Assembly (NCBI GenBank): GCA_019117005.1 | Contig: DXAO01000052.1 | Location: forward strand, 1-64,000 | Direction of reading: 5' to 3' | Source: Candidatus Collinsella stercoripullorum | Lineage (GTDB): Bacteria; Actinomycetota; Coriobacteriia; Coriobacteriales; Coriobacteriaceae | Length of the DNA stretch: 64,000 bases | Position numbers and translations under genes: made by a program | The notes under the pieces: generated by a model | Database searches by the model: none | What the model saw: only the letters and a program-made list of their open reading frames with translations | Told to the model about the DNA's origin: nothing | Shown: piece by piece, positions 1 through 64,000 of the stretch | Numbering within the stretch: the first letter of the stretch is position 1 | Layout of the letters: each line of letters starts with the position of its first letter

Positions 1-1265
1 AGCGCGAGCACATGACGCTCGTGCGCGGCCTCCAGCTCGTCGCCCTCGCGCTCCTCGACGAGGGCGAGGTGCGCCTCGGCGAGCGCGTCGTCGTAGACGG
101 CCTGCGCGTTGCGGGCGGCCTCCTCGCGCACGCGCTTCGCGTCGGCCTCGGCGGCCTCGCGGGTCGCCTTCGCGCCGCGCTCGGCAGCGTGCTCGACGAA
201 CCGCGCGCCGGGGACGAACTCGCCGGTCACTGTGAGCTTGCGCCCGTCCTGAACGACGGTCGAGCCGACCGGGAGCGACTTCGGGAACGACTCGAAGAAC
301 CCCTCGCGGGGATTCTCCGCGATGCGGCGCACGGTGGCGACCGTCTCGTTGCCGTCCTCGTCGGTCGCGGGGAAGTAGCCGTTTTGCGCACGAGCGAGCA
401 CGTCGTCGGCCTCGGCCTCGGCGGCGGCGACGCCCTGCTCGTAGGCCCGCTGGTGCGTGGCGCGAAACTCGTCAAGTTCCATGTGCGCGCTGTCGCTCCG
501 CTCGCGGTCGAGCCGGATGTCGTAGCCGTTCTCGGCGAACCACTGGTCAACCGCGTCCTCGAAGACGCCGCGCATCTCGGCGGTGTAGGTCGAGACGCGC
601 GTGCAGCGGCGCTCGTACTCCTTGTCGGTCTCGGGCCGCGCCTTGCGCTTGCCCTTCGGCTTGATCATCTTGCGAGGCGGGTGCGCCTTCTCGATGCCCA
701 TGTCCTTGAGCGCCGCGTCCATGTTCATCGTGCCGTCGTCCGCGAGCACGGCGTCAATCTTGTGTGCGTGCGGGCTCTCGTCGAGGTGCAGGTCGATGGC
801 GACGGTCTCGATGCACGCCTTGGAGCCGTTCGCGGCGGCGCGCGCGTTGAGGTCGGCCTGCCACTCGTTGACGGCCTTGAGCCCCGCGCGGAGCGCGGGC
901 GTCGTATCGAACGTGGTCTCAATGTTCCCGACTTGCAGAATCGTCTCGTTCATCTGGTTGCGCTTCATGTCGCAAAACTCGTCGAACGTCTTCCGGCGGC
1001 CGGGGTTGCGCTTCCAACCGTCGGAGTGGACGGCGCGCTCGTACTCGCCGCCGAGTCGCGCCTTGTACCATTCCCGCGCGGCCTTGACGGTCGCGCCGAC
1101 CTGACGCCCGCCGGTCAGCTCGGTGCCGTCCGGGTTGATGTGGACGTTGCCACGGCGGCCCCTCTTGAACTTCTCGTCATCCTCATGGTAGAGGCTGCCG
1201 TCGTTGTGCGCGAGCGAGTACCCGCCGCGCTGCGAGTGGACGCTCGCCTTCACCTTCTCGCCCAT
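1..1265 (-). CDS. MobV/Pre-family relaxase (plasmid mobilization protein), partial at the left edge
   Basis: Relaxase expected to nick one strand at an origin of transfer so a conjugative helper can mobilize the element. The 421 readable codons start at ATG 1265 behind a GGAGGT ribosome site and run off the left edge. Residues 160-168 read HLDESPHAH, the metal-binding signature (HxDExxPHxH) of the Mob_Pre/MobV family. The N-terminal stretch KVKASVHSQRGG resembles motif I. After about residue 250 the protein becomes Glu/Ala-rich and probably coiled-coil. The catalytic motif is clear; the missing C-terminus cannot be assessed. It faces the same way as the rep gene and begins next to a hairpin cluster that could be its substrate. 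Confidence 0.85.
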   Translation of the reverse strand, partial: MGEKVKASVHSQRGGYSLAHNDGSLYHEDDEKFKRGRRGNVHINPDGTELTGGRQVGATVKAAREWYKARLGGEYERAVHSDGWKRNPGRRKTFDEFCDMKRNQMNETILQVGNIETTFDTTPALRAGLKAVNEWQADLNARAAANGSKACIETVAIDLHLDESPHAHKIDAVLADDGTMNMDAALKDMGIEKAHPPRKMIKPKGKRKARPETDKEYERRCTRVSTYTAEMRGVFEDAVDQWFAENGYDIRLDRERSDSAHMELDEFRATHQRAYEQGVAAAEAEADDVLARAQNGYFPATDEDGNETVATVRRIAENPREGFFESFPKSLPVGSTVVQDGRKLTVTGEFVPGARFVEHAAERGAKATREAAEADAKRVREEAARNAQAVYDDALAEAHLALVEEREGDELEAAHERHVLA

Positions 1266-1451
1266 GTCGTGACCTCCATGATTCGCGTCGGCTGTTGAAA
1301 CGGGCGTGCAGGGCGCGAGCCCGCACGCCCGTAACGCAGTACGTCGTGTGCTCCGCACACGACCGCCCCTGCGGGGCGCTGCGCCGTCCTCGCTCCGCTC
1401 GGACGGGGCGCAGGGGCCCCGGCACGAGGCCGGGACCCCGCGAGCGCGGCA
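1266..1451. other. Hairpin cluster upstream of the relaxase: candidate oriT
   Basis: This noncoding gap holds successive inverted repeats: CGGGCGTGC 1301-1309 with GCACGCCCG 1323-1331 (and an inner GGGC/GCCC), GTCGTGTG 1343-1350 with CACACGAC 1356-1363, CGCCCC 1364-1369 with GGGGCG 1373-1378, and CGTCC 1385-1389 with GGACG 1401-1405. MobV relaxases usually act on an inverted-repeat oriT close to their own gene, so the position fits. Some hairpins could instead terminate the 1452-1772 gene. No nick-site consensus was recognised. Confidence 0.4.
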
Positions 1452-1772
1452 CTAGCCGCGCTGCTCCGCCTCAGCTGCGTCCCGGCGCGCCTTGCGCTCC
1501 GCGCGGCGGCGCCGGTCCTCGGCGAGCCGCCTCTGCTCGCCCTCCTCGAAGAGTGCCGCGAGCAGGTTGCCGACCGGCTCCGAGAGCGGCATCTGCCGCT
1601 GCTGCGCGGAGCGCACCAGCGCCTCGATGCTCGTCTCGAACGCGATGCGGGACACGCCCGCGTCGCGCTTCGCGGTCTGCTTCGCGATGCGCTCGGCGCG
1701 GTCCGCCTTGAGCTTCGCGAGGTGCGCCTCGGCGTCGGCGATGCGCTCGTCCATCGTCTTCTGCTTGGTCAT
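1452..1772 (-). CDS. Small charged coiled-coil protein, possible mobilization accessory protein
   Basis: 106 residues starting at ATG 1772 behind a GGGAGG ribosome site. The first 50 residues are Lys/Arg/Glu/Ala-rich (DERIADAEAHLAKLKADRAE) and look coiled-coil. The middle (SRIAFETSIEALVRSAQQ) could be a small folded segment, and the C-terminus is again highly charged (RRRRAERKARRD). It lies just upstream of the relaxase and may work in its relaxosome as MobC/TraD-like proteins do, but no family motif was recognised. The function is an inference from position only. Confidence 0.55.
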   Translation of the reverse strand: MTKQKTMDERIADAEAHLAKLKADRAERIAKQTAKRDAGVSRIAFETSIEALVRSAQQRQMPLSEPVGNLLAALFEEGEQRRLAEDRRRRAERKARRDAAEAEQRG

Positions 1773-1805
1773 CTTCGTTGCCTCCCGTTGTCTCGATTGA
1801 ATCCG

Positions 1806-2348
1806 TCACTCGCTCGTCCGGTCGCGCGGGACTTGTGGCGGGTCCCGCGCTCCCTGCTCCTCCTCGGTCGTGCGGCGCGCTGCGCGCATCATGGCTCGAC
1901 AACGCCTCACCCGCTTCTGACGCCGACGACACGCCCGTATGTACTCACGGCAGTCATCGAGAATCGCGCGCAAATCGTTCACGGCGATGCGCGGAAACTC
2001 GTTCAGCAGCTCCCCATATTCGTAGCGCGCCTCGTCGTCCAAAGCCTTGTTGCCGCGCACGTCAGCCTCAATCGCACGAATCGCGACCGAGAGCGCTTCG
2101 AGCGCCGCATCCGGTCGCCTGTTCAGCTCGTGATCCAGACAGCGCCCGGCGCATTCGTCGCCGTTGAGATACCAAAGGCGCACGATGTAGCGTGCCCATG
2201 CAATGCAACGTGCAACGTGGTCCCACGCCGGTCCCCTGCTCGTGCGCACGTCGAGCCGGATGCCGTGGTGTCGCAGCTCGCGGGCGTCCTCGAAGAAAAC
2301 AAGTTCCTCCTCGTCGAGGAGCTCGCGGGCATGCTTACTCCGTGCCAT
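1806..2348 (-). CDS. Hypothetical replicon-associated protein
   Basis: 180 residues from ATG 2348, preceded by an AGGGGG ribosome site; an in-frame GTG at 2357 is the alternative start. The gene overlaps the 3' end of the rep gene by 14 bp, so the two are probably co-transcribed and translationally coupled. The sequence has acidic and aromatic stretches, with a very basic Arg-rich region near the C-terminus (RRRQKRVRRCRAMMRAARR) suggesting nucleic-acid contact. No known domain was recognised. It sits where many rolling-circle plasmids carry a small accessory gene, but no function can be given. Confidence 0.5.
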   Translation of the reverse strand: MARSKHARELLDEEELVFFEDARELRHHGIRLDVRTSRGPAWDHVARCIAWARYIVRLWYLNGDECAGRCLDHELNRRPDAALEALSVAIRAIEADVRGNKALDDEARYEYGELLNEFPRIAVNDLRAILDDCREYIRACRRRQKRVRRCRAMMRAARRTTEEEQGARDPPQVPRDRTSE

Positions 2349-4686
2349 CGCCGTCACCCCCTGCGGGAGCCGGGAGCGCGAGCGCCGGGAGCGGCTCGGG
2401 GGCCGGGAGTCTGCCCTTTGCGACGGCGCCGGCGATGCGGTCGCGAAACTTTTTCTGGAACTCCCGAACCACGCGGAAAATCTCGCCGGACGCCGTCAGC
2501 CGTCCACCATTGCACTTGGCGTCGATGTCGCGCACGATGAGGTCAAGAACGGCGTCGACGGAGAGCAGTCCATCGAACGGAGTGAACCGCCACGTGAGCG
2601 TCACCTCGTCGATTTCATCGAGCCCGTACTGGTCTTGTCCCGTGACGATTTCGGTCGTGTACGGCGCGCACTCCTCGGGGCGATACAGGCGGTAGCAGTA
2701 GCGCCCGTTCTCGCGCGGATTCATGACCTCGACGACATAGTTCATGCGCGCGATGGCTTGGTTGAGCGAGTCGAACCGAGCCTGACCTTTTCCGCCCTTC
2801 GGCATGAAATAGAACAGGTTGACGGGCGGCGTCGGCGTCGTAATCAGCGTCACGCGCTGCGCACCCGCACCCTTATTTCGATAGCGGAGTCCGAACGGGT
2901 CGCAGTCGGTGTTGTCAGTGAACGTCAAATAAGATTGGTAGTCAGGGAACGTCGCGCTGCGCATCTCGTTGATGACGACGATTTCGGAACCATCAAAGTC
3001 ATCAAGCGGATTCCTGTTGGCGAGTCGCTGGGCATGCCACCTGCGCCGGTTGCCGCCCGGGAAATTCTCAAGGAGCCCGTCGCGGAGCGTCAGCGCGAGC
3101 TGAGTCTTGCCGCATCGCGAGGGGCCATAGAACATCGCATTAACTCGCTCGAACTCGGTCCCGATAGAGGTGGCGGTAGCGTTGAGCCAAATCCTCTTGT
3201 AGTTTTCGCAGGCCGAATCGATTTCGGAGGCGGCCGACTTCGAGACGGAGTAAATCTTGAACAGCTCGCAGGGCTTCGTCAGCTCGCCGTTCTCGTCGGG
3301 AACCATACGCATGATGTCGCTCATGCGGATGCGCCCGTCGGCGCACTCCTGCTGCAACCAGTCCACGCGCTCGCGGTACTTCTTGCGCGCCATGGTCGCG
3401 CGACCCTTGACCCATGCCTCCTTCCGCGCCTCGTAGATGTCGGTGTAGTCGATGTCCCCGACGATGGTCTCGACCTCGCTCGGGTTGTACTGGGTCTTGT
3501 CCGCGTACTTGATGTGAATAAGGTAGGCGAGCATATTCTCGTAGGCGTGCCCGCCGCTCTTCGGCTTCTCGATCATGTTCGACGGCACCCCGAGGGCACG
3601 CGCGATGGCCGAGAGCGAGAGGCCCGACTTCTTGTCCACGGCGCGCCCAACGATGTGCACGTGCCAGTACTTCGGCGCGCCCGGAACGAACTTCGAGCTG
3701 CCGCCGTCGGCGAGGTAGTCGTCCACCGTGTAGACGTCCCGGTTGTGCAAGATAATGTAGAACTCGCCAATGTCCATCCCGGCGTCAATGAGCTTCCCGA
3801 CCATCCACTCGCCGAGCGGCCTGACATTTGCGAGCCTCGCCGCTTCGAGCGCCGCGAGCCCGGCGTCGTCCCAATCGGGGTAGAGGTCTCGGTCGAGCTT
3901 AAAGCTCGCCGTGAAGAGCTGGAGCGGGGCCTTGCGCTTCGCCTCGCCCTTGGCCTTTCCGGGATGCAGGTCGCGCCACTCCTGCGCGGCGTCGCGAACA
4001 GCCTGCGGCCCACCTTCGATGAGCTTCACGCCGCGCATCTTGTTTGACTTGTCGCGCCATCGATGCTTGTCCCACGCGTCCCAGTGTGAGCGGATGCAAG
4101 CCTGCACGTCCTCGTCGAAGTAGGGGAGCATCGCCATCTGCAACGCACGCGTGCTTTTCCCGAGCCCGCCGAGGCCCACACTTACGAACGTCTGCCAGCC
4201 CTCAAGCGCATCCTCAAGCTTATCCATGAAGGTCAGACGAGGGTTGCCGTTGTCATCCGTGCGAAGCACCTCGACGGTTGCCTCGGTGTAGCGCGCGCGG
4301 ATTTCTCCCGCGTGCGCGGCCGCGAACGCCTCCGCGCCCTCGGCCGTCTTGATTGTCTTCAAAGGTCGCCCGCCACGGCCGGTCGCCTGCGTCGCCTGGG
4401 GCATCTGCGCCATGAGCGCGGCGTTCGCGGCACGAACCCTCTCGTCGAGCGCGGGCGCGGCGGCCGCAATCTCGTCGCGCCGAGCGAGAATCTGCTCGAT
4501 GCGCACGATGTCCGGGTCGTCGTCCGCCTCGTCGCCGTGGAGGCCGCCCGCAATCTCGTTGTACTCGAATTCGAGGCGGCCGTCCTCGGCGCGCAGGGCG
4601 GCCAGCTCGGCCGTGAGCGCGGTGATGTTGCGCACGTCGTCTTCGAGGGTCGGCGCGGCGGCCGTCTTCGGGGTCTCGTCAGCCAT
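2335..4686 (-). CDS. Replication initiator with HUH (Rep_2-like) endonuclease and superfamily 3 helicase
   Basis: 783 residues. It should nick the plasmid origin and unwind it for rolling-circle replication. The HUH domain shows motif I-like FYIILHNRDVY (residues 309-319), the metal-binding WHVH at 341-344, and motif III AYLIHIKYADKTQY (387-400), where Tyr388 is the probable nicking residue, as in pMV158-type RepB. A helicase follows: Walker A GPSRCGKT (521-528) and Walker B IVVINE (569-574), then TLITTPTPP (613-621) in the sensor position. This HUH-SF3 order matches bacterial relatives of CRESS-DNA virus Reps. Odd: a 300-residue N-terminal extension with a second P-loop-like GLGGLGKST (171-179). 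Start is ATG 4686, next to the repeat region expected to be its origin. Confidence 0.85.
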   Translation of the reverse strand: MADETPKTAAAPTLEDDVRNITALTAELAALRAEDGRLEFEYNEIAGGLHGDEADDDPDIVRIEQILARRDEIAAAAPALDERVRAANAALMAQMPQATQATGRGGRPLKTIKTAEGAEAFAAAHAGEIRARYTEATVEVLRTDDNGNPRLTFMDKLEDALEGWQTFVSVGLGGLGKSTRALQMAMLPYFDEDVQACIRSHWDAWDKHRWRDKSNKMRGVKLIEGGPQAVRDAAQEWRDLHPGKAKGEAKRKAPLQLFTASFKLDRDLYPDWDDAGLAALEAARLANVRPLGEWMVGKLIDAGMDIGEFYIILHNRDVYTVDDYLADGGSSKFVPGAPKYWHVHIVGRAVDKKSGLSLSAIARALGVPSNMIEKPKSGGHAYENMLAYLIHIKYADKTQYNPSEVETIVGDIDYTDIYEARKEAWVKGRATMARKKYRERVDWLQQECADGRIRMSDIMRMVPDENGELTKPCELFKIYSVSKSAASEIDSACENYKRIWLNATATSIGTEFERVNAMFYGPSRCGKTQLALTLRDGLLENFPGGNRRRWHAQRLANRNPLDDFDGSEIVVINEMRSATFPDYQSYLTFTDNTDCDPFGLRYRNKGAGAQRVTLITTPTPPVNLFYFMPKGGKGQARFDSLNQAIARMNYVVEVMNPRENGRYCYRLYRPEECAPYTTEIVTGQDQYGLDEIDEVTLTWRFTPFDGLLSVDAVLDLIVRDIDAKCNGGRLTASGEIFRVVREFQKKFRDRIAGAVAKGRLPAPEPLPALALPAPAGGDGDGTE

Positions 4687-5158
4687 GCAAAATCGCCTCC
4701 CGAGCGCAGGGAGGTTTTTGACAAGACTTGGAATAGTTAATTTCGATGAAACTCTGAAATTCGCTAACTATTACACCCAAGTCTCGAAAAAAACTCCCTA
4801 AAACCGCAGGTAAATAGGGGTGCTCATGTTGCAAAACAGGAAAACCGCAGGTAAACGGCCGTTTTTTAACTATTACACCCAAGTCTCGAAAAAAACCCCG
4901 GGAAAACGGCCGGGCGAAACGAGCGAGCCCGCGAGTCGAAAAAACTCGAAACAGGCCGCTGACCTCGGCAAATAGGCCGTCGGGGGCGGCCATCGACAAG
5001 CCCTGGCCGCCCCCGCGCGCTATACGGTTCGGGGTTTCAGACCAGACTTGTGCAAAGACAACCCCGAAAATCGGGGATTTTTTCATTTGCATGCCCAAAT
5101 TCGGAATCAAGCCCGGATTTTTGGCCCCAAACATCCTTTGAATGGTCATCGCGACCAC
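4687..5158. repeat. Iteron-like region upstream of rep: candidate origin and rep operator
   Basis: AT-richer DNA with a 29-bp direct repeat occurring identically at 4765-4793 and 4867-4895 (core TTACACCCAAGTCTCGAAAA). A 15-bp repeat AAAACCGCAGGTAAA lies at 4800-4814 and 4841-4855. An inverted partial copy (AGACTTGGAATAGTTA, 4724-4739) pairs with the arms of the first 29-bp unit, making a large hairpin only about 40 bp before the rep start. Such repeats are typical of double-strand origins and Rep binding sites. A 159-codon reading frame on the minus strand crosses the region but encodes little beyond the repeats, so it is treated as noncoding. Confidence 0.6.
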
Positions 5159-5455
5159 CTAGCGCAGCAGCTCGGCGAGCTTCGCGCGGCCCTCGGCGGA
5201 GAGCACGGGCGCAGCACTGGCGATGCGCTTCGCAAGGCGCTCGACGAGTTCGGACTCGTTTACGACGGGCTCACGTGCCGCGACGCAAGCGTCCAAATCG
5301 GCGCGCGAGACCATGCGGAGGCGACCGCTAGTGAACGAACGGACGGAACCGCTCTTGACCCAGCGGTCAATGGTCGAGCGGGATGCAATGCCCTGCGCAG
5401 CCGCATCCCTGATACTGATGTAATCGTCGGTCTTGTTGGTCGGCACAAAAATCAC
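5159..5455 (-). CDS. Excisionase/MerR-like helix-turn-helix DNA-binding protein
   Basis: 98 residues. Residues 12-60 form a winged-helix/HTH_17-type unit: ISIRDAAAQGIASRSTIDRW, then VKSGSVRSFTSGRLRMVSRADLDACV, as in excisionase-family proteins that read a short DNA site and bend it. It could control element excision or rep expression. It lies upstream of the origin and is transcribed towards it. A perfect 7-bp inverted repeat sits 5 bp before its start and may be its own operator. The C-terminal 30 residues (ESELVERLAKRIASAAPVL) look helical and could dimerise. The family call is fairly secure; the target is not known. Confidence 0.7.
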   Translation of the reverse strand: MIFVPTNKTDDYISIRDAAAQGIASRSTIDRWVKSGSVRSFTSGRLRMVSRADLDACVAAREPVVNESELVERLAKRIASAAPVLSAEGRAKLAELLR

Positions 5456-5459
5456 CCCA

Positions 5460-5477
5460 GACAGCTAGAGAGCTGTC
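5460..5477. promoter_or_regulatory. Inverted repeat before the HTH gene (candidate operator)
   Basis: GACAGCT (5460-5466), AGAG, AGCTGTC (5471-5477): a perfect 7-bp inverted repeat with a 4-bp spacer, immediately upstream of the leftward HTH gene. Position suggests autoregulation. Confidence 0.4.
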
Positions 5478-5799
5478 CGAGGCGACCGTCGTTTCCCCGA
5501 ACTATGCCTTTTTGTGCCAGCTCTTCGCGGACGGTGCAATCGGAGGCGGGAAGCCTCGCGCGTGCGCACAAGCGGCGCGCCGCTGATGCGACGCTGCGCA
5601 CGCTCGCGAGCGTATAGACGCTCGCGAAACTGCATCGGCCGGGCTGGGCGGGTCTCGCTCAATCAAGCGAACGCGCGACAGCGAGCGACAGTAAATCGTT
5701 CGCCGAACAACTCGCACGGTCCCTGCTCATCAGGACCCCACGCTTTCGGTCGTCGACTGTAATATACCACATAACCCACGCTCTTATAACTTTTGTCGA
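5478..5799. other. Noncoding right flank of the element, with boundary to the pilus locus
   Basis: No convincing gene is seen. A perfect 10-bp inverted repeat, TCGCGAGCGT (5604-5613) and ACGCTCGCGA (5618-5627), may be a recombination-protein or regulator site. The last 60 bp are distinctly AT-rich (around AATATACCACATAACCC) before GC-rich pilin sequence begins. The attachment-site core is presumably near 5790-5812, but only one side is visible. Confidence 0.4.
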
Positions 5800-5901
5800 T
5801 TCCCTGTGTTTGTCGTGATCGCGATCCTGGCGATCATCGCATTCCGCGACAAGGTGGGCGAGCTGTGGGACGCGATCGCGTCGGGGATCAACAGCCTGTG
5901 A
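5800..5901 (+). pseudogene. 3' remnant of a Flp/Tad pilin gene, cut at the element boundary
   Basis: In-frame codons up to TGA 5899-5901 encode VFVVIAILAIIAFRDKVGEL followed by WDAIASGINSL. This is the hydrophobic helix and amphipathic tail of a short Flp-type pilin. The N-terminal half with the prepilin peptidase site is absent; upstream codons show no pilin likeness and no credible start. The next gene overlaps the stop by GTGA, as in an intact operon. The simplest reading is that the mobile element integrated within this gene. Its 5' half should lie left of the element, outside the window. A GTG at 5806 could make a 31-residue peptide, but nothing supports its use. Confidence 0.65.
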
Positions 5902-6368
5902 GGGGGCGCGGGCGGGGGATGCTCGCGCTGGCGGCGCTGTGCGTGCTCGTCGCCGCGGCGGCGTGGGTGCTGACGCCCCGTCCCGAGGCGGATGGGGGCG
6001 CCGGCGGCGGGGGCGGCGCCGTCCCGGAGCAGGGTGCGCCGTCCGTCCTCGCCCCGGCCGCCCCGTCCTCGTCCGAGCGCTTCCTCGCCGACCTGGAGCG
6101 GGGTGCGCGGGACGGGGGCGGGCCCTCCGCCGTGGCGTGGGAGGTGCCGGGCGACCTGCCCGGCCCCGCCTCGGAGGTCCTGAGCGCCTACCGCGCGGTC
6201 CCCACCGCCTCGCTCGCGGTGAGCGGGTACCTGGACCTCAAGGGGAACGTGTGGGGCGCCGTGGTGCGCGACTCCCGGGGCTGGGTGGACGTGGTGCACG
6301 TGTCGACGACGGAGGCGGCCGAGCGGACGGAGGTCCGGGTGGCGCGCCTGGCAAGGGAGGACCTGTGA
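5898..6368 (+). CDS. Tad-locus membrane-anchored protein of unknown function
   Basis: 156 residues from GTG 5898, which overlaps the pilin stop as GTGA; ATG 5919 is the alternative start. A single membrane segment (MLALAALCVLVAAAAWVLTP) is followed by a Gly/Ala/Pro linker. A compact domain ends the protein, with VSGYLDLKGNVWGAVVRDS and a stretch WVDVVHVSTTEAAERTEVRV that reads like beta strands. It is probably exported or membrane-anchored with the domain outside. The tight overlaps with both neighbours place it in the Tad/Flp pilus operon. No named family was recognised. Confidence 0.7.
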   Translation: MRGRGRGMLALAALCVLVAAAAWVLTPRPEADGGAGGGGGAVPEQGAPSVLAPAAPSSSERFLADLERGARDGGGPSAVAWEVPGDLPGPASEVLSAYRAVPTASLAVSGYLDLKGNVWGAVVRDSRGWVDVVHVSTTEAAERTEVRVARLAREDL

Positions 6369-6607
6369 GATCGGGGGGACGGGATGGGTCTGCGGGACCG
6401 ATGGGGCGCCTGCGGGCGTCCGTGCGGGAGGATGCGGCGCAGGCATCGCTCGAGTACGCCCTCACGGTCGCCGCGCTCGCGGCGGTTGCCGTCGCGCTCG
6501 CGGCGCTGTGGCGCGCCGGCGAGGACGGGACGCTCGCGCGGCTCGTCGAGCAGGCGGCGTCCCATGCGCTGGCAGGGACGGGGCCGCTCGATATCGCGCT
6601 GTATTGA
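6365..6607 (+). CDS. Flp/TadE-type pseudopilin
   Basis: 80 residues from GTG 6365 (GTGA overlap with the preceding stop). After a short basic leader comes a class III prepilin-like segment, AAQASLEYALTVAALAAVAV then ALAALWRAGEDG. The Glu five or so residues into the hydrophobic helix is characteristic of substrates of TadV-type prepilin peptidases. It is likely processed and assembled as a minor pilin or pseudopilin of a tight-adherence pilus. The ATPase and platform genes (tadA/B/C) are not in the window and should lie to the left, beyond the inserted element. Confidence 0.75.
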   Translation: MRSGGRDGSAGPMGRLRASVREDAAQASLEYALTVAALAAVAVALAALWRAGEDGTLARLVEQAASHALAGTGPLDIALY

Positions 6608-7097
6608 GGGGCTGGGCGACGAGACGGCGCAGGCGACGGTCGAGGCCGCGTTCCTGCTGCCGACCTTCCTCACGCTCATCCTGCTGGCGCTCCAGCCGGT
6701 GTGCGTGCTCTACACGCGCAGCATCATGGAGTCCGCCGCGGCCGAGACCGCTCGGCTGGCGGTGACCTCCGCGGACGCCGACGCCATGCGGGCGTTCGCG
6801 CTGCGCCGCCTCGCCGCCGTGCCCGACGTCTCGATCTTCCACGCGGGCGGACCGCTCTCATGGGAGGTGGAGGTCGCGCGGGCGGGTGCGGGCGATGGGG
6901 GCGCGGGGGCGCCGCGCGGGGTCGAGGTCACGATCTCGGGGGCGGTGCGTCCGCTGCCCGTGATCGGGGCGTTCGCCTCCGCGCTCGGGGAGACGAATGC
7001 AAGCGGGGACGTGCTGTTGGAGGTGACCGTGGGCTATGAGGGGAGACCGGGCTGGCTCGAGGGCGACTACGGGGAGTGGGTCGCCATCTGGGGGTGA
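6564..7097 (+). CDS. TadE-like pseudopilin
   Basis: About 177 residues if ATG 6564 is used; it overlaps the preceding gene by 44 bp. Near the N-terminus is ETAQATVEAAFLLPTFLTLI, the TadE motif: a Glu inside a hydrophobic helix after a polar peptide, cleaved by the dedicated prepilin peptidase. The remaining part (EVEVARAGAGDG, VEVTISGAVRPLPVIGAF) looks like a small extracytoplasmic beta domain. TadE proteins are pseudopilins needed for pilus assembly. The start is uncertain because no strong ribosome site is visible. Confidence 0.75.
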   Translation: MRWQGRGRSISRCIEGLGDETAQATVEAAFLLPTFLTLILLALQPVCVLYTRSIMESAAAETARLAVTSADADAMRAFALRRLAAVPDVSIFHAGGPLSWEVEVARAGAGDGGAGAPRGVEVTISGAVRPLPVIGAFASALGETNASGDVLLEVTVGYEGRPGWLEGDYGEWVAIWG

Positions 7098-9129
7098 GCG
7101 CGTCCCGCGGTGCGGGATCGACCTGTTCATCGAGGACGGGGCGTACACGACGCTCGCCGCCGCCGTGACGATCCTGGTGGTGCTCGCGCTGCTGTTCTCG
7201 TCGGTGACGGCGGTGTGGAGCATGTCGCGGGCGGGCGACGTCCAGGTGAGCGCGGACGCGGCCGCCCTCGCGGGCGCCAACGTGGTGGCGTCCTACTCGA
7301 CCGCTGCGACCGTGGTGGATGCGAGCGTGGCGAGCCTTGGCTTCGCGGGGCTCGTGACGACCGGCGTGGGGCTCGTGGGGCTGCTCGTGCCCCCGGCGAG
7401 CGCCGCGGGGGCCGAGGCGGTCGATGCGGGGATGCGCATCCTGGATGCGCGCAACAGGTTCGCCGCCTCCGCCTCGAAGGGGCTGAAGGCGCTCGAGGGG
7501 TCGCTGCCCTATCTCGTCGGCGCGAACGCCGCGCGCCTGTGCGCAGGCCAATCCACCGAGGAGCTCTCGTACACGGGGATCGCGCTGGCGGTCCCGCGCG
7601 ACTCCGCGTCCGAGTTCCCCGCCCTCGAGGGCGCCGGCGTGGACACGTCGGGGCTCGAGGAGGCCTCCTCGGATCTGGAGGAGGCGGCGTCGGAGCTCGC
7701 CCGCGCATCGGAGGAGACGGCTGCCGCGAAGGAGCGGGCGTGGATCGCGGACTGCGGCCGCGCAGGGAGGAGCATGCAGGAGCGGGCGGCGAGCCTCACG
7801 GGGCTCCCCGCGGCGCAGAACCCCGACTACGCGTCCAGCATCACCTGGGAGCCGGCGGTGGCGCTCGAGCGCGCCCGCGCATACTACCGCTGGCGGCGCG
7901 ACCACGAGCGGCCCGAGGGCGGCTCCGTCGAGGAGCGCGCGGACTCCGCGGCGCGTCTGGCCTTCTACCGGTTCGCCTGCGAGCAGATGGAGCGCGCCGA
8001 GGTCGGGGAGAGCGGGGGCAGGTTCGAGTCGACGGTGCCCCTTCTGCCGAGGAACACGGAGGGGGTGCGGCGGACGGAGCTGTTCACCGAGGCGGTGTGG
8101 CCCGCGTCCATGGAGCCGGAGGGCCTGACCCTGCATTACGGGGCGGACTGCCCGGGGGCCACCGGCGGCGCGCCGGCGTCCCTGCCGCTCTCCGCCCTGG
8201 AGGGGGGAGGCGCCCGACAGTGCCCCACATGCCGGTTCGATGTGGGAGACGTGGGGAAGGCTCCCGCCGCGTCGACCTCGATCGACAACGGGTTCGAATA
8301 CCACCTGCGCGAGTTCACCCTCGCGCTCGAGGACTACGCGGGGTGCCGCAACCGGGAGCTGGAGCTCGAGGAGCGAGCGCGAGAGGAGGCGGGATCGGCC
8401 GGCGACGCCTTCGGCGAGGCGCTGGAGGCCCTCGCCTCCAAGCGCCCGCGCATCGCGCCGCCCGGGCGCTTCGGCTGCGTGGCGCTCGCGGTGTCGGGCG
8501 AGGCCTCCTCGCCCGAGGAGCTCGACACCGCGTTCAACGATGCCGCCGAGCTCGGCCGTCGCGGCGCGGTGTCCGCGGCGGCGCTCGCGCCCGATGCGGC
8601 GACGCGCGAGAACAACGTGCTCTCGTCGTTCTTCTCAAGCCTCGAGGAGCGCGCGGGGGAGGACGGCGTCGTGGGTCTCGTGGGCGGCGTCATGGATCTC
8701 TGGGGGTCCCTGCTCGTCTCATACGGGGACCTCGGTGCCGGCTTGGAGCAGGCCATGGACGGGCTCGTGGGAGACGTCGAGGCCATGGGAGCCGGCCCGA
8801 TCGCCCGTTGGCTCTCCGACCGGCTGGCGGACCTGATCGGCGCCCTCGGGCTGGAACCGGTGGACCTGAGCCTCAAGAAGCCGGTGCTCACCGATTCCGC
8901 GCAGGTCATCGAGCGCTCGGGCATGGCGGGGCTCGCGGACGTGCAGGGGATGCTGCGCGCGCTGCCGCTCGGGACGACCGACCCCGAGGCGATCTTCCAG
9001 GCGGTCGGGTACCAGGTGGGGGAGTACCTCGCGTCGATGGAGTTCACCATCGCCGAGATCCCCCTGCCCGGCGGAGGCTCCATCCCGCTCACGATCAGGC
9101 TGCGCGATGTCGCGGGGGTGGGGTCGTGA
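7036..9129 (+). CDS. Large TadG-like extracytoplasmic protein of the Tad locus
   Basis: 697 residues from ATG 7036, overlapping the preceding gene by 62 bp, with GGAGGT about 11 bases upstream. An N-terminal membrane segment (AAAVTILVVLALLFSSVTAV) is followed by QVSADAAALAGANVVASY, the 'aDaaALAGA' signature of TadG/Flp-associated proteins. The long remainder is acidic and helical, with repeated Glu/Ala/Ser segments (LEEASSDLEEAASELARASE), a CPTC pair, and a C-terminal half likely exposed outside. TadG proteins are thought to anchor the pilus in the envelope. This one is longer than typical. The family is judged from the N-terminal signature and the locus. Confidence 0.7.
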   Translation: MRGDRAGSRATTGSGSPSGGERVPRCGIDLFIEDGAYTTLAAAVTILVVLALLFSSVTAVWSMSRAGDVQVSADAAALAGANVVASYSTAATVVDASVASLGFAGLVTTGVGLVGLLVPPASAAGAEAVDAGMRILDARNRFAASASKGLKALEGSLPYLVGANAARLCAGQSTEELSYTGIALAVPRDSASEFPALEGAGVDTSGLEEASSDLEEAASELARASEETAAAKERAWIADCGRAGRSMQERAASLTGLPAAQNPDYASSITWEPAVALERARAYYRWRRDHERPEGGSVEERADSAARLAFYRFACEQMERAEVGESGGRFESTVPLLPRNTEGVRRTELFTEAVWPASMEPEGLTLHYGADCPGATGGAPASLPLSALEGGGARQCPTCRFDVGDVGKAPAASTSIDNGFEYHLREFTLALEDYAGCRNRELELEERAREEAGSAGDAFGEALEALASKRPRIAPPGRFGCVALAVSGEASSPEELDTAFNDAAELGRRGAVSAAALAPDAATRENNVLSSFFSSLEERAGEDGVVGLVGGVMDLWGSLLVSYGDLGAGLEQAMDGLVGDVEAMGAGPIARWLSDRLADLIGALGLEPVDLSLKKPVLTDSAQVIERSGMAGLADVQGMLRALPLGTTDPEAIFQAVGYQVGEYLASMEFTIAEIPLPGGGSIPLTIRLRDVAGVGS

Positions 9130-9695
9130 CCGGGTTCGGGGCGTCCGGCGGGCGCGCGGGCGCATCGGGTCCTCGCGTGGCGGCGCGCCCGCCTCGCCTC
9201 CGCCGGGCCCCGGGGTCGGGCGCCTTCGGGTTTACTGCCTGCGCGCGGGTTCTGGGCGGGGATGCGGCGCAGGCGACCGTCGAGATGGCCGTGACGGCGC
9301 CCGTGCTCATCGTCTTGGCGCTCATCGTGTTCAACACGATGTCCTTCGCGTCCGCGGTCGCGCGGTTCGACCGCGTGGCGCCCGATATCGTGCTCGCCCA
9401 CGGAGTGAGCCCCGAGGGGGACGGCGGCATGGCTGCGGTCGATGCCGTGGAGTCCCATCTGGGCGATGCGATGGAGGGCTACGACCTCGAGATAGAGGTG
9501 ACGTGCGAGGACGCGGCCGCCGACGGGTCGATGCTCTCGCTCGTCGGGGGTCTTCGCACCTATCGGTGCACGATGCGTTACGCGCCCTGGCCGAGCGGCC
9601 TCTCGATCGCGGGGGTCGACCTCGGGGCACCCGCGCTTCTGTCCCATGAGCGGTCGGTGACGGTCGATCCGTGGCGGCCCGGGGCGGTGATGTGA
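9126..9695 (+). CDS. TadE-like pseudopilin
   Basis: 189 residues from GTG 9126 (GTGA overlap). A leader of about 45 residues rich in Gly/Arg/Ala is followed by DAAQATVEMAVTAPVLIVLA, the same Glu-in-helix prepilin motif as its two upstream relatives. The body contains a pair of Cys (EVTCEDAA and RTYRCTMRYA) that could form a disulfide outside the membrane. Three pilin-like genes plus a TadG-like gene in one overlapping operon indicate a complex Tad/Flp pilus tip or minor-pilin set. The family call is good; the exact role is unknown. Confidence 0.75.
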   Translation: MTGFGASGGRAGASGPRVAARPPRLRRAPGSGAFGFTACARVLGGDAAQATVEMAVTAPVLIVLALIVFNTMSFASAVARFDRVAPDIVLAHGVSPEGDGGMAAVDAVESHLGDAMEGYDLEIEVTCEDAAADGSMLSLVGGLRTYRCTMRYAPWPSGLSIAGVDLGAPALLSHERSVTVDPWRPGAVM

Positions 9696-9696
9696 G

Positions 9697-10116
9697 GTGC
9701 GCCCGTCCTCCATCGGCGGCGCGGGACTCCAGCGCGCCCTCTGCGCCCTGGGTTGGCGGCCCGCCCGCCTTCACGTCGCCGAGGGGTTTCTCGACCGGCT
9801 GCTCGGCATGACGGTGCGCCGTCCCCAGACGGGGGAGGGAGAACCCCTCGTCATGGCCTTCCCCCGCTGCGCATCGGTGCACACCTGCTTCATGCGCTAT
9901 CCCCTCGACATCGCGTTCGTCGACCGGGAGGGGAGGGTGCTCCGCCTCGTGGAGGGGGTCGGTCCGTGGCGGTCCGTGCGCTGCCCCGGGGCCGTCGCGG
10001 TGCTCGAGCGGGCCACTCCGTCGCGCGGGGAAGCCGCGTCGCACGGTCGCGGGTCTCGAGGCGGTACCGAGCGTCCGTCGACGAGCGGGACGGTGGGGGC
10101 GGAGCACGGATTCTGA
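9697..10116 (+). CDS. DUF192 (UPF0127) domain protein
   Basis: 139 residues from GTG 9697, one base after the preceding stop. The segment AFPRCASVHTCFMRYPLDIA, then FVDREGRVLRLVEGVGPWR and GAVAVLE, matches the DUF192 pattern (short beta barrel, 'M.fpiDv.F.D..g.V'). DUF192 genes often accompany Tad or secretion loci; no biochemical role is established. The last 35 residues are low-complexity Gly/Arg/Ser and may not be structured. It is the last gene of the pilus operon. Confidence 0.7.
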   Translation: MRPSSIGGAGLQRALCALGWRPARLHVAEGFLDRLLGMTVRRPQTGEGEPLVMAFPRCASVHTCFMRYPLDIAFVDREGRVLRLVEGVGPWRSVRCPGAVAVLERATPSRGEAASHGRGSRGGTERPSTSGTVGAEHGF

Positions 10117-10239
10117 CGGCCCCGCCCGCCGCCCGCGAGCCGTCCGGGAAGAGCGGCACGCGGCGAGCAAAAGGTGCCGATAGGACGCACCGGCCTCGCT
10201 GGAGGCTGGGTGTATCAAGATGATTTCCCTTATTGAGAT

Positions 10240-10276
10240 ATACCGTATATAGAGTACTATAGAATATATACGGTAT
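10240..10276. promoter_or_regulatory. Palindromic operator/promoter of the toxin-antitoxin operon
   Basis: ATACCGTATAT (10240-10250) and ATATACGGTAT (10266-10276) form a perfect 11-bp inverted repeat with a 15-bp AT-rich spacer, in an otherwise GC-rich region. It ends 14 bp before the toxin start. Antitoxins with an XRE domain usually bind such palindromes over their own promoter. Confidence 0.65.
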
Positions 10277-10290
10277 GGATTTGAGGAGAT

Positions 10291-10671
10291 ATGGGATACC
10301 GAGTTCTCATCGACCATATCGTTACCTGGCTTGACGCGCAGGATGACAGGACCGTCGCGGGCGTCGCTGCCGCAATCGAAAGCCTCGAGCGCGAGGGGCC
10401 GACGTTGGGGAGGCCGCTGGTGGACAGGATTCACGGGTCGCGGGTCCACAACCTCAAGGAGCTGCGTCCCGTCTCTCCTCCGGGTAGGCGGGTCCGGATC
10501 CTGTTCGCGTTCGATCCCGACCGCAGGGCGGTTCTGCTCGTGGCGGGCGACAAGGCGGACGGCACGTCGAGACGGAAGTGGGGCGGATGGTACCGGAGGA
10601 ATATCCCGATCGCCGAGAGGCGGTACCGGTGCCATATCGAACGGATGGGTGGTGCCGATGGATATCCATGA
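10291..10671 (+). CDS. RelE/HigB-type toxin (phage Gp49-like)
   Basis: 126 residues from ATG 10291 behind GAGGAGAT. The layout LEREGPTLGRPLVDRIHGSR, then VHNLKELRPV and RVRILFAFDPDRRAVLLVAG, is that of the Gp49/HigB family of RelE-fold mRNA-cleaving toxins. Basic residues of the active surface are present (R-V-L-F-A-F-D then DKADG). Toxin-first order with an XRE antitoxin behind it is typical of higBA. The stop overlaps the antitoxin start by 14 bp. The last 20 residues are Arg-rich and extend beyond the usual fold. Confidence 0.85.
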   Translation: MGYRVLIDHIVTWLDAQDDRTVAGVAAAIESLEREGPTLGRPLVDRIHGSRVHNLKELRPVSPPGRRVRILFAFDPDRRAVLLVAGDKADGTSRRKWGGWYRRNIPIAERRYRCHIERMGGADGYP

Positions 10672-10957
10672 GTATCTTCGGGAGCGCGGGGTCTCGGAGG
10701 CCGAGGTCGAGCGCGCGCGTCAGGCGACCGAGGAGAAGGTGCGCGCGTACACGCTTGCGCAGGCGCGGAAGCGCTGCGACCTCACACAGCGCGACGTCGC
10801 GTCCCGCATGGGCGTGAGCCAGAAGCGGATATCCCAGCTCGAACGCGGGGACATCGGGTCGGCGCGCATCGACACGCTCCGAAGATACGCCGAGGGCATC
10901 GGCGGCACGCTGGTGGCCTGCGTGGAGCTGCCCGATGAGGTGATACGCCTCGTGTGA
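10658..10957 (+). CDS. XRE-family antitoxin
   Basis: 99 residues from ATG 10658. Residues 38-80 form a helix-turn-helix: KRCDLTQRDVASRMGVSQKR, then ISQLERGDIGSARIDTLRRY, as in HigA-type antitoxins. It should neutralise the upstream toxin and, with it, repress the operon through the palindrome at 10240-10276. The N-terminal helix (HEYLRERGVSEAEVERARQA) is the probable toxin-binding part. Gene order and overlap support coupling; which class of TA system is an inference from domain types. Confidence 0.85.
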   Translation: MDIHEYLRERGVSEAEVERARQATEEKVRAYTLAQARKRCDLTQRDVASRMGVSQKRISQLERGDIGSARIDTLRRYAEGIGGTLVACVELPDEVIRLV

Positions 10958-11045
10958 TGCCGTTCCCGTCCTCACGGACAGCGGCCCCGCCCGCCGTCGC
11001 CCGCGGGCCGTCCGGGAGCGCGCGAAAATTCTTTCAAGATTCCCC

Positions 11046-11073
11046 TTGACCCGAAGGGGTGATTTGTTAAACT
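11046..11073 (+). promoter_or_regulatory. Promoter of tRNA-Phe
   Basis: TTGACC at 11046-11051 and TAAACT at 11068-11073, spaced 16 bp, lie about 28 bp before the tRNA. They resemble sigma-70 -35 and -10 boxes. Confidence 0.55.
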
Positions 11074-11098
11074 GTACGAGCTGTCGTTCGCGACAGGA

Positions 11099-11176
<78 letters not shown>

Positions 11177-11186
11177 TTTGATGTTG

Positions 11187-11221
11187 AAAGCGTCCGTCGT
11201 GAGCACGTCGGGCGCTTTTTT
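11187..11221 (+). terminator. Terminator after tRNA-Phe
   Basis: AAAGCGTCCGTCGTG pairs imperfectly with CACGTCGGGCGCTTT across a short loop and is followed by a run of six T, the classic intrinsic terminator form. Confidence 0.7.
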
Positions 11222-11286
11222 CGTATCCGCCGGGATCATGTCGCGAGGCGGCTGCCCGGCGCGGCGCTACAGGGGAGGTACCACCC

Positions 11287-12360
11287 ATGTCAGGTCTGAA
11301 GGAGAGGATCCGCGGCGTCAACCTGTCCGGCTGGTTCATCTTGGAGCCTTGGGTCACGCCCTCGCTGTTCGCCGCCACCGGCGCGACGAACGAGACGGAG
11401 CTGCAGCAGGTCCTGGGCTCGGCTGAGTACAGCGAGCGCCTGCGCCGCCACTACGAGACCTTCGTCAGCGAGTTCGACTTCAACCGCATGGCGGCCATCG
11501 GCTTCAACGCCGTGCGCCTGCCCGTGCCCTGGCACGTCTTCGGCTCCCAGGGCGACTCCCTCGCGCACATCCCCGCGATCGACTACGTCGACCGCGCGAT
11601 GGAGTGGGCGGCGAAATACGACATGCGCGTCCTGCTCGACCTGGCGACCGTCCCGGGCGGCCAGGGGGACTCGAACGAGGGCGCCACGACCCCGGAGACC
11701 GCCGCGGACTGGCATTCCACGAGCAACGGCCGTCATGTCGCGCTGAACGTCCTCGACAACCTGGCCGAGCGCTACGGCTCCCACGACGCGCTGCTGGGCA
11801 TCGAGCTTCTGGACTCGCCGGTGATGAGCGTGCGGCGCGGCCTGTTCAACATGACCGAGGGCATCCCCAGCCACTACCTGCGCAACTACTACCGCGACGC
11901 CTACGAGCTCGTGCGGGCGCGCATGGGCGACGACAAGCTCGTGGTGTTCTCCGCCTCCGGCCATCCCGAGATGTGGAAGCGCTTCATGAGCGGCTCCAAG
12001 TACCGCAACGTGTGCATGGACGTCCACCTGTACCACTACCGCGACGACACCGCGGTGGACATCACCTCGCCCCAGGGCATCTCCCAGGCCGTCGCCCGCA
12101 ACCGGCGCCTCATCCGCACGGCCCGCTCCTGCGGATTCCCGGTGCTGGTGGGCGAGTGGTCCGCCGCCGCGGTGCTGTCGAGCTCGAGCGTGACCCCCGA
12201 GGGCCGCGCCGCCTACGAGCGCGTGTTCATCTCGAGCGAGCTGGCGAGCTTCGCCGAGGCGGCCGGCTGGTTCTTCCAGACCTGGAAGACGGAGAAGCGC
12301 ATCCCCTCGTGGGACGCGCGGGTCGCGCTGGCCCCGCTCGAGCGCGCGATGATCGACTAG
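11287..12360 (+). CDS. GH5-family protein (exo-beta-1,3-glucanase-like) with altered active site
   Basis: 357 residues from ATG 11287 behind GGGGAGGT. No signal peptide, so cytoplasmic. The opening GVNLSGWFILEPWVTPSLF (residues 10-28) is the hallmark of fungal/bacterial exo-1,3-glucanase-type GH5 enzymes. DVHLYHY (245-251) and the nucleophile motif VGEW (Glu290) are present. The acid/base motif, normally LLNEP, reads LLDSP (174-178), so the expected Glu177 is Ser. The usual DLHGAPGSQNG segment is DLATVPGGQGD, losing its His. It may be a non-hydrolysing or binding protein, or use another residue. The next gene, rsmI, starts 2 bp after its stop. Confidence 0.8.
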   Translation: MSGLKERIRGVNLSGWFILEPWVTPSLFAATGATNETELQQVLGSAEYSERLRRHYETFVSEFDFNRMAAIGFNAVRLPVPWHVFGSQGDSLAHIPAIDYVDRAMEWAAKYDMRVLLDLATVPGGQGDSNEGATTPETAADWHSTSNGRHVALNVLDNLAERYGSHDALLGIELLDSPVMSVRRGLFNMTEGIPSHYLRNYYRDAYELVRARMGDDKLVVFSASGHPEMWKRFMSGSKYRNVCMDVHLYHYRDDTAVDITSPQGISQAVARNRRLIRTARSCGFPVLVGEWSAAAVLSSSSVTPEGRAAYERVFISSELASFAEAAGWFFQTWKTEKRIPSWDARVALAPLERAMID

Positions 12361-12362
12361 CC

Positions 12363-13256
12363 ATGGAGAGACGGGAGGGCGCCGGCCGCCTGTACGTCGT
12401 GGGCACGCCGATCGGGAACCTGGGCGATATCACGCCGCGCGCGGCGCAGGCCTTCCGCGCGGCGGATGCGGTCTGCTGCGAGGACACGCGCGTCACCGCG
12501 AAGCTGCTCGCGCACCTCGAGATCTCGCGCCCGCTCGTCCGCTGCGACGAGAACGTCATGGCGGCGCGGGCCCCGCAGCTCGTGGACCGTCTGCTGGCGG
12601 GCGAGACGCTCGCCTTCGCCTCCGACGCGGGGATGCCGGGCGTCTCCGACCCCGGCCAGGTGCTCGTCGACGCGGCGCGCTCCGCGGGGGTCGACGTCGA
12701 GGTGGTCCCCGGCCCCTCCGCCTGCGTGACCGCCCTGGTCGCCAGCGGCATCCCGTGCGAGCACTTCTTCTTCGAGGGCTTCCTGCCGCGTCGCCCCGGG
12801 GAGCGCGAGCGGCGCCTGCGCGAGCTCGCCGGAGTCCCCGGTGCGCTGCTGTTCTACGAGTCCCCGCACCGCGTGGAGGCGACGCTCGAGGCCATCGCCC
12901 GGGTGTTCCCCGCACGGGAGGCGGCTCTGTGCCGCGAGCTGACCAAGCTCCACGAGGAGGTCCTCCGCGACGCCGCCCCCGCGCTGCTCGAGCGCGTGCG
13001 CGAGCGCGGCGAGATGCGCGGCGAGATGGTGGTCGTGGTCGCGCCCCCGGCGCCCGGCGAGCTGCCGGGAGCGGCCTTCGCCGCCCCCTCCGCCGAGGAT
13101 GCGGCCGCGGCGCTCGAGCGCGACATCGCCTGCGGCCTGGCAGAGGGGGAGTCCGCGGGCGCCCTGGCGAAGCGCCTCGCCCAGAAGTACTCCCGCCGCA
13201 AGCGCGAGGTGTACGCCCTGGTGCTCGAGGCGCAGGAGCAGGACGGGGAAGCCTAG
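12363..13256 (+). CDS. rsmI: 16S rRNA 2'-O-ribose methyltransferase RsmI
   Basis: 297 residues from ATG 12363. Uses S-adenosylmethionine to methylate the ribose of C1402 in 16S rRNA. The tetrapyrrole-methylase fold is evident from RLYVVGTPIGNLGDITPRA (9-27), CCEDTRVTAKLL, FASDAGMPGVSDPGQVLV, VEVVPGPSACVTALVASGIP and LLFYESPHRV. The C-terminal part carries KRLAQKYSRRKREVYALVLE, typical of RsmI. Length is normal. It follows the GH5-like gene by 2 bp, so they are likely co-transcribed. Confidence 0.95.
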   Translation: MERREGAGRLYVVGTPIGNLGDITPRAAQAFRAADAVCCEDTRVTAKLLAHLEISRPLVRCDENVMAARAPQLVDRLLAGETLAFASDAGMPGVSDPGQVLVDAARSAGVDVEVVPGPSACVTALVASGIPCEHFFFEGFLPRRPGERERRLRELAGVPGALLFYESPHRVEATLEAIARVFPAREAALCRELTKLHEEVLRDAAPALLERVRERGEMRGEMVVVVAPPAPGELPGAAFAAPSAEDAAAALERDIACGLAEGESAGALAKRLAQKYSRRKREVYALVLEAQEQDGEA

Positions 13257-13390
13257 GGGGCGTCTCACGGGCTCGGGGCGCCGTCTGCCCGCCGTTGCGT
13301 ATGGTCGACGCACCCCGCATGCGCTAGAATGGCGGATTGACTGCATATCCAGCCTGTTTGACCGCATCGAGCACGAAGGGGACTGCCTCC

Positions 13391-14995
<1,605 letters not shown>

Positions 14996-15100
14996 CGTCC
15001 CCGCGCCCGGACGGACACCGGGTATCGAATCCGATAGCGCCTCGTTCGGGGCGGTCGCCCTCGCCGTGCTCCGCGGGAGCCGGCGCGCGGCGGCCGCCCC

Positions 15101-15131
15101 GTCCGCTGTTGCGCAACAGCGGACGTGTTTT
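15101..15131 (+). terminator. Perfect 24-bp palindrome, probable metG terminator
   Basis: GTCCGCTGTTGC (15101-15112) and GCAACAGCGGAC (15113-15124) form a perfect 24-bp palindrome followed by GTGTTTT. Outer CCGCCC and GGGCGG flank it. It probably terminates metG transcription. Confidence 0.6.
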
Positions 15132-15200
15132 GGGCGGCTACCATGGAAGGCGGTACCGCGACCCGGGCAGCTCCCGGGAGCCATGGTGAAAGGAGTCCCG

Positions 15201-15974
15201 ATGTTCTGTTCCTCCTGCGGCGCGAAGGTCGCCGACACCGCGCGCTTCTGTCCGATCTGCGGCGCCGCGCTCGCCGCTCCCGACGTCCCCTCCGCCGCGC
15301 CTTCCGCGCCCGCATCCGGTGCGTCCCCGGTTCCGGATGCCGGATTCGCCGCGCCCGCGCAGCCCGTCGCGCAGGTGTCCGGATCCCCCGCGGCCGCCGT
15401 CCCGGGGCAGGGCTTCGCCCCGCAGGCGCCGGCTCAGCAGGTGCCGGCCCAGCAGGCGCCCGTCGCCTATCCGCAGACGCCCGTCGTCGGGGTGCCGTAT
15501 CCGGCCGCTGCGGCCGAGCCGCCCATGAAGTGGTACAAGTTCGTGATCTGGGTCCAGCTCTTCTTGAACGCGCTGCTGCTCGCGGTGACGACGTTCCAAC
15601 TTGCACAGGGGGCGTTCACCTTCGTCAGCGGCGTCTTCCCGTCGTTCGCCGCAGCGTACGGGTACGTTCCCGGAGAATGGGTGCTGTTCACCGTCTTCAA
15701 CGCCGTCTTCGCCGTGCTGTTCTGCGCGCTCGCGGTGATGTGCATCGTGGTGCGCCAGGAGCTCGCCGCGTTCAGGCGCGTCGGACCGATGCACTACTAC
15801 GTGCTGATGGGCGCCATCATTGGCGTGCAGCTCCTCTACATCGTGATCCAATCCCTGACGATGGGCACGCTTCTCATGAACCCGGCTTCCTTCTCGGGGC
15901 TGTTCTTCGCAGTGGCCATGATCTTCATCAACAAGGCGTACTTCGACAAGCGCATGCACCTCTTCGTCAACTAG
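15201..15974 (+). CDS. Zinc-ribbon membrane protein
   Basis: 257 residues from ATG 15201 behind AAAGGAG. N-terminal zinc ribbon MFCSSCGAKVADTARFCPIC (Cys pairs at 3/6 and 17/20), then about 85 residues of Pro/Ala/Gln linker (QQVPAQQAPVAYPQTP), then four hydrophobic segments beginning at WYKFVIWVQLFLNALLLAVT. This zinc-ribbon plus linker plus membrane-bundle layout is common in Coriobacteriia and Firmicutes; no function is established. It is flanked by terminator-like DNA on the left and a GC-rich gap on the right, so it is likely monocistronic. Confidence 0.8.
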   Translation: MFCSSCGAKVADTARFCPICGAALAAPDVPSAAPSAPASGASPVPDAGFAAPAQPVAQVSGSPAAAVPGQGFAPQAPAQQVPAQQAPVAYPQTPVVGVPYPAAAAEPPMKWYKFVIWVQLFLNALLLAVTTFQLAQGAFTFVSGVFPSFAAAYGYVPGEWVLFTVFNAVFAVLFCALAVMCIVVRQELAAFRRVGPMHYYVLMGAIIGVQLLYIVIQSLTMGTLLMNPASFSGLFFAVAMIFINKAYFDKRMHLFVN

Positions 15975-16315
15975 GGGCGCTTACCGGCCGTGACCGCCGG
16001 CCTGTCGCTGAGCGCCCCGGGCGCTCCCGTGCGGGGCGGTCGCCCTGCCGCGTCGGCTGGCCCGCCGCGTGCGCACGGGGCGGGTACGAGTCGTTCCGCT
16101 GTGCGCTCCTGCCGCGAACTGTCCGCTGCGTACGCACGGGGCGCTCACCGGTCCGACGCGGTCGTATCTGGCGGTCTCACAGAGGTTTGCCGCCGCGGCC
16201 CTCGCGGCGCGCGGTCGGGGCGATAATACGGGGGCGGGGCCGGGACCTCTCGGCGCCCGCCCTCCGGTTTCCCCGACCCGCCCGCGGGCCCGCGCGCCCG
16301 TCCGATTGGAGCACG
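15975..16315. other. GC-rich intergenic region before ksgA
   Basis: No gene is supported. It contains two similar short blocks, CGTGCGCACGGGGCGG near 16069 and CGTACGCACGGGGCGC near 16132, and presumably the ksgA promoter, which was not identified. Confidence 0.5.
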
Positions 16316-17188
16316 ATGACGACATCGCCGCTGGCTAACCCGGGCGCGACGCGCGCCCTGCTCGAGACCTACGGGCTCGCCACCAAGCACCGGCTCGGCC
16401 AGAACTTCCTGGTCGACAACCATGTGATCGAGAAGATCATGGACCTCGCCGCGCTCGACGGCACCGAGCGCGTGCTCGAGGTGGGGCCGGGCATCGGCAC
16501 GCTGACGCTGGCGCTCCTGCAGGATGCCGCGCGCGTGACCTCCATCGAGGCCGACCCGGAGCTCGAGCCGGTCCTGCGCACGCATGCGCTCGAGCACGAG
16601 GGGTTCCGCTACATCATGGGCGACGCGCTGAAGGTCGACCCCGCGCGCATCGCCGAGGTGACGGACGGGGAGCCGACCGTGCTCGCGGCGAACCTCCCCT
16701 ACAACGTGGCCGCCACGATCATCCTGCAGTTCTTCCAGACCATGCCCGCGCTCGAGCGCGCCGTGGTGATGGTGCAGAAGGAGGTCGCCGACCGCATCGC
16801 GGCGCACCCCGGGACCAAGGCGTACGGCGGCTACACCGCGAAGCTCGCGCTGCTCGCGCGGGTGACGGGCCGCTTCGAGGTCCCGCCGCGCTGCTTCATG
16901 CCGGCGCCGCACGTGGACTCCGCCGTGGTGCGGCTCGAGCGCGACCCCGCGCGCGGGGAGGCTCTGGCGCAGGTTCCGGGCGCCGACCCCGCAGCCTCCG
17001 TCTCCGCCGTGATCGACGCGGCGTTCGCCCAGCGCCGCAAGACGATCCGGAACTCCATGTCGTCGTCCGGCTTCGACAAGGGCGCGCTCGACGCGGCGTT
17101 CGGTGCCTGCGGCATCGCGCCGACGGCGCGCGCCGAGACGCTCTCCGTCGAGGATTTCGTGCGGCTGACCGCCGCTCTGGACGAGTAG
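16316..17188 (+). CDS. ksgA: 16S rRNA dimethyladenosine transferase KsgA/RsmA
   Basis: 290 residues from ATG 16316. Dimethylates the two adjacent adenosines (A1518/A1519) in the 3' helix of 16S rRNA. Motifs in order: KHRLGQNFLVD (N-terminal signature), VLEVGPGIGTLTLALL (SAM loop), the acidic ribose-binding IEADPEL, GDALKVD, catalytic NLPYNVA, and VPPRCFMPAPHVDSAVVRL near the C-terminal domain, ending FAQRRKTIRNSM. Length and order are normal. tatD follows after 58 bp, an ancient gene association (tatD-rnmV-ksgA), here in changed order. Confidence 0.96.
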   Translation: MTTSPLANPGATRALLETYGLATKHRLGQNFLVDNHVIEKIMDLAALDGTERVLEVGPGIGTLTLALLQDAARVTSIEADPELEPVLRTHALEHEGFRYIMGDALKVDPARIAEVTDGEPTVLAANLPYNVAATIILQFFQTMPALERAVVMVQKEVADRIAAHPGTKAYGGYTAKLALLARVTGRFEVPPRCFMPAPHVDSAVVRLERDPARGEALAQVPGADPAASVSAVIDAAFAQRRKTIRNSMSSSGFDKGALDAAFGACGIAPTARAETLSVEDFVRLTAALDE

Positions 17189-17246
17189 GGGCGCGCGGGA
17201 CGGGGCGCGGCGCCCTGGCGCGCATGAAGAGGCGAGGAGAATCCCC

Positions 17247-18296
17247 ATGAGCAGACGGCACGGCCAGTCGGGTCAGATCGCGCAGGTGCGGGAGGCGGGC
17301 GGCGACGTCCCCTCGACCTCGCTGCGGTTGAGCCTCGCGTGGATGAAGAAGGGCAGGCTCTTCGAGCCCCCCGCGCTGCCCGGGCCCGTCGCCGACACCC
17401 ATGCGCACCTCATGAGCTTCTGGAAGGTCGATCCGGTCTCGGCGCTCGCGCGCGCCGCGGCGGCGGGTGTGGCGCAGCTCACGACGATCTGGGACCCCCT
17501 TGCCGACGCGCGCTGCGCCGCGACGGCGCCGGCGTTCCACGACGTGCTCGAGGCCTGGGTGGCCGAGGCGCGGGATCTGTTCGAGCGCGGCGTCGCCGAG
17601 GGCGCGATCGACGGGGGATCCGCCGAGCCGCAGCTGTTCGACCATATCCGCTACCTCGCGGGCGTGCATCCGTACGGGGCGCCCCGCTACGACGACGCCG
17701 TGCACGCGCGCGTCGCCGAGGCGCTCGACGACCCGCTGTGCGCGGGCGTCGGCGAGATCGGGCTCGACTACCATTTCGACGCCGACGACGACATCGAGGC
17801 CGCCCCGCACGACGTGCAGATCAGCGCGTTCGCGCGCCAGCTCGAGCTCGCCTGCGCGCGGAACCTGCCCGTCGAGCTCCACCTGCGCCATGAGGACGCG
17901 GACGAGGGGCGCGCGTCGCATGCGGACGCGTACCGGGTGCTGGAGGAGGTCGGCGTGCCCGAGGCGGGCTGCGTGCTCCACTGCTTCGGCGAGGACGCGG
18001 ACACGGCGCTGCGCTTCACCGACCTCGGCTGCCATATCGCCTTCGGCGGCGCGGCGACCTTCTCGCGCAATGAGGAGGTGCGCGAGGCCTTCGCCGCCTG
18101 CCCGCTCGACCGGATCCTGTTCGAGACGGACTGCCCCTATATGGCGCCCGAGCCCATCCGCGGGCTCGAGTGCGAGCCGGCGATGATCTGCCAGACGGCG
18201 GCCGTCCTCGCGGCGGACCGCGCCGAGCGCACCGGGGAGCGCGTAGAGGACATCCTCACCGCCGCCTGGGTGAACGCGCAGGGGCTGCTGGGCTGA
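17247..18296 (+). CDS. TatD-family metal-dependent hydrolase
   Basis: 349 residues from ATG 17247 behind GAGGAG. TIM-barrel amidohydrolase-fold nuclease. Motifs: ADTHAHL (first metal His pair, about residues 49-55), [22 protein letters not shown] (metal-bridging Glu), [13 protein letters not shown] (conserved His), [11 protein letters not shown] (His), and [15 protein letters not shown] (catalytic Asp). The N-terminus is about 45 residues longer than usual and the helical insert after WDPLADARC is enlarged. TatD enzymes act as 3'-5' DNases and deoxyribonucleotide hydrolases in repair and quality control. Confidence 0.9.
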
Positions 18297-18535
18297 GGCC
18301 CGCGGCGTCCGGGCACCCGGCGGGCGCGTAGCGGAAGTTCACCATGGCCATCTGGGCGGGCGAGACGATCGTGATATCGGGGTTCCGGCGGCATTCGTCC
18401 TCGGCCCACCGGGCGAGCGTGAAGCCGTGCTCCACGGCGGACGCCAGGCCGTCGGAGCCCATCCGCCTGCAGAAGCAGCTGTTCGTGCACAAGGGCAAGC
18501 CGATGGCGGGTCCGCTGCGCGCCTTCGTCGAGCTT
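18293..18535 (-). pseudogene. Remnant of a PLP-dependent group II decarboxylase C-terminus
   Basis: On the minus strand the frame reads [20 protein letters not shown], then [20 protein letters not shown] and AMVNFRYAP. This resembles the C-terminal domain of aromatic-amino-acid/glutamate-type decarboxylases (G.dG...lvd...la......p..e.v.p..l..v.FRY.P). No start codon, PLP-lysine region or full-length frame is present, and the frame runs into tatD. It is judged a decayed 3' fragment, convergent with tatD. A plus-strand frame over the same DNA (18344-18553) shows no recognisable protein. Confidence 0.45.
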
Positions 18536-18688
18536 GCCGGGGAGATGCTCTAGCCGCTGCGCGCCCGGGGCGGGGCCGCATCGGCGCGGGCCGCCGAGGA
18601 GGGCACCGGAAGAACCCTTCGGGCCGGCCCGCTGTGGCACAATAGGGTGTTACATGGATCGGACCGGCAGCGGACGCGAGGGTGCACG

Positions 18689-19081
18689 ATGGGCAAGAAG
18701 CGCAAGGGCAGGCAGAAGAAGCAGAAGGTCACCAAGGCGGACCTGCTGGAGGCGGACCGCCGCGCCGCGGAGCAGGGGACGGGGGAGACCGACCGCGTGA
18801 AGCGCATCCGGGAGTACCGCTCCGAGCCCGCGAAGCGCCGCAGCGTGGACAACGACATCCTCTTCGAGCTGCCGTCCGGCAAGGCGATGACCGCCGTGCT
18901 GGCGGTCGGCCTCGTGCTGTACGTGGTCTCATGCGTGCTCTCTATGCTGGGCGCGGCGGATATCCAGAGCGTGCCGCGCTACGCCTCCTACGCGCTGTTC
19001 GTCGTGAGCTTCGTCCTGTTCGTGTTCGCCCGGACGAAGGCCAAGCGCCTCACGGCGGAGCGGCGCGCGTCCGAGGAGTAG
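18689..19081 (+). CDS. Small two-helix membrane protein with basic N-terminus
   Basis: 130 residues; ATG 18689 chosen as the first plausible start (MGKKRKGRQKKQKVTKADLL). The first 60 residues are very rich in Lys/Arg and charged, hence cytoplasmic. Two hydrophobic segments follow: AMTAVLAVGLVLYVVSCVLS and YASYALFVVSFVLFVFA, then a short basic tail. No domain name was recognised. Such basic-plus-two-helix proteins are common small membrane proteins in Coriobacteriia; the function is unknown. It seems to be a single-gene unit. Confidence 0.65.
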   Translation: MGKKRKGRQKKQKVTKADLLEADRRAAEQGTGETDRVKRIREYRSEPAKRRSVDNDILFELPSGKAMTAVLAVGLVLYVVSCVLSMLGAADIQSVPRYASYALFVVSFVLFVFARTKAKRLTAERRASEE

Positions 19082-19343
19082 CGCGCAGCTGGGGCCCCGC
19101 GCGGCCGCCTTCTATGGGATGGTTCACACATCGTCCATGGACCGGTATGCCGAAATGCTTACATGAGCGCGCGGATGCGCCTCGATTCTTGACGAAACCC
19201 GCTGCGGCGGACGTCGATTCCTTACCGTGTGACGACCCGGTAAGGAATCGCGCCCCACATCCGTAAAGGCGGGTCAGCATCGTGCATTGAAACGCCGCCG
19301 ATGGGGCCCGCGCCCTTGCGACCGCATACTATCGTCTCCGGTG
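19082..19343. other. Intergenic DNA with a long perfect hairpin
   Basis: CGATTCCTTACCG (19215-19227) and CGGTAAGGAATCG (19238-19250) form a perfect 13-bp stem with a 10-nt loop. No T-run follows, so it is not a standard intrinsic terminator; it may be a regulator site or structured RNA. The rest shows no gene. Confidence 0.6.
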
Positions 19344-19390
19344 CACGGCCGCCGTCCTGCGGCCGTGAGCAGGGGGAATGCCATCCCCCT
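19344..19390 (+). promoter_or_regulatory. Tandem hairpins in the phnD leader
   Basis: CACGGCCGC (19344-19352) pairs with GCGGCCGTG (19359-19367), then AGGGGGA (19371-19377) pairs with TCCCCCT (19384-19390). Two adjacent perfect stems sit 48 bp before the phnD start in the same orientation. They could be an RNA leader or attenuator controlling the phosphonate operon. No known riboswitch class was recognised. Confidence 0.4.
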
Positions 19391-19437
19391 CCCTTGACAG
19401 TGCGCCGGCATCGCCCGGCATCCGGAAAAAGACGAAC

Positions 19438-20544
19438 GTGTCCAAGATCATCGATTCCCAGCTGTCCCGCCGCTCGTTCCTCGGCCTGTTCGGCATCGGC
19501 GCCGTGACCGCCGGCCTGGGCCTCGCCGGCTGCGGCGGCGATGCCGACAAGGGCGGCGCCGCGACCGGCGGCGACTCCGGTTCCGCCTCCAGCGACAGCC
19601 TCGAGAAGATCACGATGGTGTGGCTTCCCAACGAGTCCGCCGCCGAGTTCGACGCGGGCCGCGAGGAGTTCGGCCGCGTGCTGTCCGAGTACGCCGGCAT
19701 CGAGGTCGAGCTCATGACCACCACCGACTACAACGTCGCCATCGAGGCCATCGCCTCCGGCAAGGCCCAGATGGCCAACCTCGGCGCCGAGGGCTACATC
19801 CAGGCCCAGGAGAAGAACGGGAACGTCCACGCCCTGTTCACCACCTCCGACACCGAGGGCACGCTCGACGGCGCCAAGTACTACAGCCGCATCGCCGTGC
19901 CCGCCGACCAGATGTCCGAGTACGAGGATGCCGAGAGCTCTACCGGCTACTCGATCAAGAACATTAAGGGCAAGCGCATGAGCTTCGTCTCCCAGACCTC
20001 GACCTCCGGCTTCAAGGTTCCCTGCAACGCCATCATGACCGAGTTCCCCGATGAGGTGGCCTCCACCGACGAGCTGGCTCAGCCCGGGTTCTTCTCCCAG
20101 GTCCTGTTCGGCAACTCCCACCCCGGCTCCTGCGTGAACCTGCTGCAGGGCGATGCCGACGTAGCTGCCTTCGACGACATCGACGTCGACATGTACCTGC
20201 AGGTTCCCGAGGGCGAGCGCGACGCCGTGAACCAGCCCGGCTCCGTGTACGGCGTGGCCGACGGCGCCGCCCAGCCCTTCGACCGCGTCCAGGGCAAGGA
20301 GTTCGGCATCATCCAGTCCACCCCGGTCCTGAACGGCCCGATCGTCTACAACGCCGACGTGCTGCCCGAGGACATCAAGGACAAGATCCTCGAGGGCACG
20401 ACCTCCACCGAGGTCGCCGACAACGAGCAGCTCTTCGCGCCCGAGGACGCCGAGGGCACGGGCGCCATCTGGAGCCGCGGCGACACCGCCGGCTTCATCG
20501 CCGTCGACGACGAGTGGTACGACCCCATCCGCGAGCTGGCGTAA
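19438..20544 (+). CDS. phnD: Phosphonate ABC transporter substrate-binding lipoprotein PhnD
   Basis: 368 residues if GTG 19438 is used; an in-frame ATG at 19378 would add 20 unlikely residues. The N-terminus reads SRRSFLGLFGIGAVTAGLGL followed by AGCGG, a twin-arginine lipoprotein signal with the lipidated Cys. The mature part has the PhnD pattern: ITMVWLPNESAAEFDAGREE, ATDYNVAIEA-like TTTDYNVAIEAIASGKAQMA, GKRMSFVSQTSTSGFKVP and PVLNGPIVYNADVLPEDIKD. It captures phosphonates outside the cell for the PhnC/PhnE importer. First gene of the C-P lyase operon. Confidence 0.92.
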   Translation: MSKIIDSQLSRRSFLGLFGIGAVTAGLGLAGCGGDADKGGAATGGDSGSASSDSLEKITMVWLPNESAAEFDAGREEFGRVLSEYAGIEVELMTTTDYNVAIEAIASGKAQMANLGAEGYIQAQEKNGNVHALFTTSDTEGTLDGAKYYSRIAVPADQMSEYEDAESSTGYSIKNIKGKRMSFVSQTSTSGFKVPCNAIMTEFPDEVASTDELAQPGFFSQVLFGNSHPGSCVNLLQGDADVAAFDDIDVDMYLQVPEGERDAVNQPGSVYGVADGAAQPFDRVQGKEFGIIQSTPVLNGPIVYNADVLPEDIKDKILEGTTSTEVADNEQLFAPEDAEGTGAIWSRGDTAGFIAVDDEWYDPIRELA

Positions 20545-20555
20545 TTGGGTTGGTT

Positions 20556-20586
20556 GGGGACGGGTTCGTTTCAACCCGTCTTCCCC
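20556..20586 (+). terminator. Hairpin between phnD and phnC (attenuator-like)
   Basis: GGGGACGGGTT (20556-20566) pairs with AACCCGTCTTCCCC (20573-20586). It lies 12 bp after the phnD stop and may hold back or process transcripts, so the binding protein is made in excess of the permease. Such hairpins are usual after binding-protein genes. Confidence 0.5.
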
Positions 20587-20606
20587 GGAAGTGCATGCAA
20601 TAGGTG

Positions 20607-20686
20607 CGTCCCCGATACGCGCTCGTCCCCGATATGCACTCGTCCCCAATATGCACTTCGACGCGGTGCCCAGACGCGGTGCCCGC
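20607..20686. repeat. Short tandem repeats between phnD and phnC
   Basis: Three 17-bp units: CGTCCCCGATACGCGCT (20607), CGTCCCCGATATGCACT (20624), CGTCCCCAATATGCACT (20641). Two 13-bp units beginning ACGCGGTGCCC follow at 20661 and 20674. They are of the GTCCCC-type found in other gaps of this window. Confidence 0.75.
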
Positions 20687-20735
20687 GTGCTCCCATGCAG
20701 GCCTGCAGGTATCTGAGCAAAAGAGACGGAGAGGC

Positions 20736-21617
20736 ATGAGCACATCGAATCATCTGCTGATCATCGACGACCTCGGCAAGAGCTACGAGGCGCGCCGTCG
20801 CGGTGCGAGCGCCGGGACGGCGGCTGCGCTGTCCGGCGTGAACTTCACGGCCGACCCCGGTGAGTTCATCACGATCATCGGGCCCTCGGGCGCCGGCAAG
20901 TCGACGCTGCTGCGCAGCATCAACCGTCTGATCGAGCCGACCGAGGGCGCGATCACCTTCGACGGGCGCGACATCACGCATCTGAAGTCGGGCTCCCTGC
21001 GCGAGGTGCACCGCGAGATCGCCATGATCTTCCAGAACTACAACCTGGTCTACCGCCTGACGGCCATCCAGAACGTCCTCCACGGGCGCCTGGGGTACAA
21101 GAACGCGCTCGCGGGCAGCCTCGGCCTGTACACCGAGGAGGAGAAGCTGCGCGCCTTCGAGCTGCTCGACGAGGTCGGGCTGGGCGAGTTCGCCTACCGC
21201 CGCGCAGACCAGCTCTCCGGCGGTCAGAAGCAGCGCGTGGGCATCGCCCGCTCGCTCATGCAGGATCCCAAGATCATGCTGTGCGACGAGCCCATCGCGA
21301 GCCTCGACCCCAAGAGCTCCCGCATGGTCATGGAGACGCTGCAGCGCCTGACGCGCCAGCGCGGCATCACCTGCATCGTGAACCTGCACCAGGTCGACTT
21401 CGCGCTCGAGTTCTCGGACCGCATCATCGGCCTGCGCGCCGGGCGCAAGGTGTTCGAGGGTACGCCGGGCGAGGCGACGCCCGCGGTCATCCGGAGCATC
21501 TACGAGGGCCAGATGGACGAGGTCGTCGATGTGGCCGTCGCGGCGCCCGATGAGGGCGGGGCGGGTATCGGAGACGGCATGGCGGTTCCCGTGAACGCGG
21601 CGGGCGGTGCGCAGTGA
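20736..21617 (+). CDS. phnC: Phosphonate ABC transporter ATP-binding protein PhnC
   Basis: 293 residues from ATG 20736. Complete ABC ATPase: Walker A GPSGAGKST, Q-loop AMIFQNYNLVYRLTAIQNVL, signature LSGGQKQRVGIARSL, Walker B IMLCDEPIASLD, switch NLHQVDFAL. The PhnC-specific stretch HGRLGYKNALAGSLGLYTEE is present. It powers phosphonate import with the two PhnE permeases. The stop overlaps the next start (ATP-binding and permease genes translationally coupled). A 25-residue C-terminal Ala/Gly/Val-rich tail is unusual. Confidence 0.96.
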   Translation: MSTSNHLLIIDDLGKSYEARRRGASAGTAAALSGVNFTADPGEFITIIGPSGAGKSTLLRSINRLIEPTEGAITFDGRDITHLKSGSLREVHREIAMIFQNYNLVYRLTAIQNVLHGRLGYKNALAGSLGLYTEEEKLRAFELLDEVGLGEFAYRRADQLSGGQKQRVGIARSLMQDPKIMLCDEPIASLDPKSSRMVMETLQRLTRQRGITCIVNLHQVDFALEFSDRIIGLRAGRKVFEGTPGEATPAVIRSIYEGQMDEVVDVAVAAPDEGGAGIGDGMAVPVNAAGGAQ

Positions 21618-22447
21618 GCGCGAACGAGGCGAGCATGGGGACCGCCGGCTCGACGGCGCGGGACCTCTCCTGGTTCCGTCGCCGCCAGCTGAGGACGCTC
21701 GCCGGCGTCGTCGCGGTCGTCGTCGCATTCCAGCTGTGCTCGCTGATCTGCAATTTCTCGCTCGGTTACGCGATGGGCTCCATCCCCGCGGCCTTCGCGT
21801 GGATGTTCCGGAACTTCGCGCCCACGGCCGCGTCCCTCGCGAACCTGCCCATGGTCGTCGAGCAGACCGTCTCGACCGCGCTCGACTCCGTGGCGGCGAC
21901 GGTGATCGCGGCCGTCGTGGGCATCGCCCTGTCGGTGCTCGGCTCCTCGACTGTCGGCGTCGAGTGCGCGCCGGTGCGCGGTGCGATCCGCGCCATCGCG
22001 AGCATCTTCCGCAACATCCCGATGATCGCGTGGGCGCTGCTGCTCCTGCTCTCGTTCAAGCAGAACGAGTTCACGGGGTTCCTGGCGTTGTTCCTGACGA
22101 CCTTCGGCCAGCTCACGAGGTTCTTCCTCGATACGTTCGACGAGATCCCGACCGGTCCGGTCGAGGCGCTGCGCAGCTGCGGGGCGTCGTACTGGCAGGT
22201 CGTGTTCCAGGCGGGGCTGCCTCTGGCCGTGGCCGACCTCATGAGCTGGATGCTCTACATGGTGGAGACCAACATCCGCTCGGCGACGCTGATCGGCCTG
22301 CTCACGGGTACGGGCATCGGCTTCGTGTTCAACCTGTACTACACGTCGTTCCGCTACGACACGGCCGGCCTGGTCATCATCGTGACCATCGTGTTCGTGC
22401 TCGCGATCGAGGCGGTCTCGAACGCGGCGAGGAGGTCGATGATCTGA
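21614..22447 (+). CDS. phnE: Phosphonate ABC transporter permease PhnE (first copy)
   Basis: 277 residues from GTG 21614, overlapping phnC by 4 bp. Six hydrophobic segments. The EAA-type loop reads EALRSCGASYWQVVFQAGLP, contacting PhnC, and the BPD transport domain is evident (IASIFRNIPMIAWALLLLLS). A paralogous permease follows, so the import channel is probably a PhnE1-PhnE2 heterodimer. Stop and next start overlap as ATGA. Confidence 0.93.
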   Translation: MSANEASMGTAGSTARDLSWFRRRQLRTLAGVVAVVVAFQLCSLICNFSLGYAMGSIPAAFAWMFRNFAPTAASLANLPMVVEQTVSTALDSVAATVIAAVVGIALSVLGSSTVGVECAPVRGAIRAIASIFRNIPMIAWALLLLLSFKQNEFTGFLALFLTTFGQLTRFFLDTFDEIPTGPVEALRSCGASYWQVVFQAGLPLAVADLMSWMLYMVETNIRSATLIGLLTGTGIGFVFNLYYTSFRYDTAGLVIIVTIVFVLAIEAVSNAARRSMI

Positions 22448-23325
22448 TGACCACGGCAACGCTGACCAAGGGGGCCGCCGAAACGCTCGAGCGCGACGCG
22501 CGCGGCCGCATCCGCCTGACGGCCGCATCCGAGCGGAACATCTCCGTGCAGCTGACGCTGTTCGTCCTCGCGGCGCTCACGGTCGTGACGTTCGCGCGCA
22601 TGGGGTACGGCACGGTCGACCTGGTCCAGGCCGCCCGTCAGGCCCTCGCCGACTTCGGCGCCATGATGCTCCAGCCCGCGCTCGACCCGCCGCTCGGCGC
22701 GTCCCACTTCACCTGGGCGACGGTGCTCGAGAGCGCGGTCATCACCGTCGCCGTGACGGCCATCTGCACGGTGCTGTCGGCCATCGTGTCGTTCTTCCTC
22801 GCGCTCGCCGCCTCGGCGAACCTGTCCAACCCGGCGGTCTCCAACGCGGTGAAGGGCTTCGTGGCCATCATCCGCTCGATCCCCACGATCCTGTGGGTGC
22901 TCGTGTTCACCGTGGCCATCGGCCTGGGGTCGGAGGCCGCCGTGCTCGGCATCTCGTTCCACTCCGTGGCCTACCTCGTGAAGAGCTACTCGGAGAGCTT
23001 CGAGGAGATCGACGGCGGCGTGATCGAGGCGCTGCGCGCGAGCGGGGCGAGCTTCTGGCAGGTGGTCTTCCAGGCCATCACGCCGGCCACCATCACCAAG
23101 CTGCTCTCGTGGACCTTCATCCGCCTGGAGATCAACTTCACCAACGCGGTGGCCGTGGGCGCCTTCGCGGGCGCGGGCGGTATCGGCTTCCAGCTCTACC
23201 AGGCGGGCAGTCGCTACTACAACCTCCACGAGGTGGGCGTGATCGTGTACGTGTGCCTCATCGTCGCGTTCGTACTCGAGTTCGTGAGCGTGCGCCTGCG
23301 CAAGAAGTACATCCTGCAGGACTAG
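22447..23325 (+). CDS. phnE: Phosphonate ABC transporter permease PhnE (second copy)
   Basis: 292 residues from ATG 22447 (ATGA overlap). Same fold as its neighbour: FVAIIRSIPTILWVLVFTVA and the coupling loop EALRASGASFWQVVFQAITP, followed by TFIRLEINFTNAVAVGAFAG. A cytoplasmic N-terminus of about 30 residues precedes the first membrane segment. With PhnC and PhnD it makes a complete importer. A gap of about 100 bp separates it from the lyase genes. Confidence 0.93.
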   Translation: MTTATLTKGAAETLERDARGRIRLTAASERNISVQLTLFVLAALTVVTFARMGYGTVDLVQAARQALADFGAMMLQPALDPPLGASHFTWATVLESAVITVAVTAICTVLSAIVSFFLALAASANLSNPAVSNAVKGFVAIIRSIPTILWVLVFTVAIGLGSEAAVLGISFHSVAYLVKSYSESFEEIDGGVIEALRASGASFWQVVFQAITPATITKLLSWTFIRLEINFTNAVAVGAFAGAGGIGFQLYQAGSRYYNLHEVGVIVYVCLIVAFVLEFVSVRLRKKYILQD

Positions 23326-23426
23326 GCGCCGGCAGGGCGCGGGGCGCCGGGTCGCCGGCCGCCCGGGGACCCGGCGCCCCGGCCCGCGGATCATAGGTTT
23401 CGATCGGTAAGAAGGAGTTATCCATC

Positions 23427-23888
23427 GTGATGTCTAGACGGGCGAGGACCGAGGTCCTCGTGGAGAGCGCGCCCTCGCTGGCGCATGAGCTCGCGCGTGC
23501 GCTGGAGGCGGAGCTTCCCGTGCGCGTGGTCGTGCCGCCGAGGCAGGGCCTTGTGATGAACCAGGTGCGCGAGACGGCGCGCAACAGCCGCTTCTACCTA
23601 GGTGAGGCGCTGATAAGCGAATGCCGCGTGCGCATCGGCGACGTGGAGGGCCTGGGCGCCGTGCTGGGCGCCGACGGCGAGCTCGCGCGGAGCCTCGCGG
23701 TGATCGACGCCGCGTACGCATGCGAGCCCGCCCCGGCGGTCCTCGCGGACGTCGACGCCCGCATCGCGGCGGCGGGCCGCGCGCTCGACGCCGAGCGCGC
23801 CCGCGAGGCGGCGCTCATCATGGGCTCGCGCGTGAGCTTCGACGAGATGGGCGGGCAGGACATGAGCGTGCAGGCGGTGGTCAAATGA
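23427..23888 (+). CDS. phnG: C-P lyase subunit PhnG
   Basis: 153 residues from GTG 23427 (or ATG 23430) behind AAGGAGTT. Motifs match PhnG: PRQGLVMNQVRETARNSRFY followed by LGEALISECRV, and AADGE-like GADGELARSLAVIDAAY. PhnG is part of the PhnGHIJ core complex, which attaches phosphonates to ATP's ribose (with PhnI) before C-P bond cleavage. Its stop overlaps the phnH start by 4 bp. Confidence 0.93.
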   Translation: MMSRRARTEVLVESAPSLAHELARALEAELPVRVVVPPRQGLVMNQVRETARNSRFYLGEALISECRVRIGDVEGLGAVLGADGELARSLAVIDAAYACEPAPAVLADVDARIAAAGRALDAERAREAALIMGSRVSFDEMGGQDMSVQAVVK

Positions 23889-24598
23889 CGGATGAGGTGT
23901 TCGAGCGCGAGGCGTATGCCGACGACCGCGCGTTCTACCTGCAGCGGACGTTCCGCGCGCTGCTCGATGCCATGGCGCGGCCCGGCGAGGTCGCCGAGAT
24001 CGGGGACCGGGCGCAGGGCGATGCGCGCGACGCGGAGGCCTCCGGCCTGACGCCGAGCGCGCTCATGCTCGCCGACGTGCTGCTCGACGCGGCCACGAGC
24101 GCCGCCGTCGCCGGTCCCGACGGGGAGGGCGCCGCGCTCGTGCTCGCCCGCCGCACCCACGTCGCCCCCGCCCCCGCCGCCGAGGCCGCCGTCGCCTTCG
24201 TGCCGGCCTCCGTGCGCGGCGAGGCCGCCGCGGCCTTCGTGTCCGAGCTGTCCGCCGGCACGCTCGCCGACCCGCATCTGGGTGCGACCTGCATCGTCGC
24301 GGCGGACACGGTCATCGGCGTAGACCGCGACGGGCTCCGGACCGTGGCGCTGTCCGGTGCCTCCGCGGTCGGCGCCTGGCGCCTCTCCGGTCCCGGTATC
24401 CGCGGGACGGTGGACGTCGAGCTCGACCGCGTCGACGTGATGGGCGCCCGCGCCGCGCGCGGCGACGAGTTCCCGCTCGGCATCGACCTCGTCTTCGTCG
24501 ACGGGGCGGGCCATGTGCTGTGCCTGCCGCGCACCACGCGCGCCGAGCGCATCGAGACCGCGTGCGACCGCAGGGAGGGTGCCGCATGGGATATGTAG
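23885..24598 (+). CDS. phnH: C-P lyase subunit PhnH
   Basis: 237 residues from ATG 23885. The N-terminal FYLQRTFRALLDAMARPGEV matches the PhnH signature (FR.lL.AmarPG), and PSALMLADVLLDAATS plus DEFPLGIDLVFVDGAGHVLC fit the rest of the family. Its PLP-transferase-like fold is non-catalytic and holds the PhnGHIJ complex together. The middle is Ala-rich compared with the E. coli protein. It overlaps the phnI start by 13 bp. Confidence 0.92.
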   Translation: MTDEVFEREAYADDRAFYLQRTFRALLDAMARPGEVAEIGDRAQGDARDAEASGLTPSALMLADVLLDAATSAAVAGPDGEGAALVLARRTHVAPAPAAEAAVAFVPASVRGEAAAAFVSELSAGTLADPHLGATCIVAADTVIGVDRDGLRTVALSGASAVGAWRLSGPGIRGTVDVELDRVDVMGARAARGDEFPLGIDLVFVDGAGHVLCLPRTTRAERIETACDRREGAAWDM

Positions 24599-25716
24599 CC
24601 GTGACCGGGGGCGAGCAGGCCATCGCGGCCTCGCTCGACCTGAACGAGCTCCGTCGCGTCGAGGCCGGCCGCTCGGTCGCCGTCGAGGACATCCTGGCGA
24701 CCATGCCCGACCTCGTGAACCAGGTGCAGTCGGAGGGGTCGCTGTGGGCGCCTAAGATCGCCGCCGTCGCCATCAAGCAGGCGTGCGGGTCGATCGAGGA
24801 GGCGGTCTTCCTCATGCGCGCCTACCGCTCCACCCTCGAGCGCCTCTACACCTCGCGCGTCGTCGACACCGACGGGATGCGCGCCGGCCGCCGCATCTCC
24901 GCCGCGTTCAAGGACATCGAGGGCGGTCAGATCCTCGGGGCCACGCGGGACTACTCGCACCGCCTGATCGAGTTCGAGCTCGCCGACGAGACCGTCTCCG
25001 ACGCGCGCGAGCGCGCCCGCGAGATCCGCGCGCGCCTCTCCGCCCCGGCCGACGCCGACGCCGCGGCCCTGCTCGACCGCGTGCCGCGCGTGCTCACCTA
25101 CCTGCGCTCCATCGACATGGTGCGCGATTGGCCGGTCGACGACACCGAGCCCGTGGACATCACGAAGACGCCCCTGTCGTTCCCCGCGCCGCGCAGCGTG
25201 ATCCTGCAGGCGCTCTCCCGCGGCCTCACGCAGGCGGTCGTCGCCATCGGCTACGCCGCGATCCGCGGCTTCGGCCTGTCCCACCCCACGGTGGGGGAGC
25301 TGCGCCGCGGCACGGTCGCCATCGAGATCGACGCGCCCGGGGCGTCGGGGAACGCCGCCGCCGAGGATGCGTACTACCTCGGCTCCATCCCGGTCACCGA
25401 GGTCGAGAGCCTCATCGTGTCCGACGAGGAGGACGGGGAGGGCGGCCACCGCTCGGCGCTCGACGTGGGCTACGGCCTCGTGATGGGCGACGACGAGAGC
25501 AAGGCGATCGCCATGAGCGTGCTCGACCACAGCCTGCGCGCCGACGACGTGCGGTTCCCCACGCAGGACCAGGAGTTCGTCCTCTACCACATCGACGGCG
25601 TCGAGGCGACGGGCTTCATCAGCCACCTCAAGCTGCCGCATTACGTGACCTTCCAGAGCAAGCTCGACTCCGCGCTGCGCTCTGCGGCCGAGAAGGGAGG
25701 CGAGGCGGATGCGTAG
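24586..25716 (+). CDS. phnI: C-P lyase subunit PhnI (purine ribonucleoside phosphonate-forming)
   Basis: 376 residues from ATG 24586 behind GGGAGGG. MGYVAVTGGEQAIAASLDLN opens the PhnI family. SLWAPKIAAVAIKQACGSIE, FKDIEGGQILGATRDYSHRL, AIRGFGLSHPTVGELRRGTV and FVLYHIDGVEATGFISHLKL follow in expected order. PhnI exchanges the adenine of ATP for the phosphonate in the first step. Overlaps phnJ by 8 bp. Confidence 0.95.
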   Translation: MGYVAVTGGEQAIAASLDLNELRRVEAGRSVAVEDILATMPDLVNQVQSEGSLWAPKIAAVAIKQACGSIEEAVFLMRAYRSTLERLYTSRVVDTDGMRAGRRISAAFKDIEGGQILGATRDYSHRLIEFELADETVSDARERAREIRARLSAPADADAAALLDRVPRVLTYLRSIDMVRDWPVDDTEPVDITKTPLSFPAPRSVILQALSRGLTQAVVAIGYAAIRGFGLSHPTVGELRRGTVAIEIDAPGASGNAAAEDAYYLGSIPVTEVESLIVSDEEDGEGGHRSALDVGYGLVMGDDESKAIAMSVLDHSLRADDVRFPTQDQEFVLYHIDGVEATGFISHLKLPHYVTFQSKLDSALRSAAEKGGEADA

Positions 25717-26563
25717 GAACTACAACTTCGCCTATCTGGACGAGGGCTCCAAGCGCGAGATCCGCCGCGCGATCCTGAAGGGCGTCGCCATCCCCGGCTA
25801 CCAGGTCCCCTTCGCGAGCCGCGAGATGCCCATCGGCCGCGGCTGGGGCACGGGCGGCCTGCAGCTCACGCTGTCGTGCATCGGCCCCGACGACGTCCTG
25901 AAGGTCATCGACCAGGGCTCCGACGCGAGCGTGAACGCCGTGTCGATCCGCGGCCTCGTGCACGAGACGACCGGCGTGGACACCACGACGCTCACGCAGG
26001 ACGCCACGCTCATCCAGAGCCGCCACCGCATCCCCGAGCGCCCGCTCACCCGCGACCAGCTGCTCGTGCTGCAGGTTCCCACGCCCGAGCCCCTGCGCAC
26101 CTACGAGGCGCGCGAGACCGTGACGAAGCGCCTGCACGCCGAGGCGGAGTACACCGGCGCCTATCTGGAGCTGTTCGAGCAGATCGTGCGCTACGGCACC
26201 ACCACGACGGGCGCCGACCACCCGGTGATGGTCGAGGACCGCTACGTCATGGCGCCGAGCCCCATCCCGCGCTACGACAACGCCAAGCTCAACATGGCGG
26301 AGAACCTGACGCTTCTGGGCGCCGGCCGCGAGAAGAAGATCTACGCCGTGCCGCCCTACACGAAGGTGGAGTCGCTCGCCTTCGACGACTACCCGTTCGT
26401 CACCGAGGACTTCGAGGGCGCCTGCTGCCATGTGTGCGGGGCGACCGGCGTCTACCTCACCCAGACGGTCGACCCGGCGACGGGCGAGCAGGTCTGGCAG
26501 TGTTCCGATACCGATTTCTGCTCACAGCGCGTCGCGGCGCGCGCGACGGGGAAGGAGGCGTAA
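25709..26563 (+). CDS. phnJ: C-P lyase radical SAM subunit PhnJ
   Basis: 284 residues. Cleaves the C-P bond of ribose-phosphonate with a 5'-deoxyadenosyl radical, giving an alkane and ribose cyclic phosphate. The Fe4S4 cysteines have the E. coli spacing exactly: Cys240-x2-Cys243-x21-Cys265-x5-Cys271, in CCHVCGATG and QCSDTDFC. The glycyl-radical residue corresponds to Gly30 in VAIPGYQVPF. GRGWGTGGLQLTLSCIGPDD also matches. All key residues are present, so it should be active under anoxic conditions. Confidence 0.97.
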   Translation: MRRNYNFAYLDEGSKREIRRAILKGVAIPGYQVPFASREMPIGRGWGTGGLQLTLSCIGPDDVLKVIDQGSDASVNAVSIRGLVHETTGVDTTTLTQDATLIQSRHRIPERPLTRDQLLVLQVPTPEPLRTYEARETVTKRLHAEAEYTGAYLELFEQIVRYGTTTTGADHPVMVEDRYVMAPSPIPRYDNAKLNMAENLTLLGAGREKKIYAVPPYTKVESLAFDDYPFVTEDFEGACCHVCGATGVYLTQTVDPATGEQVWQCSDTDFCSQRVAARATGKEA

Positions 26564-26564
26564 G

Positions 26565-27452
26565 ATGGCCATGGCGACCACGCAAGCCGCGCCCGCCCCG
26601 GTCGAGCACGCGTTCACCGACGACATGCCCGTCCTCGACGTGCGGGGGCTCTCCAAGCGCTACGGCCCCGGATGCCCCTACTGCGCCGACCCGGATGCCG
26701 AGCTCGAGCGCAACATCTGCCCGGTGTGCGGGACCGTGCACGCGGTGCGCGGCGTCTCGCTCGAGGTGCATCCCGGCGAGATCCTGGGCATCGTGGGCGA
26801 GTCGGGGTCGGGCAAGTCGACGCTCATGCAGTGCCTGTACTTCGACCAGGACCCGACCGAGGGCGACATGCGCGTCGCCGCCTACGACGGAGGGCGCGAG
26901 AACTGCTTCACGGTCTCGCGGCAGCAGCAGCGCTACATCCGCGACCGCATCTTCGGCATGGTCTACCAGAACCCCTACCTGGGCCTGCGCATGAACTTCT
27001 CGAGTCTCTCGAACATCGCCGAGAAGCAGATCGCCGCGGGCGTGCGCGACGTCCACCGGATGGTGGGCCGCGGCGAGGAGCTGCTCGAGCGCGTGAAGAT
27101 CCCCCTTCGCCGCAAGCAGGACCCGCCGCGCGCCTTCTCGGGCGGCATGCAGCAGCGCGTCCAGATCGCGAAGGCGCTCTCCAACGAGCCCCCGGTGCTG
27201 TTCTTGGACGAGGTGACCACGGGGCTCGACCTCTCAGTGCAGGCGCGCGTGCTCGACCTCATCCTGCAGCTGCGCCGCGACCTGGGCGTGTCGATGGTCG
27301 TGGTGAGCCACGACCTGGGCGTCATCCGCCTGCTCGCCGACCGCACGATCGTGATGCTCGACGGTCGGGTCATCGAGCACGGGCTCACCGACCAGATCAT
27401 GCAGGACCCGCAGCACGCGTATACCCAGGAGCTGGTGTACTCGCTGCTGTAG
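26565..27452 (+). CDS. phnK: C-P lyase ABC-type protein PhnK
   Basis: 295 residues from ATG 26565 behind AAGGAGG. ABC ATPase with Walker A GESGSGKST, signature FSGGMQQRVQIAKAL, Walker B VLFLDEVTTGLD and switch VVVSHDLGV. PhnK binds the PhnGHIJ core rather than a membrane permease. An inserted Cys4 element, CPYC (37-40) and CPVC (52-55), sits between the first beta strands, where E. coli PhnK has a short loop; it looks like a zinc ribbon. Gap to phnM is 279 bp and repeat-filled. Confidence 0.95.
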   Translation: MAMATTQAAPAPVEHAFTDDMPVLDVRGLSKRYGPGCPYCADPDAELERNICPVCGTVHAVRGVSLEVHPGEILGIVGESGSGKSTLMQCLYFDQDPTEGDMRVAAYDGGRENCFTVSRQQQRYIRDRIFGMVYQNPYLGLRMNFSSLSNIAEKQIAAGVRDVHRMVGRGEELLERVKIPLRRKQDPPRAFSGGMQQRVQIAKALSNEPPVLFLDEVTTGLDLSVQARVLDLILQLRRDLGVSMVVVSHDLGVIRLLADRTIVMLDGRVIEHGLTDQIMQDPQHAYTQELVYSLL

Positions 27453-27731
27453 CGGGCTTCCTCGGGGCCCGGGCCCGCCCTGCCGGCGGGGACGGGCCCG
27501 TGGGGCGGACGGCGCACCCGGCGGCGGCCCCTCCCGGCCCCGCTAGCCCGTCCCCGAAGGGCCCTGACGCCTTCCGGCCTGGCTCCTTTTGACCCCGTCC
27601 CAAGAAGTAGGCCCCGCTCCCGAAGGGCCCCTGACCTATTTTGACCCCGTCCCCAAATGGAGACCTGACCCTTTTTGACCCCGTCCCAAAAAGTACCAAA
27701 AAGTACCACGCGATCCCAAGGAGGTCGTTCC
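27453..27731. repeat. Repeat-filled gap inside the phn operon
   Basis: Three copies of TTTTGACCCCGTCC (27587-27600, 27639-27652, 27673-27686) occur with neighbouring CCTGACC and CGAAGGGCCC motifs, then AAAAAGTACCAAAAAGTACC. Not a hairpin terminator. The same GTCCC-rich style occurs near 20.6 kb and 42.85 kb. Confidence 0.75.
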
Positions 27732-29006
27732 TTGTACGTCATTCGCAACGGCATCATCGTGCAGCCCGACCGGCTGCTGTTCGGCTACGAGCTCGTGGTG
27801 GAGGGCGACCGCATCGCGGCGATCCAGCGCCAGGGCGTCCTCGATGCCGAGCAGCACGGCGCCGGCGTCATCGACGCGCACGGCGGCTACGTCGTGCCCG
27901 GCCTCGTCGACATCCACTCCGACTACATCGAGACGGTCATCTCCCCGCGCCCGACCGTGCTTATGGACTTCCCGACCGCCCTGTTCGAGGCGGAGCGCGA
28001 GCTGCTCGCCCACGGCATCACGACGATGTTCCACTCGCTGTCGGTCTACGGCGCCGACAAGATGGACGTCAAGCCGGTGCGCCAGTGGGACCGCACCGAG
28101 CAGCTCATGGACCTCATCGGCCGCGCGAAGCGCACCGAGGGGCACAACGCCCACCTCATCCGCCACCGCCTGCACCTGCGTCTGGAGATCGACAACGTGA
28201 ACCTGGTCGACCAGGTCGAGCGGCACCTGCGCGCCGGCGAGATCGACGAGCTGTCCTTCATGGACCATACGCCCGGCCAGGGGCAGTACCGCGACCTCGA
28301 GATCTGGCGCAGGTCGTTCCGCGGCAAGAACCTCACCGAGCAGGAGGCCGCCGCCATGGCGGCCGATGCCCAGGCGGCGCCCAAGCTCGGCTACGAGCAG
28401 CTCGCCTATCTCGCGGGCATCGCGCGCGAGCACGGCATCGCGCTGGCGAGCCACGACGACGACAGCATCGAGAAGCTCGACCTCATGCGCGAGCTCGGCT
28501 GCACGATCTCCGAGTTCCCGATCTCGCAGGAGGTCGCCGCGGCGGCCGTCGAGCGCGGCATGTCCACGGTCATGGGCACGCCGAACATCCTGCTCGGCAA
28601 GAGCCATTCGGGCAACCTCTCCGCGCGCGACGCCGTGCGCGCCGGCGTGGCGAGCTGCCTGTGCTCGGACTACTACCCGACGGCCATGCTGCAGAGCGCG
28701 TTCGTCCTGCACCGCGACTTCAAGCTGCCGCTCGAGCAGGCGTTCGCCATGCTCACGGTCAACCCGGCGCGCGCCGTCAAGATCGACGCCGACCTCGGGA
28801 GCCTCGAGGAGGGCAAGAAGGCCGACATCCTCGTGGTCCGCGAGGTGGAGGAGGGGCAGCGCTCCTACCCGGTCATCACCGCGACGCTCGTGGACGGCCG
28901 GGTCGTCTCGCGCATGTGGTACCCGGCGCTGCCGTCCATGTCCGCCCGCTTCGCCGTCGACGCGGCGACCATCCGGGAGACCGTGACCGACGAGGAGGTG
29001 CGCTAG
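27732..29006 (+). CDS. phnM: Phosphonate triphosphate pyrophosphohydrolase PhnM
   Basis: 424 residues. The start is taken as TTG 27732 because AAGGAGG lies 8 bases before it and homology begins directly (LYVIRNGIIVQPDRLLFG). PhnM removes pyrophosphate from ribose phosphonate triphosphate, giving the PhnJ substrate. The amidohydrolase motifs are VDIHSDYIE (metal His), FMDHTPGQGQY, LASHDDDSIEK (His-Asp), FPISQEVAAAA and CSDYYPTAMLQSAF. Placed after phnK and before phnL, an order differing from E. coli. Confidence 0.96.
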   Translation: MYVIRNGIIVQPDRLLFGYELVVEGDRIAAIQRQGVLDAEQHGAGVIDAHGGYVVPGLVDIHSDYIETVISPRPTVLMDFPTALFEAERELLAHGITTMFHSLSVYGADKMDVKPVRQWDRTEQLMDLIGRAKRTEGHNAHLIRHRLHLRLEIDNVNLVDQVERHLRAGEIDELSFMDHTPGQGQYRDLEIWRRSFRGKNLTEQEAAAMAADAQAAPKLGYEQLAYLAGIAREHGIALASHDDDSIEKLDLMRELGCTISEFPISQEVAAAAVERGMSTVMGTPNILLGKSHSGNLSARDAVRAGVASCLCSDYYPTAMLQSAFVLHRDFKLPLEQAFAMLTVNPARAVKIDADLGSLEEGKKADILVVREVEEGQRSYPVITATLVDGRVVSRMWYPALPSMSARFAVDAATIRETVTDEEVR

Positions 29007-29762
29007 ATGACCGCCGACGCCATCGACATCGCGCAGGGCGCCGCCGCTTCCGCGGGGACGCCGCGTCCGATGCTTGCCATCGAGGACCTCTCCAAGGGGT
29101 TCACCCTGCACGCCGCCGGCCGCCGCGTGCGCGGCTGCGAGGGCATCTCGCTGTCCATCGAGGCGGGCGAGTTCGTGGGGGTGACCGGCCGCTCGGGATC
29201 GGGCAAGTCGACGATCCTCAAATGCATCTACCGCACGAACCTGCCCGAGGCGGGGCGCATCGTGTACGACTCGGCCGCCTTCGGGCCGGTGGACCTGGCG
29301 ACGCTCGATGAGCGCCGCGTCATCTACCTGCGTAACTACGAGATCGGCTACATCTCGCAGTTCCTAGACGTCGTGCCGCGCACCACGGCGCGCGACATCG
29401 TGCGCGCGAGCGCCGCGGAGGCCTTCGAGGACCCCGACGTCATCGAGAGCGAGACCGTGCGCATGCTCGAGCACTTCGACTTCCCGCAGGAGCTCTGGGA
29501 CCTCTATCCGAACACGTTCTCGGGCGGCGAGAAGCTGCGCCTGAACATCGCCCGCGCCATGGTGCGCCGACCGCGCCTGCTTCTGCTCGACGAGCCCACG
29601 GCGAGCCTGGACAACGCGAGCAAGATCAAGGTGCGCGACCTGATCGAGCAGCTCAAGGCCGGCGGCACGACCATGCTCGGGATCTTCCACGACCTCGAGT
29701 TCATGGAGGGCGTGTGCGACCGCGAGTACAATATGCAGGCAGGCGGGTTCGTTGCGGGCTGA
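29007..29762 (+). CDS. phnL: C-P lyase ABC-type protein PhnL
   Basis: 251 residues starting directly after the phnM stop. ABC ATPase: Walker A GRSGSGKST, FLDVVPRTTARDIV (PhnL-specific region), signature FSGGEKLRLNIARAM, Walker B LLLLDEPTASLD, switch GIFHDLEFM. Like PhnK it associates with the core complex and is needed for C-P lyase function in vivo. The N-terminal 25 residues are Ala-rich. Confidence 0.95.
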   Translation: MTADAIDIAQGAAASAGTPRPMLAIEDLSKGFTLHAAGRRVRGCEGISLSIEAGEFVGVTGRSGSGKSTILKCIYRTNLPEAGRIVYDSAAFGPVDLATLDERRVIYLRNYEIGYISQFLDVVPRTTARDIVRASAAEAFEDPDVIESETVRMLEHFDFPQELWDLYPNTFSGGEKLRLNIARAMVRRPRLLLLDEPTASLDNASKIKVRDLIEQLKAGGTTMLGIFHDLEFMEGVCDREYNMQAGGFVAG

Positions 29763-30195
29763 GGCCGGCTGGGCGGTCAGGGACGCCGTCCCGGCGGACG
29801 AGCGCGCGATCCACGGGCTCATCTGCGAGCTCGAGGGACGGACGTTCGCATACGCGCCGTTCTGCGAGCGCCTGCGCGCCCAGATGGCCGACGGCCGCCA
29901 CGTCTGCCTGGTCGCCGAGGTCGGGGGAGCCGTGGCGGGCGTGATCAACCTGCGGATCGAGCCGCAGCTGCACCACGAGCGGCCGACCGCCGAGATCTTG
30001 GAGCTGGTGCTCGACCCGGGCGCCCGCTGCCGCGGCCTGGGCGCCCGGCTGCTCGCCTCCGCCCGCGCCCGCGCCGTCGCGGCGGGATGCGAGGAGCTCG
30101 AGGTGCACTCGAACGTGGTGCGGACGAGGGCGCACCGGTTCTACGAACGCGAGGGCATGGTGAAGACGCATGAGCACTTCACCTGCGCCCTCTGA
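29752..30195 (+). CDS. phnO: Aminoalkylphosphonate N-acetyltransferase PhnO
   Basis: 147 residues from TTG 29752, overlapping phnL by 11 bp. GNAT fold. Close to E. coli PhnO in layout: HGLICELEGRTFAYAPFCER, VAGVINLRIEPQLHHERPTA, EILELVLDPGARCRGLGARL (acetyl-CoA loop RCRGLGARLL), HSNVVRTRAHRFYEREGMVK and THEHFTCAL at the end. It acetylates aminophosphonates (for example 1-aminoalkyl- and 2-aminoethylphosphonate) so that they can enter C-P lyase or lose toxicity. Confidence 0.9.
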   Translation: MRAEAGWAVRDAVPADERAIHGLICELEGRTFAYAPFCERLRAQMADGRHVCLVAEVGGAVAGVINLRIEPQLHHERPTAEILELVLDPGARCRGLGARLLASARARAVAAGCEELEVHSNVVRTRAHRFYEREGMVKTHEHFTCAL

Positions 30196-30240
30196 GCGCC
30201 CGACGCGGGTGGGACCCGCCCGGGCGGTGAGGAGGCGACC

Positions 30241-31182
30241 ATGGGGGAGCACGGAGTGCGGCGCTTCGACCTTCACAGCCATTCGACGTTCTCGGACGGC
30301 TCGTTTTCGCCGGAGGAGCTGATCGGGCGGGCCCGTGCGGCCGGTCTCGCGGGGATCGCCGTGACCGACCACGACAGCCTGACGCAGCTCTCCGCCGTCC
30401 GCGCCGCCGCGCGGGAGGCGGGGTTCCCCGTGCTCGCGGGGCTCGAGGTCTCGGCGGCCTGCGCGGCAACGGGGCGCAAGGTGCATGTCCTGGGCTTCGG
30501 GCTGGAGGCGACGGCGGACGGGTCCGGCCCGCTCGAGCGCATGGTCGCCGGCACGCTGCGCGCGCGGTGCGCCAACACGCTCTGGCAGGCGTGGACCATC
30601 GCCTGCGCCATGCGCTCCGGCTCGGCGGGGCCGTGCGATGCGCTGTCGGCTGCCGGGGTGGCGGAGCCGGGGCTCGTCGACCCGGCGTTCACGCTCGACC
30701 GGGTGGCGGAGGTGTGCGCCGCCGGGACTGCCGCCTACAAGCAGCACGTGATGGAGGCGCTCGTCCACCTGCCGTATACCGATGCCTCCTACCAGCGCGT
30801 CTACCGCAGCATCTTCAAAGGGTCGGGCATCGCGGTGAGCGATATCGGCTACCCCGAGGCGGTCGACGCCGTGCGCGCCATCCGGGAGCAGGGCGGCGTC
30901 GCGGTGCTCGCCCATCCCGGCCAGATGAACTCGTGGTCGATCATCCCGGACCTGGTGGATGCCGGCCTCGAGGGCATCGAGGCGTATCACCCCGACCACG
31001 GGGACGCCGACCGCGAGCGCGCCCTCGCCGCGGCGGGGGAGCACGGGCTCTTCGTGACCGGGGGCAGCGATTTCCACGGGCGCTACGGCGCCCCTGCGGG
31101 CATGGGCGCCTGCACGGTGGACGCGGAGGTCGCCGGGCCGCGCGTCGCCGGGTTGTTCGAGCGCGAGGCGGGCCTGCGCTGA
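30241..31182 (+). CDS. PHP-family phosphoribosyl cyclic phosphate diphosphodiesterase (PhnPP-like)
   Basis: 313 residues from ATG 30241. PHP-domain metal ligands: FDLHSHSTFSDGSFSP, AVTDHDSL, LAGLEVSA, VAVLAHPGQ, EAYHPDHGD and TGGSDFHG. It is the last gene of the phosphonate operon. An enzyme of this family from Eggerthella lenta (PhnPP) is known to hydrolyse both ester bonds of 5-phosphoribosyl 1,2-cyclic phosphate. That replaces PhnP and removes the need for PhnN, neither of which is present here. The position makes the same role very likely. An insert of about 70 residues (120-190) is typical of these proteins. Confidence 0.88.
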   Translation: MGEHGVRRFDLHSHSTFSDGSFSPEELIGRARAAGLAGIAVTDHDSLTQLSAVRAAAREAGFPVLAGLEVSAACAATGRKVHVLGFGLEATADGSGPLERMVAGTLRARCANTLWQAWTIACAMRSGSAGPCDALSAAGVAEPGLVDPAFTLDRVAEVCAAGTAAYKQHVMEALVHLPYTDASYQRVYRSIFKGSGIAVSDIGYPEAVDAVRAIREQGGVAVLAHPGQMNSWSIIPDLVDAGLEGIEAYHPDHGDADRERALAAAGEHGLFVTGGSDFHGRYGAPAGMGACTVDAEVAGPRVAGLFEREAGLR

Positions 31183-31271
31183 CGGGCGCGCCCGCCCGGC
31201 GCCGCCGCGTGCGGGGTGGGGCGCTGCTTCCGCGCAGCGCGTCAGCCGCCGCAACGCCCGCCGGGCGCGGC

Positions 31272-32630
31272 CTACGCCGCGTCGAGGTCGGTCGCCGAGG
31301 GGGCCACGGCGTAGACCTCGGCCTCAGCCTCGGTCGGCTCTCCCGAGATGCCGCGCACGAGGCGGTCGAGCTGCACGAGCAGCCAGCTCACCGGATCGGG
31401 GGCGCTCTGGTCCTCGGCGCTCACCAGCTCGACGGTCGCCATCTCGTGCCCGTTCTGCGAAAGGGTGAGGGTGCCCACCGCCTCGCCGCGCTCGACGTCG
31501 CCGGTCACGGTGTCGAGCTGGATGTCCTGCTCGACGTCCCCCGCCAAACTGAACAGCGAGACCGTCTGCTCGGGGTCGGCCACCGTGACGTCGACGGTCT
31601 TGTCCGTCCAGTCGGCATGCGTGGCGCGCGCCACGAGCGGCTGGCCGTCGGGCGTGGCGCGGTCGGTGGTGACGGCGGGGTAGGCGACCATGTGGTCGTA
31701 GTACCACGACGCGAGCCGCGAGGTGTCGGTGAAGCGGTCGTCCGGGCAGCCGAGGACCACGATGTAGATCTCGCCACCGTTGTCGCGGCTGTAGGCGGAC
31801 ACCAGGCAGTCGAGCGCCTCGTAGGTGGTGCCGGTCTTCCCGCCGATGTTGCCGTCCTTGCCCAGCAGGTCGTTGTGCATCTGCAGGGTGATCTCGCGCT
31901 GGGTGCCGTCCGCCCCGGTGACGGAGATCTTGTTGTCGGTGCTCGCCGTGATGGCGCGGAAGTCGTCGTTCTTCATGGCCTCGGCGAACATGACGGCGAC
32001 GTCGCGGGCGGAGGAGTGCATGTCCGCCTCCCAGCCGTTGAAATCGAGGCCGTGCGGGTTGGTGAAGGCGCTCGCCATGCCGAGCTCCGCCGCCTTGTCG
32101 TTCATCGCTTGGACGAAGGTCGCGTACGGGTCGGTGCTCTCAGGATCGATCTTCGCGCCGACGGTCGTGGCGATCGCCATGGCGGCATCGTTGCCCGAGG
32201 CGATGAGCAGGCCGCGCAGCGCGGCCTCCATGGTGAGGCGGTCCCCCTCGCGCAGGTTCGCGGACGACTCGCCCACGGTGGCCGCGGCGTGGTCGACCAC
32301 GACCTCGTCGGTGAGCGATGCGTGGTCGAGCGCCACGAGGGCGGTCATGACCTTGGTGATCGAGGCTATCTTCACCTGGGCGTCGGCGTCGCGCTCGAAG
32401 TAGACCGTGCCCTCGTCGTCGATGAGGATGGCGTTGCGGGCGGTGAGGTCCGGCCGGTCCGCGGCGGAATCCTGGCGCTCGGACTCCGAGACGCCGCAGA
32501 TGACGTCCGTGTCGAGCTGCGATGCGAGCGCGGGGGCGGGGCACAGGGCGAGGCAGATGCCGAGGGCAAGCGCCGACAGGAATCCCGCGGCGCGCCGGGC
32601 GCCGCCGCGGCGAGATGGACGATCGGACAT
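31272..32630 (-). CDS. D-alanyl-D-alanine carboxypeptidase (penicillin-binding protein, PBP5/6 type)
   Basis: 452 residues; ATG 32630 preferred because AAGGAGAG lies about 9 bases upstream (ATG 32657 is the alternative). Signal peptide: basic head then GFLSALALGICLALCPAPAL. Active-site motifs SxxK in ASITKVM, SxN in ASGNDAA, and KTG in GGKTGTT. After the peptidase comes a beta-rich domain (VDVTVADPEQTVSLFS) and a C-terminal segment PVSWLLVQLDRLVRGI, possibly an amphipathic anchor. It trims the terminal D-Ala from peptidoglycan stem peptides. Complement-strand orientation relative to the phn operon. Confidence 0.93.
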   Translation of the reverse strand: MSDRPSRRGGARRAAGFLSALALGICLALCPAPALASQLDTDVICGVSESERQDSAADRPDLTARNAILIDDEGTVYFERDADAQVKIASITKVMTALVALDHASLTDEVVVDHAAATVGESSANLREGDRLTMEAALRGLLIASGNDAAMAIATTVGAKIDPESTDPYATFVQAMNDKAAELGMASAFTNPHGLDFNGWEADMHSSARDVAVMFAEAMKNDDFRAITASTDNKISVTGADGTQREITLQMHNDLLGKDGNIGGKTGTTYEALDCLVSAYSRDNGGEIYIVVLGCPDDRFTDTSRLASWYYDHMVAYPAVTTDRATPDGQPLVARATHADWTDKTVDVTVADPEQTVSLFSLAGDVEQDIQLDTVTGDVERGEAVGTLTLSQNGHEMATVELVSAEDQSAPDPVSWLLVQLDRLVRGISGEPTEAEAEVYAVAPSATDLDAA

Positions 32631-32762
32631 GGTCCTCGCTCTCCTTGGGTGGTTCATGGTTTGCGTACAGGCTAGTATACCTGCGCGTGTCGTCGACTGC
32701 AGCGGCTATCGGCGCGGTTCGTTTGGCGCCGGCGCGCCGATCGGATTGGTCATCGGCGGGGA

Positions 32763-32962
32763 GGTCGGTGGGGCTCATCCGGGATGGCCCGGGCCGCCGA
32801 CGGCGGCGCATCGGTCTTCGGCAGGCTGCCCGACGGCGGCGCACCGGTCTTCGGCGAGAGACGGTCGGTGAGGTGCATCTGGGATGCCCTGGGCCGCCAT
32901 CGGCGGAGCATCGGTCTTTGGTGCGCTGTCCGACGGCGGCTCATCGGTCTCCGGCGGGCTTC
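32763..32962. repeat. 100-bp tandem duplication with 33-bp inner repeats
   Basis: GGTCGGTGGGGCTCATC (from 32763) and GGTCGGTGAGGTGCATC (from 32863) begin two 100-bp units of similar sequence. Each holds two roughly 33-bp copies containing CGACGGCGGCGCATCGGTCT-like sequence (for example 32798 and 32831). The region is upstream of the carboxypeptidase; no gene is seen. Confidence 0.7.
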
Positions 32963-33018
32963 CGATGGCAGTGCCCCCATATCTTGTGTAGATCGGGGTC
33001 CTGTATACCTACGGCGAG

Positions 33019-33143
33019 ATTACTGTAACGTTCAACTCGGTCCTGCCGAGTAGACCTCCAGATGTGCGATCACTCTACCAGCGGGTTCTTTCAAGGCGAG
33101 GGGCGGTTCTACTCCAAGGCCCCGGTTTTAACGATACAGTAAT
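33019..33143. repeat. MITE-like structured repeat, copy 1
   Basis: 125 bp bounded by ATTACTGTAACGTTCAA and the inverted TTAACGATACAGTAAT. Its reverse complement aligns along its length with the element at 60637-60760: shared hairpin CTCG..CCT..CGAGTAG, CTCTACC..GCGG, CTACTC and GGCCCCGGTTTTAACG. No coding capacity, so any movement must be in trans. Confidence 0.7.
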
Positions 33144-33581
33144 CCCCTCGTGCGCGTGCGGGTTCGTTCGATATGGCCGTAGTGTCCGTACAGACCACTA
33201 TTTCTATGCGAATCGCAGCTAGTTTTATACATTGAGCGCAGCGTAGGGGCTGCTGTCGGTGAAATCGCGCTCGGATTCCCGTCGGCGCCTCCTGAGGTGC
33301 CCGCCCCGCAGGGGGTGTGCGGCCCGCCGGGCCTCTTGAGCGCGGACCGTGCTCTCGCAAGCCCCGATTGTCCGTGCTTGAGACCGGCGGGTCGCCCGGA
33401 TGCGGGGCGCGCCATGTACGAGAGTCCCACCTGCTACCTGCAGGGCGACGGACCGCCTGCATGCGATCTGACGGACTGCCCGAACGGCGGCCTCGCGCTT
33501 AAGACCTCTTAATTCCCCGTGGCAAAACGGTGTGCGCATGGGCAGCCGGTCATAATGGGAGGAAGGGGGAAAGGAGCACGG
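33144..33581 (+). other. Upstream region of the VanR-like gene
   Basis: No strong gene. The left part is AT-richer and may hold a promoter. A 32-codon frame at 33414-33512 is listed separately. A GGAGGAAGGGGGAAAGGAG purine tract precedes the VanR-like start. Confidence 0.5.
33414..33512 (+). CDS. Possible Cys-containing 32-residue peptide
   Basis: ATG 33414 opens MYESPTCYLQGDGPPACDLT followed by DCPNGGLALKTS, with three cysteines. The ribosome site is poor (only GGGGCGCGCC upstream) and codon bias is not decisive, so this may be chance. It is noted because the encoded sequence is unlike the random GC-rich frames around it and ends just before the VanR-like gene. Confidence 0.25.
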   Translation: MYESPTCYLQGDGPPACDLTDCPNGGLALKTS

Positions 33582-34280
33582 ATGGACCCTCATATCCTCA
33601 TCGTCGACGACGAGCGAGCTATCACGGATCTCGTAGGTATCTACCTGCAGAACGAGGGGTACCGTGTGACGCTCGCCTACAACGGGGCTGATGCCGCCAA
33701 GGCGATCCTGGAGCAGGATTTCGACCTCGCCGTGCTCGATATCATGCTGCCCGACATCGACGGGTTCGAGCTGCTGCGCACCATCCGCGCCGAGCACACC
33801 TATCCCGTGATCATGCTCACCGCCCGCGGGTCGCAGAATGACAAGATCGAGGGCCTCTCGCTCGGTGCCGATGATTACGTGGTGAAGCCCTTCCGTCCCC
33901 TCGAGCTCGTCGCGCGCTGCAAGGCGCAGCTGCGGCGCTACACCAGCTACGGGAGCCGGGCGACCGAGGAGGACAGCGCGGAGCTCTCGGTGGACGGCCT
34001 CACCATCAACAAGGACTCGCGCACGGTGACCGTGGACGAGCGGCCGGTCCGCTGCACGCCGCTCGAGTACGCCATCCTGCTGTACCTCGTCGAGCACCGC
34101 GGCAAGGTCGTCTCGGTCGAGGAGCTGTTCTCCGCCGTATGGGGCGAGGAGTTCATGGCGAGCTCCAGCAACACGGTCATGGTGCACATCCGCCACCTGC
34201 GCGAGAAGATCGGTGACGACGCTGCGAACCCGCGCTTCATCAAGAACATCTGGGGCGTGGGCTACACCATCGAGGGGTAG
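33582..34280 (+). CDS. OmpR/VanR-like response regulator
   Basis: 232 residues from ATG 33582 behind AAAGGAG. Receiver domain: HILIVDDERAITDLVGIYLQ, phosphorylated Asp in VLDIMLPDIDG, Thr/Lys in MLTARGSQ and VVKPFRP. Winged-helix DNA-binding domain: RPVRCTPLEYAILLYLVEHR then HIRHLREKIGDDAANPRFIK and GVGYTIEG. It most resembles VanR-type regulators of cell-wall stress. No kinase gene is adjacent; the natural partner seems to be the VanS-like kinase at 37687, with about 3.4 kb in between. Confidence 0.92.
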   Translation: MDPHILIVDDERAITDLVGIYLQNEGYRVTLAYNGADAAKAILEQDFDLAVLDIMLPDIDGFELLRTIRAEHTYPVIMLTARGSQNDKIEGLSLGADDYVVKPFRPLELVARCKAQLRRYTSYGSRATEEDSAELSVDGLTINKDSRTVTVDERPVRCTPLEYAILLYLVEHRGKVVSVEELFSAVWGEEFMASSSNTVMVHIRHLREKIGDDAANPRFIKNIWGVGYTIEG

Positions 34281-34585
34281 GCGGCAAAAGGCCGCAGCCG
34301 GGCTCAAGTCCCCGGCGTGTTCTATCGGAAGCGAGTGAGTCGTGCAGTTCGGTGCAGCTATTGACTATCTAGTCGATATGCCTGTCTCGATTTCGCTCTT
34401 GTATCGGCAGGTAATATCGCTGTCGAAGACGCAAGCGCGAACATGCTGCCATGCTACACAGCGGATCGTTCGGATGTGCCACGTGCTGGTGGGCTGGGTC
34501 AGAGGAGAGAAACGCGGGCGTTGATAACCGGGGTGGAAAACAGCGTTCAGTTGGATGACGCCGCCTGATGTGATGGATGAATCGC
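34281..34585. other. Gap after the VanR-like gene; left edge of a lower-GC block
   Basis: GCCGGG and CCCCGGC (34298-34317) around a short loop probably terminate the regulator gene. Beyond that the GC content drops. A 60-codon GTG frame (34342-34524) is not supported by a ribosome site or recognisable features. Confidence 0.45.
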
Positions 34586-34837
34586 TTATCGTCGCTCGGC
34601 ATCGGCTTCCGATAGCGCGGTTTCGATTCTGGTGACGAGGTCGGTTGCCGGCACCCCCAAAGCTCGCGCATAGTCAAACACCTCGTATAGGCGCAGGCTC
34701 CGCTCCCCAATCTCTACTTTAGAGATAAAAGATTGGGGGACATTGAGGGCGGCGGCAAGATCGACTTGCGTAAGGCAAGCTTCCCGTCGCATCTGGGCAA
34801 GACATGCCCCGCACGCTCTGTTAGCCAGTACATCCAT
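34586..34837 (-). CDS. XRE-family transcriptional regulator
   Basis: 83 residues from ATG 34837. A helix-turn-helix domain fills most of it: CLAQMRREACLTQVDLAAAL, then NVPQSFISKVEIGERSLRLY and EVFDYARALG. Single-domain repressor, divergent from the cysteine-repeat membrane protein gene at 34965. The shared 130-bp gap is AT-rich (TATATCCTGAATACGAATAT) and probably carries both promoters and the operator. Likely controls the inserted module. Confidence 0.8.
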   Translation of the reverse strand: MDVLANRACGACLAQMRREACLTQVDLAAALNVPQSFISKVEIGERSLRLYEVFDYARALGVPATDLVTRIETALSEADAERR

Positions 34838-34964
34838 GCGGGGTACGCTATATCCTGAATACGAATATCCCAAAATAGAATATACTGAACACGGGAATTC
34901 GGGGCGCCGAAACAAGAGATGGAATACGTGCCCTATTGGACTGTCGATCATGTGGGGAGCGATC

Positions 34965-36044
34965 GTGGACGAAAGAAAAGATGCAGAGATAGGGGCGGAA
35001 AAGACGCCGCAACACATGGCAAACGAAGACGAAGCCGTCTCGGCACAACCCCATTCCAGCGCGAACGATGAGGTTCGCCCGGGCGGCGATCGTCTGGAGG
35101 AGCCGAACCCTGATGAGATGAATAGCGAAGAGGGCGAGAAGGCGGAATCCGAAATGCCGCCGATGAACAATAAGGCGCATTTAGTCGCTGTCCTCAGCAA
35201 ACATCGGATGGTCGTTATTCCCGTGGCTGTCGTAGCGGCGGTCCTAATCGTTCTCGTCGTGCTGTTTTCCACCCATATCATCTGTTTCCACAACAATGTG
35301 GCGGCTGCAACGTGCACCGCGCCAGAGACGTGTCTCGATTGCGGCGCGGAGTTCGGCGAGGCCCTAGGGCACGCGTGGGCGGATGCCACCTGCACCGAAC
35401 CGAGGACGTGTACGGTCTGCGGTGAAACCGATGGCGTTGCTTTGGGTCATACCCCAGGAGAATGGACGACTGTGAAGGCGGCAACGTGCACCGAGACCGG
35501 ATCTGAGGAGGCGGTGTGCACCGTCTGCGGTGAGAAGGTGACCCGCGAGATACCGATGGTCGAGCATACTCCCGGGGAAATGACCGTAACGGAGCAGCCT
35601 ACCGTATCCTCTTTTCTCGGCCAGGTGCATGCGACTCCCGGCAAGCGCGAGCAGCGGTGCACCGTGTGCGGTCAGGTCATTGCCACAGAAGAGTTCGAGC
35701 TGTCGGAGGGGGAGATTGCGGATTACTTCAAGGGCAGCTGCACGACATTCACCTATGATGATGCCGCGCGCAACCCCGATAGCCTGGTGGGCCAGAATGC
35801 CACGTTCACGGGTGAAGTCATTCAAGTCATGCAGAGCGGCGACAGTTACGTGCTGCGCGTCAACAAGGATAGCGACTACGACTGCACGATGTACGTCACG
35901 TACACGGCGCCGGCGGGAGCTGCTCGAATTTTGGAAGACGATGTGATCACGCTCTGGGGTACGCTGGACGGTACGGAGACGTACGAGACCATTTTCGGCG
36001 CATCCGTCACCATTCCCAGGTTTGAGGCGCTGTACATCCAATAG
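34965..36044 (+). CDS. Membrane protein with extracellular cysteine repeats and OB-like C-terminal domain
   Basis: About 359 residues from GTG 34965 (GGGGAG just upstream; ATG 34950 is the alternative). Acidic cytoplasmic head of about 70 residues, a single membrane helix (VVIPVAVVAAVLIVLVVLFS), then repeated cysteine units of the form C-T-x4-C-x-x-CG: TCTAPETCLDCG, TCTEPRTCTVCG, AVCTVCGEK and RCTVCGQ. A C-terminal domain (GQNATFTGEVIQVMQSGDSY, LRVNKDSDYDCTMYVTY) is beta-rich and OB-like. The lipoprotein at 36734-37186 ends in a related-looking OB-type domain. A surface binding or adhesion role is possible but unproven. Confidence 0.75.
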   Translation: MDERKDAEIGAEKTPQHMANEDEAVSAQPHSSANDEVRPGGDRLEEPNPDEMNSEEGEKAESEMPPMNNKAHLVAVLSKHRMVVIPVAVVAAVLIVLVVLFSTHIICFHNNVAAATCTAPETCLDCGAEFGEALGHAWADATCTEPRTCTVCGETDGVALGHTPGEWTTVKAATCTETGSEEAVCTVCGEKVTREIPMVEHTPGEMTVTEQPTVSSFLGQVHATPGKREQRCTVCGQVIATEEFELSEGEIADYFKGSCTTFTYDDAARNPDSLVGQNATFTGEVIQVMQSGDSYVLRVNKDSDYDCTMYVTYTAPAGAARILEDDVITLWGTLDGTETYETIFGASVTIPRFEALYIQ

Positions 36045-36072
36045 GTTTGTAAAATGCGCTGGCAGCACAAAT

Positions 36073-36108
36073 GCCCGGCATCGCACTACTGTGCGGTGCC
36101 GGGCTTTT
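36073..36108 (+). terminator. Intrinsic terminator
   Basis: GCCCGGCATCGCAC (36073-36086) and GTGCGGTGCCGGGC (36091-36104) pair across TACT and are followed by TTTT. Ends transcription of the cysteine-repeat gene. Confidence 0.85.
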
Positions 36109-36273
36109 CGTTGAAAGACGGCTGGATGTCTAGATAGGGGCGCGCTCTAATCGGTCGCTATGGATGCGGGGCATCCATAGCTCTGGTGGCTTGCGGATAC
36201 CCTCGTCATTTCGGTTGACGCCCGTTTCCCTCTGCCGCTCAGCCGAAAATGCTTTTGCTGCCTGTTGCTGGAG

Positions 36274-36723
36274 CTACAGGGTCTTGAGCGACAGGCAGGA
36301 GGCCACGAGTGTGAGAACAGCTGCTCCGAGGATGAAGGGAACCAACAGGAAAAACTGGGTCGTGAGCGTGAAGCCGTAAGCGAGAAGCGCGAAGCAGACG
36401 ATCGAGCAGACGATGCTGACGATAGCCAATGCCCTCCGTTTGCACTTCATGTTCACGAAGCCGAGGATAGCCGATACCAGTGAGATCGAGCCGATGATAA
36501 GGGAGATCAGGTAGGGGATGTGGAACTCGGTCGCCTGGCTGACGGTTTCGGGATTCAGATACGATGGAAGGAAGAACGCGATCACCAGGATGGCGAGAAG
36601 GCAGGAGATGCCCAGCAGCACGGGGATGGCCGGCGAGCTTTTGAGCGCGCGCCCGCAGTGGGGGCAGACCTTGGCGTTGTCAGATACCGCGCTGCCGCAT
36701 TCAGGGCATGTGATAAGGGCCAT
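36274..36723 (-). CDS. Zinc-ribbon membrane protein
   Basis: 149 residues from ATG 36723. N-terminal zinc ribbon MALITCPECGSAVSDNAKVC followed by PHCGRAL (CxxC pairs), then four hydrophobic segments (PVLLGISCLLAILVIAFFLP onward). Likely co-transcribed with the lipoprotein gene, which ends 10 bp upstream. Same general architecture as the protein at 15201-15974 but without the Pro-rich linker. Function unknown. Confidence 0.75.
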   Translation of the reverse strand: MALITCPECGSAVSDNAKVCPHCGRALKSSPAIPVLLGISCLLAILVIAFFLPSYLNPETVSQATEFHIPYLISLIIGSISLVSAILGFVNMKCKRRALAIVSIVCSIVCFALLAYGFTLTTQFFLLVPFILGAAVLTLVASCLSLKTL

Positions 36724-36733
36724 TGCATATCTC

Positions 36734-37186
36734 CTATTCGACGATGAAGGCGTCCACGAGGCGGGAAAGATTCGGGTCTTCGGCGTACTCGAACGTACCG
36801 CACACGGTTATCTCCTGCTCCATAGACAGCTCAGCGATTTCCTCCTCTGGGAGCTCGGCGATGATCGGATTGCAGTAAACGCCATATTTGAATTCGCTGA
36901 CAATGATGTAGTCAGTATAGATATCCTCGACGTAACCGCTTGCTCGGAATACCTTGCCGTCGTATTCCTGTTTGGCCTTGGCTTCGTTTTCATTCTGGAT
37001 ATCGAAGAACTCTTCGGCGTCGAAGTCCTCGGCTTCCGAAAGTAGGTCTTCTTGTGACGCCTTATGGGCCTCCGGATCGGTATCGGAATCAGCCGAGGGG
37101 TTGCCTCCGCATCCCGTGAGGCCGAGGGCTCCCGCGGCCCCGATAGCTCCTGCGATCAGGAAGTTCCTTCGTGTCAGGGTGTTCAT
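36734..37186 (-). CDS. Tat-type lipoprotein with OB-fold (tRNA_anti-like) domain
   Basis: 150 residues from ATG 37186 behind AAAGGAATGG. Signal MNTLTRRNFLIAGAIGAAGA followed by LGLTGCGG: twin-arginine motif and lipobox Cys. After an acidic linker comes KVFRASGYVEDIYTDYIIVS and GVYCNPIIAELPEEEIAELS, matching the extracytoplasmic 'tRNA_anti-like' OB domain used in many lipoproteins. Expected outside the membrane. Pairs with the zinc-ribbon gene downstream; the role is unknown. Confidence 0.8.
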   Translation of the reverse strand: MNTLTRRNFLIAGAIGAAGALGLTGCGGNPSADSDTDPEAHKASQEDLLSEAEDFDAEEFFDIQNENEAKAKQEYDGKVFRASGYVEDIYTDYIIVSEFKYGVYCNPIIAELPEEEIAELSMEQEITVCGTFEYAEDPNLSRLVDAFIVE

Positions 37187-37686
37187 GGTTCCATTCCTTT
37201 CCGGAGCTGTGACATCCACTGGAAACCAGCGTGACAGGGAATGCGACGAAAACGTTGAGCAACAATGTCCGAAGGCCGGATGCGCCCCGCTCGGAGTCCG
37301 GCAGGCGCTCCACCCGAAGGCCGGTGGGCGTCCCACCCGAAGGCCGGATGCGCCCCGCCCGAAGGCCGGTGGGCGCCCTGCCCGAAGGCCGGTGGGCACC
37401 CTGCCCGAAAGCCGGACGGCCCCTCCGCCCTCACCCCCACAGCTCCGCGACAGCTTATTAAGCAAGTCTTCCGTACCGGGCCGAACGGGGCTTCGTATAC
37501 TGGGAGGTACGAGATGCGGACCCCGGCGACCGTGCGGGCGAACGCGATGCGGGCTCCCGGCAGTCGTCGGGGCGGTCGCTGCGCGCCCCGGCGGCCGCAC
37601 CCGTCGGGTCGATGGAGGCGCGGGCCTTCGCCGCGTGCCGTCGGGGTCGAGGAGGATGCGGTCGCCGGCTGCCGGCGCCGGGGCCT
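37187..37686. repeat. 23-bp tandem repeats and promoter region before the VanS-like gene
   Basis: From about 37267 to 37413 runs a degenerate array with unit CCCGAAGGCCGGTGGGCGCC plus three bases, at least five copies at about 23-bp steps. The right part holds TATACT (about 37497), a probable -10 box for the kinase gene. No gene is supported. Confidence 0.7.
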
Positions 37687-39315
37687 ATGAGGAAGCAGGG
37701 TGGTTCGGTGGCTGGTACCGGTCGATTTTCACGCAAACCCGAGCATACGCCCGTGAATCCCGTGACGGGGCTGCCCAACGACCCCGCCGTCGCATGGCAG
37801 CCGCCGGCATACCCCGCGGCGCCCCAGGTCCCCGGGCAGGGGAGCGCCTCCGCCCACGCGGCCTCCGCGGCCCCGTCGACCCCCGCCGGCGCCCAGACCC
37901 CGTCGCCGTGGGCTCAGGCCCCGGCCGCGGCGGGCGGCCCGTCCGCTTCCGCGCCCTTCGCATCGTCCGCCTCCGCGGCTGCGCAGGATCGCTCCTATGC
38001 CACCGACCGCGTCCCCCCGCAGGGGTGGGCCCCCTCCTTCGAGCCCTCGTTCGTCCCGCCCGCGCCCCCGGTCGACCAGCAGGTCCCGCCCGCTGCGGAC
38101 GCGGGGGCCCATGCCGACCTCGTGTCCATCATGGACAAGACCCTCGTGGTCCTCGACAGCCGCATCTTGGCGACGGTGGTGCTGCTCCTGCTCGACCTGT
38201 TCGTCATAGGGCTCGGCAGCTTCATCCCCTTCGCCGTGGTGATGTTCGCGGGATTTGTCCTGCTCGACCGCTTCTCGAACGTCCGGCGCGTGATCACGCT
38301 GGGCGGCATCCCCTGGCTGGCGGTCCTCGTCGCGGGGGTGTTCGTCGCCGGCGGCGTGGGCCCGGTGGCGTTCGGCATCGACTACCTGTTCATGTTCTGC
38401 GGCTTCCTCACGGCCGTCGCGGTCTGCGGCGTCTTCTTCATCAGCCGCGCGTTCTACGACTACGGCTACGAGCGCGGCGAGTTCGATGCGGACCGCATCG
38501 TCGCCCGCCACATGATCGACCGCCTGGTGGAGCATCCGGACGACTGGGGAACCGTCGACGGCGACTTCCTCGAGGTCGAGGGCGCGCTGAACCGCGTGCG
38601 CGACCGCCAGCGCGCCGCCGAGCAGGCCCTGCGCGACGAGTCGAGCCGCAAGGACGACCTCGTCACCTACCTCGCCCACGACCTGAAGACGCCGCTCGCG
38701 AGCGTGGTCGGCTACCTCTCGCTGCTGCACGAGGCGCCCGACCTGCCCGTCGAGCAGCGGGTGCGCTTCACGGGCGTGGCGCTCGACAAGGCCCACCGGC
38801 TCGACGCGCTCATCGAGGAGTTCTTCGACATCACGCGCTTCGACTTCCACGACATCGTGCTCACCCGCGGGTACGTGGACCTGAACCTGATGCTCGCCCA
38901 GGTGGTCGACGAGTTCTACCCGACCCTCTCGGAGCAGGACAAGTACGCGGAGATCAGCGTGCCGGAGGGGCTCACCGTGCTGGTGGACGGCGACAAGATG
39001 GCGCGCGTGTTCAACAACGTGATGAAGAACGCCATCGCCTACAGCTACGAGGGGTCGACGATCCGCATCGCGGCGAGCCGGGTTGACGGGGCGGTGCAGA
39101 TCCGCTTCGAGAATCAGGGCGACCCGATCCCCGCCCCGAAGCTCAAGGTGATCTTCGAGAAGTTCTACCGGCTCGACGCCGCGCGCGCCACCAACCGCGG
39201 GGGCGCCGGGCTGGGCCTCGCCATCGCCAAGGAGATCGTCGTGGCGCACGGAGGTCAGATCTCCTGCGAGTCGACCCCGGAGCACACGGTCTTCACCATC
39301 ACCCTGCCCGAGTAG
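37687..39315 (+). CDS. VanS-like sensor histidine kinase with long Pro/Ala-rich N-terminus
   Basis: 542 residues from ATG 37687. Residues 1-145 are low-complexity Pro/Ala/Ser, presumably cytoplasmic. Four hydrophobic segments follow (from ILATVVLLLLDLFVIGLGSF). The kinase core has the phosphoacceptor His331 in TYLAHDLKTPLASVVGYLSL, an N box FNNVMKNAIAYS, and G boxes GAGLGLAIAKEIV. VanS-type kinases pair with VanR-type regulators; the VanR-like gene lies 3.4 kb upstream. The gene has its own upstream promoter-like sequence. Confidence 0.88.
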   Translation: MRKQGGSVAGTGRFSRKPEHTPVNPVTGLPNDPAVAWQPPAYPAAPQVPGQGSASAHAASAAPSTPAGAQTPSPWAQAPAAAGGPSASAPFASSASAAAQDRSYATDRVPPQGWAPSFEPSFVPPAPPVDQQVPPAADAGAHADLVSIMDKTLVVLDSRILATVVLLLLDLFVIGLGSFIPFAVVMFAGFVLLDRFSNVRRVITLGGIPWLAVLVAGVFVAGGVGPVAFGIDYLFMFCGFLTAVAVCGVFFISRAFYDYGYERGEFDADRIVARHMIDRLVEHPDDWGTVDGDFLEVEGALNRVRDRQRAAEQALRDESSRKDDLVTYLAHDLKTPLASVVGYLSLLHEAPDLPVEQRVRFTGVALDKAHRLDALIEEFFDITRFDFHDIVLTRGYVDLNLMLAQVVDEFYPTLSEQDKYAEISVPEGLTVLVDGDKMARVFNNVMKNAIAYSYEGSTIRIAASRVDGAVQIRFENQGDPIPAPKLKVIFEKFYRLDAARATNRGGAGLGLAIAKEIVVAHGGQISCESTPEHTVFTITLPE

Positions 39316-39443
39316 AGTAGCGGGGGCCGGGGATGCCGTCCGGCCCATCGACAGCCGCCGCCCCCGTCGCACGGCAGGGGCGCACGCGCGGCCCCGCTGC
39401 TCGGCGGGTGCCGCCCGGCCCCTCCCGTGCCCCGCCGGCCCTC

Positions 39444-39497
39444 TTTACACTCCCATGACAAACCGCTTTCAGCCGCATGAAACGCGGCTCGTATCCT
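39444..39497 (+). promoter_or_regulatory. Candidate Pho box and -10 element before pstB
   Basis: Four hexamers at exact 11-bp steps: TTTACA (39444), ATGACA (39455), CTTTCA (39466), ATGAAA (39477). This is the spacing of PhoP/PhoB-type direct repeats (consensus near TTAACA). TATCCT (39492-39497) fits a -10 box, with the fourth repeat over the -35 region. A PhoB-like regulator is encoded 1 kb downstream. Confidence 0.6.
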
Positions 39498-39536
39498 TGA
39501 GCGAGCTATGACAGCATGCCTGAGGAGGTACCGGGT

Positions 39537-40397
39537 TTGAACGAGAAGGAACTTGGAGGCACGGCCGAGGCTATCGCCGCCGCCGCGCAGGAGGCGCACG
39601 ATCGCGAGATGGGCTCGATGATCACCGAGCAGCCCAAGGTCGAGCACCCCGTTCGCATGTCCGTCGAGCACCTCGACCTCTACTACGGGGACCATCACGC
39701 CCTGAAGGACGTCTCCATCGACATCCGCGACCGCGAGATCACCTCGTTCATCGGCCCGTCCGGCTGCGGCAAGTCCACCCTGCTGCGCTGCCTGAACCGC
39801 ATGAACGACATGGTCAAGGACTGCCGCATCGAGGGAAAGATCACCCTGGACGGCGAGGACATCTACGCGGACTACAACGTCACGCGCCTGCGCCAGCAGG
39901 TCGGCATGGTGTTCCAGCGCCCGAACCCCTTCCCCATGAGCATCTTCGACAACGTCGCCTACGGCCCGCGCGGCCTCGGCATCAAGAAGCGCTCCGAGCT
40001 CGAGGAGATCGTCGAGGAGTCCCTCACCGGCGCCGCCCTGTGGGACGAGGTCAAGGACAAGCTCAACCAGTCCGGCCTGGGGCTCTCCGGCGGCCAGCAG
40101 CAGCGCCTGTGCATCGCCCGCGCCCTCGCGGTGAAGCCGCAGGTCCTGCTCATGGACGAGCCCACGAGCGCCCTCGACCCCATCTCCACCGTCATGGTCG
40201 AGCAGCTCGCCATGGAGCTCAAGAAGGACTACACCCTGGTGGTTGTGACCCACAACATGCAGCAGGCGTCCCGCATCTCCGACTCCGTCGCGTACTTCCT
40301 GCTCGGCGAGCTGGTGGAGCACGCGCCCACCGCGGAGCTGTTCACCAACCCCAAGGACAGCCGCACGGCCGACTACCTCACCGGCCGGTTCGGCTGA
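39537..40397 (+). CDS. pstB: Phosphate ABC transporter ATP-binding protein PstB
   Basis: 286 residues if TTG 39537 is used, favoured by GAGGAGG seven to eight bases before it; ATG 39516 lacks a ribosome site. Walker [10 protein letters not shown], PstB-specific [20 protein letters not shown], signature [15 protein letters not shown], Walker [13 protein letters not shown], switch VVTHNMQQA. It drives high-affinity phosphate uptake. The binding protein and permease genes (pstS, pstC, pstA) are not in the window. Confidence 0.95.
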
Positions 40398-40485
40398 TAC
40401 GCCCTCGCCGCGGTGCGGCATCACGTGCTCTGCCCGCTGCGGTGTATCATATCCATAACCTGCGGACAGACACGGAGACGCGCCG

Positions 40486-41166
40486 ATGATCTATTACGTT
40501 GAGGATGACGACAACATCAGGGGGCTGACGCTGTACGCGCTGCGTCAGCAGGGAATCGAGGCCGAGGGCTTCTCGTGCGACAGCGAGTTCAAGGCCGCCG
40601 TCGCCCGCCGCGTCCCCGACGCCGTCCTCCTCGACATCATGCTGCCCGACACCGACGGGCTCGAGATCATGCGCCGCCTGCGCGCCATGCCCGAGACGGC
40701 CACCGTGCCCATCATGATGCTCACCGCCAAGGACACCGAGCTCGACAAGGTCGTCGCGCTCGACGGCGGCGCCGACGACTACCTCACCAAGCCGTTCTCC
40801 CTCATGGAGCTCACGAGCCGCTGCCGCGCGCTGCTGCGCCGCGGGGGCATGACCAAGCAGGTGAGCGACGTGCTGTCCGCCGACGGGATCGTGCTGTCCC
40901 CCAGCCACCGGCGTGTGACGGTCGACGGCGAGGAGGTCAAGCTGACGCTGCGCGAGTTCGACCTGCTCGAGTACCTCATGCGCAAGCCGGGCATCGTCTT
41001 CACGCGCGAGGCCCTGCTCCAGAGCGTGTGGGGCTGGGACTTCGACGGCGGCTCGCGCACGGTCGACGTGCACGTGCAGACGCTGCGCCAGAAGCTCGGC
41101 GAGCATGCGGGCAGCATCGAGACCGTGCGCGGCGTGGGCTACCGCTTCGCCGGCCAGGAGGGGTAG
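40486..41166 (+). CDS. PhoB/PhoP-like response regulator
   Basis: 226 residues from ATG 40486. Receiver: MIYYVEDDDNIRGLTLYALR, Asp in VLLDIMLPDTDG, MLTAKDTE and LTKPFSL. OmpR-type winged helix: VKLTLREFDLLEYLMRKPGI then WDFDGGSRTVDVHVQTLRQK and VRGVGYRF. Its place between pstB and a membrane kinase points to phosphate-starvation control, and it is the natural candidate to bind the direct repeats at 39444-39482. Identification as the Pho regulator is inferred from context. Confidence 0.85.
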   Translation: MIYYVEDDDNIRGLTLYALRQQGIEAEGFSCDSEFKAAVARRVPDAVLLDIMLPDTDGLEIMRRLRAMPETATVPIMMLTAKDTELDKVVALDGGADDYLTKPFSLMELTSRCRALLRRGGMTKQVSDVLSADGIVLSPSHRRVTVDGEEVKLTLREFDLLEYLMRKPGIVFTREALLQSVWGWDFDGGSRTVDVHVQTLRQKLGEHAGSIETVRGVGYRFAGQEG

Positions 41167-41208
41167 GCCCGTGCGCGCCCGCATCCCGCGGACCCGGGGC
41201 GGCCGCCG

Positions 41209-42630
41209 ATGAACGCCGCCCGCCGCTCGCTGTCCCGCCGCGTCTTCGCGACGGTGCTCGCCGTGGCCATGATGGTGGTCGGGGTGTTCTCCGTCGCGGG
41301 CGCCGCCTACATGCAGGGGCAGCTCGTCTCGCTCGCCCACGACGAGCTCGTCAACCAATCCGACGTGGTGGCCGCCGCCCTGAACTCCATGCCGGACGAC
41401 AAGATCATCCTGCGCAACATGTCGCTGCGCTCCACGCGCATCACCCTGATCGGCACGGACGGCTCGGTGCTCTACGACACCGAGGCCGATGCCGAGGACA
41501 TGCCCAACCACGGCGACCGGCCCGAGGTGCGGCAGGCGTTCGAGGACGGACGCGGTTCGTCCGAGCGCTCGAGCTCGACGCTGGGTGAGGTCATGCTGTA
41601 CGAGGCCGTGCGGTTGGAGAACGGCACCGTGGTGCGCCTCGCGCAGGAGCAGGACGGCATCCTGTCGATCCTCCTGAACATGCTGCCTCCGCTGGCGGCG
41701 CTCGCCGCACTGAGCGCGATCGCGTCCCTCCTGGCGGCGCGGACCCAGTCGCGGACGATCATCGCCCCGCTGCTCGACGTGGACCTCGACCATCCCATCC
41801 GCAACGCGGAGAACGCCTACACAGAGATGATCCCCATGCTGGAACGCATCGAATCCCAACGTCAGGAGCTCAAGCGCCAGGTGCGCGTGCTGGCGGACAA
41901 CGACCGCATGCGCCGCGAGTTCACCGCGAACATCACCCATGAGCTCAAGACGCCGCTGACCGCCATCTCCGGGTACGCGGAGCTCATCTCGAGCGGGATG
42001 GTGGCCGACGAGGAGGACAAGCGCGACTTCGCGCACCGCATCTACAACGAGGCGGGACGCCTGACCGCCCTCGTGAACGACATCCTCACCCTGTCCAACC
42101 TCGATGAGGCGGAGCGCGACGACGGGCAGTCCGCCGACGGCGTGCTGGGCACGCGCGAGCCCGTGGACCTGCCGCGCACGCTCGACACCGTGTACCACCG
42201 TCTGGAGACCGTGGCCGACGTTGCCGGCATCGAGCTCGCGCTGCGCCCGAAGCCCGCGATCGTCTTCGGCGTGCCCAGGCTGATCGACGAGCTCGTCTAC
42301 AACCTGGCGAGCAACGCGATCCGCTACAACAAGCCCGCCGGATCGGTGACCATGAGCTGCGGCGTCGAGGACGGCGCGCCGTTCATTCGGGTCGAGGACA
42401 CCGGCATCGGGATCGCGCCGGAGGAGCAGGAGAAGGTGTTCGAGCGCTTCTACCGCGTGGATAAGAGCCGGTCCAAGGCGCGCGGCGGCACGGGGCTCGG
42501 CCTCGCGATCGTGAAGCACGCCGCGATGTTCCACGACGCCGAGATCAAGGTCGACAGCGCACTGGGGGAGGGCACCGCGATCACGGTGACGTTCCCCAAG
42601 GACAACCCGCAGATCGACGATCTGATCTAG
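41209..42630 (+). CDS. PhoR-like sensor histidine kinase
   Basis: 473 residues from ATG 41209, 42 bp after the regulator gene. Two membrane helices (TVLAVAMMVVGVFSVAGAAY and MLPPLAALAALSAIASLLAA) bracket an extracellular sensor of about 130 residues. Core: His in TANITHELKTPLTAISGYAE, N box DELVYNLASNAIRYN, G1 VEDTGIGIAPEE, F-box VFERFYRVDKSRS, G2 GGTGLGLAIVKH. Probable partner of the upstream regulator, sensing phosphate status with the Pst system. Confidence 0.88.
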   Translation: MNAARRSLSRRVFATVLAVAMMVVGVFSVAGAAYMQGQLVSLAHDELVNQSDVVAAALNSMPDDKIILRNMSLRSTRITLIGTDGSVLYDTEADAEDMPNHGDRPEVRQAFEDGRGSSERSSSTLGEVMLYEAVRLENGTVVRLAQEQDGILSILLNMLPPLAALAALSAIASLLAARTQSRTIIAPLLDVDLDHPIRNAENAYTEMIPMLERIESQRQELKRQVRVLADNDRMRREFTANITHELKTPLTAISGYAELISSGMVADEEDKRDFAHRIYNEAGRLTALVNDILTLSNLDEAERDDGQSADGVLGTREPVDLPRTLDTVYHRLETVADVAGIELALRPKPAIVFGVPRLIDELVYNLASNAIRYNKPAGSVTMSCGVEDGAPFIRVEDTGIGIAPEEQEKVFERFYRVDKSRSKARGGTGLGLAIVKHAAMFHDAEIKVDSALGEGTAITVTFPKDNPQIDDLI

Positions 42631-42731
42631 GTCGGGGCGCGACGCGTTTCGCGCGTCCGTGGGGGCGGGCATGCGGGCGGGCTCCGGACTGCGGCGCGGC
42701 GGGTGCGGCGCCGCCGGTTCCGCGTGCCGCC

Positions 42732-42827
42732 GCACCCGCGCAGGGAGGGGCCCGGTTCCGCCGCCGGCTCCGCGCCCGCGCACCCGCGCAGGGAGGGGTC
42801 CGGTTCCGTCGCCGGCTCCGCGCCCGC
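42732..42827. repeat. Two 48-bp direct repeats
   Basis: Units 42732-42779 and 42780-42827, starting GCACCCGCGCAGGGAGGGG, differ at only about two positions. They lie in a 468-bp gap with no gene; the rest of the gap carries GTGCCTGTCCCTATTTT-like sequence and the upstream region of the capsule operon. Confidence 0.75.
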
Positions 42828-43098
42828 GCGGCAGCGGGAAAAAAGTGCCTGTCCCTATTTTCCCGCCGCGCGCGTCCGAGAAGGGGGTCCGTATCTGCAT
42901 TTTTCGAGGTCGACCAGATAGCGGGCACAGCGGTCTTCCACGGCGGGGGGTTTGGGCTACCATGTTGAAGGTTTGGAAAAGGGGACGGGACCCGCGCCGA
43001 TAGGCATGCCTGCGCGCCGATTCAGCGGTGCGGTGCCCGTCCGTCGCATAGGGCCGGCCGTCGCCGGCGCGTTCGGATAGGGAAAGAAAGGCAACTCG

Positions 43099-43764
43099 AT
43101 GACTCTGCTCGAACTGTTCCAGCTGCTCAGGAAGCATCTGCGGCTGGTCGTCGCACTCCCGGTGGGGTGCGCGCTCATCATGGCGGTCGTGAGCTTCGCG
43201 CTCATGGGGAACACCTACACCGCCCAGACGAGCATGTACATCCTCGCGAACAGCAACACTGAGTCGCAGAGCACCAACTACACCGACCTCACGGCGAGCC
43301 AGCTGCTCGCCAACGATGTCGCGACGCTTCTGCAGAGCGACCGCGTCGAGGCGGATGCCGCCTCGTCCCTCGGCCTCACCGACCTCTCCGATTACAAGGT
43401 GAGCGTCACGAGCGAGACCACCACCCGCGTGATCAGCCTCGTCGTGACCGGTCCGGACCCGCAGGGCGTGGCCGACGTCGCCAACGAGATGGCCTCCCAG
43501 GTGTCGGTCGTCGCCCAGGACGTCCAGATGGCCGACAGCATCAACGTCATCGACGAGGCGGTCGCGCCGACCTCCCCGAGCGGCCCCAATCGCATGCTCT
43601 ACATCGCCGTGGCGTTCCTCGCCGGCCTGTTCCTGGCGATCGCCATCGTCGTGCTCATGGATATGCTCAACACCCGCATCCGCAGCGCCGAGGACGCCGA
43701 GGAGCTGCTCGGCGTGCCGGTGGTCGGCCGCATCCCCGCGATGAAGAAGAAGGGCGGTAAGTAA
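43099..43764 (+). CDS. Chain-length determinant (Wzz/CpsC-type) membrane protein
   Basis: 221 residues from ATG 43099 behind AAAGAAAGG. Two membrane helices (LVVALPVGCALIMAVVSFAL near the N-terminus, MLYIAVAFLAGLFLAIAIVV near the C-terminus) enclose a helical extracellular loop with LTASQLLANDVATLLQS. The cytoplasmic tail AEDAEELLGVPVVGRIPAMK is the kinase-activating end of CpsC/CapA-type adaptors. It controls polysaccharide length together with the BY-kinase encoded next. Confidence 0.9.
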   Translation: MTLLELFQLLRKHLRLVVALPVGCALIMAVVSFALMGNTYTAQTSMYILANSNTESQSTNYTDLTASQLLANDVATLLQSDRVEADAASSLGLTDLSDYKVSVTSETTTRVISLVVTGPDPQGVADVANEMASQVSVVAQDVQMADSINVIDEAVAPTSPSGPNRMLYIAVAFLAGLFLAIAIVVLMDMLNTRIRSAEDAEELLGVPVVGRIPAMKKKGGK

Positions 43765-43767
43765 CCC

Positions 43768-44523
43768 ATGCCTAAGAAGAAAGCGAGCGCCGACAGGCTC
43801 GTCGTCCAGAACGCCGCCAAGACCCTGCTGGCCAACATCCGCTTCGCCAGCGTCGACAACCCGATTCGCGTCATCACGCTGACCTCCTCGGTCCCCAACG
43901 AGGGCAAGTCGACCGTCGCGCTCAACCTCGCGCAGGCCATCGCCACGGGCGGCAAGAGCGTCGTGCTCGTGGAGTGCGACATGCGCCGCCGCAGCATGGC
44001 CGATATGATCGGCGTGCACAGCCGCGGCGGCCTGTACGCGGTGCTGTCCGAGCAGATGACGCTCGACGAGGCCGTCGTCGAGACCAGCCAGAAGAACCTC
44101 TACTTCCTCGATTCCGAGCCGCACATCCCCAACCCGGCGGACATCATCGCCTCCAAGCGCTTCGCCCGCCTGGTCAAGTCGCTCTCCGAGTCCTTCCAGT
44201 ACGTGATCTTCGACACGCCCCCCGTGGGGACGTTCGTGGACGCCGCCGAGGTCGGCCACCTCTCCGACGGCGTGCTGTTCGTCATCCGCGAGAACTTCGC
44301 CAAGCGCAACGAGGTGCTCGCCGCCATGGACCAGCTCCGCCGCGCCGAGGTGCACATCATCGGCACCGTCATGAACTACTGCGAGGTCGAGTCGAGCGAG
44401 TACTACTACTCGTACTACACCAAGGACGGCAAGAAGGTCCGCACCTCGGAGGGCTCCGGCTCGGGTTCCTCCCGCGGCGCCCAGGGCGTCGCGCCGGCGT
44501 CGGGCAGCCGCTTCACGCGCTAG
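43768..44523 (+). CDS. Bacterial tyrosine kinase (CpsD/CapB-type)
   Basis: 251 residues from ATG 43768. Walker A SSVPNEGKSTVALNLA, Walker A' VVLVECDMRRRS, Walker B VIFDTPPVG. C-terminal tyrosine cluster SSEYYYSYYTKDG for autophosphorylation. Needs the Wzz-type adaptor from the preceding gene for activity; together they regulate capsule or exopolysaccharide export. Glycosyltransferase genes are not seen here, so the control module stands apart from the biosynthetic locus. Confidence 0.93.
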   Translation: MPKKKASADRLVVQNAAKTLLANIRFASVDNPIRVITLTSSVPNEGKSTVALNLAQAIATGGKSVVLVECDMRRRSMADMIGVHSRGGLYAVLSEQMTLDEAVVETSQKNLYFLDSEPHIPNPADIIASKRFARLVKSLSESFQYVIFDTPPVGTFVDAAEVGHLSDGVLFVIRENFAKRNEVLAAMDQLRRAEVHIIGTVMNYCEVESSEYYYSYYTKDGKKVRTSEGSGSGSSRGAQGVAPASGSRFTR

Positions 44524-44550
44524 CGCCGCCGGCGGGAAGGACCACGCAGC

Positions 44551-45204
44551 ATGCGCGATATCCACTGCCATATCCTGCCGGGCGTCGACGACGGCGCGGC
44601 GGATCTCGACGAGAGCCTGGCGATGCTCGAGGCGGCCAAGGAGGCCGGCGTCACGAGCATCGTCTGCACCCCGCACTGCCGCGACCCGTATTTCGACTAC
44701 GACGCCATGTGGGACGCCTTCGAGCTGCTGCAGGCCCATGCGGGCGGCTTCCCGCTGCAGATGGGGTTCGAGGTCAACCATGCCAAGCTCATGGAGCTCG
44801 GCATGGACTGGGCCGACTACCTGCATTACGACGGGAGCAACGAGTTTTTGCTCGAGCTGTCCACGCGTGCGGGCAAGCTCGAGTTCCAGGAGTACGAGCG
44901 CACCATCTACGAGCTGCAGGGACGGGGTTACGAGGTCATCATCGCCCATCCCGAGCGCTACCACGCCATCCAGGAGGACATCGACGTGGCGGTCCGGCTC
45001 ATGCGGATGGGCTGCAAGCTGCAGGCGTCGGCTGACTTCATCGCGGGCGGGCGGCTCGGGCGCGAGAAGCGCCCCGCCCTGAAGATGTTCGACGAGTACC
45101 TGTACACCTATATCGCGAGCGATGCGCATACGCCCGAGCACTACCGGTATCTCGCCGAGGCGCGGGCGAAGTTCCGCGTCCGCGGCAGGCACATGCGCGC
45201 GTAG
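44551..45204 (+). CDS. PHP-type tyrosine-protein phosphatase (CpsB/CapC family)
   Basis: 217 residues from ATG 44551. Metal-binding PHP motifs: MRDIHCHILPGVDDGAADLD, VCTPHCRDPYF, GFEVNHAKL, IIAHPERYHAI, ASDAHTPEH. It removes phosphate from the tyrosine cluster of the BY-kinase upstream. Standard wzz-kinase-phosphatase operon. Confidence 0.92.
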   Translation: MRDIHCHILPGVDDGAADLDESLAMLEAAKEAGVTSIVCTPHCRDPYFDYDAMWDAFELLQAHAGGFPLQMGFEVNHAKLMELGMDWADYLHYDGSNEFLLELSTRAGKLEFQEYERTIYELQGRGYEVIIAHPERYHAIQEDIDVAVRLMRMGCKLQASADFIAGGRLGREKRPALKMFDEYLYTYIASDAHTPEHYRYLAEARAKFRVRGRHMRA

Positions 45205-45214
45205 GGGAGGGCCG

Positions 45215-45706
45215 ATGGCGGTCGAGACAAGGATCGGTGAGCGCGCCGACGCATTCGAGGTGCGTCGGCGCGTCTTCATGGACGAGCAGGGGTACGTGAA
45301 CGAGTTCGACGGGATCGATGACGACCCGCGCTGCCTGCACGTGACGCTGTATGTCGACGATGGGCTCGCCGGCTGCGCGCGGGTCTTCCCGGAGCCGTTG
45401 GAGCGCGAGCTGGTGCCCGATGCCCCGCAGTCCCCCGCCTGCCCGCTCGACGACGGGGTGCCGGCGGAGCGGGTCTACCTGCTCGGTCGCGTGGCGGTGC
45501 TTCCGGCGTTCCGCCGGCGGGGGCTGGCGAGCGCGCTGGTCGCCGCGAGCGACGACGCCGCGCGCGCGGCGGGCGCGCGCGTCTGCAAGCTGCATGCCCA
45601 GGAATACGTGCGCGATCTCTATGCGAAGCTCGGGTACGGGCAGATCTCCGACGTAGACTACGAGGACGAGGGCCAGCCGCACCTGTGGATGGCCAAGCTC
45701 CTGTAG
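45215..45706 (+). CDS. GNAT-family N-acetyltransferase (ElaA/YjcF-like)
   Basis: 163 residues from ATG 45215 behind AGGGGAGG, 10 bp after the phosphatase gene. GNAT motifs: FEVRRRVFMDEQGYVNEFDG, YLLGRVAVLPAFRRRGLASA (acetyl-CoA loop FRRRGLASALV), KLHAQEYVRDLYAKLGY and EGQPHLWMAKLL. The 'evR..VF..EQg' opening resembles the YjcF/ElaA subgroup. Substrate unknown; link to capsule control uncertain. Confidence 0.85.
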   Translation: MAVETRIGERADAFEVRRRVFMDEQGYVNEFDGIDDDPRCLHVTLYVDDGLAGCARVFPEPLERELVPDAPQSPACPLDDGVPAERVYLLGRVAVLPAFRRRGLASALVAASDDAARAAGARVCKLHAQEYVRDLYAKLGYGQISDVDYEDEGQPHLWMAKLL

Positions 45707-46364
45707 CATCGGGCGCATCGGGCACGGGGACCCGGGGATCGGGGCTCTTGCCGGTCCGTTCGGGGGCTCGCCGGTCCCCCGTTCCGGTTCGCGTCTGAGC
45801 TGGGAATCGGGGCCCGTCGGTCCCGTTCGGGGCCCTTGGCCGGTTCGTTCGGGCGCTTGCCACCCCCGTTCGGGCCCTTGCCGGCTCTACTCGGAGCCCC
45901 ATCGCTTGCGTTCGGGGCCCTTGGCGGTCCCGTTTTTCGTTCGTGTTTGAGTTCCTGGCAGATTTTCATCGTTTGGGGGAGGGTCGCTGCCGTCCCGAGG
46001 CGGCACCGTCCCTCAGAGGGCCCCCGTCCGGTCGCCCGGCGAACGGAAACACGTTCTCCCGGCGTATTATTCCGGCCAAAGCGGTCAGATTATCGCATCG
46101 GTATCCGGTTGAAGGGCGCTCGGGGGTCATCCTGCCGCCGGAGCCGAAGGTCCGGAGCTCCGGTCTGCCGGCTTTCCGCGACGGTCCCTCCCCGAAACGC
46201 CCCTTTTCTGCCAGGATCTGACACGCGAACGGATTCCACCCTTGCGGGGGCCGTTCGACGCGGCGGGCGATGCGGATGGATGCGCACGGTGACGGATCCC
46301 GGCTGCGCCGGGTGCCCTGCGCAGGGTGCCGTATGCCGCCTTTGACGCAGCCGGGACATCGTCG
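45707..46364. repeat. Degenerate tandem repeats in a 658-bp gap
   Basis: From about 45735 to 45940 a unit near TTCGGGGCCCTTGGCGGTCC recurs at roughly 20-25-bp spacing (at least seven degraded copies). Further right, CCCGGCTGCGCCGGG and CCCTGCGCAGGG form hairpins just before the convergent gene at 46365 and may be its terminator. No gene is supported. Confidence 0.65.
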
Positions 46365-47342
46365 TCAGCGGATGACGGTGCCGCTGTAGTCCTTCACCGA
46401 GGACACGATACGGCTGCGCAGCGATTCGCGCAACCTTCGGTACGCGATCGGCTTCGCTACCCGGAAGCGCTTGCCGAGCGCGTTGAAGATGTCGCGATGA
46501 AGCTGGTCGAACATGAGGTCGCTCGCGATGTCCTCGTACCACACGTTGAGCGTGACCAGCCCCGAGGCGGTCAGGTGGTTCTGGCGTCGGTCGTCGCGCT
46601 CGGTCTGCTCGACCGAGTGGGACTCCCGACCTTTGTACTCCAGCCCCACCGTACCGCCCGGGAGGACGATATCGACCCATTTGTCGCCGTCTTCGGTGGC
46701 GACCTTCTTGTTCATCTCGAGTGGGGTGAGGCCCAGCCCGCCGTCCTTGCGGGGGAACGACATGAGCATCGCCAAGGCGGTCTCCATGGGCGAGTTCGAT
46801 CCGTCGAAGATGAGCCGCAGCGCTTCGCGCGCACGGACCGCGCCGGCGAAGCCCGTGATGCCCGTGGCGAGCCGCTCGATCTTCTTGACGGAGGTCAGGG
46901 AGCGCTCGGTGTTGGTCATCTTGTCCCACGAGGAATCGATGAGGTAGGTCCCGCAGATCTCGTACCCGATCGCGACGAGCTCGGTGAAATGGAATTCGCC
47001 CGATCCGGCGAGGTCGATGAACATCATCTCGGGGCTGACGATGTGGACGTCGTCGGACAGCTTGATGATCGCGCGTCTGGGGAGCCGCTTGGTCCGTTGG
47101 TGCCTCCGCACGTCTATCCGGGCGGTATGCGGCGCGTTGCGCTCGATGAGCAGGTGATACGGTTTGCCGGTGACGCCGATCCGCTCCATCGTGTCCTCGA
47201 GCATCTGCGGGGCGGGGGTCCCGCATCGTGCGAGCTTGCCGGTGCGCGGCCGGTCGAGTAGGTCGGGGGCGAGGCGCATATGCGCCCGGTACGCTTCCAA
47301 GGCCGACGGTCCGCAGAGACATATATGGTGGTCGTCGGTCAT
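46365..47342 (-). CDS. PD-(D/E)XK nuclease-like protein (DUF559/Vsr-like C-terminal domain)
   Basis: 325 residues from ATG 47342 behind AGGAGCG. The N-terminal 200 residues resemble AbiEi-type antitoxin-associated regions in layout (ALEAYRAHMRL, VHIVSPEMMFIDLAGSGEFH), without a certain family. The C-terminal third has WVDIVLPGGTVGLEYKGRES then HSVEQTERDDRRQNHLTASG and LVTLNVWYEDI. The D...LEYKG pattern with a following QT..DD.R is typical of Vsr/DUF559-type nuclease folds. It may act in defence or DNA processing; no partner gene is adjacent. Confidence 0.6.
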   Translation of the reverse strand: MTDDHHICLCGPSALEAYRAHMRLAPDLLDRPRTGKLARCGTPAPQMLEDTMERIGVTGKPYHLLIERNAPHTARIDVRRHQRTKRLPRRAIIKLSDDVHIVSPEMMFIDLAGSGEFHFTELVAIGYEICGTYLIDSSWDKMTNTERSLTSVKKIERLATGITGFAGAVRAREALRLIFDGSNSPMETALAMLMSFPRKDGGLGLTPLEMNKKVATEDGDKWVDIVLPGGTVGLEYKGRESHSVEQTERDDRRQNHLTASGLVTLNVWYEDIASDLMFDQLHRDIFNALGKRFRVAKPIAYRRLRESLRSRIVSSVKDYSGTVIR

Positions 47343-47790
47343 GGGCGCTCCTGTTCGCGTCGATGCGGGATCGGCACAGGAAAGGATATTGCCCGGGGGC
47401 GTCCGGTCGTTGAAGCGGGGCTTACAAGTCGTGTCCACGCTTTCCGCGTGCGTGCGAGGGCGGAACTCCCGAACCCGGAGCCGCCCGCGGAGCCGACGCC
47501 CTCCGCGCGTGCGTCGGGCGCGCCGACCGAAGCCGTCCGGGGGCCACGGTGAGGCCGCGGCCGCGGGGATGGCCTGCAGGGCGAAGGCCGAGGTCTGGAT
47601 GAAGCGGGGGGAGGACTCAGGGTCCACGGGGATGCCGGGCCGCAGGGTCGGAGTCCGGTTGCGAAGATAATCTAAGTCTTTAACGCTTAGGTTTTATGAG
47701 CCTGAAGATGGGTAGTATAGTCCCTGTTGAACAGATGGGCCGGCATCGCCGCGACGAGCCGGCATCAGGGCAAGGAAGGGACCGCATCGC
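47343..47790 (+). promoter_or_regulatory. Gap with the htpG promoter region and a small inverted repeat
   Basis: Most of the gap shows no gene. Near its right end CTAAG (47672-47676) and CTTAG (47686-47690) form a short inverted repeat just before a probable promoter (TAGTATAGT near 47711), which fits a heat-shock operator position. It does not match the published HAIR or CIRCE consensus. Confidence 0.4.
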
Positions 47791-49824
47791 ATGCGCCAGT
47801 TCAAGACAGAGAGCAAGAAGCTCCTCGACCTCATGATCAACTCCATCTACACCAACAAGGAGATCTTCCTGCGCGAGCTCATCTCCAACGCGTCGGACGC
47901 GGTGGACAAGCTCAACTTCAAGAGCCTGTCGGACGGCAGCGTCCAGCTCGATGGCGAGGACCTGGCCATCCGCGTCTCCTTCGACAAGGAGGCCCGCACG
48001 CTCACCATCTCGGACAACGGCATCGGCATGACCGCGGAGGAGCTCGAGAAGAACCTCGGCACGATCGCCCACTCCGGCAGCCAGGAGTTCAAGGCGGAGA
48101 ACGCCGAGAGCCAGGGCGACGCCGTGGACATCATCGGCCAGTTCGGCGTCGGCTTCTACTCCGCGTTCATGGTGGCCAAGCACGTGCGGGTCGTGAGCCG
48201 CGCCTACGGGTCGGACGAGGCGAACGTGTGGGAGAGCGACGGCCTGGACGGCTACACCATCGAGCCGGGGGAGCGCTCCGGCCACGGCACCGACATCATC
48301 CTCACGATACGCGACAACGAGCCGGGCGAGAACGGCGAGCCGGGTGAGAACTACGACCGCTACCTCTCCGAGTGGGGCATCAAGGACCTCATCCGCCGGT
48401 ACAGCAACTACGTGCGCTACCCCATCCAGATGATGGTGACCAAGAGCCGCCAGAAGCCCAAGCCCGAGGACGCCGGCGACGACTACACCCCCGAGTACGA
48501 GGACTACCAGGAGCTTGAGATCGTCAACTCCATGACGCCGATTTGGAAGAAGCGCAAGGACGACGTCGAGCAGTCCGATTACAACGAGTTCTACAAGTCG
48601 ACCTTCCACGATTACGAGGACCCCGCCCGCACCGTGAGCTTCCACGCCGAGGGCACGCTCGAGTACGATGCGCTCCTGTTCGTCCCCGGTTGCGCCCCGT
48701 TCGACCTGTACAGCCGGGATTACGAGAAGGGCCTCGCGCTCTACAGCTCCAATGTTCTGATCATGGACAAGTGCGCCGAGCTGCTGCCGGATTACTACAA
48801 CTTCGTGCGCGGCGTCGTCGACTCCGCCGACGTGTCGCTCAACATCAGCCGCGAGACGCTGCAGCACGACCGCCAGCTGCGCGCCATCGCCCGCCGCGTC
48901 GAGAAGAAGATCACGAGCGAGCTCGAGGACATGCGCGACAACGACCGCGAGACCTACGAGACCTTCTTCGAGAACTTCGGCCGCGGGCTCAAGTACGGCA
49001 TCTACTCCAGCTACGGCTCGAAGGCCGACGAGCTCGCCGACCTGCTGCTGTTCTGGAGCGCGCGCGAGAAGAAGATGGTCACGCTGCGCGAGTACGCCGA
49101 GGCCATGCCCGAGGGGCAGAAGGCCATCTACTACGCCGCCGGCGACGACCGCGACCGCCTGCCCAAGATGCCGGTGGTGACCGGCGTGCTGGCGCGCGGC
49201 TACGACGTGCTGCTGCTCACGGCGGATGTGGATGAGTTCACCTTCCAGTCGATGCGCGAGTACGTGGCGCGCGACATGCCGAAGGTCTACGAGGACGAGG
49301 CCGCGCGCGAGGCGGCGGCCAAGGCGGTCGAGGACGGGGCGGAGCCCGAGGTCGAGGACCGTCATCTGGAGCTCAAGAACGTGGCGACCGGCGATCTGGA
49401 CCTCGCCACGGAAGACGAGAAGAAGGACGCCGAGGAGGCTACCAAGGAGAACGGCGACCTGTTCGAGGCGATGAGGGGGGCGCTCGGCGACAAGGTCGAG
49501 AAGGTCACCGTGTCGTCGCGCCTGGTCGCCGAGGGCGACGCCCCGGCGTGCATCACGACGGAGGGCCCGCTGTCGCTGGAGATGGAGAAGGTCCTCAAGC
49601 AGGGGCCCGAGGGCGATATGGAGGGCCTGCCCAAGAGCCAGCGCGTGCTCGAGCTCAACGCGAAGCACCCGGTGTTCGCCAAGCTCGTCGCGGCGCAGAA
49701 GGACGGCGATGACGAGCGGGTGAAGCTCTACGCCGGCCTGCTGTACGATCAGGCGCTGCTGGTGGAGGGCATCCTGCCCGAGGATCCCGTGGCGTTCGCC
49801 GCGAGCGTGTGCGAGCTGATGTAA
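47791..49824 (+). CDS. htpG: Molecular chaperone HtpG (bacterial Hsp90)
   Basis: 677 residues from ATG 47791. N-terminal GHKL ATPase: IFLRELISNASDAVDKL, LTISDNGIGMTAEEL, GTIAHSGSQEF, IGQFGVGFYSAFMVA. Middle domain: DLYSRDYEKGLALYSSNVLI, GVVDSADVSLNISRETLQHD. The C-terminal dimerisation region has an acidic stretch (EDGAEPEVEDRHLELKN) and ends in EGILPEDPVAFAASVCELM. Dimeric ATP-dependent folding clamp. Length somewhat above E. coli HtpG because of insertions near residues 490-560. Confidence 0.96.
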   Translation: MRQFKTESKKLLDLMINSIYTNKEIFLRELISNASDAVDKLNFKSLSDGSVQLDGEDLAIRVSFDKEARTLTISDNGIGMTAEELEKNLGTIAHSGSQEFKAENAESQGDAVDIIGQFGVGFYSAFMVAKHVRVVSRAYGSDEANVWESDGLDGYTIEPGERSGHGTDIILTIRDNEPGENGEPGENYDRYLSEWGIKDLIRRYSNYVRYPIQMMVTKSRQKPKPEDAGDDYTPEYEDYQELEIVNSMTPIWKKRKDDVEQSDYNEFYKSTFHDYEDPARTVSFHAEGTLEYDALLFVPGCAPFDLYSRDYEKGLALYSSNVLIMDKCAELLPDYYNFVRGVVDSADVSLNISRETLQHDRQLRAIARRVEKKITSELEDMRDNDRETYETFFENFGRGLKYGIYSSYGSKADELADLLLFWSAREKKMVTLREYAEAMPEGQKAIYYAAGDDRDRLPKMPVVTGVLARGYDVLLLTADVDEFTFQSMREYVARDMPKVYEDEAAREAAAKAVEDGAEPEVEDRHLELKNVATGDLDLATEDEKKDAEEATKENGDLFEAMRGALGDKVEKVTVSSRLVAEGDAPACITTEGPLSLEMEKVLKQGPEGDMEGLPKSQRVLELNAKHPVFAKLVAAQKDGDDERVKLYAGLLYDQALLVEGILPEDPVAFAASVCELM

Positions 49825-49944
49825 CGTCCGACGGGAGCGATTCCGACGGGGCGTCCCGTATCCCTTTCGAGCGCGTGCGGTCGGTCGCAGGCGCCCCAGG
49901 GGTTGAACTGCGCCCCAAAACTTGGACGCGTTAAATCATAGCCG

Positions 49945-50862
49945 CTAGGCAGCCTTTTGAAGGGCCTGCTCTCGGAACTCGACCGGGGTCAGGCCCTTCA
50001 GCCCGACCTGGCGCCTCACGTGGTTCCAGTGGCGGATGTAGGCCTCGAGGTCCGCCTTGAACGCTTCGAAGTCGTCCCAGTCCCTTCCCCGGAAGAACTC
50101 GTCCTTCAGGTGGCCGAAGACCTGCTCGGTCGCGCCGTTGTCCAGGCAGTCGCCCTTGCGCGACATGCTCTGGGTGAAGCCGTTGGCGCGCAGCGCGGAG
50201 ACGTAGAGGCCGTGCTGGTACTGCCACCCCATGTCGGAGTGCAGGATGGGCCTGGCCCCGTCGGGCTTCGCGGCCATGAGCATCGAGAGCATCTCCTCCT
50301 GCTGGGCGAGGTCGGGGCTCTCCGAGACCGACCACGCCACGATCTCCTTGCTGCCGAAGTCGTAGACCGGGGCGAGGTAGGCCCTGCCGAAGGAGAGCCT
50401 GAACTCGGTCACGTCGGTGCCCATCTTCTGCCACGGGCCGTCCGCCCTGAAGTCGCGCCCGAGCACGTTCTCGAAGGTCTCGCCGACGGCCCCCCTGTAC
50501 GAGCTGTACCTGCGGCGGCCGGCCCCGCGGCGGATGCCGCAGCGCAGGCCCATCTCGTTCATCATCTTGAGGACGGTCTTGTCGGCTATGCGGGCGCCGT
50601 CGACGGCCCGCAGCTCCATCGCCACCTGCCGGTGCCCGACGCCGTTCGGGAGCCTCCCGAAGATCTCGGCGACCCTGGGCCGGAGCTCCGGCCTGGTCGG
50701 GGCCTTCGGGTGCGAGAGCGCGTAGCAGCAGCTGGACCTGGCGAGGCCCGCGGCCCCCAGCAGGTCGGCGAGGCCGTGCCCCTGCCCTGAAAGCGCGGCG
50801 ACCGCTAGGGCCTTCTCCCGGTTCGGGAGCGCAGCTCCGCCTTCAGGGCTATCGATTGTTTT
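49945..50862 (-). CDS. IS3 OrfB transposase (DDE integrase)
   Basis: Frame entered from OrfA by -1 frameshift near 50859-50862; about 305 codons. Contains HTH_21-like SHPKAPTRPELRPRVAEIFG, GHRQVAMEL, LKMMNEMGLRCGIRR, then the catalytic DDE: GTDVTEFRLS (D), ILHSDMGWQYQ (D) and SMSRKGDCLDNGATEQVFGH followed by LKDEFF (E). Ends HVRRQVGLKGLTPVEFREQA. No internal stop, so the element may still be active. Confidence 0.9.
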   Translation of the reverse strand, partial: KTIDSPEGGAALPNREKALAVAALSGQGHGLADLLGAAGLARSSCCYALSHPKAPTRPELRPRVAEIFGRLPNGVGHRQVAMELRAVDGARIADKTVLKMMNEMGLRCGIRRGAGRRRYSSYRGAVGETFENVLGRDFRADGPWQKMGTDVTEFRLSFGRAYLAPVYDFGSKEIVAWSVSESPDLAQQEEMLSMLMAAKPDGARPILHSDMGWQYQHGLYVSALRANGFTQSMSRKGDCLDNGATEQVFGHLKDEFFRGRDWDDFEAFKADLEAYIRHWNHVRRQVGLKGLTPVEFREQALQKAA

Positions 50863-51293
50863 AGGTACGCCACCTCGGCCTCGAGCCTGCGCACCTCGCG
50901 CTCGAGCTCCTCCTCGCGCGTCGCGGGCGCGGCCTCCTTGCGCGGCCTGCCCTTGGGCCTCGGCCTGAGCGCCTCCGCCCCGCCCTCGCGGTAGAGCCTG
51001 CACCAGCTCCTCAGCGGCGACTCGCTCGCTATCCCGAAGCGCTCCATCGCCTCGGGCTTCGGCATGCCGCCGTCGACCACGGCGCTCGCCGCGGCGACCT
51101 TGGTCCCGTAGTCGTATCTCCTGTGGGTCCCCATGTCCAGCAGCGCATCCCTCCCGACGGCTCGGTACGTCTGCTGCCATTTTCTCACAGCCTTGGCCGG
51201 CACGCCGAGGCGCGCCGCGGCGGCCTTGTGGCCGAGCCCGCGGCCGAAGAGCCCGCAGGCCCGCCCCCTCGCCGACCTGTCGTAGACCGTCAT
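50805..51293 (-). CDS. IS3 OrfA (helix-turn-helix transposase subunit)
   Basis: 162 residues from ATG 51293. Two HTH units: GLGHKAAAARLGVPAKAVRK and GGMPKPEAMERFGIASESPL, followed by a leucine-zipper-like stretch EEELEREVRRLEAEVAYLKQ. The sequence at the end of this stretch includes CTA-AAA-C; the AAAA run (50859-50862, minus strand) is the likely slippery site for making the OrfAB transposase. OrfA reads on to a stop at 50805. Confidence 0.88.
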   Translation of the reverse strand: MTVYDRSARGRACGLFGRGLGHKAAAARLGVPAKAVRKWQQTYRAVGRDALLDMGTHRRYDYGTKVAAASAVVDGGMPKPEAMERFGIASESPLRSWCRLYREGGAEALRPRPKGRPRKEAAPATREEELEREVRRLEAEVAYLKQSIALKAELRSRTGRRP

Positions 51294-51352
51294 GGAAAAG
51301 CCTCCCATCTCTCGGACTTTACTTTCCGGTCCAAGAAATGGGAGGCAGTTCA

Positions 51353-51725
51353 CGGCCCCGCGCGTCCCTGAGCCTGCGCAGCGCCCGGACGCTGCGCCCC
51401 CGCGCCCGGCGCATCTCGCCCCCGCGCCGCAGCGGGCCACGGACGGTCCGGCAGCCGGCACGGCGGATGATGCCGCATCACCGAGTTCCCCGCGCTGGTG
51501 GGCAAGGGGTCCGCGGCGAACGTGCGCATCGGCGGGAACACCGCCATCTCGCGCGTCCATGCGAGCATCGCGTTTCTGGGGACGGGGTTCTCGATCGAGG
51601 ACAAGGCGTCCACCAACGGCACGGGCATCAACGGCAACGCGCTCGCCCCGGGGGAGCGCGTCAAGCTGAACGACGGCGACCGCATCACCCTCGGTGACGA
51701 GGACTTCATCGTCGAGATCAAATAG
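51353..51725 (+). pseudogene. Broken FHA-domain protein gene, 5' part missing next to the IS
   Basis: Codons 51471-51725 encode the C-terminal FHA core: RITEFPALVGKGSAANVRIG, GNTAISRVHASIAF, STNGTGINGNAL and DGDRITLGDEDFIVEI (phosphothreonine-binding residues around S-R-V-H and N-G-T). An in-frame TGA at 51468 precedes it. Another frame upstream (51353-51475) reads as a Pro/Ala-rich linker (PEPAQRPDAAPPRPAHLAPA) that would fit the same protein, so a frameshift near 51470 is likely. No start remains; the IS end lies immediately to the left and probably removed it. Confidence 0.65.
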
Positions 51726-51752
51726 CTCCCCCGCGAACGGCGGCGCCATGCC

Positions 51753-51800
51753 GACGCCGAGGGGACGCGGATGCGCAAGCGCCCGCGTCCCCTCGGCGTC
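51753..51800 (+). terminator. Very long hairpin after the FHA fragment
   Basis: GACGCCGAGGGGACGCGG (51753-51770) and CCGCGTCCCCTCGGCGTC (51783-51800) form a perfect 18-bp stem with a 12-nt loop, 28 bp after the FHA stop. Intrinsic-type terminator, without a long T-run. Confidence 0.7.
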
Positions 51801-52685
51801 GTTCGCCTATGGAGTTGGAATCGTTTCGCGGCCCGTCTGGCTGCAGGGACCGTTCCCGTGGGACCCGGCTATGCCGTCGCGCTGTTCCGCACGGGCCCGT
51901 TCAGGGCGTCGAGCATGCGGCGGAAGGAGTCCTTGAGGTTCGCCCCCTGGTCGACGGAGCGCTTCTCCTTCTGGGGGCGCAGGGATGCGCGGGGCTTCGG
52001 GGCCTCTTGCCGATCGGCACGCTCGTCCTTGGAGAAGGCGGTGGGGGAGACGAGGAGGCCGGTTCTCTGTGTCGGGGGGAAGGAGAATCGGTTCGCACGT
52101 TGGGATGGCTGCAATGATGACCATGTGCTCGCTGCATGTCGGGAAGAATGCATGCCGGGCCTCCTCGCTCATCCACCACGTCGCGCTATCCGGTGTCGCT
52201 GTTGTTCGGATGCGCTGAGCCCATTATGCCCGCGGGTGCGCCTCAAGGCCGCTTAAGCATCTCTTACGTCTGTTTGTCCGTTATGTGATTGCGCAGGTGG
52301 GGCGGGGAAAGGGGCGCAGCGCGCGACCCCCGGGGGCTTCTGCCGTATGTGCAGAAACTGTCGAGGGATGCGCCTCGGCGCGGTGCGTGCGCGCCGGAAG
52401 GCCGTGGGGCGGGGGAGGCGGTGCGGGCAGATGCCGCGGTCTTCGCCGGACGGCCCGCGGGCGCCGCCCGGGCCCTCCGATGTGCCCGCGGGCCCCGGTG
52501 CGCGTCGGAGCGCGGGTTGCGGTCGATGTAATGATCCGCAATAAAACGCTGCGCACGTGCCGGGATGTGCTACGTTTGATACATCCGCAGGAGGGGTGCG
52601 GATTCGCCGTCCGAACGGGGCGGTATGCTGTGATGCCGCGGGGGCGGTCCGTCCGCGCCTTCGGTAACGGGTCAGGGGGTGCTCG
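51801..52685. other. 885-bp gap before the LytTR regulator gene
   Basis: No gene is well supported. A minus-strand frame at 51869-52153 contains a protein-like stretch (QGANLKDSFRRMLDALNGPV) but has no ribosome site and overlaps other frames; it may be a decayed gene. TTGATACATCC with AGGAGGGG before 52686 suggests the regulator's promoter zone. Confidence 0.45.
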
Positions 52686-53396
52686 ATGTTCCACGTTGCG
52701 ATCTTGGAGGACGATCCCCGGCAGGCAGAGTCGCTCGCGCGCATGATCGAGGCCTCTCCCTGCGCCTCGCGCGTGGAGATCGTCGGGGTCGCCCAGCCAG
52801 CCGTCTCGCTCGCCGAGGCCTTCGGGGACGGCGTCGACATCCTGTTCGTCGACATCCAGCTCGGCGAGGCCCGCGCCACCGGCATCGACCTCGTCGACGC
52901 GCTCGCCCCGCGCGACGGGAGCATGCAGGTCATCTACGTCTCGGGCTACCTCGAGTACGCCTCGGACGTCTACCGGACCAAGCACACCTGGTTCCTCCCC
53001 AAGCCGGTCGAGCAGAGCGCGCTCGACGCGGCGCTCGAGCGCGCCATCGACAACCTGGAGCAGGCCCAGCAGCAGCCCCTGCTCGTGCGCGCCTCCGGCT
53101 CGCTCATCCAGATCCTCCCGCAGAACATCGTCTATGTGGAGAGCGAGCGCCGCAAGGTGCGCATCCACGAGCGCGGCCGCGTGATCGAGACCTACGCCAA
53201 GATGTCCGACATGGAGGCGAGCCTTCCGCGCCAGTTCGCGCGCTGCCATAAGAGCTTCCTGGTCAACATGAGCTTCATCTCCGAGCTCCGCGCCCGCGAC
53301 CTCGTGCTGCTCGACGGGACGGTGCTCCCGGTGAGCCAGCGCTGCCACAAGGCGCTGCAGCGCTGCTTCATCGACCATGTGGGACGCTCCGTGTAG
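52686..53396 (+). CDS. LytTR-family response regulator (AgrA-like)
   Basis: 236 residues from ATG 52686. Receiver: FHVAILEDDPRQAESLARMI, Asp in ILFVDIQLGEARATGIDLVD, VIYVSGYLEYASDVYRTKHT and FLPKPVEQSAL. LytTR DNA-binding domain: LIQILPQNIVYVESERRKVR, IETYAKMSDMEASLPRQFAR and CHKSFLVNMSFISEL. It is followed, with overlap or a 7-bp gap, by two kinase-like membrane genes. AgrA/FsrA-type systems usually answer peptide signals; no peptide precursor gene was seen nearby. Confidence 0.92.
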   Translation: MFHVAILEDDPRQAESLARMIEASPCASRVEIVGVAQPAVSLAEAFGDGVDILFVDIQLGEARATGIDLVDALAPRDGSMQVIYVSGYLEYASDVYRTKHTWFLPKPVEQSALDAALERAIDNLEQAQQQPLLVRASGSLIQILPQNIVYVESERRKVRIHERGRVIETYAKMSDMEASLPRQFARCHKSFLVNMSFISELRARDLVLLDGTVLPVSQRCHKALQRCFIDHVGRSV

Positions 53397-53403
53397 GGCC
53401 GCC

Positions 53404-54282
53404 GTGTCGGAGCTCGCGGCCTACATCCTCGTCCAGGCGAGCACCTTCGCCGTGACCATGGCGCTCGCCGGCGGCATGGCGATCATGCTGCCGATCCCCC
53501 GGCGCGTCCGCTATTTCGCGGCGATCGGCGCCGTGGGGCTCGTCTTCCAGCTCATCGGGTCGTCCGATGGCCTGCTCCGCGTCCTGAGCTTCGCCTCGTT
53601 CACGGGCTTCACGCTCGCCTCCTGCACGGGCCCCGTGCGCTTCCGGGTGCTCGCGATGGCCCTCGTCTACACCGCGGCGATCGCGGGGGAGGCGGTGTGC
53701 TCCGTCGTCAGCGTGGCCCTGCTGGGCGGCTTCGATTTCTCCATGGCGTTCCAGCTCGCGCATCCGGTGGAGTTCCTGTTCATCAGGCTGCTGGACACGG
53801 CCCTGATCATTGCGGGCTCCTACGCCTCCGCCCTCCTGTCCCGCCGCGTCGTCCACGGCGGCGAGTCGCGCCGTGCCGCCCTGATGATCCTCTTCATGCC
53901 GCTGCTCCAGGTCGTGCTGCTGATGGGGGCGCTCTACCTCCAGCTGAACGTCACCGGGATACATGCGGCGCTCTCGGCGGGCATCGCCGCGGCCGCCCTG
54001 CTGTTCTTCGCCGCCGACGTGCTGCTCGTGGTCACCATCGAGCGCATCGGGCAGGCGAGCGCGGAGCGGGAGCGCGCCCGCGCCATGGAGCGGCAGCTCG
54101 ACGGCTATCTCGAGCAGTACGCCGTCCTCGCGCGGCGCAGCGCCGCGATCGCGCGGCTGCGCCACGACGCCCGCAACAACGTGCAGGTCATTTCCGCCCT
54201 CCTCGACCGCGGCGCGTACGGGGAGGCGTCCGCGTACGCGGGGGAGTGCGAGCGCACGCTCGCGAAGCCGGACGGGCGGTGA
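53404..54282 (+). CDS. Kinase-like membrane protein with phosphoacceptor histidine but no ATPase domain
   Basis: 292 residues if GTG 53404 is used (ATG 53377 would add nine and overlap the regulator). Six or so membrane segments (LAAYILVQASTFAVTMALAG to LLFFAADVLLVVTIERIG), then a coiled coil (ERERARAMERQLDGYLEQYA) and the helical DHp-like segment IARLRHDARNNVQVISALLD (phosphoacceptor at about His254). The protein stops 38 residues after that His, where AgrC-type kinases continue into the GHKL ATPase domain. It overlaps the next gene by 4 bp. Confidence 0.75.
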   Translation: MSELAAYILVQASTFAVTMALAGGMAIMLPIPRRVRYFAAIGAVGLVFQLIGSSDGLLRVLSFASFTGFTLASCTGPVRFRVLAMALVYTAAIAGEAVCSVVSVALLGGFDFSMAFQLAHPVEFLFIRLLDTALIIAGSYASALLSRRVVHGGESRRAALMILFMPLLQVVLLMGALYLQLNVTGIHAALSAGIAAAALLFFAADVLLVVTIERIGQASAERERARAMERQLDGYLEQYAVLARRSAAIARLRHDARNNVQVISALLDRGAYGEASAYAGECERTLAKPDGR

Positions 54283-55214
54283 GCGCCGTGGAGAAGGTCC
54301 TCTTCGCGCTCTCCTCGCTCGCGATCGTGCTCGCGGCGGTGCACCTGCTCGTCGCGTCCCGCCACCGGTCGCCGTCGTATCGCGCACTGATGCTGCTGTT
54401 CCCGGTGAGCCAGCTCGCGGTGGTCGCGCTGACGGCCGCGGCGGTGCGGTGGCTCCAGGCGGGCTGGGGCTACTCGTGCTTCGTCTCGCTGTGCGGCCTG
54501 GTCGCGGCCGTGTACGACCCGCTGCTGTTCCGCGTGTTCGCCGAGGCTGAGGAGCGGGAGGCGGCCGCGGAGTACGCGCGGACCGTGGAGGGCCAGCTCG
54601 AGGTCCAGCGGGAGCACCTGGCGCGCATGCGGGAGGCGGGGCGCGACGCGGAGGAGATCAGGGCGGAGCTCGCCGGTCTGTTCGGCGAGCTCCGCGGCGC
54701 CCTCGATGCCCGCGACCCCGAGCTCGCGCGCACCCTGCTGCGGAAGGCGACCGACGTCGTGCCCCCGGCGGGCGCCTCGTTCTGCCGCAACCCCGCCGTC
54801 GACGCCCTGCTCGCCTCCAAGCTCACCCGCTGCCGCGAGCTGGGGGTGGAGCTGAACGTCCAGGCGGGGATCCCGATGGCGCTGACGCTGCCCGACCTCG
54901 AGGTCTGCGCGGTGCTCTCCAACCTGATCGACAACGCCGTCGACGCCGTCCGGGGGTTCGCGCCCGCCCGGCGCTGGGTGCGCGTCGTCTCCCGCGAGGC
55001 GCAGGGGTATCTGGTGATCGCGGTGGAGAACCCCGCCGACCGCGCCCCGCAGCGCAGGGTCCGCGCCGCCCTCGAGCTGGGGGAGGACGGGAGGATCCCC
55101 GAGCACGGCTGGGGGATCTCGATCGTGGAGGGCGTCGCGCGCCGGCACGCGGGCGCGGTGACGACGTCGTTCGAGGACGGCGTCTACACGGTCCGCGTGC
55201 TGCTGCACCTGTAG
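54279..55214 (+). CDS. Kinase-like membrane protein with GHKL ATPase but no phosphoacceptor histidine
   Basis: 311 residues from GTG 54279 (GTGA overlap). Three N-terminal membrane segments, a coiled coil (AEYARTVEGQLEVQREHLAR), then ARMREAGRDAEEIRAELAGL where a kinase would show RHD..N; the His is absent (GRD at 121-123). The ATPase is intact: N box CAVLSNLIDNAVDAVRGF (Asn215, Asn219) and G box HGWGISIVEGVARRH (276-290). Together with the gene before it, it could make one functional kinase from two chains acting on the LytTR regulator. Confidence 0.8.
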   Translation: MSAVEKVLFALSSLAIVLAAVHLLVASRHRSPSYRALMLLFPVSQLAVVALTAAAVRWLQAGWGYSCFVSLCGLVAAVYDPLLFRVFAEAEEREAAAEYARTVEGQLEVQREHLARMREAGRDAEEIRAELAGLFGELRGALDARDPELARTLLRKATDVVPPAGASFCRNPAVDALLASKLTRCRELGVELNVQAGIPMALTLPDLEVCAVLSNLIDNAVDAVRGFAPARRWVRVVSREAQGYLVIAVENPADRAPQRRVRAALELGEDGRIPEHGWGISIVEGVARRHAGAVTTSFEDGVYTVRVLLHL

Positions 55215-55496
55215 CGGCGCCGGGCCCCGGGGCGCATCCGCCCGCAGGCGGGACGGTCTCGTTGCAGATGCCGCCTGCGACCCGCCCGCGGCTCGATCCC
55301 GACCGCTCGCCGAAGGTCCGGGGCGGACAGGGGGTCGGTGAATAAGAACGCCATCAGGTGGAATAACAACTATGGACAAAGGGTCCTCCCCACCGAGAGA
55401 GCAGCTCGGGAGTGCCTTCGAGAGGCGGGGAGGTCGGAGAGCCGGGGGACGGGCGCGTCTCCCGGCTCTCTTCGTCTGCACGGCTTCCGCGCGGTC
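55215..55496 (-). terminator. Convergent gap with terminator hairpin
   Basis: GAGAGCCGGG (55437-55446) and CCCGGCTCTC (55461-55470) form a 10-bp stem near the stop of the minus-strand NUDIX-Vsr gene, and may serve either direction. The left part of the gap shows no gene. Confidence 0.55.
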
Positions 55497-56366
55497 TCAG
55501 CGTCCGGGCCGCGCCGCGCGCACCTGCTCGATCACGTGTTCCATGGTTTCATCGATGCGGTCGCGCTTGAGCTGGCACTCCCAGACCGTGATGGCGGTCC
55601 ATCCGAGCTCCTCCAGCTCGGCGAGGGCGCGGGCGTCGCGTTCGACGTTGCGGCGGAACTTCGCCTCCCAGAACTCGGTGTTGCGCTTGGGCGTGCTCGG
55701 ATGGCAGTGGGGGCACCGGTGCCAGAAGCAGCCGTTGACGAAGATCGCGACCTTCCTCCCCGGGAACGCGATGTCCGGGCGCCCCGGGGCCTTCTTCCAC
55801 TGCAGCCGGTAGCCGGTGAGGCCCGCGGCGCGCAGGCGCTGCCGCACGAGCATCTCGGGCTTCGTGTCGGCGCGCTTGTTGCCCTGCATGGACCTGCGGA
55901 TCGCGGCGCGGCGGCGCACGAGCTCGGTCTCGGCCTCCTGCGCCTCCCCGTCGGATCGCGCGGATGCGGCGAGGGCCCGGACGAGCCCGATGTCGGCGGG
56001 CATCCAGTCCAGCGATTCCAGTGCTCCCCGGTCGACCCAGCGCAGGTCGAGCTGCCGGTCGCTGCGCTGCGGCTCGGTGTTGGCGCCCTCGGGGTCGATG
56101 CGGCAGAAGAAGCAGCTCATGGAGAGGTGGAAGTCGTCGTAGTCGTATTCCACGGTGTAGAAGTCCTGCAGGTCCGTGACCTGGATCCGCAGCTCCTCGG
56201 AGAGCTCGCGGGCACATGCCTGCTCGGGGGTCTCCCCGCGCTCGACCTTGCCGCCGGGGAACTCCCAAAGGCCCTGCATGGAGCCGTATCCGCGCTGGAC
56301 CGCCAGGACCTCGTCCGGGTTGCCGTCGCGCCGGATGATCCCCGCCGCCACATGTACCGTCTTCAC
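55497..56366 (-). CDS. NUDIX hydrolase fused to Vsr mismatch endonuclease
   Basis: 289 residues from GTG 56366 (GGAG seven bases upstream; ATG 56387 is the alternative). Residues 1-140 are a MutT-like NUDIX domain with box GGKVERGETPEQACARELSE then ELRI. Residues 160-285 are Vsr: MQGNKRADTKPEMLVRQRLR, YRLQWKKAPGRPDIAFPGRK, VAIFVNGCFWHRCPHCHPST, FWEAKFRRNVERDARALAEL and WTAITVWECQL. Vsr nicks T:G mismatches left by 5-methylcytosine deamination; MutT clears 8-oxo-dGTP or related nucleotides. No cytosine methyltransferase gene is adjacent. Confidence 0.9.
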   Translation of the reverse strand: MKTVHVAAGIIRRDGNPDEVLAVQRGYGSMQGLWEFPGGKVERGETPEQACARELSEELRIQVTDLQDFYTVEYDYDDFHLSMSCFFCRIDPEGANTEPQRSDRQLDLRWVDRGALESLDWMPADIGLVRALAASARSDGEAQEAETELVRRRAAIRRSMQGNKRADTKPEMLVRQRLRAAGLTGYRLQWKKAPGRPDIAFPGRKVAIFVNGCFWHRCPHCHPSTPKRNTEFWEAKFRRNVERDARALAELEELGWTAITVWECQLKRDRIDETMEHVIEQVRAARPGR

Positions 56367-56732
56367 CGCTGAGCTCCGTCCTCCCATTCCGATGCGCCTG
56401 CAGCGGCATCGTCGCCGCGGGCGCATCGGCATTGTACAGCGTCCGCGCCTCGCCGCCTTCCGGCGGGCGCTGACGGGCCGGCTGACGCTCCGCTGCGGGC
56501 CGGCGCGCCCTGCGGGATGCCCGCTGCCGAGTGAGAGGCGGGGTGCTCGCGGCGACCCTCGCATCCCGGCCGGCGCGCCCTGGGCCCCCTCCGGCCTCCG
56601 GTGCCCCGTCGGGCGTACGGCCCTCTCTTAAGCCTTCCGTAACCAACCTTACGAAATCGCAACGCACATGTAAGTCAAATCGATGGCTGCGCCGGAGGCT
56701 CCCTGCGAGTATAGGGTCAGGAGGTGGTTGTC
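56367..56732 (+). promoter_or_regulatory. Divergent regulatory gap with CGTAA/TTACG repeat
   Basis: CGTAA (56638-56642) and TTACG (56649-56653) around CCAACC form a short inverted repeat upstream of the ABC exporter operon; TATAGG near 56711 may be its -10 box. No gene is seen in the remaining GC-rich part. Confidence 0.4.
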
Positions 56733-56894
56733 ATGGAGGCAACGAACATGAACCGGTATCGGCCCAACCCCTATGATGTTCAGGATGAGAAGCGGAGCGT
56801 GGGGATGTCGGCGGTCGAGATGGTCCTGTGGCTGCTCGCGATGGCAGCGCTTTCGATTGCCATGATCTGGCTTCTGTGGAACGCGTCGCGCTGA
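56733..56894 (+). CDS. 53-residue single-pass membrane protein before the ABC exporter
   Basis: ATG 56733 with AGGAGGTGG about nine bases upstream, ending TGA 56894. The sequence has a short polar head (MEATNMNRYRPNPYDVQDEK) and one hydrophobic helix (MVLWLLAMAALSIAMIWLLW) with a tiny tail. It is the first gene before the ATPase and permease of a BceAB-type exporter. In staphylococci a similar-size membrane protein (VraH) joins the VraDE transporter; a comparable role here is suggested by position, not by clear sequence identity. Confidence 0.7.
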   Translation: MEATNMNRYRPNPYDVQDEKRSVGMSAVEMVLWLLAMAALSIAMIWLLWNASR

Positions 56895-56983
56895 AGGCGC
56901 GGCGCTGCAGCATCCGGCGGGCGCCGCGGTTCGCATCCGCGGCGCCCGCGGTACCGTACGACTTGAGTGAAAGGACCCATCAC

Positions 56984-57958
56984 ATGGGAAACACCATCGT
57001 CGACCCCCGCGACAGGGCATCAGTTGGCGGCGTCTACGTCGGCGGCGCGGCAGCCGGGACCCCGGTGCCGCCCGCGGCCCCCGGCGCGCCGTCGCAGCCG
57101 CGCGTCCACATGACCCTTCCCACGTCCCCGCACACCGGGGCGTCGGCCGCTGCGCCGGCGTTCGCGCACCGGGCGCCCCAGGGGCCCGCGCAGGCGCCCG
57201 TGCTCGACGTGCGCCATGTCGAGAAGGTCTACGGCGCCCGCAACAACGTGACGCGCGCCCTCGCGGACGTCTCGTTCACGGTCATGCGCGGCGAGTTCGT
57301 GGGCATCATGGGCGCCTCGGGCTCGGGCAAGTCGACGCTGCTCAACTGCGTGTCGACTATCGATGCCGTGACCAGCGGAAACGTCTTCGTCAACGGAGCG
57401 GACGTCACCGCGATGAAGTCCTCGAAGCTCACCCGGTTCCGCCGCGAGCAGCTGGGCTTCATCTTCCAGGACTCCAACCTGCTCGATACGCTCACCGCCC
57501 GCGAGAACATCGCCCTGCCGCTCACCATCAGCCGTGTCCCCGCGGCCGAGACGCTCAAGCGCGTCGAGGGCGTCGCCGCGCGCCTGTCGATCACCGAGGT
57601 GCTCGACAAATACCCCTATCAGATGTCCGGCGGCCAGCAGCAGCGCGTGGCGGCGGCCCGCGCGCTCGTGACCGACCCGGCGATCATCATGGCCGACGAG
57701 CCGACCGGCGCACTCGACTCCAAGAACGCGCGCTTGCTGCTCGAGTGCTTCCAGACCATGAACCGCGAGCTGTCCGCCACGGTCCTCATGGTCACGCACG
57801 ACAGCTTCGCCGCCAGCTACACGCACCGCGTGCTGTTCATCCGCGACGGGCGCATCTTCACCGAGCTGCGCCGCGGCGCCTCCAGCCGGCAGGAGTTCTT
57901 CAACCGCATCATGGAGGTCGTGGCTATGATGGGCGGGGAGGGTTCCGATGCTCTGTAA
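56984..57958 (+). CDS. ABC transporter ATP-binding protein, BceA/MacB type
   Basis: 324 residues from ATG 56984 behind AAAGGA. Residues 1-75 are a disordered Pro/Ala/Gly extension. Then a standard ATPase: Walker A GASGSGKST, Q-loop GFIFQDSNLLDTLTARENIA, signature MSGGQQQRVAAARAL, Walker B IIMADEPTGALD and switch MVTHDSFAA. The FQD.NLLDTLT..ENI pattern is the peptide-antibiotic detoxification (BceA) subtype. It overlaps the permease gene by 11 bp. Confidence 0.94.
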   Translation: MGNTIVDPRDRASVGGVYVGGAAAGTPVPPAAPGAPSQPRVHMTLPTSPHTGASAAAPAFAHRAPQGPAQAPVLDVRHVEKVYGARNNVTRALADVSFTVMRGEFVGIMGASGSGKSTLLNCVSTIDAVTSGNVFVNGADVTAMKSSKLTRFRREQLGFIFQDSNLLDTLTARENIALPLTISRVPAAETLKRVEGVAARLSITEVLDKYPYQMSGGQQQRVAAARALVTDPAIIMADEPTGALDSKNARLLLECFQTMNRELSATVLMVTHDSFAASYTHRVLFIRDGRIFTELRRGASSRQEFFNRIMEVVAMMGGEGSDAL

Positions 57959-60146
57959 GCTCGCATGGGGCAACGTGCGGCGCGCCGGCAGGGACTACCT
58001 GGTCTACCTGCTCACGCTCACGCTCGCCGTCACGGTGTTCTACGCGTTCAACACCGTTTCCATCCAGGTCGACCTCGCGGGCATCGCCAACGAGGGCCTG
58101 GCCGAAAGCCTCGGCGGCATCATCTCGGGCCTGACGGTCTTCCTCGCCCTGGTCATGGGCTTCCTCATGGTGTACGCCAACAACTTCATCATGAGGCGGC
58201 GCAAGAAGGAGTTCGGCCTCTACCAGGTGCTCGGTATGAGCCGCGGGCAGGTCGCGCGGATCATGGCGCTCGAGACCGTGTTCGTGTCGCTGGCGGCCCT
58301 CGTCCTGGGCGTCCTTCTGGGGCTCGCCCTGTCGCAGGTCATGACGTTCTTCACTGCGTCGCTGTTCAAGACGCAGATCGCGGACTTCCACTTCTTCTTC
58401 TCGGTCGACGCGTTCGTCATGACGGTCGGCTGCCTGGTTGCCATCTTCCTCGTCACGCTCGTGTTCAACCTGCGCGTGGTGGCGCGTGCCCGCGTCATCG
58501 ACCTCATGAGCGCGTCCCGCCGCAACGAGACCATCAAGACGCGCAACCCCTGGGTCTCCGCCGCGATCTTCGTGGTCGGCGCCGTCGCGATCGGGGTGGC
58601 CTACGCGCGCCTACTGCACGACGGCCTTCCCTACGACGGCACGAGCGAGGGCATGCGCGAGTTCCTCATCACCACCGTCACCGTCGTGGTCGGGACCATC
58701 CTGTTCTTCTTCGGGCTCTCGGGCTTCCTGCTCAAGGCGCTCCAGGGCGTGCGCGGCCTGTACTGGCGCGGCCTCAACATGGTCACGATGCGCCAGCTCG
58801 CCGCCAAGGTGAACACGGTGAGCTTCTCGATGGCCGTGATCGCGATGATCCTGTTCCTCGCCATCACGGCGGTCACGACGGGCATGTCCATCGCCGACGT
58901 CATGAACGCCAGCGTGGAGCGCGGAACGCCGGTCGACTACGCCACGGCCATCACGTACTACAGCGACGAGACGGCCGCCGAGCTGAACGCCGACCCCACG
59001 GCGACGGGCGGCGAGGGCGGCGCGGTGTTCGGCGCCGCCGAGCAGCCCATGGACGTCATGGAGATGAGCGCCCGCCAGACCGTCGATGCGGATACGGCTG
59101 AGGCCCGCCCCTTCGACCTCGCGTCCATCACCGGGTCCTCGGTGCAGGTCGACCTCTACGATTCGACCCCGCGTGGGGCGTCCATGCCGGTCGTCACCCT
59201 GAAGGACCTGTGCGACCTCGTGGACATGCCGCTGCCCCAGGGCGCGGAGAGCTCGGATGTCGCCTCCCTCGGCCTGATGGTGATCTCCGAGAGCAACTAC
59301 AACGAGTACCTCGCGTTCCGGGGCATGGAGCGGATCGACCTGGGGGCGGACGGCTACACGCTCCTGAGCGATATGGGTGAGACCGTCAACAGGATCTACG
59401 ATGCGGTGCTCGGGAAAGGCGTCGAGCTCGAGATCGGCGGGAGGACCCTCAGACCGGTGCAGGACCGCGTGAACGCCGACGCGAGCGTGTTCATGAACTC
59501 GATGATGGGGATGAACTCCGGAACCATCGTGCTGCCCGATGAGATGCTCGCCGAGCTCGACCTGCCCCCGTATATGAGCTACCTCATGGTGAACTACGCG
59601 GAGGGCGTCGACCCCCAGGACGCCGAGGACTACATCGACGCGCCCCGGACCTACGGCGATGTGACCGACGCATCCGGGCGCATCGTGGGCGGATGGGGCA
59701 TGGAGGCCACGCGGACCGAGACCTACCAGGGGGTCGACTCCATGAACGGCCTGATCAGCTACCTCGCCATCTACATCGGCTTCGTGCTCGTGGTGGCCTG
59801 CGCGGCGATCCTCACCATCCAGCAGCTCTCCGGGGTCTCCGACGCCGGCTCCAACTACCGCATCCTCTCCGAGCTGGGCACCTCGCGGCGCGAGATCGGG
59901 CGGTCGGTGCTCGTGCAGCAGACGATCTTCTTCGTCTTCCCGCTCGTGGTCGGCATCGCGCACTCCGCGATCGCCCTGTCCATCATCGTCGACCTCGTGG
60001 CCGTGTTCGGCGGCCTGACCATCGAGGGGACGGTCGGGTTCACGGCGCTCATCTTCCTGATTGCCTACGGCGGGTACTTCGGCGTGACCTACCTCATGAG
60101 CCGGGGCATCGTCCGGGACGCCGTGCGCACCCGGCACGCGGAGTAG
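57948..60146 (+). CDS. FtsX-like ABC permease, BceB type
   Basis: 732 residues from ATG 57948. LAWGNVRRAGRDYLVYLLTL opens the family. FtsX cytoplasmic motif FIMRRRKKEFGLYQVLGMSR. About ten membrane helices; a large extracellular domain of about 260 residues (from MNASVERGTPVDYATAITYY to DVTDASGRIVGGW) sits between late helices, as in BceB/VraE. Such transporters remove or sense cell-wall-targeting peptides. No BceRS kinase pair lies adjacent; the VanRS-like and LytTR systems in the window are separate. Confidence 0.92.
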   Translation: MLCKLAWGNVRRAGRDYLVYLLTLTLAVTVFYAFNTVSIQVDLAGIANEGLAESLGGIISGLTVFLALVMGFLMVYANNFIMRRRKKEFGLYQVLGMSRGQVARIMALETVFVSLAALVLGVLLGLALSQVMTFFTASLFKTQIADFHFFFSVDAFVMTVGCLVAIFLVTLVFNLRVVARARVIDLMSASRRNETIKTRNPWVSAAIFVVGAVAIGVAYARLLHDGLPYDGTSEGMREFLITTVTVVVGTILFFFGLSGFLLKALQGVRGLYWRGLNMVTMRQLAAKVNTVSFSMAVIAMILFLAITAVTTGMSIADVMNASVERGTPVDYATAITYYSDETAAELNADPTATGGEGGAVFGAAEQPMDVMEMSARQTVDADTAEARPFDLASITGSSVQVDLYDSTPRGASMPVVTLKDLCDLVDMPLPQGAESSDVASLGLMVISESNYNEYLAFRGMERIDLGADGYTLLSDMGETVNRIYDAVLGKGVELEIGGRTLRPVQDRVNADASVFMNSMMGMNSGTIVLPDEMLAELDLPPYMSYLMVNYAEGVDPQDAEDYIDAPRTYGDVTDASGRIVGGWGMEATRTETYQGVDSMNGLISYLAIYIGFVLVVACAAILTIQQLSGVSDAGSNYRILSELGTSRREIGRSVLVQQTIFFVFPLVVGIAHSAIALSIIVDLVAVFGGLTIEGTVGFTALIFLIAYGGYFGVTYLMSRGIVRDAVRTRHAE

Positions 60147-60171
60147 CCCTGCGGGGCTCCGCTGACGCCGT

Positions 60172-60205
60172 GCATCGGGCCCGTCCGCCGAGGCGGGCCC
60201 GGTGC
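60172..60205 (+). terminator. Hairpin after the permease gene
   Basis: GCATCGGGCCCGTCCGCC (60172-60189) pairs imperfectly with GGCGGGCCCGGTGC (60192-60205), 26 bp after the stop. It may partly terminate the exporter operon before the small gene at 60300. Confidence 0.6.
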
Positions 60206-60299
60206 GTTCAAGCGGCGCCGCCGGCCGCGCAGCGTTCGAGGAAGGCTCGGATGAAGTATGGGATCGGTGTCAAGCCGGTGAATCGGAGGCGACTAGATA

Positions 60300-60428
60300 A
60301 TGCTCGGTGAGATCCGATGGGATGCGGTGCTGAGGAGCGTGACCGATACGTGGCTACCGCTGCTCGGATGGCTCGCGGCGGGGGCGGTCGTATGGCTGCT
60401 CGTGCGCCTGTGGCGCCGAAGCGATTGA
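60300..60428 (+). CDS. 42-residue single-pass membrane protein after the ABC exporter
   Basis: ATG 60300 with GGAGGCG about ten bases upstream, TGA at 60426. It has a polar head (MLGEIRWDAVLRSVTDTW), one hydrophobic helix (LPLLGWLAAGAVVWLLVRLW) and a basic end (RRSD). Amphipathic order and a clear ribosome site support translation. With the 53-residue protein it brackets the exporter genes. Below usual annotation length limits; function unknown. Confidence 0.5.
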   Translation: MLGEIRWDAVLRSVTDTWLPLLGWLAAGAVVWLLVRLWRRSD

Positions 60429-60636
60429 CCTCGGGCGGGGTTCCACGGGGGGGCAGCGGCGGTGCGGCGGACGTGTGCGGGATTCCGAGCCCATTGTCGA
60501 CGAGGCTCGACAGGCTGTGTCGAGGGTATTCATACCGATTGGAGAAAACAAAGGTTGCGCGGGCTGATTATGCACGCGAAAACCGGAGCGTCACATTCCG
60601 AAGCGAAGCGAGAGGCCCAGCGCCGTGGTAAACGAT
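60429..60636. other. Gap between small membrane protein gene and MITE-like repeat
   Basis: No gene is supported. It contains nothing recognisable beyond GC-rich sequence and an AT-richer stretch near 60530. Confidence 0.4.
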
Positions 60637-60760
60637 TTTACTGTAACGTTAAAACAGCCCCGATAGAGTAGGGTCGAGCAGAGGCTCTGGGAAACCGCAG
60701 GTACAGAGCGTGCCGATAAGCCGGGCTACTCGCGAGGGTCGAGTTTAACGTTACAGTAAT
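60637..60760. repeat. MITE-like structured repeat, copy 2 (inverted relative to copy 1)
   Basis: 124 bp bounded by TTTACTGTAACGTTAAAA and the inverted TTTAACGTTACAGTAAT. Its reverse complement follows the copy at 33019-33143 in terminal repeats and several internal blocks (CGAGTAG hairpin, CTCTGTACC..GCGG, CTACTC, GGGGC.GTTTTAACG). An inner GAAACCGCAGGTA resembles the 15-bp repeat AAAACCGCAGGTAAA in the replicon origin at 4.8 kb. Confidence 0.7.
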
Positions 60761-60861
60761 TTTCCGCATACGCTGAGAGGGGCGTTTCCCGGCGGTTCGA
60801 CCGTCGGGATGCGGGTTTGCGCAGCTGTTCCGGGCATGGGCGGTTCCAGGCACAGATGAAA

Positions 60862-60897
60862 AACGCGCCCGCAGGCGAGATCGCCTGCGGGCGCGTT
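60862..60897 (-). terminator. Perfect 17-bp stem terminator for the 62-residue gene
   Basis: AACGCGCCCGCAGGCGA (60862-60878) and TCGCCTGCGGGCGCGTT (60881-60897) pair perfectly; on the minus strand TTTTCATC follows. It is 47 bp after the stop of the leftward small gene. Confidence 0.85.
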
Positions 60898-60943
60898 CAT
60901 GTCACGCGATGGTCCTCCCGGACCGATCTGTCCGGGTTCCCAA

Positions 60944-61132
60944 CTAGGCGCCGAGCTTACCGAACAGCTCGCTGCGGTACGAGGAGGCCTTCTGATCGAA
61001 GGAGGCCTCGTGGCCCAGGTAGGCGCTGTTGGAGACGCCGGGGGCGGTCACGTTGTACTCGCCGGCGAGCAGGCTGCCGATGCAGGAGAAGAACTTGGCG
61101 GTGGAGTGGGCGAAGAGGTTGATGGCGGACAT
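60944..61132 (-). CDS. 62-residue protein of unknown function
   Basis: ATG 61132 behind AAAGGAGCAGCCC, a strong ribosome site, and its own near-perfect terminator downstream: both indicate a real, expressed gene. The sequence begins MSAINLFAHSTAKFFSCIGS followed by LLAGEYNVTAPGVSNSAYLG. It shows a mildly hydrophobic N-terminal helix and a polar tail rich in Ser/Ala/Tyr (EASFDQKASSYRSELFGKL). No family recognised. Could be a secreted or membrane-associated small protein, but no signal cleavage site is evident. Confidence 0.75.
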   Translation of the reverse strand: MSAINLFAHSTAKFFSCIGSLLAGEYNVTAPGVSNSAYLGHEASFDQKASSYRSELFGKLGA

Positions 61133-61905
61133 GGGCTGCTCCTTTCAAGAGACGCGTTCTATGGGTGCGGAGGCGTCCGTGGACGTGCGGAAACAACCCC
61201 CGCCGATTTGCCGAAGCAAGTGTAGCGAGCGCCATTTCCGCAGGCAAGTACCTCATTTTTCGACCCGCCGAACGTCATGTTCCGCGCGCATTTCCGTCAA
61301 GATTCGGTCATCTTTCGCTTTAAGGGGAAACAGTCTCGCTGCACATGCTTTCCTGTGGGAGAGCAGAAATATGGAGACGCCTTCATACTTCATCCAGTGT
61401 CGTCCACAAGGACTCCACATATGGCCAACACCAACGGCCGTCTTGCTACGTTTACCGGAGTAAAGCGACCGTCTGCCGACGGCTCCCTAGGGTGAAGCGA
61501 CCGCCCGCCGATGACCCCCCCCTTGGGTATCCAGGCCGGAGCCGGAAGGGCTGCTGCGCTGCGATCCCGCCAGCATGGGGGCTTGGATTGCACGCGGGGG
61601 ATGCAGATTCGTGATGGGAGCATATCCCGTCAAAGCATCATGCGAATCTTTCGATTGCTGGTTCCGTTTGAGGCGCTATGGGAGGCGTTGCGCCGATCTG
61701 CCCGTAATCGAAAAAGCGGCAGCCTGCTTTACCAGGAGGTTTAATCCTGCTACTTCAGAAGATCAGGATGAATGTGCCAGCTATCGAAGAAAAGGCAGGC
61801 CGCTTTTCCGCTGGCTCCGACCATACGAACGGAAGGGCGCGGGAACGGAAGAGCGGGGAAGATGAAAGCTGGACGAGCTGCAAGCAGGTCTCGTCGCGCC
61901 GTGTC
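61133..61905. other. 773-bp gap between two leftward genes
   Basis: No convincing gene. Contains a short duplicated block (AAGCGACCGTCTGCCGACGG and GAAGCGACCGCCCGCCGATG near 61460-61510), an AT-richer segment, and the upstream region of the 62-residue gene. It also receives the end of the LuxR-type gene; no clear terminator was found. Confidence 0.5.
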
Positions 61906-62871
61906 CTAGCTCTGCCAGAAGTCCAGCACGAGCGCCTCACGGCTTTTCTGCCCGGTCTTCACCAGGATGTTGTGCACGTGCGCCTTGACGGTGCCCACGG
62001 CGAGGAACAGCTCGTTGGCGATCTCCTGGTTGTTCTTGCCCAAGATGACCAGACGCAGTACCTCGGCTTCGCGCGCCGAGAGCTTGTGGGCCTCGCGGTA
62101 GAAGGGCATCTGCTCGTCGATATGGCGCTCGAGGTCGCTGACCTCCTCCTGCACCGGCACCTCCTTCATGCGGACCGACAGGACGTTGATCGCGTTGCGC
62201 ACGAGGCAGACGGCGAAGAAGATCACGAGGATGTTCTCGGAGAAGTTGCGCTCGGACAGGTACAGCGGGAGCCAGTCGGGGTAGGCGCTCATGGGTGCGA
62301 TGAGGATCACGAACGTGTCCTCCAGAAGGACGCATACCGTGAGGGCGATGGTGATGATCAGAGGCCGCTTGAAGCGGTCGAGGCGCAGGCGGTAGGCCTT
62401 GTCGGTCGAGCGGTAGTACGCGAACAGGCAGTAGCCGTACACGAAGAACAGGAAGACCTGGCGCGAGGTGTAGTACAGCCACTGCTGAATCTGGCCCTCC
62501 GGGAAAGCGAGCAAGATCAAGGCGTTGGAGAGGACGAAGCAGCCGATGGGGACGGTGAACAGCCGTTTCGATCTGCAATCGAGCGCATCGAGGACGATCG
62601 CCCAGAGACAGGCGTTGAGCGCGGCGACGATAAGCGTTCGGACAACAGGCATGGATATCTCGTAGTACAGGAGCGGCTCGAACGGCAGATTCTGCGAGGT
62701 GAACTCATAGAAGAAGATCTCGGCGATCTCGACGCCGTACAGGGCGAAGACGCCGCATGCGTAGAGGTAGATGCGCCGGCGTGAGGACAGGTAGGTCGCG
62801 ATGGAGATGGCGGACGCCAAGACGCAGACAACCAGCAGACCGAGCGTGTAGAAGAAGAATATCGAGTCCAT
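61906..62871 (-). CDS. Membrane-anchored LuxR-family regulator
   Basis: 321 residues from ATG 62871 (GTG 62877 alternative). Seven or so hydrophobic helices fill residues 1-240 (for example FFYTLGLLVVCVLASAISIA). A short linker is followed by a C-terminal LuxR helix-turn-helix: HKLSAREAEVLRLVILGKNN, QEIANELFLAVGTVKAHVHN and ILVKTGQKSREALV. This seven-helix-plus-LuxR layout is a hallmark of gut Coriobacteriia, where such regulators control neighbouring substrate-use genes. The divergent putrescine carbamoyltransferase gene is a likely target. Confidence 0.9.
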   Translation of the reverse strand: MDSIFFFYTLGLLVVCVLASAISIATYLSSRRRIYLYACGVFALYGVEIAEIFFYEFTSQNLPFEPLLYYEISMPVVRTLIVAALNACLWAIVLDALDCRSKRLFTVPIGCFVLSNALILLAFPEGQIQQWLYYTSRQVFLFFVYGYCLFAYYRSTDKAYRLRLDRFKRPLIITIALTVCVLLEDTFVILIAPMSAYPDWLPLYLSERNFSENILVIFFAVCLVRNAINVLSVRMKEVPVQEEVSDLERHIDEQMPFYREAHKLSAREAEVLRLVILGKNNQEIANELFLAVGTVKAHVHNILVKTGQKSREALVLDFWQS

Positions 62872-63761
62872 GGCCACCGCCCTGCGTCCTCGGGTTCATA
62901 TAATCACCATGCTACCAGCGCGCGGGCGGATGATGCACAAGTAATCTTCGGACGCTGAATCTACCTGCAAGTTTAATTTGGTTTACATGAGATATAGGTC
63001 CGCGGGCGCCGGTCATCCCCTCAAGGGCGGGGACGGGCGGCGGATCGAAGGCGGGTCCTTCGGGGTGCGGCGGGCTCATGCGACGGATGCCCGCAGACCG
63101 CGCGGGAACCATGCGGCGGATGCCCGCAGCCAATGTGGGGCCGTGCCGAGAATGCACGCAGGACGAGCCGGGGCATCGGACGGCGGGCTGCGCAGCGCCG
63201 TAAGCGGCACGTGCGGGGCGCCTGCAGATCGAGGGCGCCGGACCGCGGAACTCGCGTGCATGGTAGCACGGTTCGATCCGCGCGCAAAGACAGCGCGGGA
63301 GTGCGTCGATTCCCGCCGCCGGCACGTCGGGGAGCCCGCATCCGAGGCCGGAGCGCGATATCGATCGGGATAAGGGGGCGGTTGATTGAAGGTCGAGCGG
63401 CATCCGCGAATCAACGCGGCGGCACGGGGCGTGTGGAAGCCCCATCGAAAGGTGCGCCGCCCGCCGGCGAAAATCGCCCACTGGCGTTATACAGTTAAAT
63501 TTCTTGTTTTCCGCGAACGGTCCAAACGAGCGGACAAAACGAAACCTTCACCCGTTCTACCTGCGGGATTACAAGCGGTTTACCCCGGTAATATTTCCGC
63601 AAACGGCCTTTAATCCACCGTAAACTCACACTTTTGCGCTTCCGGGTAAAACAATGGAGTCAGCAAAGCGGCCGGCGCGAGAGCCGCGGCGGGATCTCCG
63701 TCCTTCACGCGGGCCGTTCGGACATCGTCTCGGGCATCAGCCCAAAGAAGAAGGAGGAGAC
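62872..63761 (+). promoter_or_regulatory. 890-bp divergent regulatory gap
   Basis: Left part GC-rich with two copies of a block containing CGGATGCCCGCAG (about 63080 and 63117). The right part (63480-63670) is strikingly AT-rich (for example TACAGTTAAATTTCTTGTTT), with several short GGTTTACC/GGTAAA-like pieces, and should hold the carbamoyltransferase promoter. No gene is supported. Confidence 0.5.
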
Positions 63762-64000
63762 ATGGTCAAGGATTTTATCGACACCAATGATTTCACCAAG
63801 GAAGAGATCCTCGCCATCGAGGATCTGGGAATCGCCATGAAGAAGGCCATCAAGGAGGGCGGCTTCTATCCGCACCTGCTCCGCAACAAGAGCCTCGGCA
63901 TGATCTTCCAGCAGGTCTCCACCCGCACCCGTCTCTCCTTCGAGACGGCCATGACCGACCTCGGCGGCCATGCCCAGTTCTACGGCCCCGGCACCATCCA
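63762..64000 (+). CDS. Putrescine carbamoyltransferase-like protein, partial at right edge
   Basis: ATG 63762 behind AAGGAGGAG. The 79 visible residues include [20 protein letters not shown], then [31 protein letters not shown] and [22 protein letters not shown] is the carbamoyl-phosphate loop of transcarbamylases. The close match of the [22 protein letters not shown] stretch to enterococcal putrescine carbamoyltransferase argues against ornithine transcarbamylase. It would generate carbamoyl phosphate and putrescine from N-carbamoylputrescine in the agmatine deiminase pathway. The gene runs off the edge, so its partners are unseen. Confidence 0.85.

Follow-up and report, generated by a model that had tools for sequence, protein, structure and literature searches.

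A putative split AgrC-like receptor histidine kinase encoded by two membrane proteins in Coriobacteriales

The operon and its neighborhood

The window, i.e., the whole analysed stretch of 64,000 nucleotides from Candidatus Collinsella stercoripullorum (contig DXAO01000052.1, positions 1 to 64,000), contains an operon composed of a LytTR-family response regulator and two membrane proteins, designated here chain A and chain B (table 1). The coordinates, the reading frames, the 4-bp overlap and the upstream regulator reported in the initial annotation were all re-found in the sequence, and the hydrophobic segments of the two chains agree with its description of both as multi-pass membrane proteins. 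The start of chain A was set at 53404 and not at 53377, as it matches the starts of its relatives. The GTGA overlap of the two genes likely reflects translational coupling, and 4-base stop/start overlaps of this kind are common in the A/B loci of the relatives.

Table 1. Features of the kinase operon and of its neighborhood (positions are those of the window)
Feature	Position	Strand	Basis or remarks
LytTR-family response regulator, 236 aa	52686..53396	+	Pfam Response_reg 5e-10 (REC, D56), LytTR 3e-20 (DNA-binding)
Chain A, 292 aa, GTG start	53404..54282	+	Seven hydrophobic segments, DHp helix with RHDARN, without ATPase
Codon for chain A His254 (phospho-acceptor)	54163..54165	+	Sequence, translation, invariance
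GTGA, 4-bp overlap of chain A stop and chain B start	54279..54282	+	Sequence
Chain B, 311 aa, GTG start	54279..55214	+	Three hydrophobic segments, degenerate DHp (A129 for His), GHKL ATPase
NUDIX (MutT-like) and Vsr mismatch-endonuclease domains joined in one ORF	55497-56564	-	
ABC transporter ATPase and FtsX-type permease	56828-60146	+	
IS3-like transposase (HTH and rve ORFs) abutting an FHA-domain gene remnant	49945-51749; 51498-51725	-; +	

The ABC transporter and the FtsX-type permease adjoin the operon, and the same arrangement is found in Collinsella tanakaei (L060); they could be either a target of the system or an unrelated neighbor. The joined NUDIX-Vsr gene is also located downstream of a kinase pair in C. 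tanakaei (L005, 2855-3862). Just upstream of the operon, the FHA gene seems to have been cut short by the IS3-like element; the intact counterpart of this gene, 236 aa long (zinc-ribbon-like N-terminus and FHA), is found at the corresponding site in C. tanakaei (L060, 393-1103).

Complementary domains of chains A and B

The only Pfam match of chain A is a sub-threshold one to SPOB_a, the Spo0B-type helical His domain, at residues 247-278. No HATPase match was found in it with Pfam, and the NCBIfam models gave no match to it either. The same picture applies to the 67 A chains collected, where SPOB_a matches 43 and the HATPase models match none. In these sequences, with a mean column identity of 22%, H254 is the sole invariant column, followed by D255 (kept in 65/67) and N258 (64/67). 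The matching column of B is mixed, and this contrast between the chains is more than would be expected by chance. The AF2 model of chain A (pLDDT 93.2) shows a long helix that extends from the last TM segment past H254; a second, short DHp helix (272-287) follows, after which the chain ends. A Foldseek search of this model against the PDB gave no significant match, and thus no solved relative of the membrane fold of A is detectable. Both Pfam and the model therefore agree with the earlier claim that the first protein carries the His in RHDARN without an ATPase.

Chain B carries the missing part. HATPase_c_5 matches it at 207-309 (1.7e-10), in addition to a HATPase_c match, in line with the assignment of the GHKL ATPase to the second protein only, while NCBIfam returned just models of other kinases, far below their cut-offs. 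HATPase_c_5 was found in 57 of the 58 B chains and SPOB_a in none. Conservation of the ATP-site columns N215, D218, N219, N251, G277 and G279 reaches 90% or more in these chains. The AF2 model (pLDDT 90.8) has three hydrophobic segments and a C-terminal alpha/beta fold. Its best PDB matches are the kinase module and the ATP-binding domain of Staphylococcus aureus AgrC (6e95, 6e52 and 4bxi), with a TM score of 0.76 of the target for 4bxi; AgrC is also among the sequence matches of chain B. The structure models which had been proposed as a check, built for each chain singly, thus place the end of A after its DHp and an AgrC-like ATPase fold at the end of B. According to hydropathy, stand-alone B chains have three hydrophobic segments in 42/58 cases and two in the other 16.

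A profile-profile alignment of the 67 A with the 58 B chains (gapless, 98.7%, E 2.8e-16) sets residues 30-164 of B in register with residues 154-289 of A. These 135 columns include two TM helices and the DHp, which makes A and B paralogues over this region. The R253-H254-D255 of A stands opposite to R128-A129-E130 of B, within IRAELAG. The initial annotation had read GRDAEE (121-126) as the His site of B; the absence of the His was correct but not the placement, as GRDAEE begins eight residues ahead of the position aligned to H254. A His occupies this position in three of the 58 B chains, in the contexts RHV (two near-identical chains) and RHR, hence never followed by Asp, and the column is otherwise mixed. 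In one more B chain (L063), an HD precedes the aligned position by eight or nine residues.

Judged from the aligned sequences, B corresponds to the last part of the membrane domain of A together with the DHp, followed by the ATPase missing from A. The two would be duplicated sensor chains, each having lost the complementary half, with the ATPase remaining in B, and in A the phospho-acceptor His together with the more extensive sensory membrane domain.

Distribution, gene pairing and natural fusions

The A and B profiles were run independently against whole genomes of the family and then of the class, and a wider draw of the phylum was also searched. These searches replaced a contig scan with degenerate patterns from the B alignment, which gave three loci only due to the shortness of the patterns. 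The loci were picked by profile score, which favors split-type sequences, and the family and order names of the relatives rest on named Collinsella records.

Within Collinsella, both chains are present in three of the 45 genomes, that of the window included, and they are always adjacent. C. tanakaei ET30 has two A/B loci. The window pair shares 38% (A) and 46% (B) identity with its nearest relative and 24% and 33%, respectively, with a second C. tanakaei pair; in all of these pairs RHD is found in every A and in no B. The search of other Coriobacteriia for the same gene order and complementary losses, suggested at the outset, located the A/B pair in three families of the order, and no split locus had a full kinase core in both chains. 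Matches to A below 1e-20 were found in 41 of the 348 sampled genomes of the class, all inside the order. In the wider phylum sample (396 genomes), matches outside the order were located only in open frames of at least 457 aa, i.e., of the size of complete kinases. HATPase_c loci number about 20 in the genome of the window itself, and some of them, in contigs 14 and 24, are other kinases next to LytTR genes; the split pair is thus not simply the general form of the LytTR kinases of this organism.

ORFs were classified in 70 fetched stretches. Separate A and B genes occur together in 57 of them, accompanied by a LytTR regulator in 52, and in another five stretches A and B are in one frame, all of these with the regulator. 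The order regulator-A-B is found in 32 stretches and regulator-B-A in six. A lacks B in three stretches and B lacks A in three, all at contig ends. Considering the assessable stretches with separate genes, 57/59 hold A and B together, with the exceptions of an orphan B (L176) and a short decayed B relic (L182). The orphan is a B-type ATPase chain (L176, 4140-5210, +) with no A or regulator nearby, in an apparent purine-biosynthesis neighborhood, and looks like a partner left alone or a relic.

Several operons carry more than one A, namely A-B-A, A-A-B, A-regulator-A-B, A-A-A-B and an array of two B and four A. In the array (L163; G233 contig 16, 10500-25500), regulator, B, A, A, A, B and A follow each other in about 8 kb, which suggests several His chains mixed with two ATPase chains. 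In the multi-A operons that were checked, identity between the two A chains is only about 26-35%, and each is closer to its counterpart in other genomes (e.g., 70% and 97% between L070 and L071). Two different His chains are thus maintained next to a single ATPase chain. With two or three A per B in several operons, the A:B stoichiometry is not simply 1:1 everywhere.

The REC Asp (D56) is conserved in all 36 aligned regulators of split loci. The distances of A and B correlate with 0.89, and with 0.69 when the regulator is partialled out, as opposed to 0.36 for A-regulator and 0.28 for B-regulator; part of this co-divergence may come from the inheritance of the operon as a unit. The flanks of 15 loci showed no conserved gene, and hence no common candidate for a target or a ligand gene.

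Chains A and B are naturally fused in four genomes from three genera (L164 and L167 of one genus, L170 and L175). Each fused chain is 630-680 aa long. Seven hydrophobic segments precede the RHD, and after a linker come two more such segments and then the ATPase. The B part thus has two segments instead of the usual three of stand-alone B; as it is attached to the cytoplasmic end of A, this number keeps the ATPase cytoplasmic. A fifth candidate (L146) was rejected as a fusion; its A part is without the N-terminal half in frame and three hydrophobic segments lie between the His and the ATPase. In the tree of the ATPase domains, split B and fused chains group apart from single-chain kinases, with the fusions in more than one place and weak support for the deep branch (SH-aLRT 55). 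A single origin of the split seems likely from these sequences. The fusions that keep the parity of the segments, together with a co-divergence of A and B above that with the regulator, support a physical partnership of the two chains.

Proposed mechanism and relation to known systems

The division of labor, with the His on A and the ATPase on B, is well supported and bears out the idea that one chain supplies each part: the His is found in 67/67 A chains, the ATPase in 57/58 B chains and in 0/67 A chains. The operon very probably encodes a heteromeric split receptor kinase similar to AgrC/HPK10, in which B would phosphorylate A and A would pass the phosphate to the LytTR regulator. That the complex is specifically a heterodimer and that neither chain would work alone is inferred, as are the phosphotransfer and the stoichiometry.

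In such a complex, A and B would assemble in the membrane, most likely via the last two TM helices and the DHp hairpins. The ATPase of B would phosphorylate H254 of A, as expected from two-component chemistry, and the phosphate would then be handed to D56 of the regulator, which would bind DNA through LytTR. Since the split is kept across the whole order, two different receptors probably must come together for a signal. Free A may also dephosphorylate the regulator, as the HDxxN motif, a marker of potential phosphatase activity (PMC3591291), is retained in A. In that case the split kinase would be bifunctional and of the type for which a model in PMC3591291 gives bistability.

An unlikely alternative is that A and B cooperate as separate homodimers, where B2 phosphorylates A2 and the latter acts as a phosphotransfer protein similar to Spo0B. 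A DHp-like hairpin, which could homodimerize, is retained in each chain, and the Spo0B-type domain is the only one recognized in A by Pfam; against this alternative, each fusion joins one A to one B in the same polypeptide, and the homology of A and B extends through the TM and DHp surfaces by which kinases dimerize. Spo0B itself is soluble, a phosphorelay transferase that has no multi-TM domain. It resembles chain A in its helical DHp-like His domain, to which the SPOB_a matches refer, and differs in that A is membrane-embedded and paired with B.

It is quite improbable that B is an ATP-binding accessory pseudokinase, which regulates A allosterically while a complete histidine kinase of the cell phosphorylates A. 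Candidates for such a kinase are provided by the many HATPase_c loci of the genome, some of them beside LytTR genes; yet the ATP-site residues of the N-box and G2 type are conserved in B as stated above, A is without B only at contig ends, and fusion into one chain recurs. The breakage of one full kinase gene by a frameshift, a sequencing error or pseudogenization, which the A-then-B order with a tiny overlap would suggest in a single genome and which had been named as a possible refutation, is excluded for practical purposes by the recurrence of the split across three families, in dozens of loci that have diverged from each other (at 38-47% identity already in two other Collinsella genomes), by the own start and membrane helices of every B, and by the relation of A and B as overlapping paralogues rather than two ends of one gene.

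The heteromeric split kinase is closest to the AgrC/FsrC-type (HPK10) kinases, which carry the His and the ATPase in one chain. The polytopic membrane domain and the RHDxxN-type DHp are shared by chain A, the GHKL ATPase of the HATPase_c_5 kind by chain B, and the adjoining LytTR-REC regulator is common to both systems. On the contrary, the two functions in the window lie on two membrane proteins and only rare fusions combine them. As the one-chain feature fails, the pair is not a strict member of AgrC/HPK10. No AgrB/AgrD-like genes were recognized by eye in the flanking ORFs of 15 loci, where short precursor genes could escape.

The general feature of split histidine kinases, i.e., His and ATPase on separate chains of which neither is complete, is present here. 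In Mycobacterium tuberculosis, the His and ATP-binding parts reportedly lie on two gene products (Rv0600c and Rv0601c) with one regulator, TcrA, and this is said to be a single-locus peculiarity of a conventional kinase; it is neither an order-wide family of paired receptors nor AgrC-type, unlike the window pair.

Two chains acting as one kinase are described for CheA3/CheA4 of Rhodobacter sphaeroides (PMC3591291) and for Hik36/Hik43 of Synechocystis (PMC7656254), and CheA3, the His chain, carries phosphatase activity (PMC3591291), for which the HDxxN kept in A may be compared. These are CheA-type chemosensory systems, whereas A and B are polytopic, AgrC-type and served by one LytTR regulator; none of the CheA domains (Hpt P1, P3 dimerization, CheW-like P5) had a Pfam match in A or B. 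Discussions of split histidine kinases usually draw on CheA examples and on the domain counts of single proteins (PMC3591291).

The splitting of a histidine kinase as such is already known from these examples. The arrangement had been presented as not known, which is not valid for the principle (CheA3/CheA4, PMC3591291); for this form, the open-licence papers searched gave no description. What appears to be new is that both halves are integral-membrane receptors of the AgrC type, with an order-wide distribution, more than one His chain beside an ATPase chain in several operons, and naturally occurring fusions.

With slightly less than even confidence, the loci may be regarded as a family, spread over the order, of receptor kinases that are obligate heteromers. 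Exchangeable His sensor chains (two or three different ones in some operons) would share one ATPase chain, and signalling would require two different receptors at the same time, as an AND-gate or a bistable switch. Such a family would amount to a large and conserved membrane-receptor version of split kinases, with the fusions as built-in evidence of the partnership, and would suggest how Coriobacteriales of the gut may integrate two membrane signals. It also allows a direct test of whether a split kinase with the phosphatase motif on its His chain gives ultrasensitive or bistable responses.
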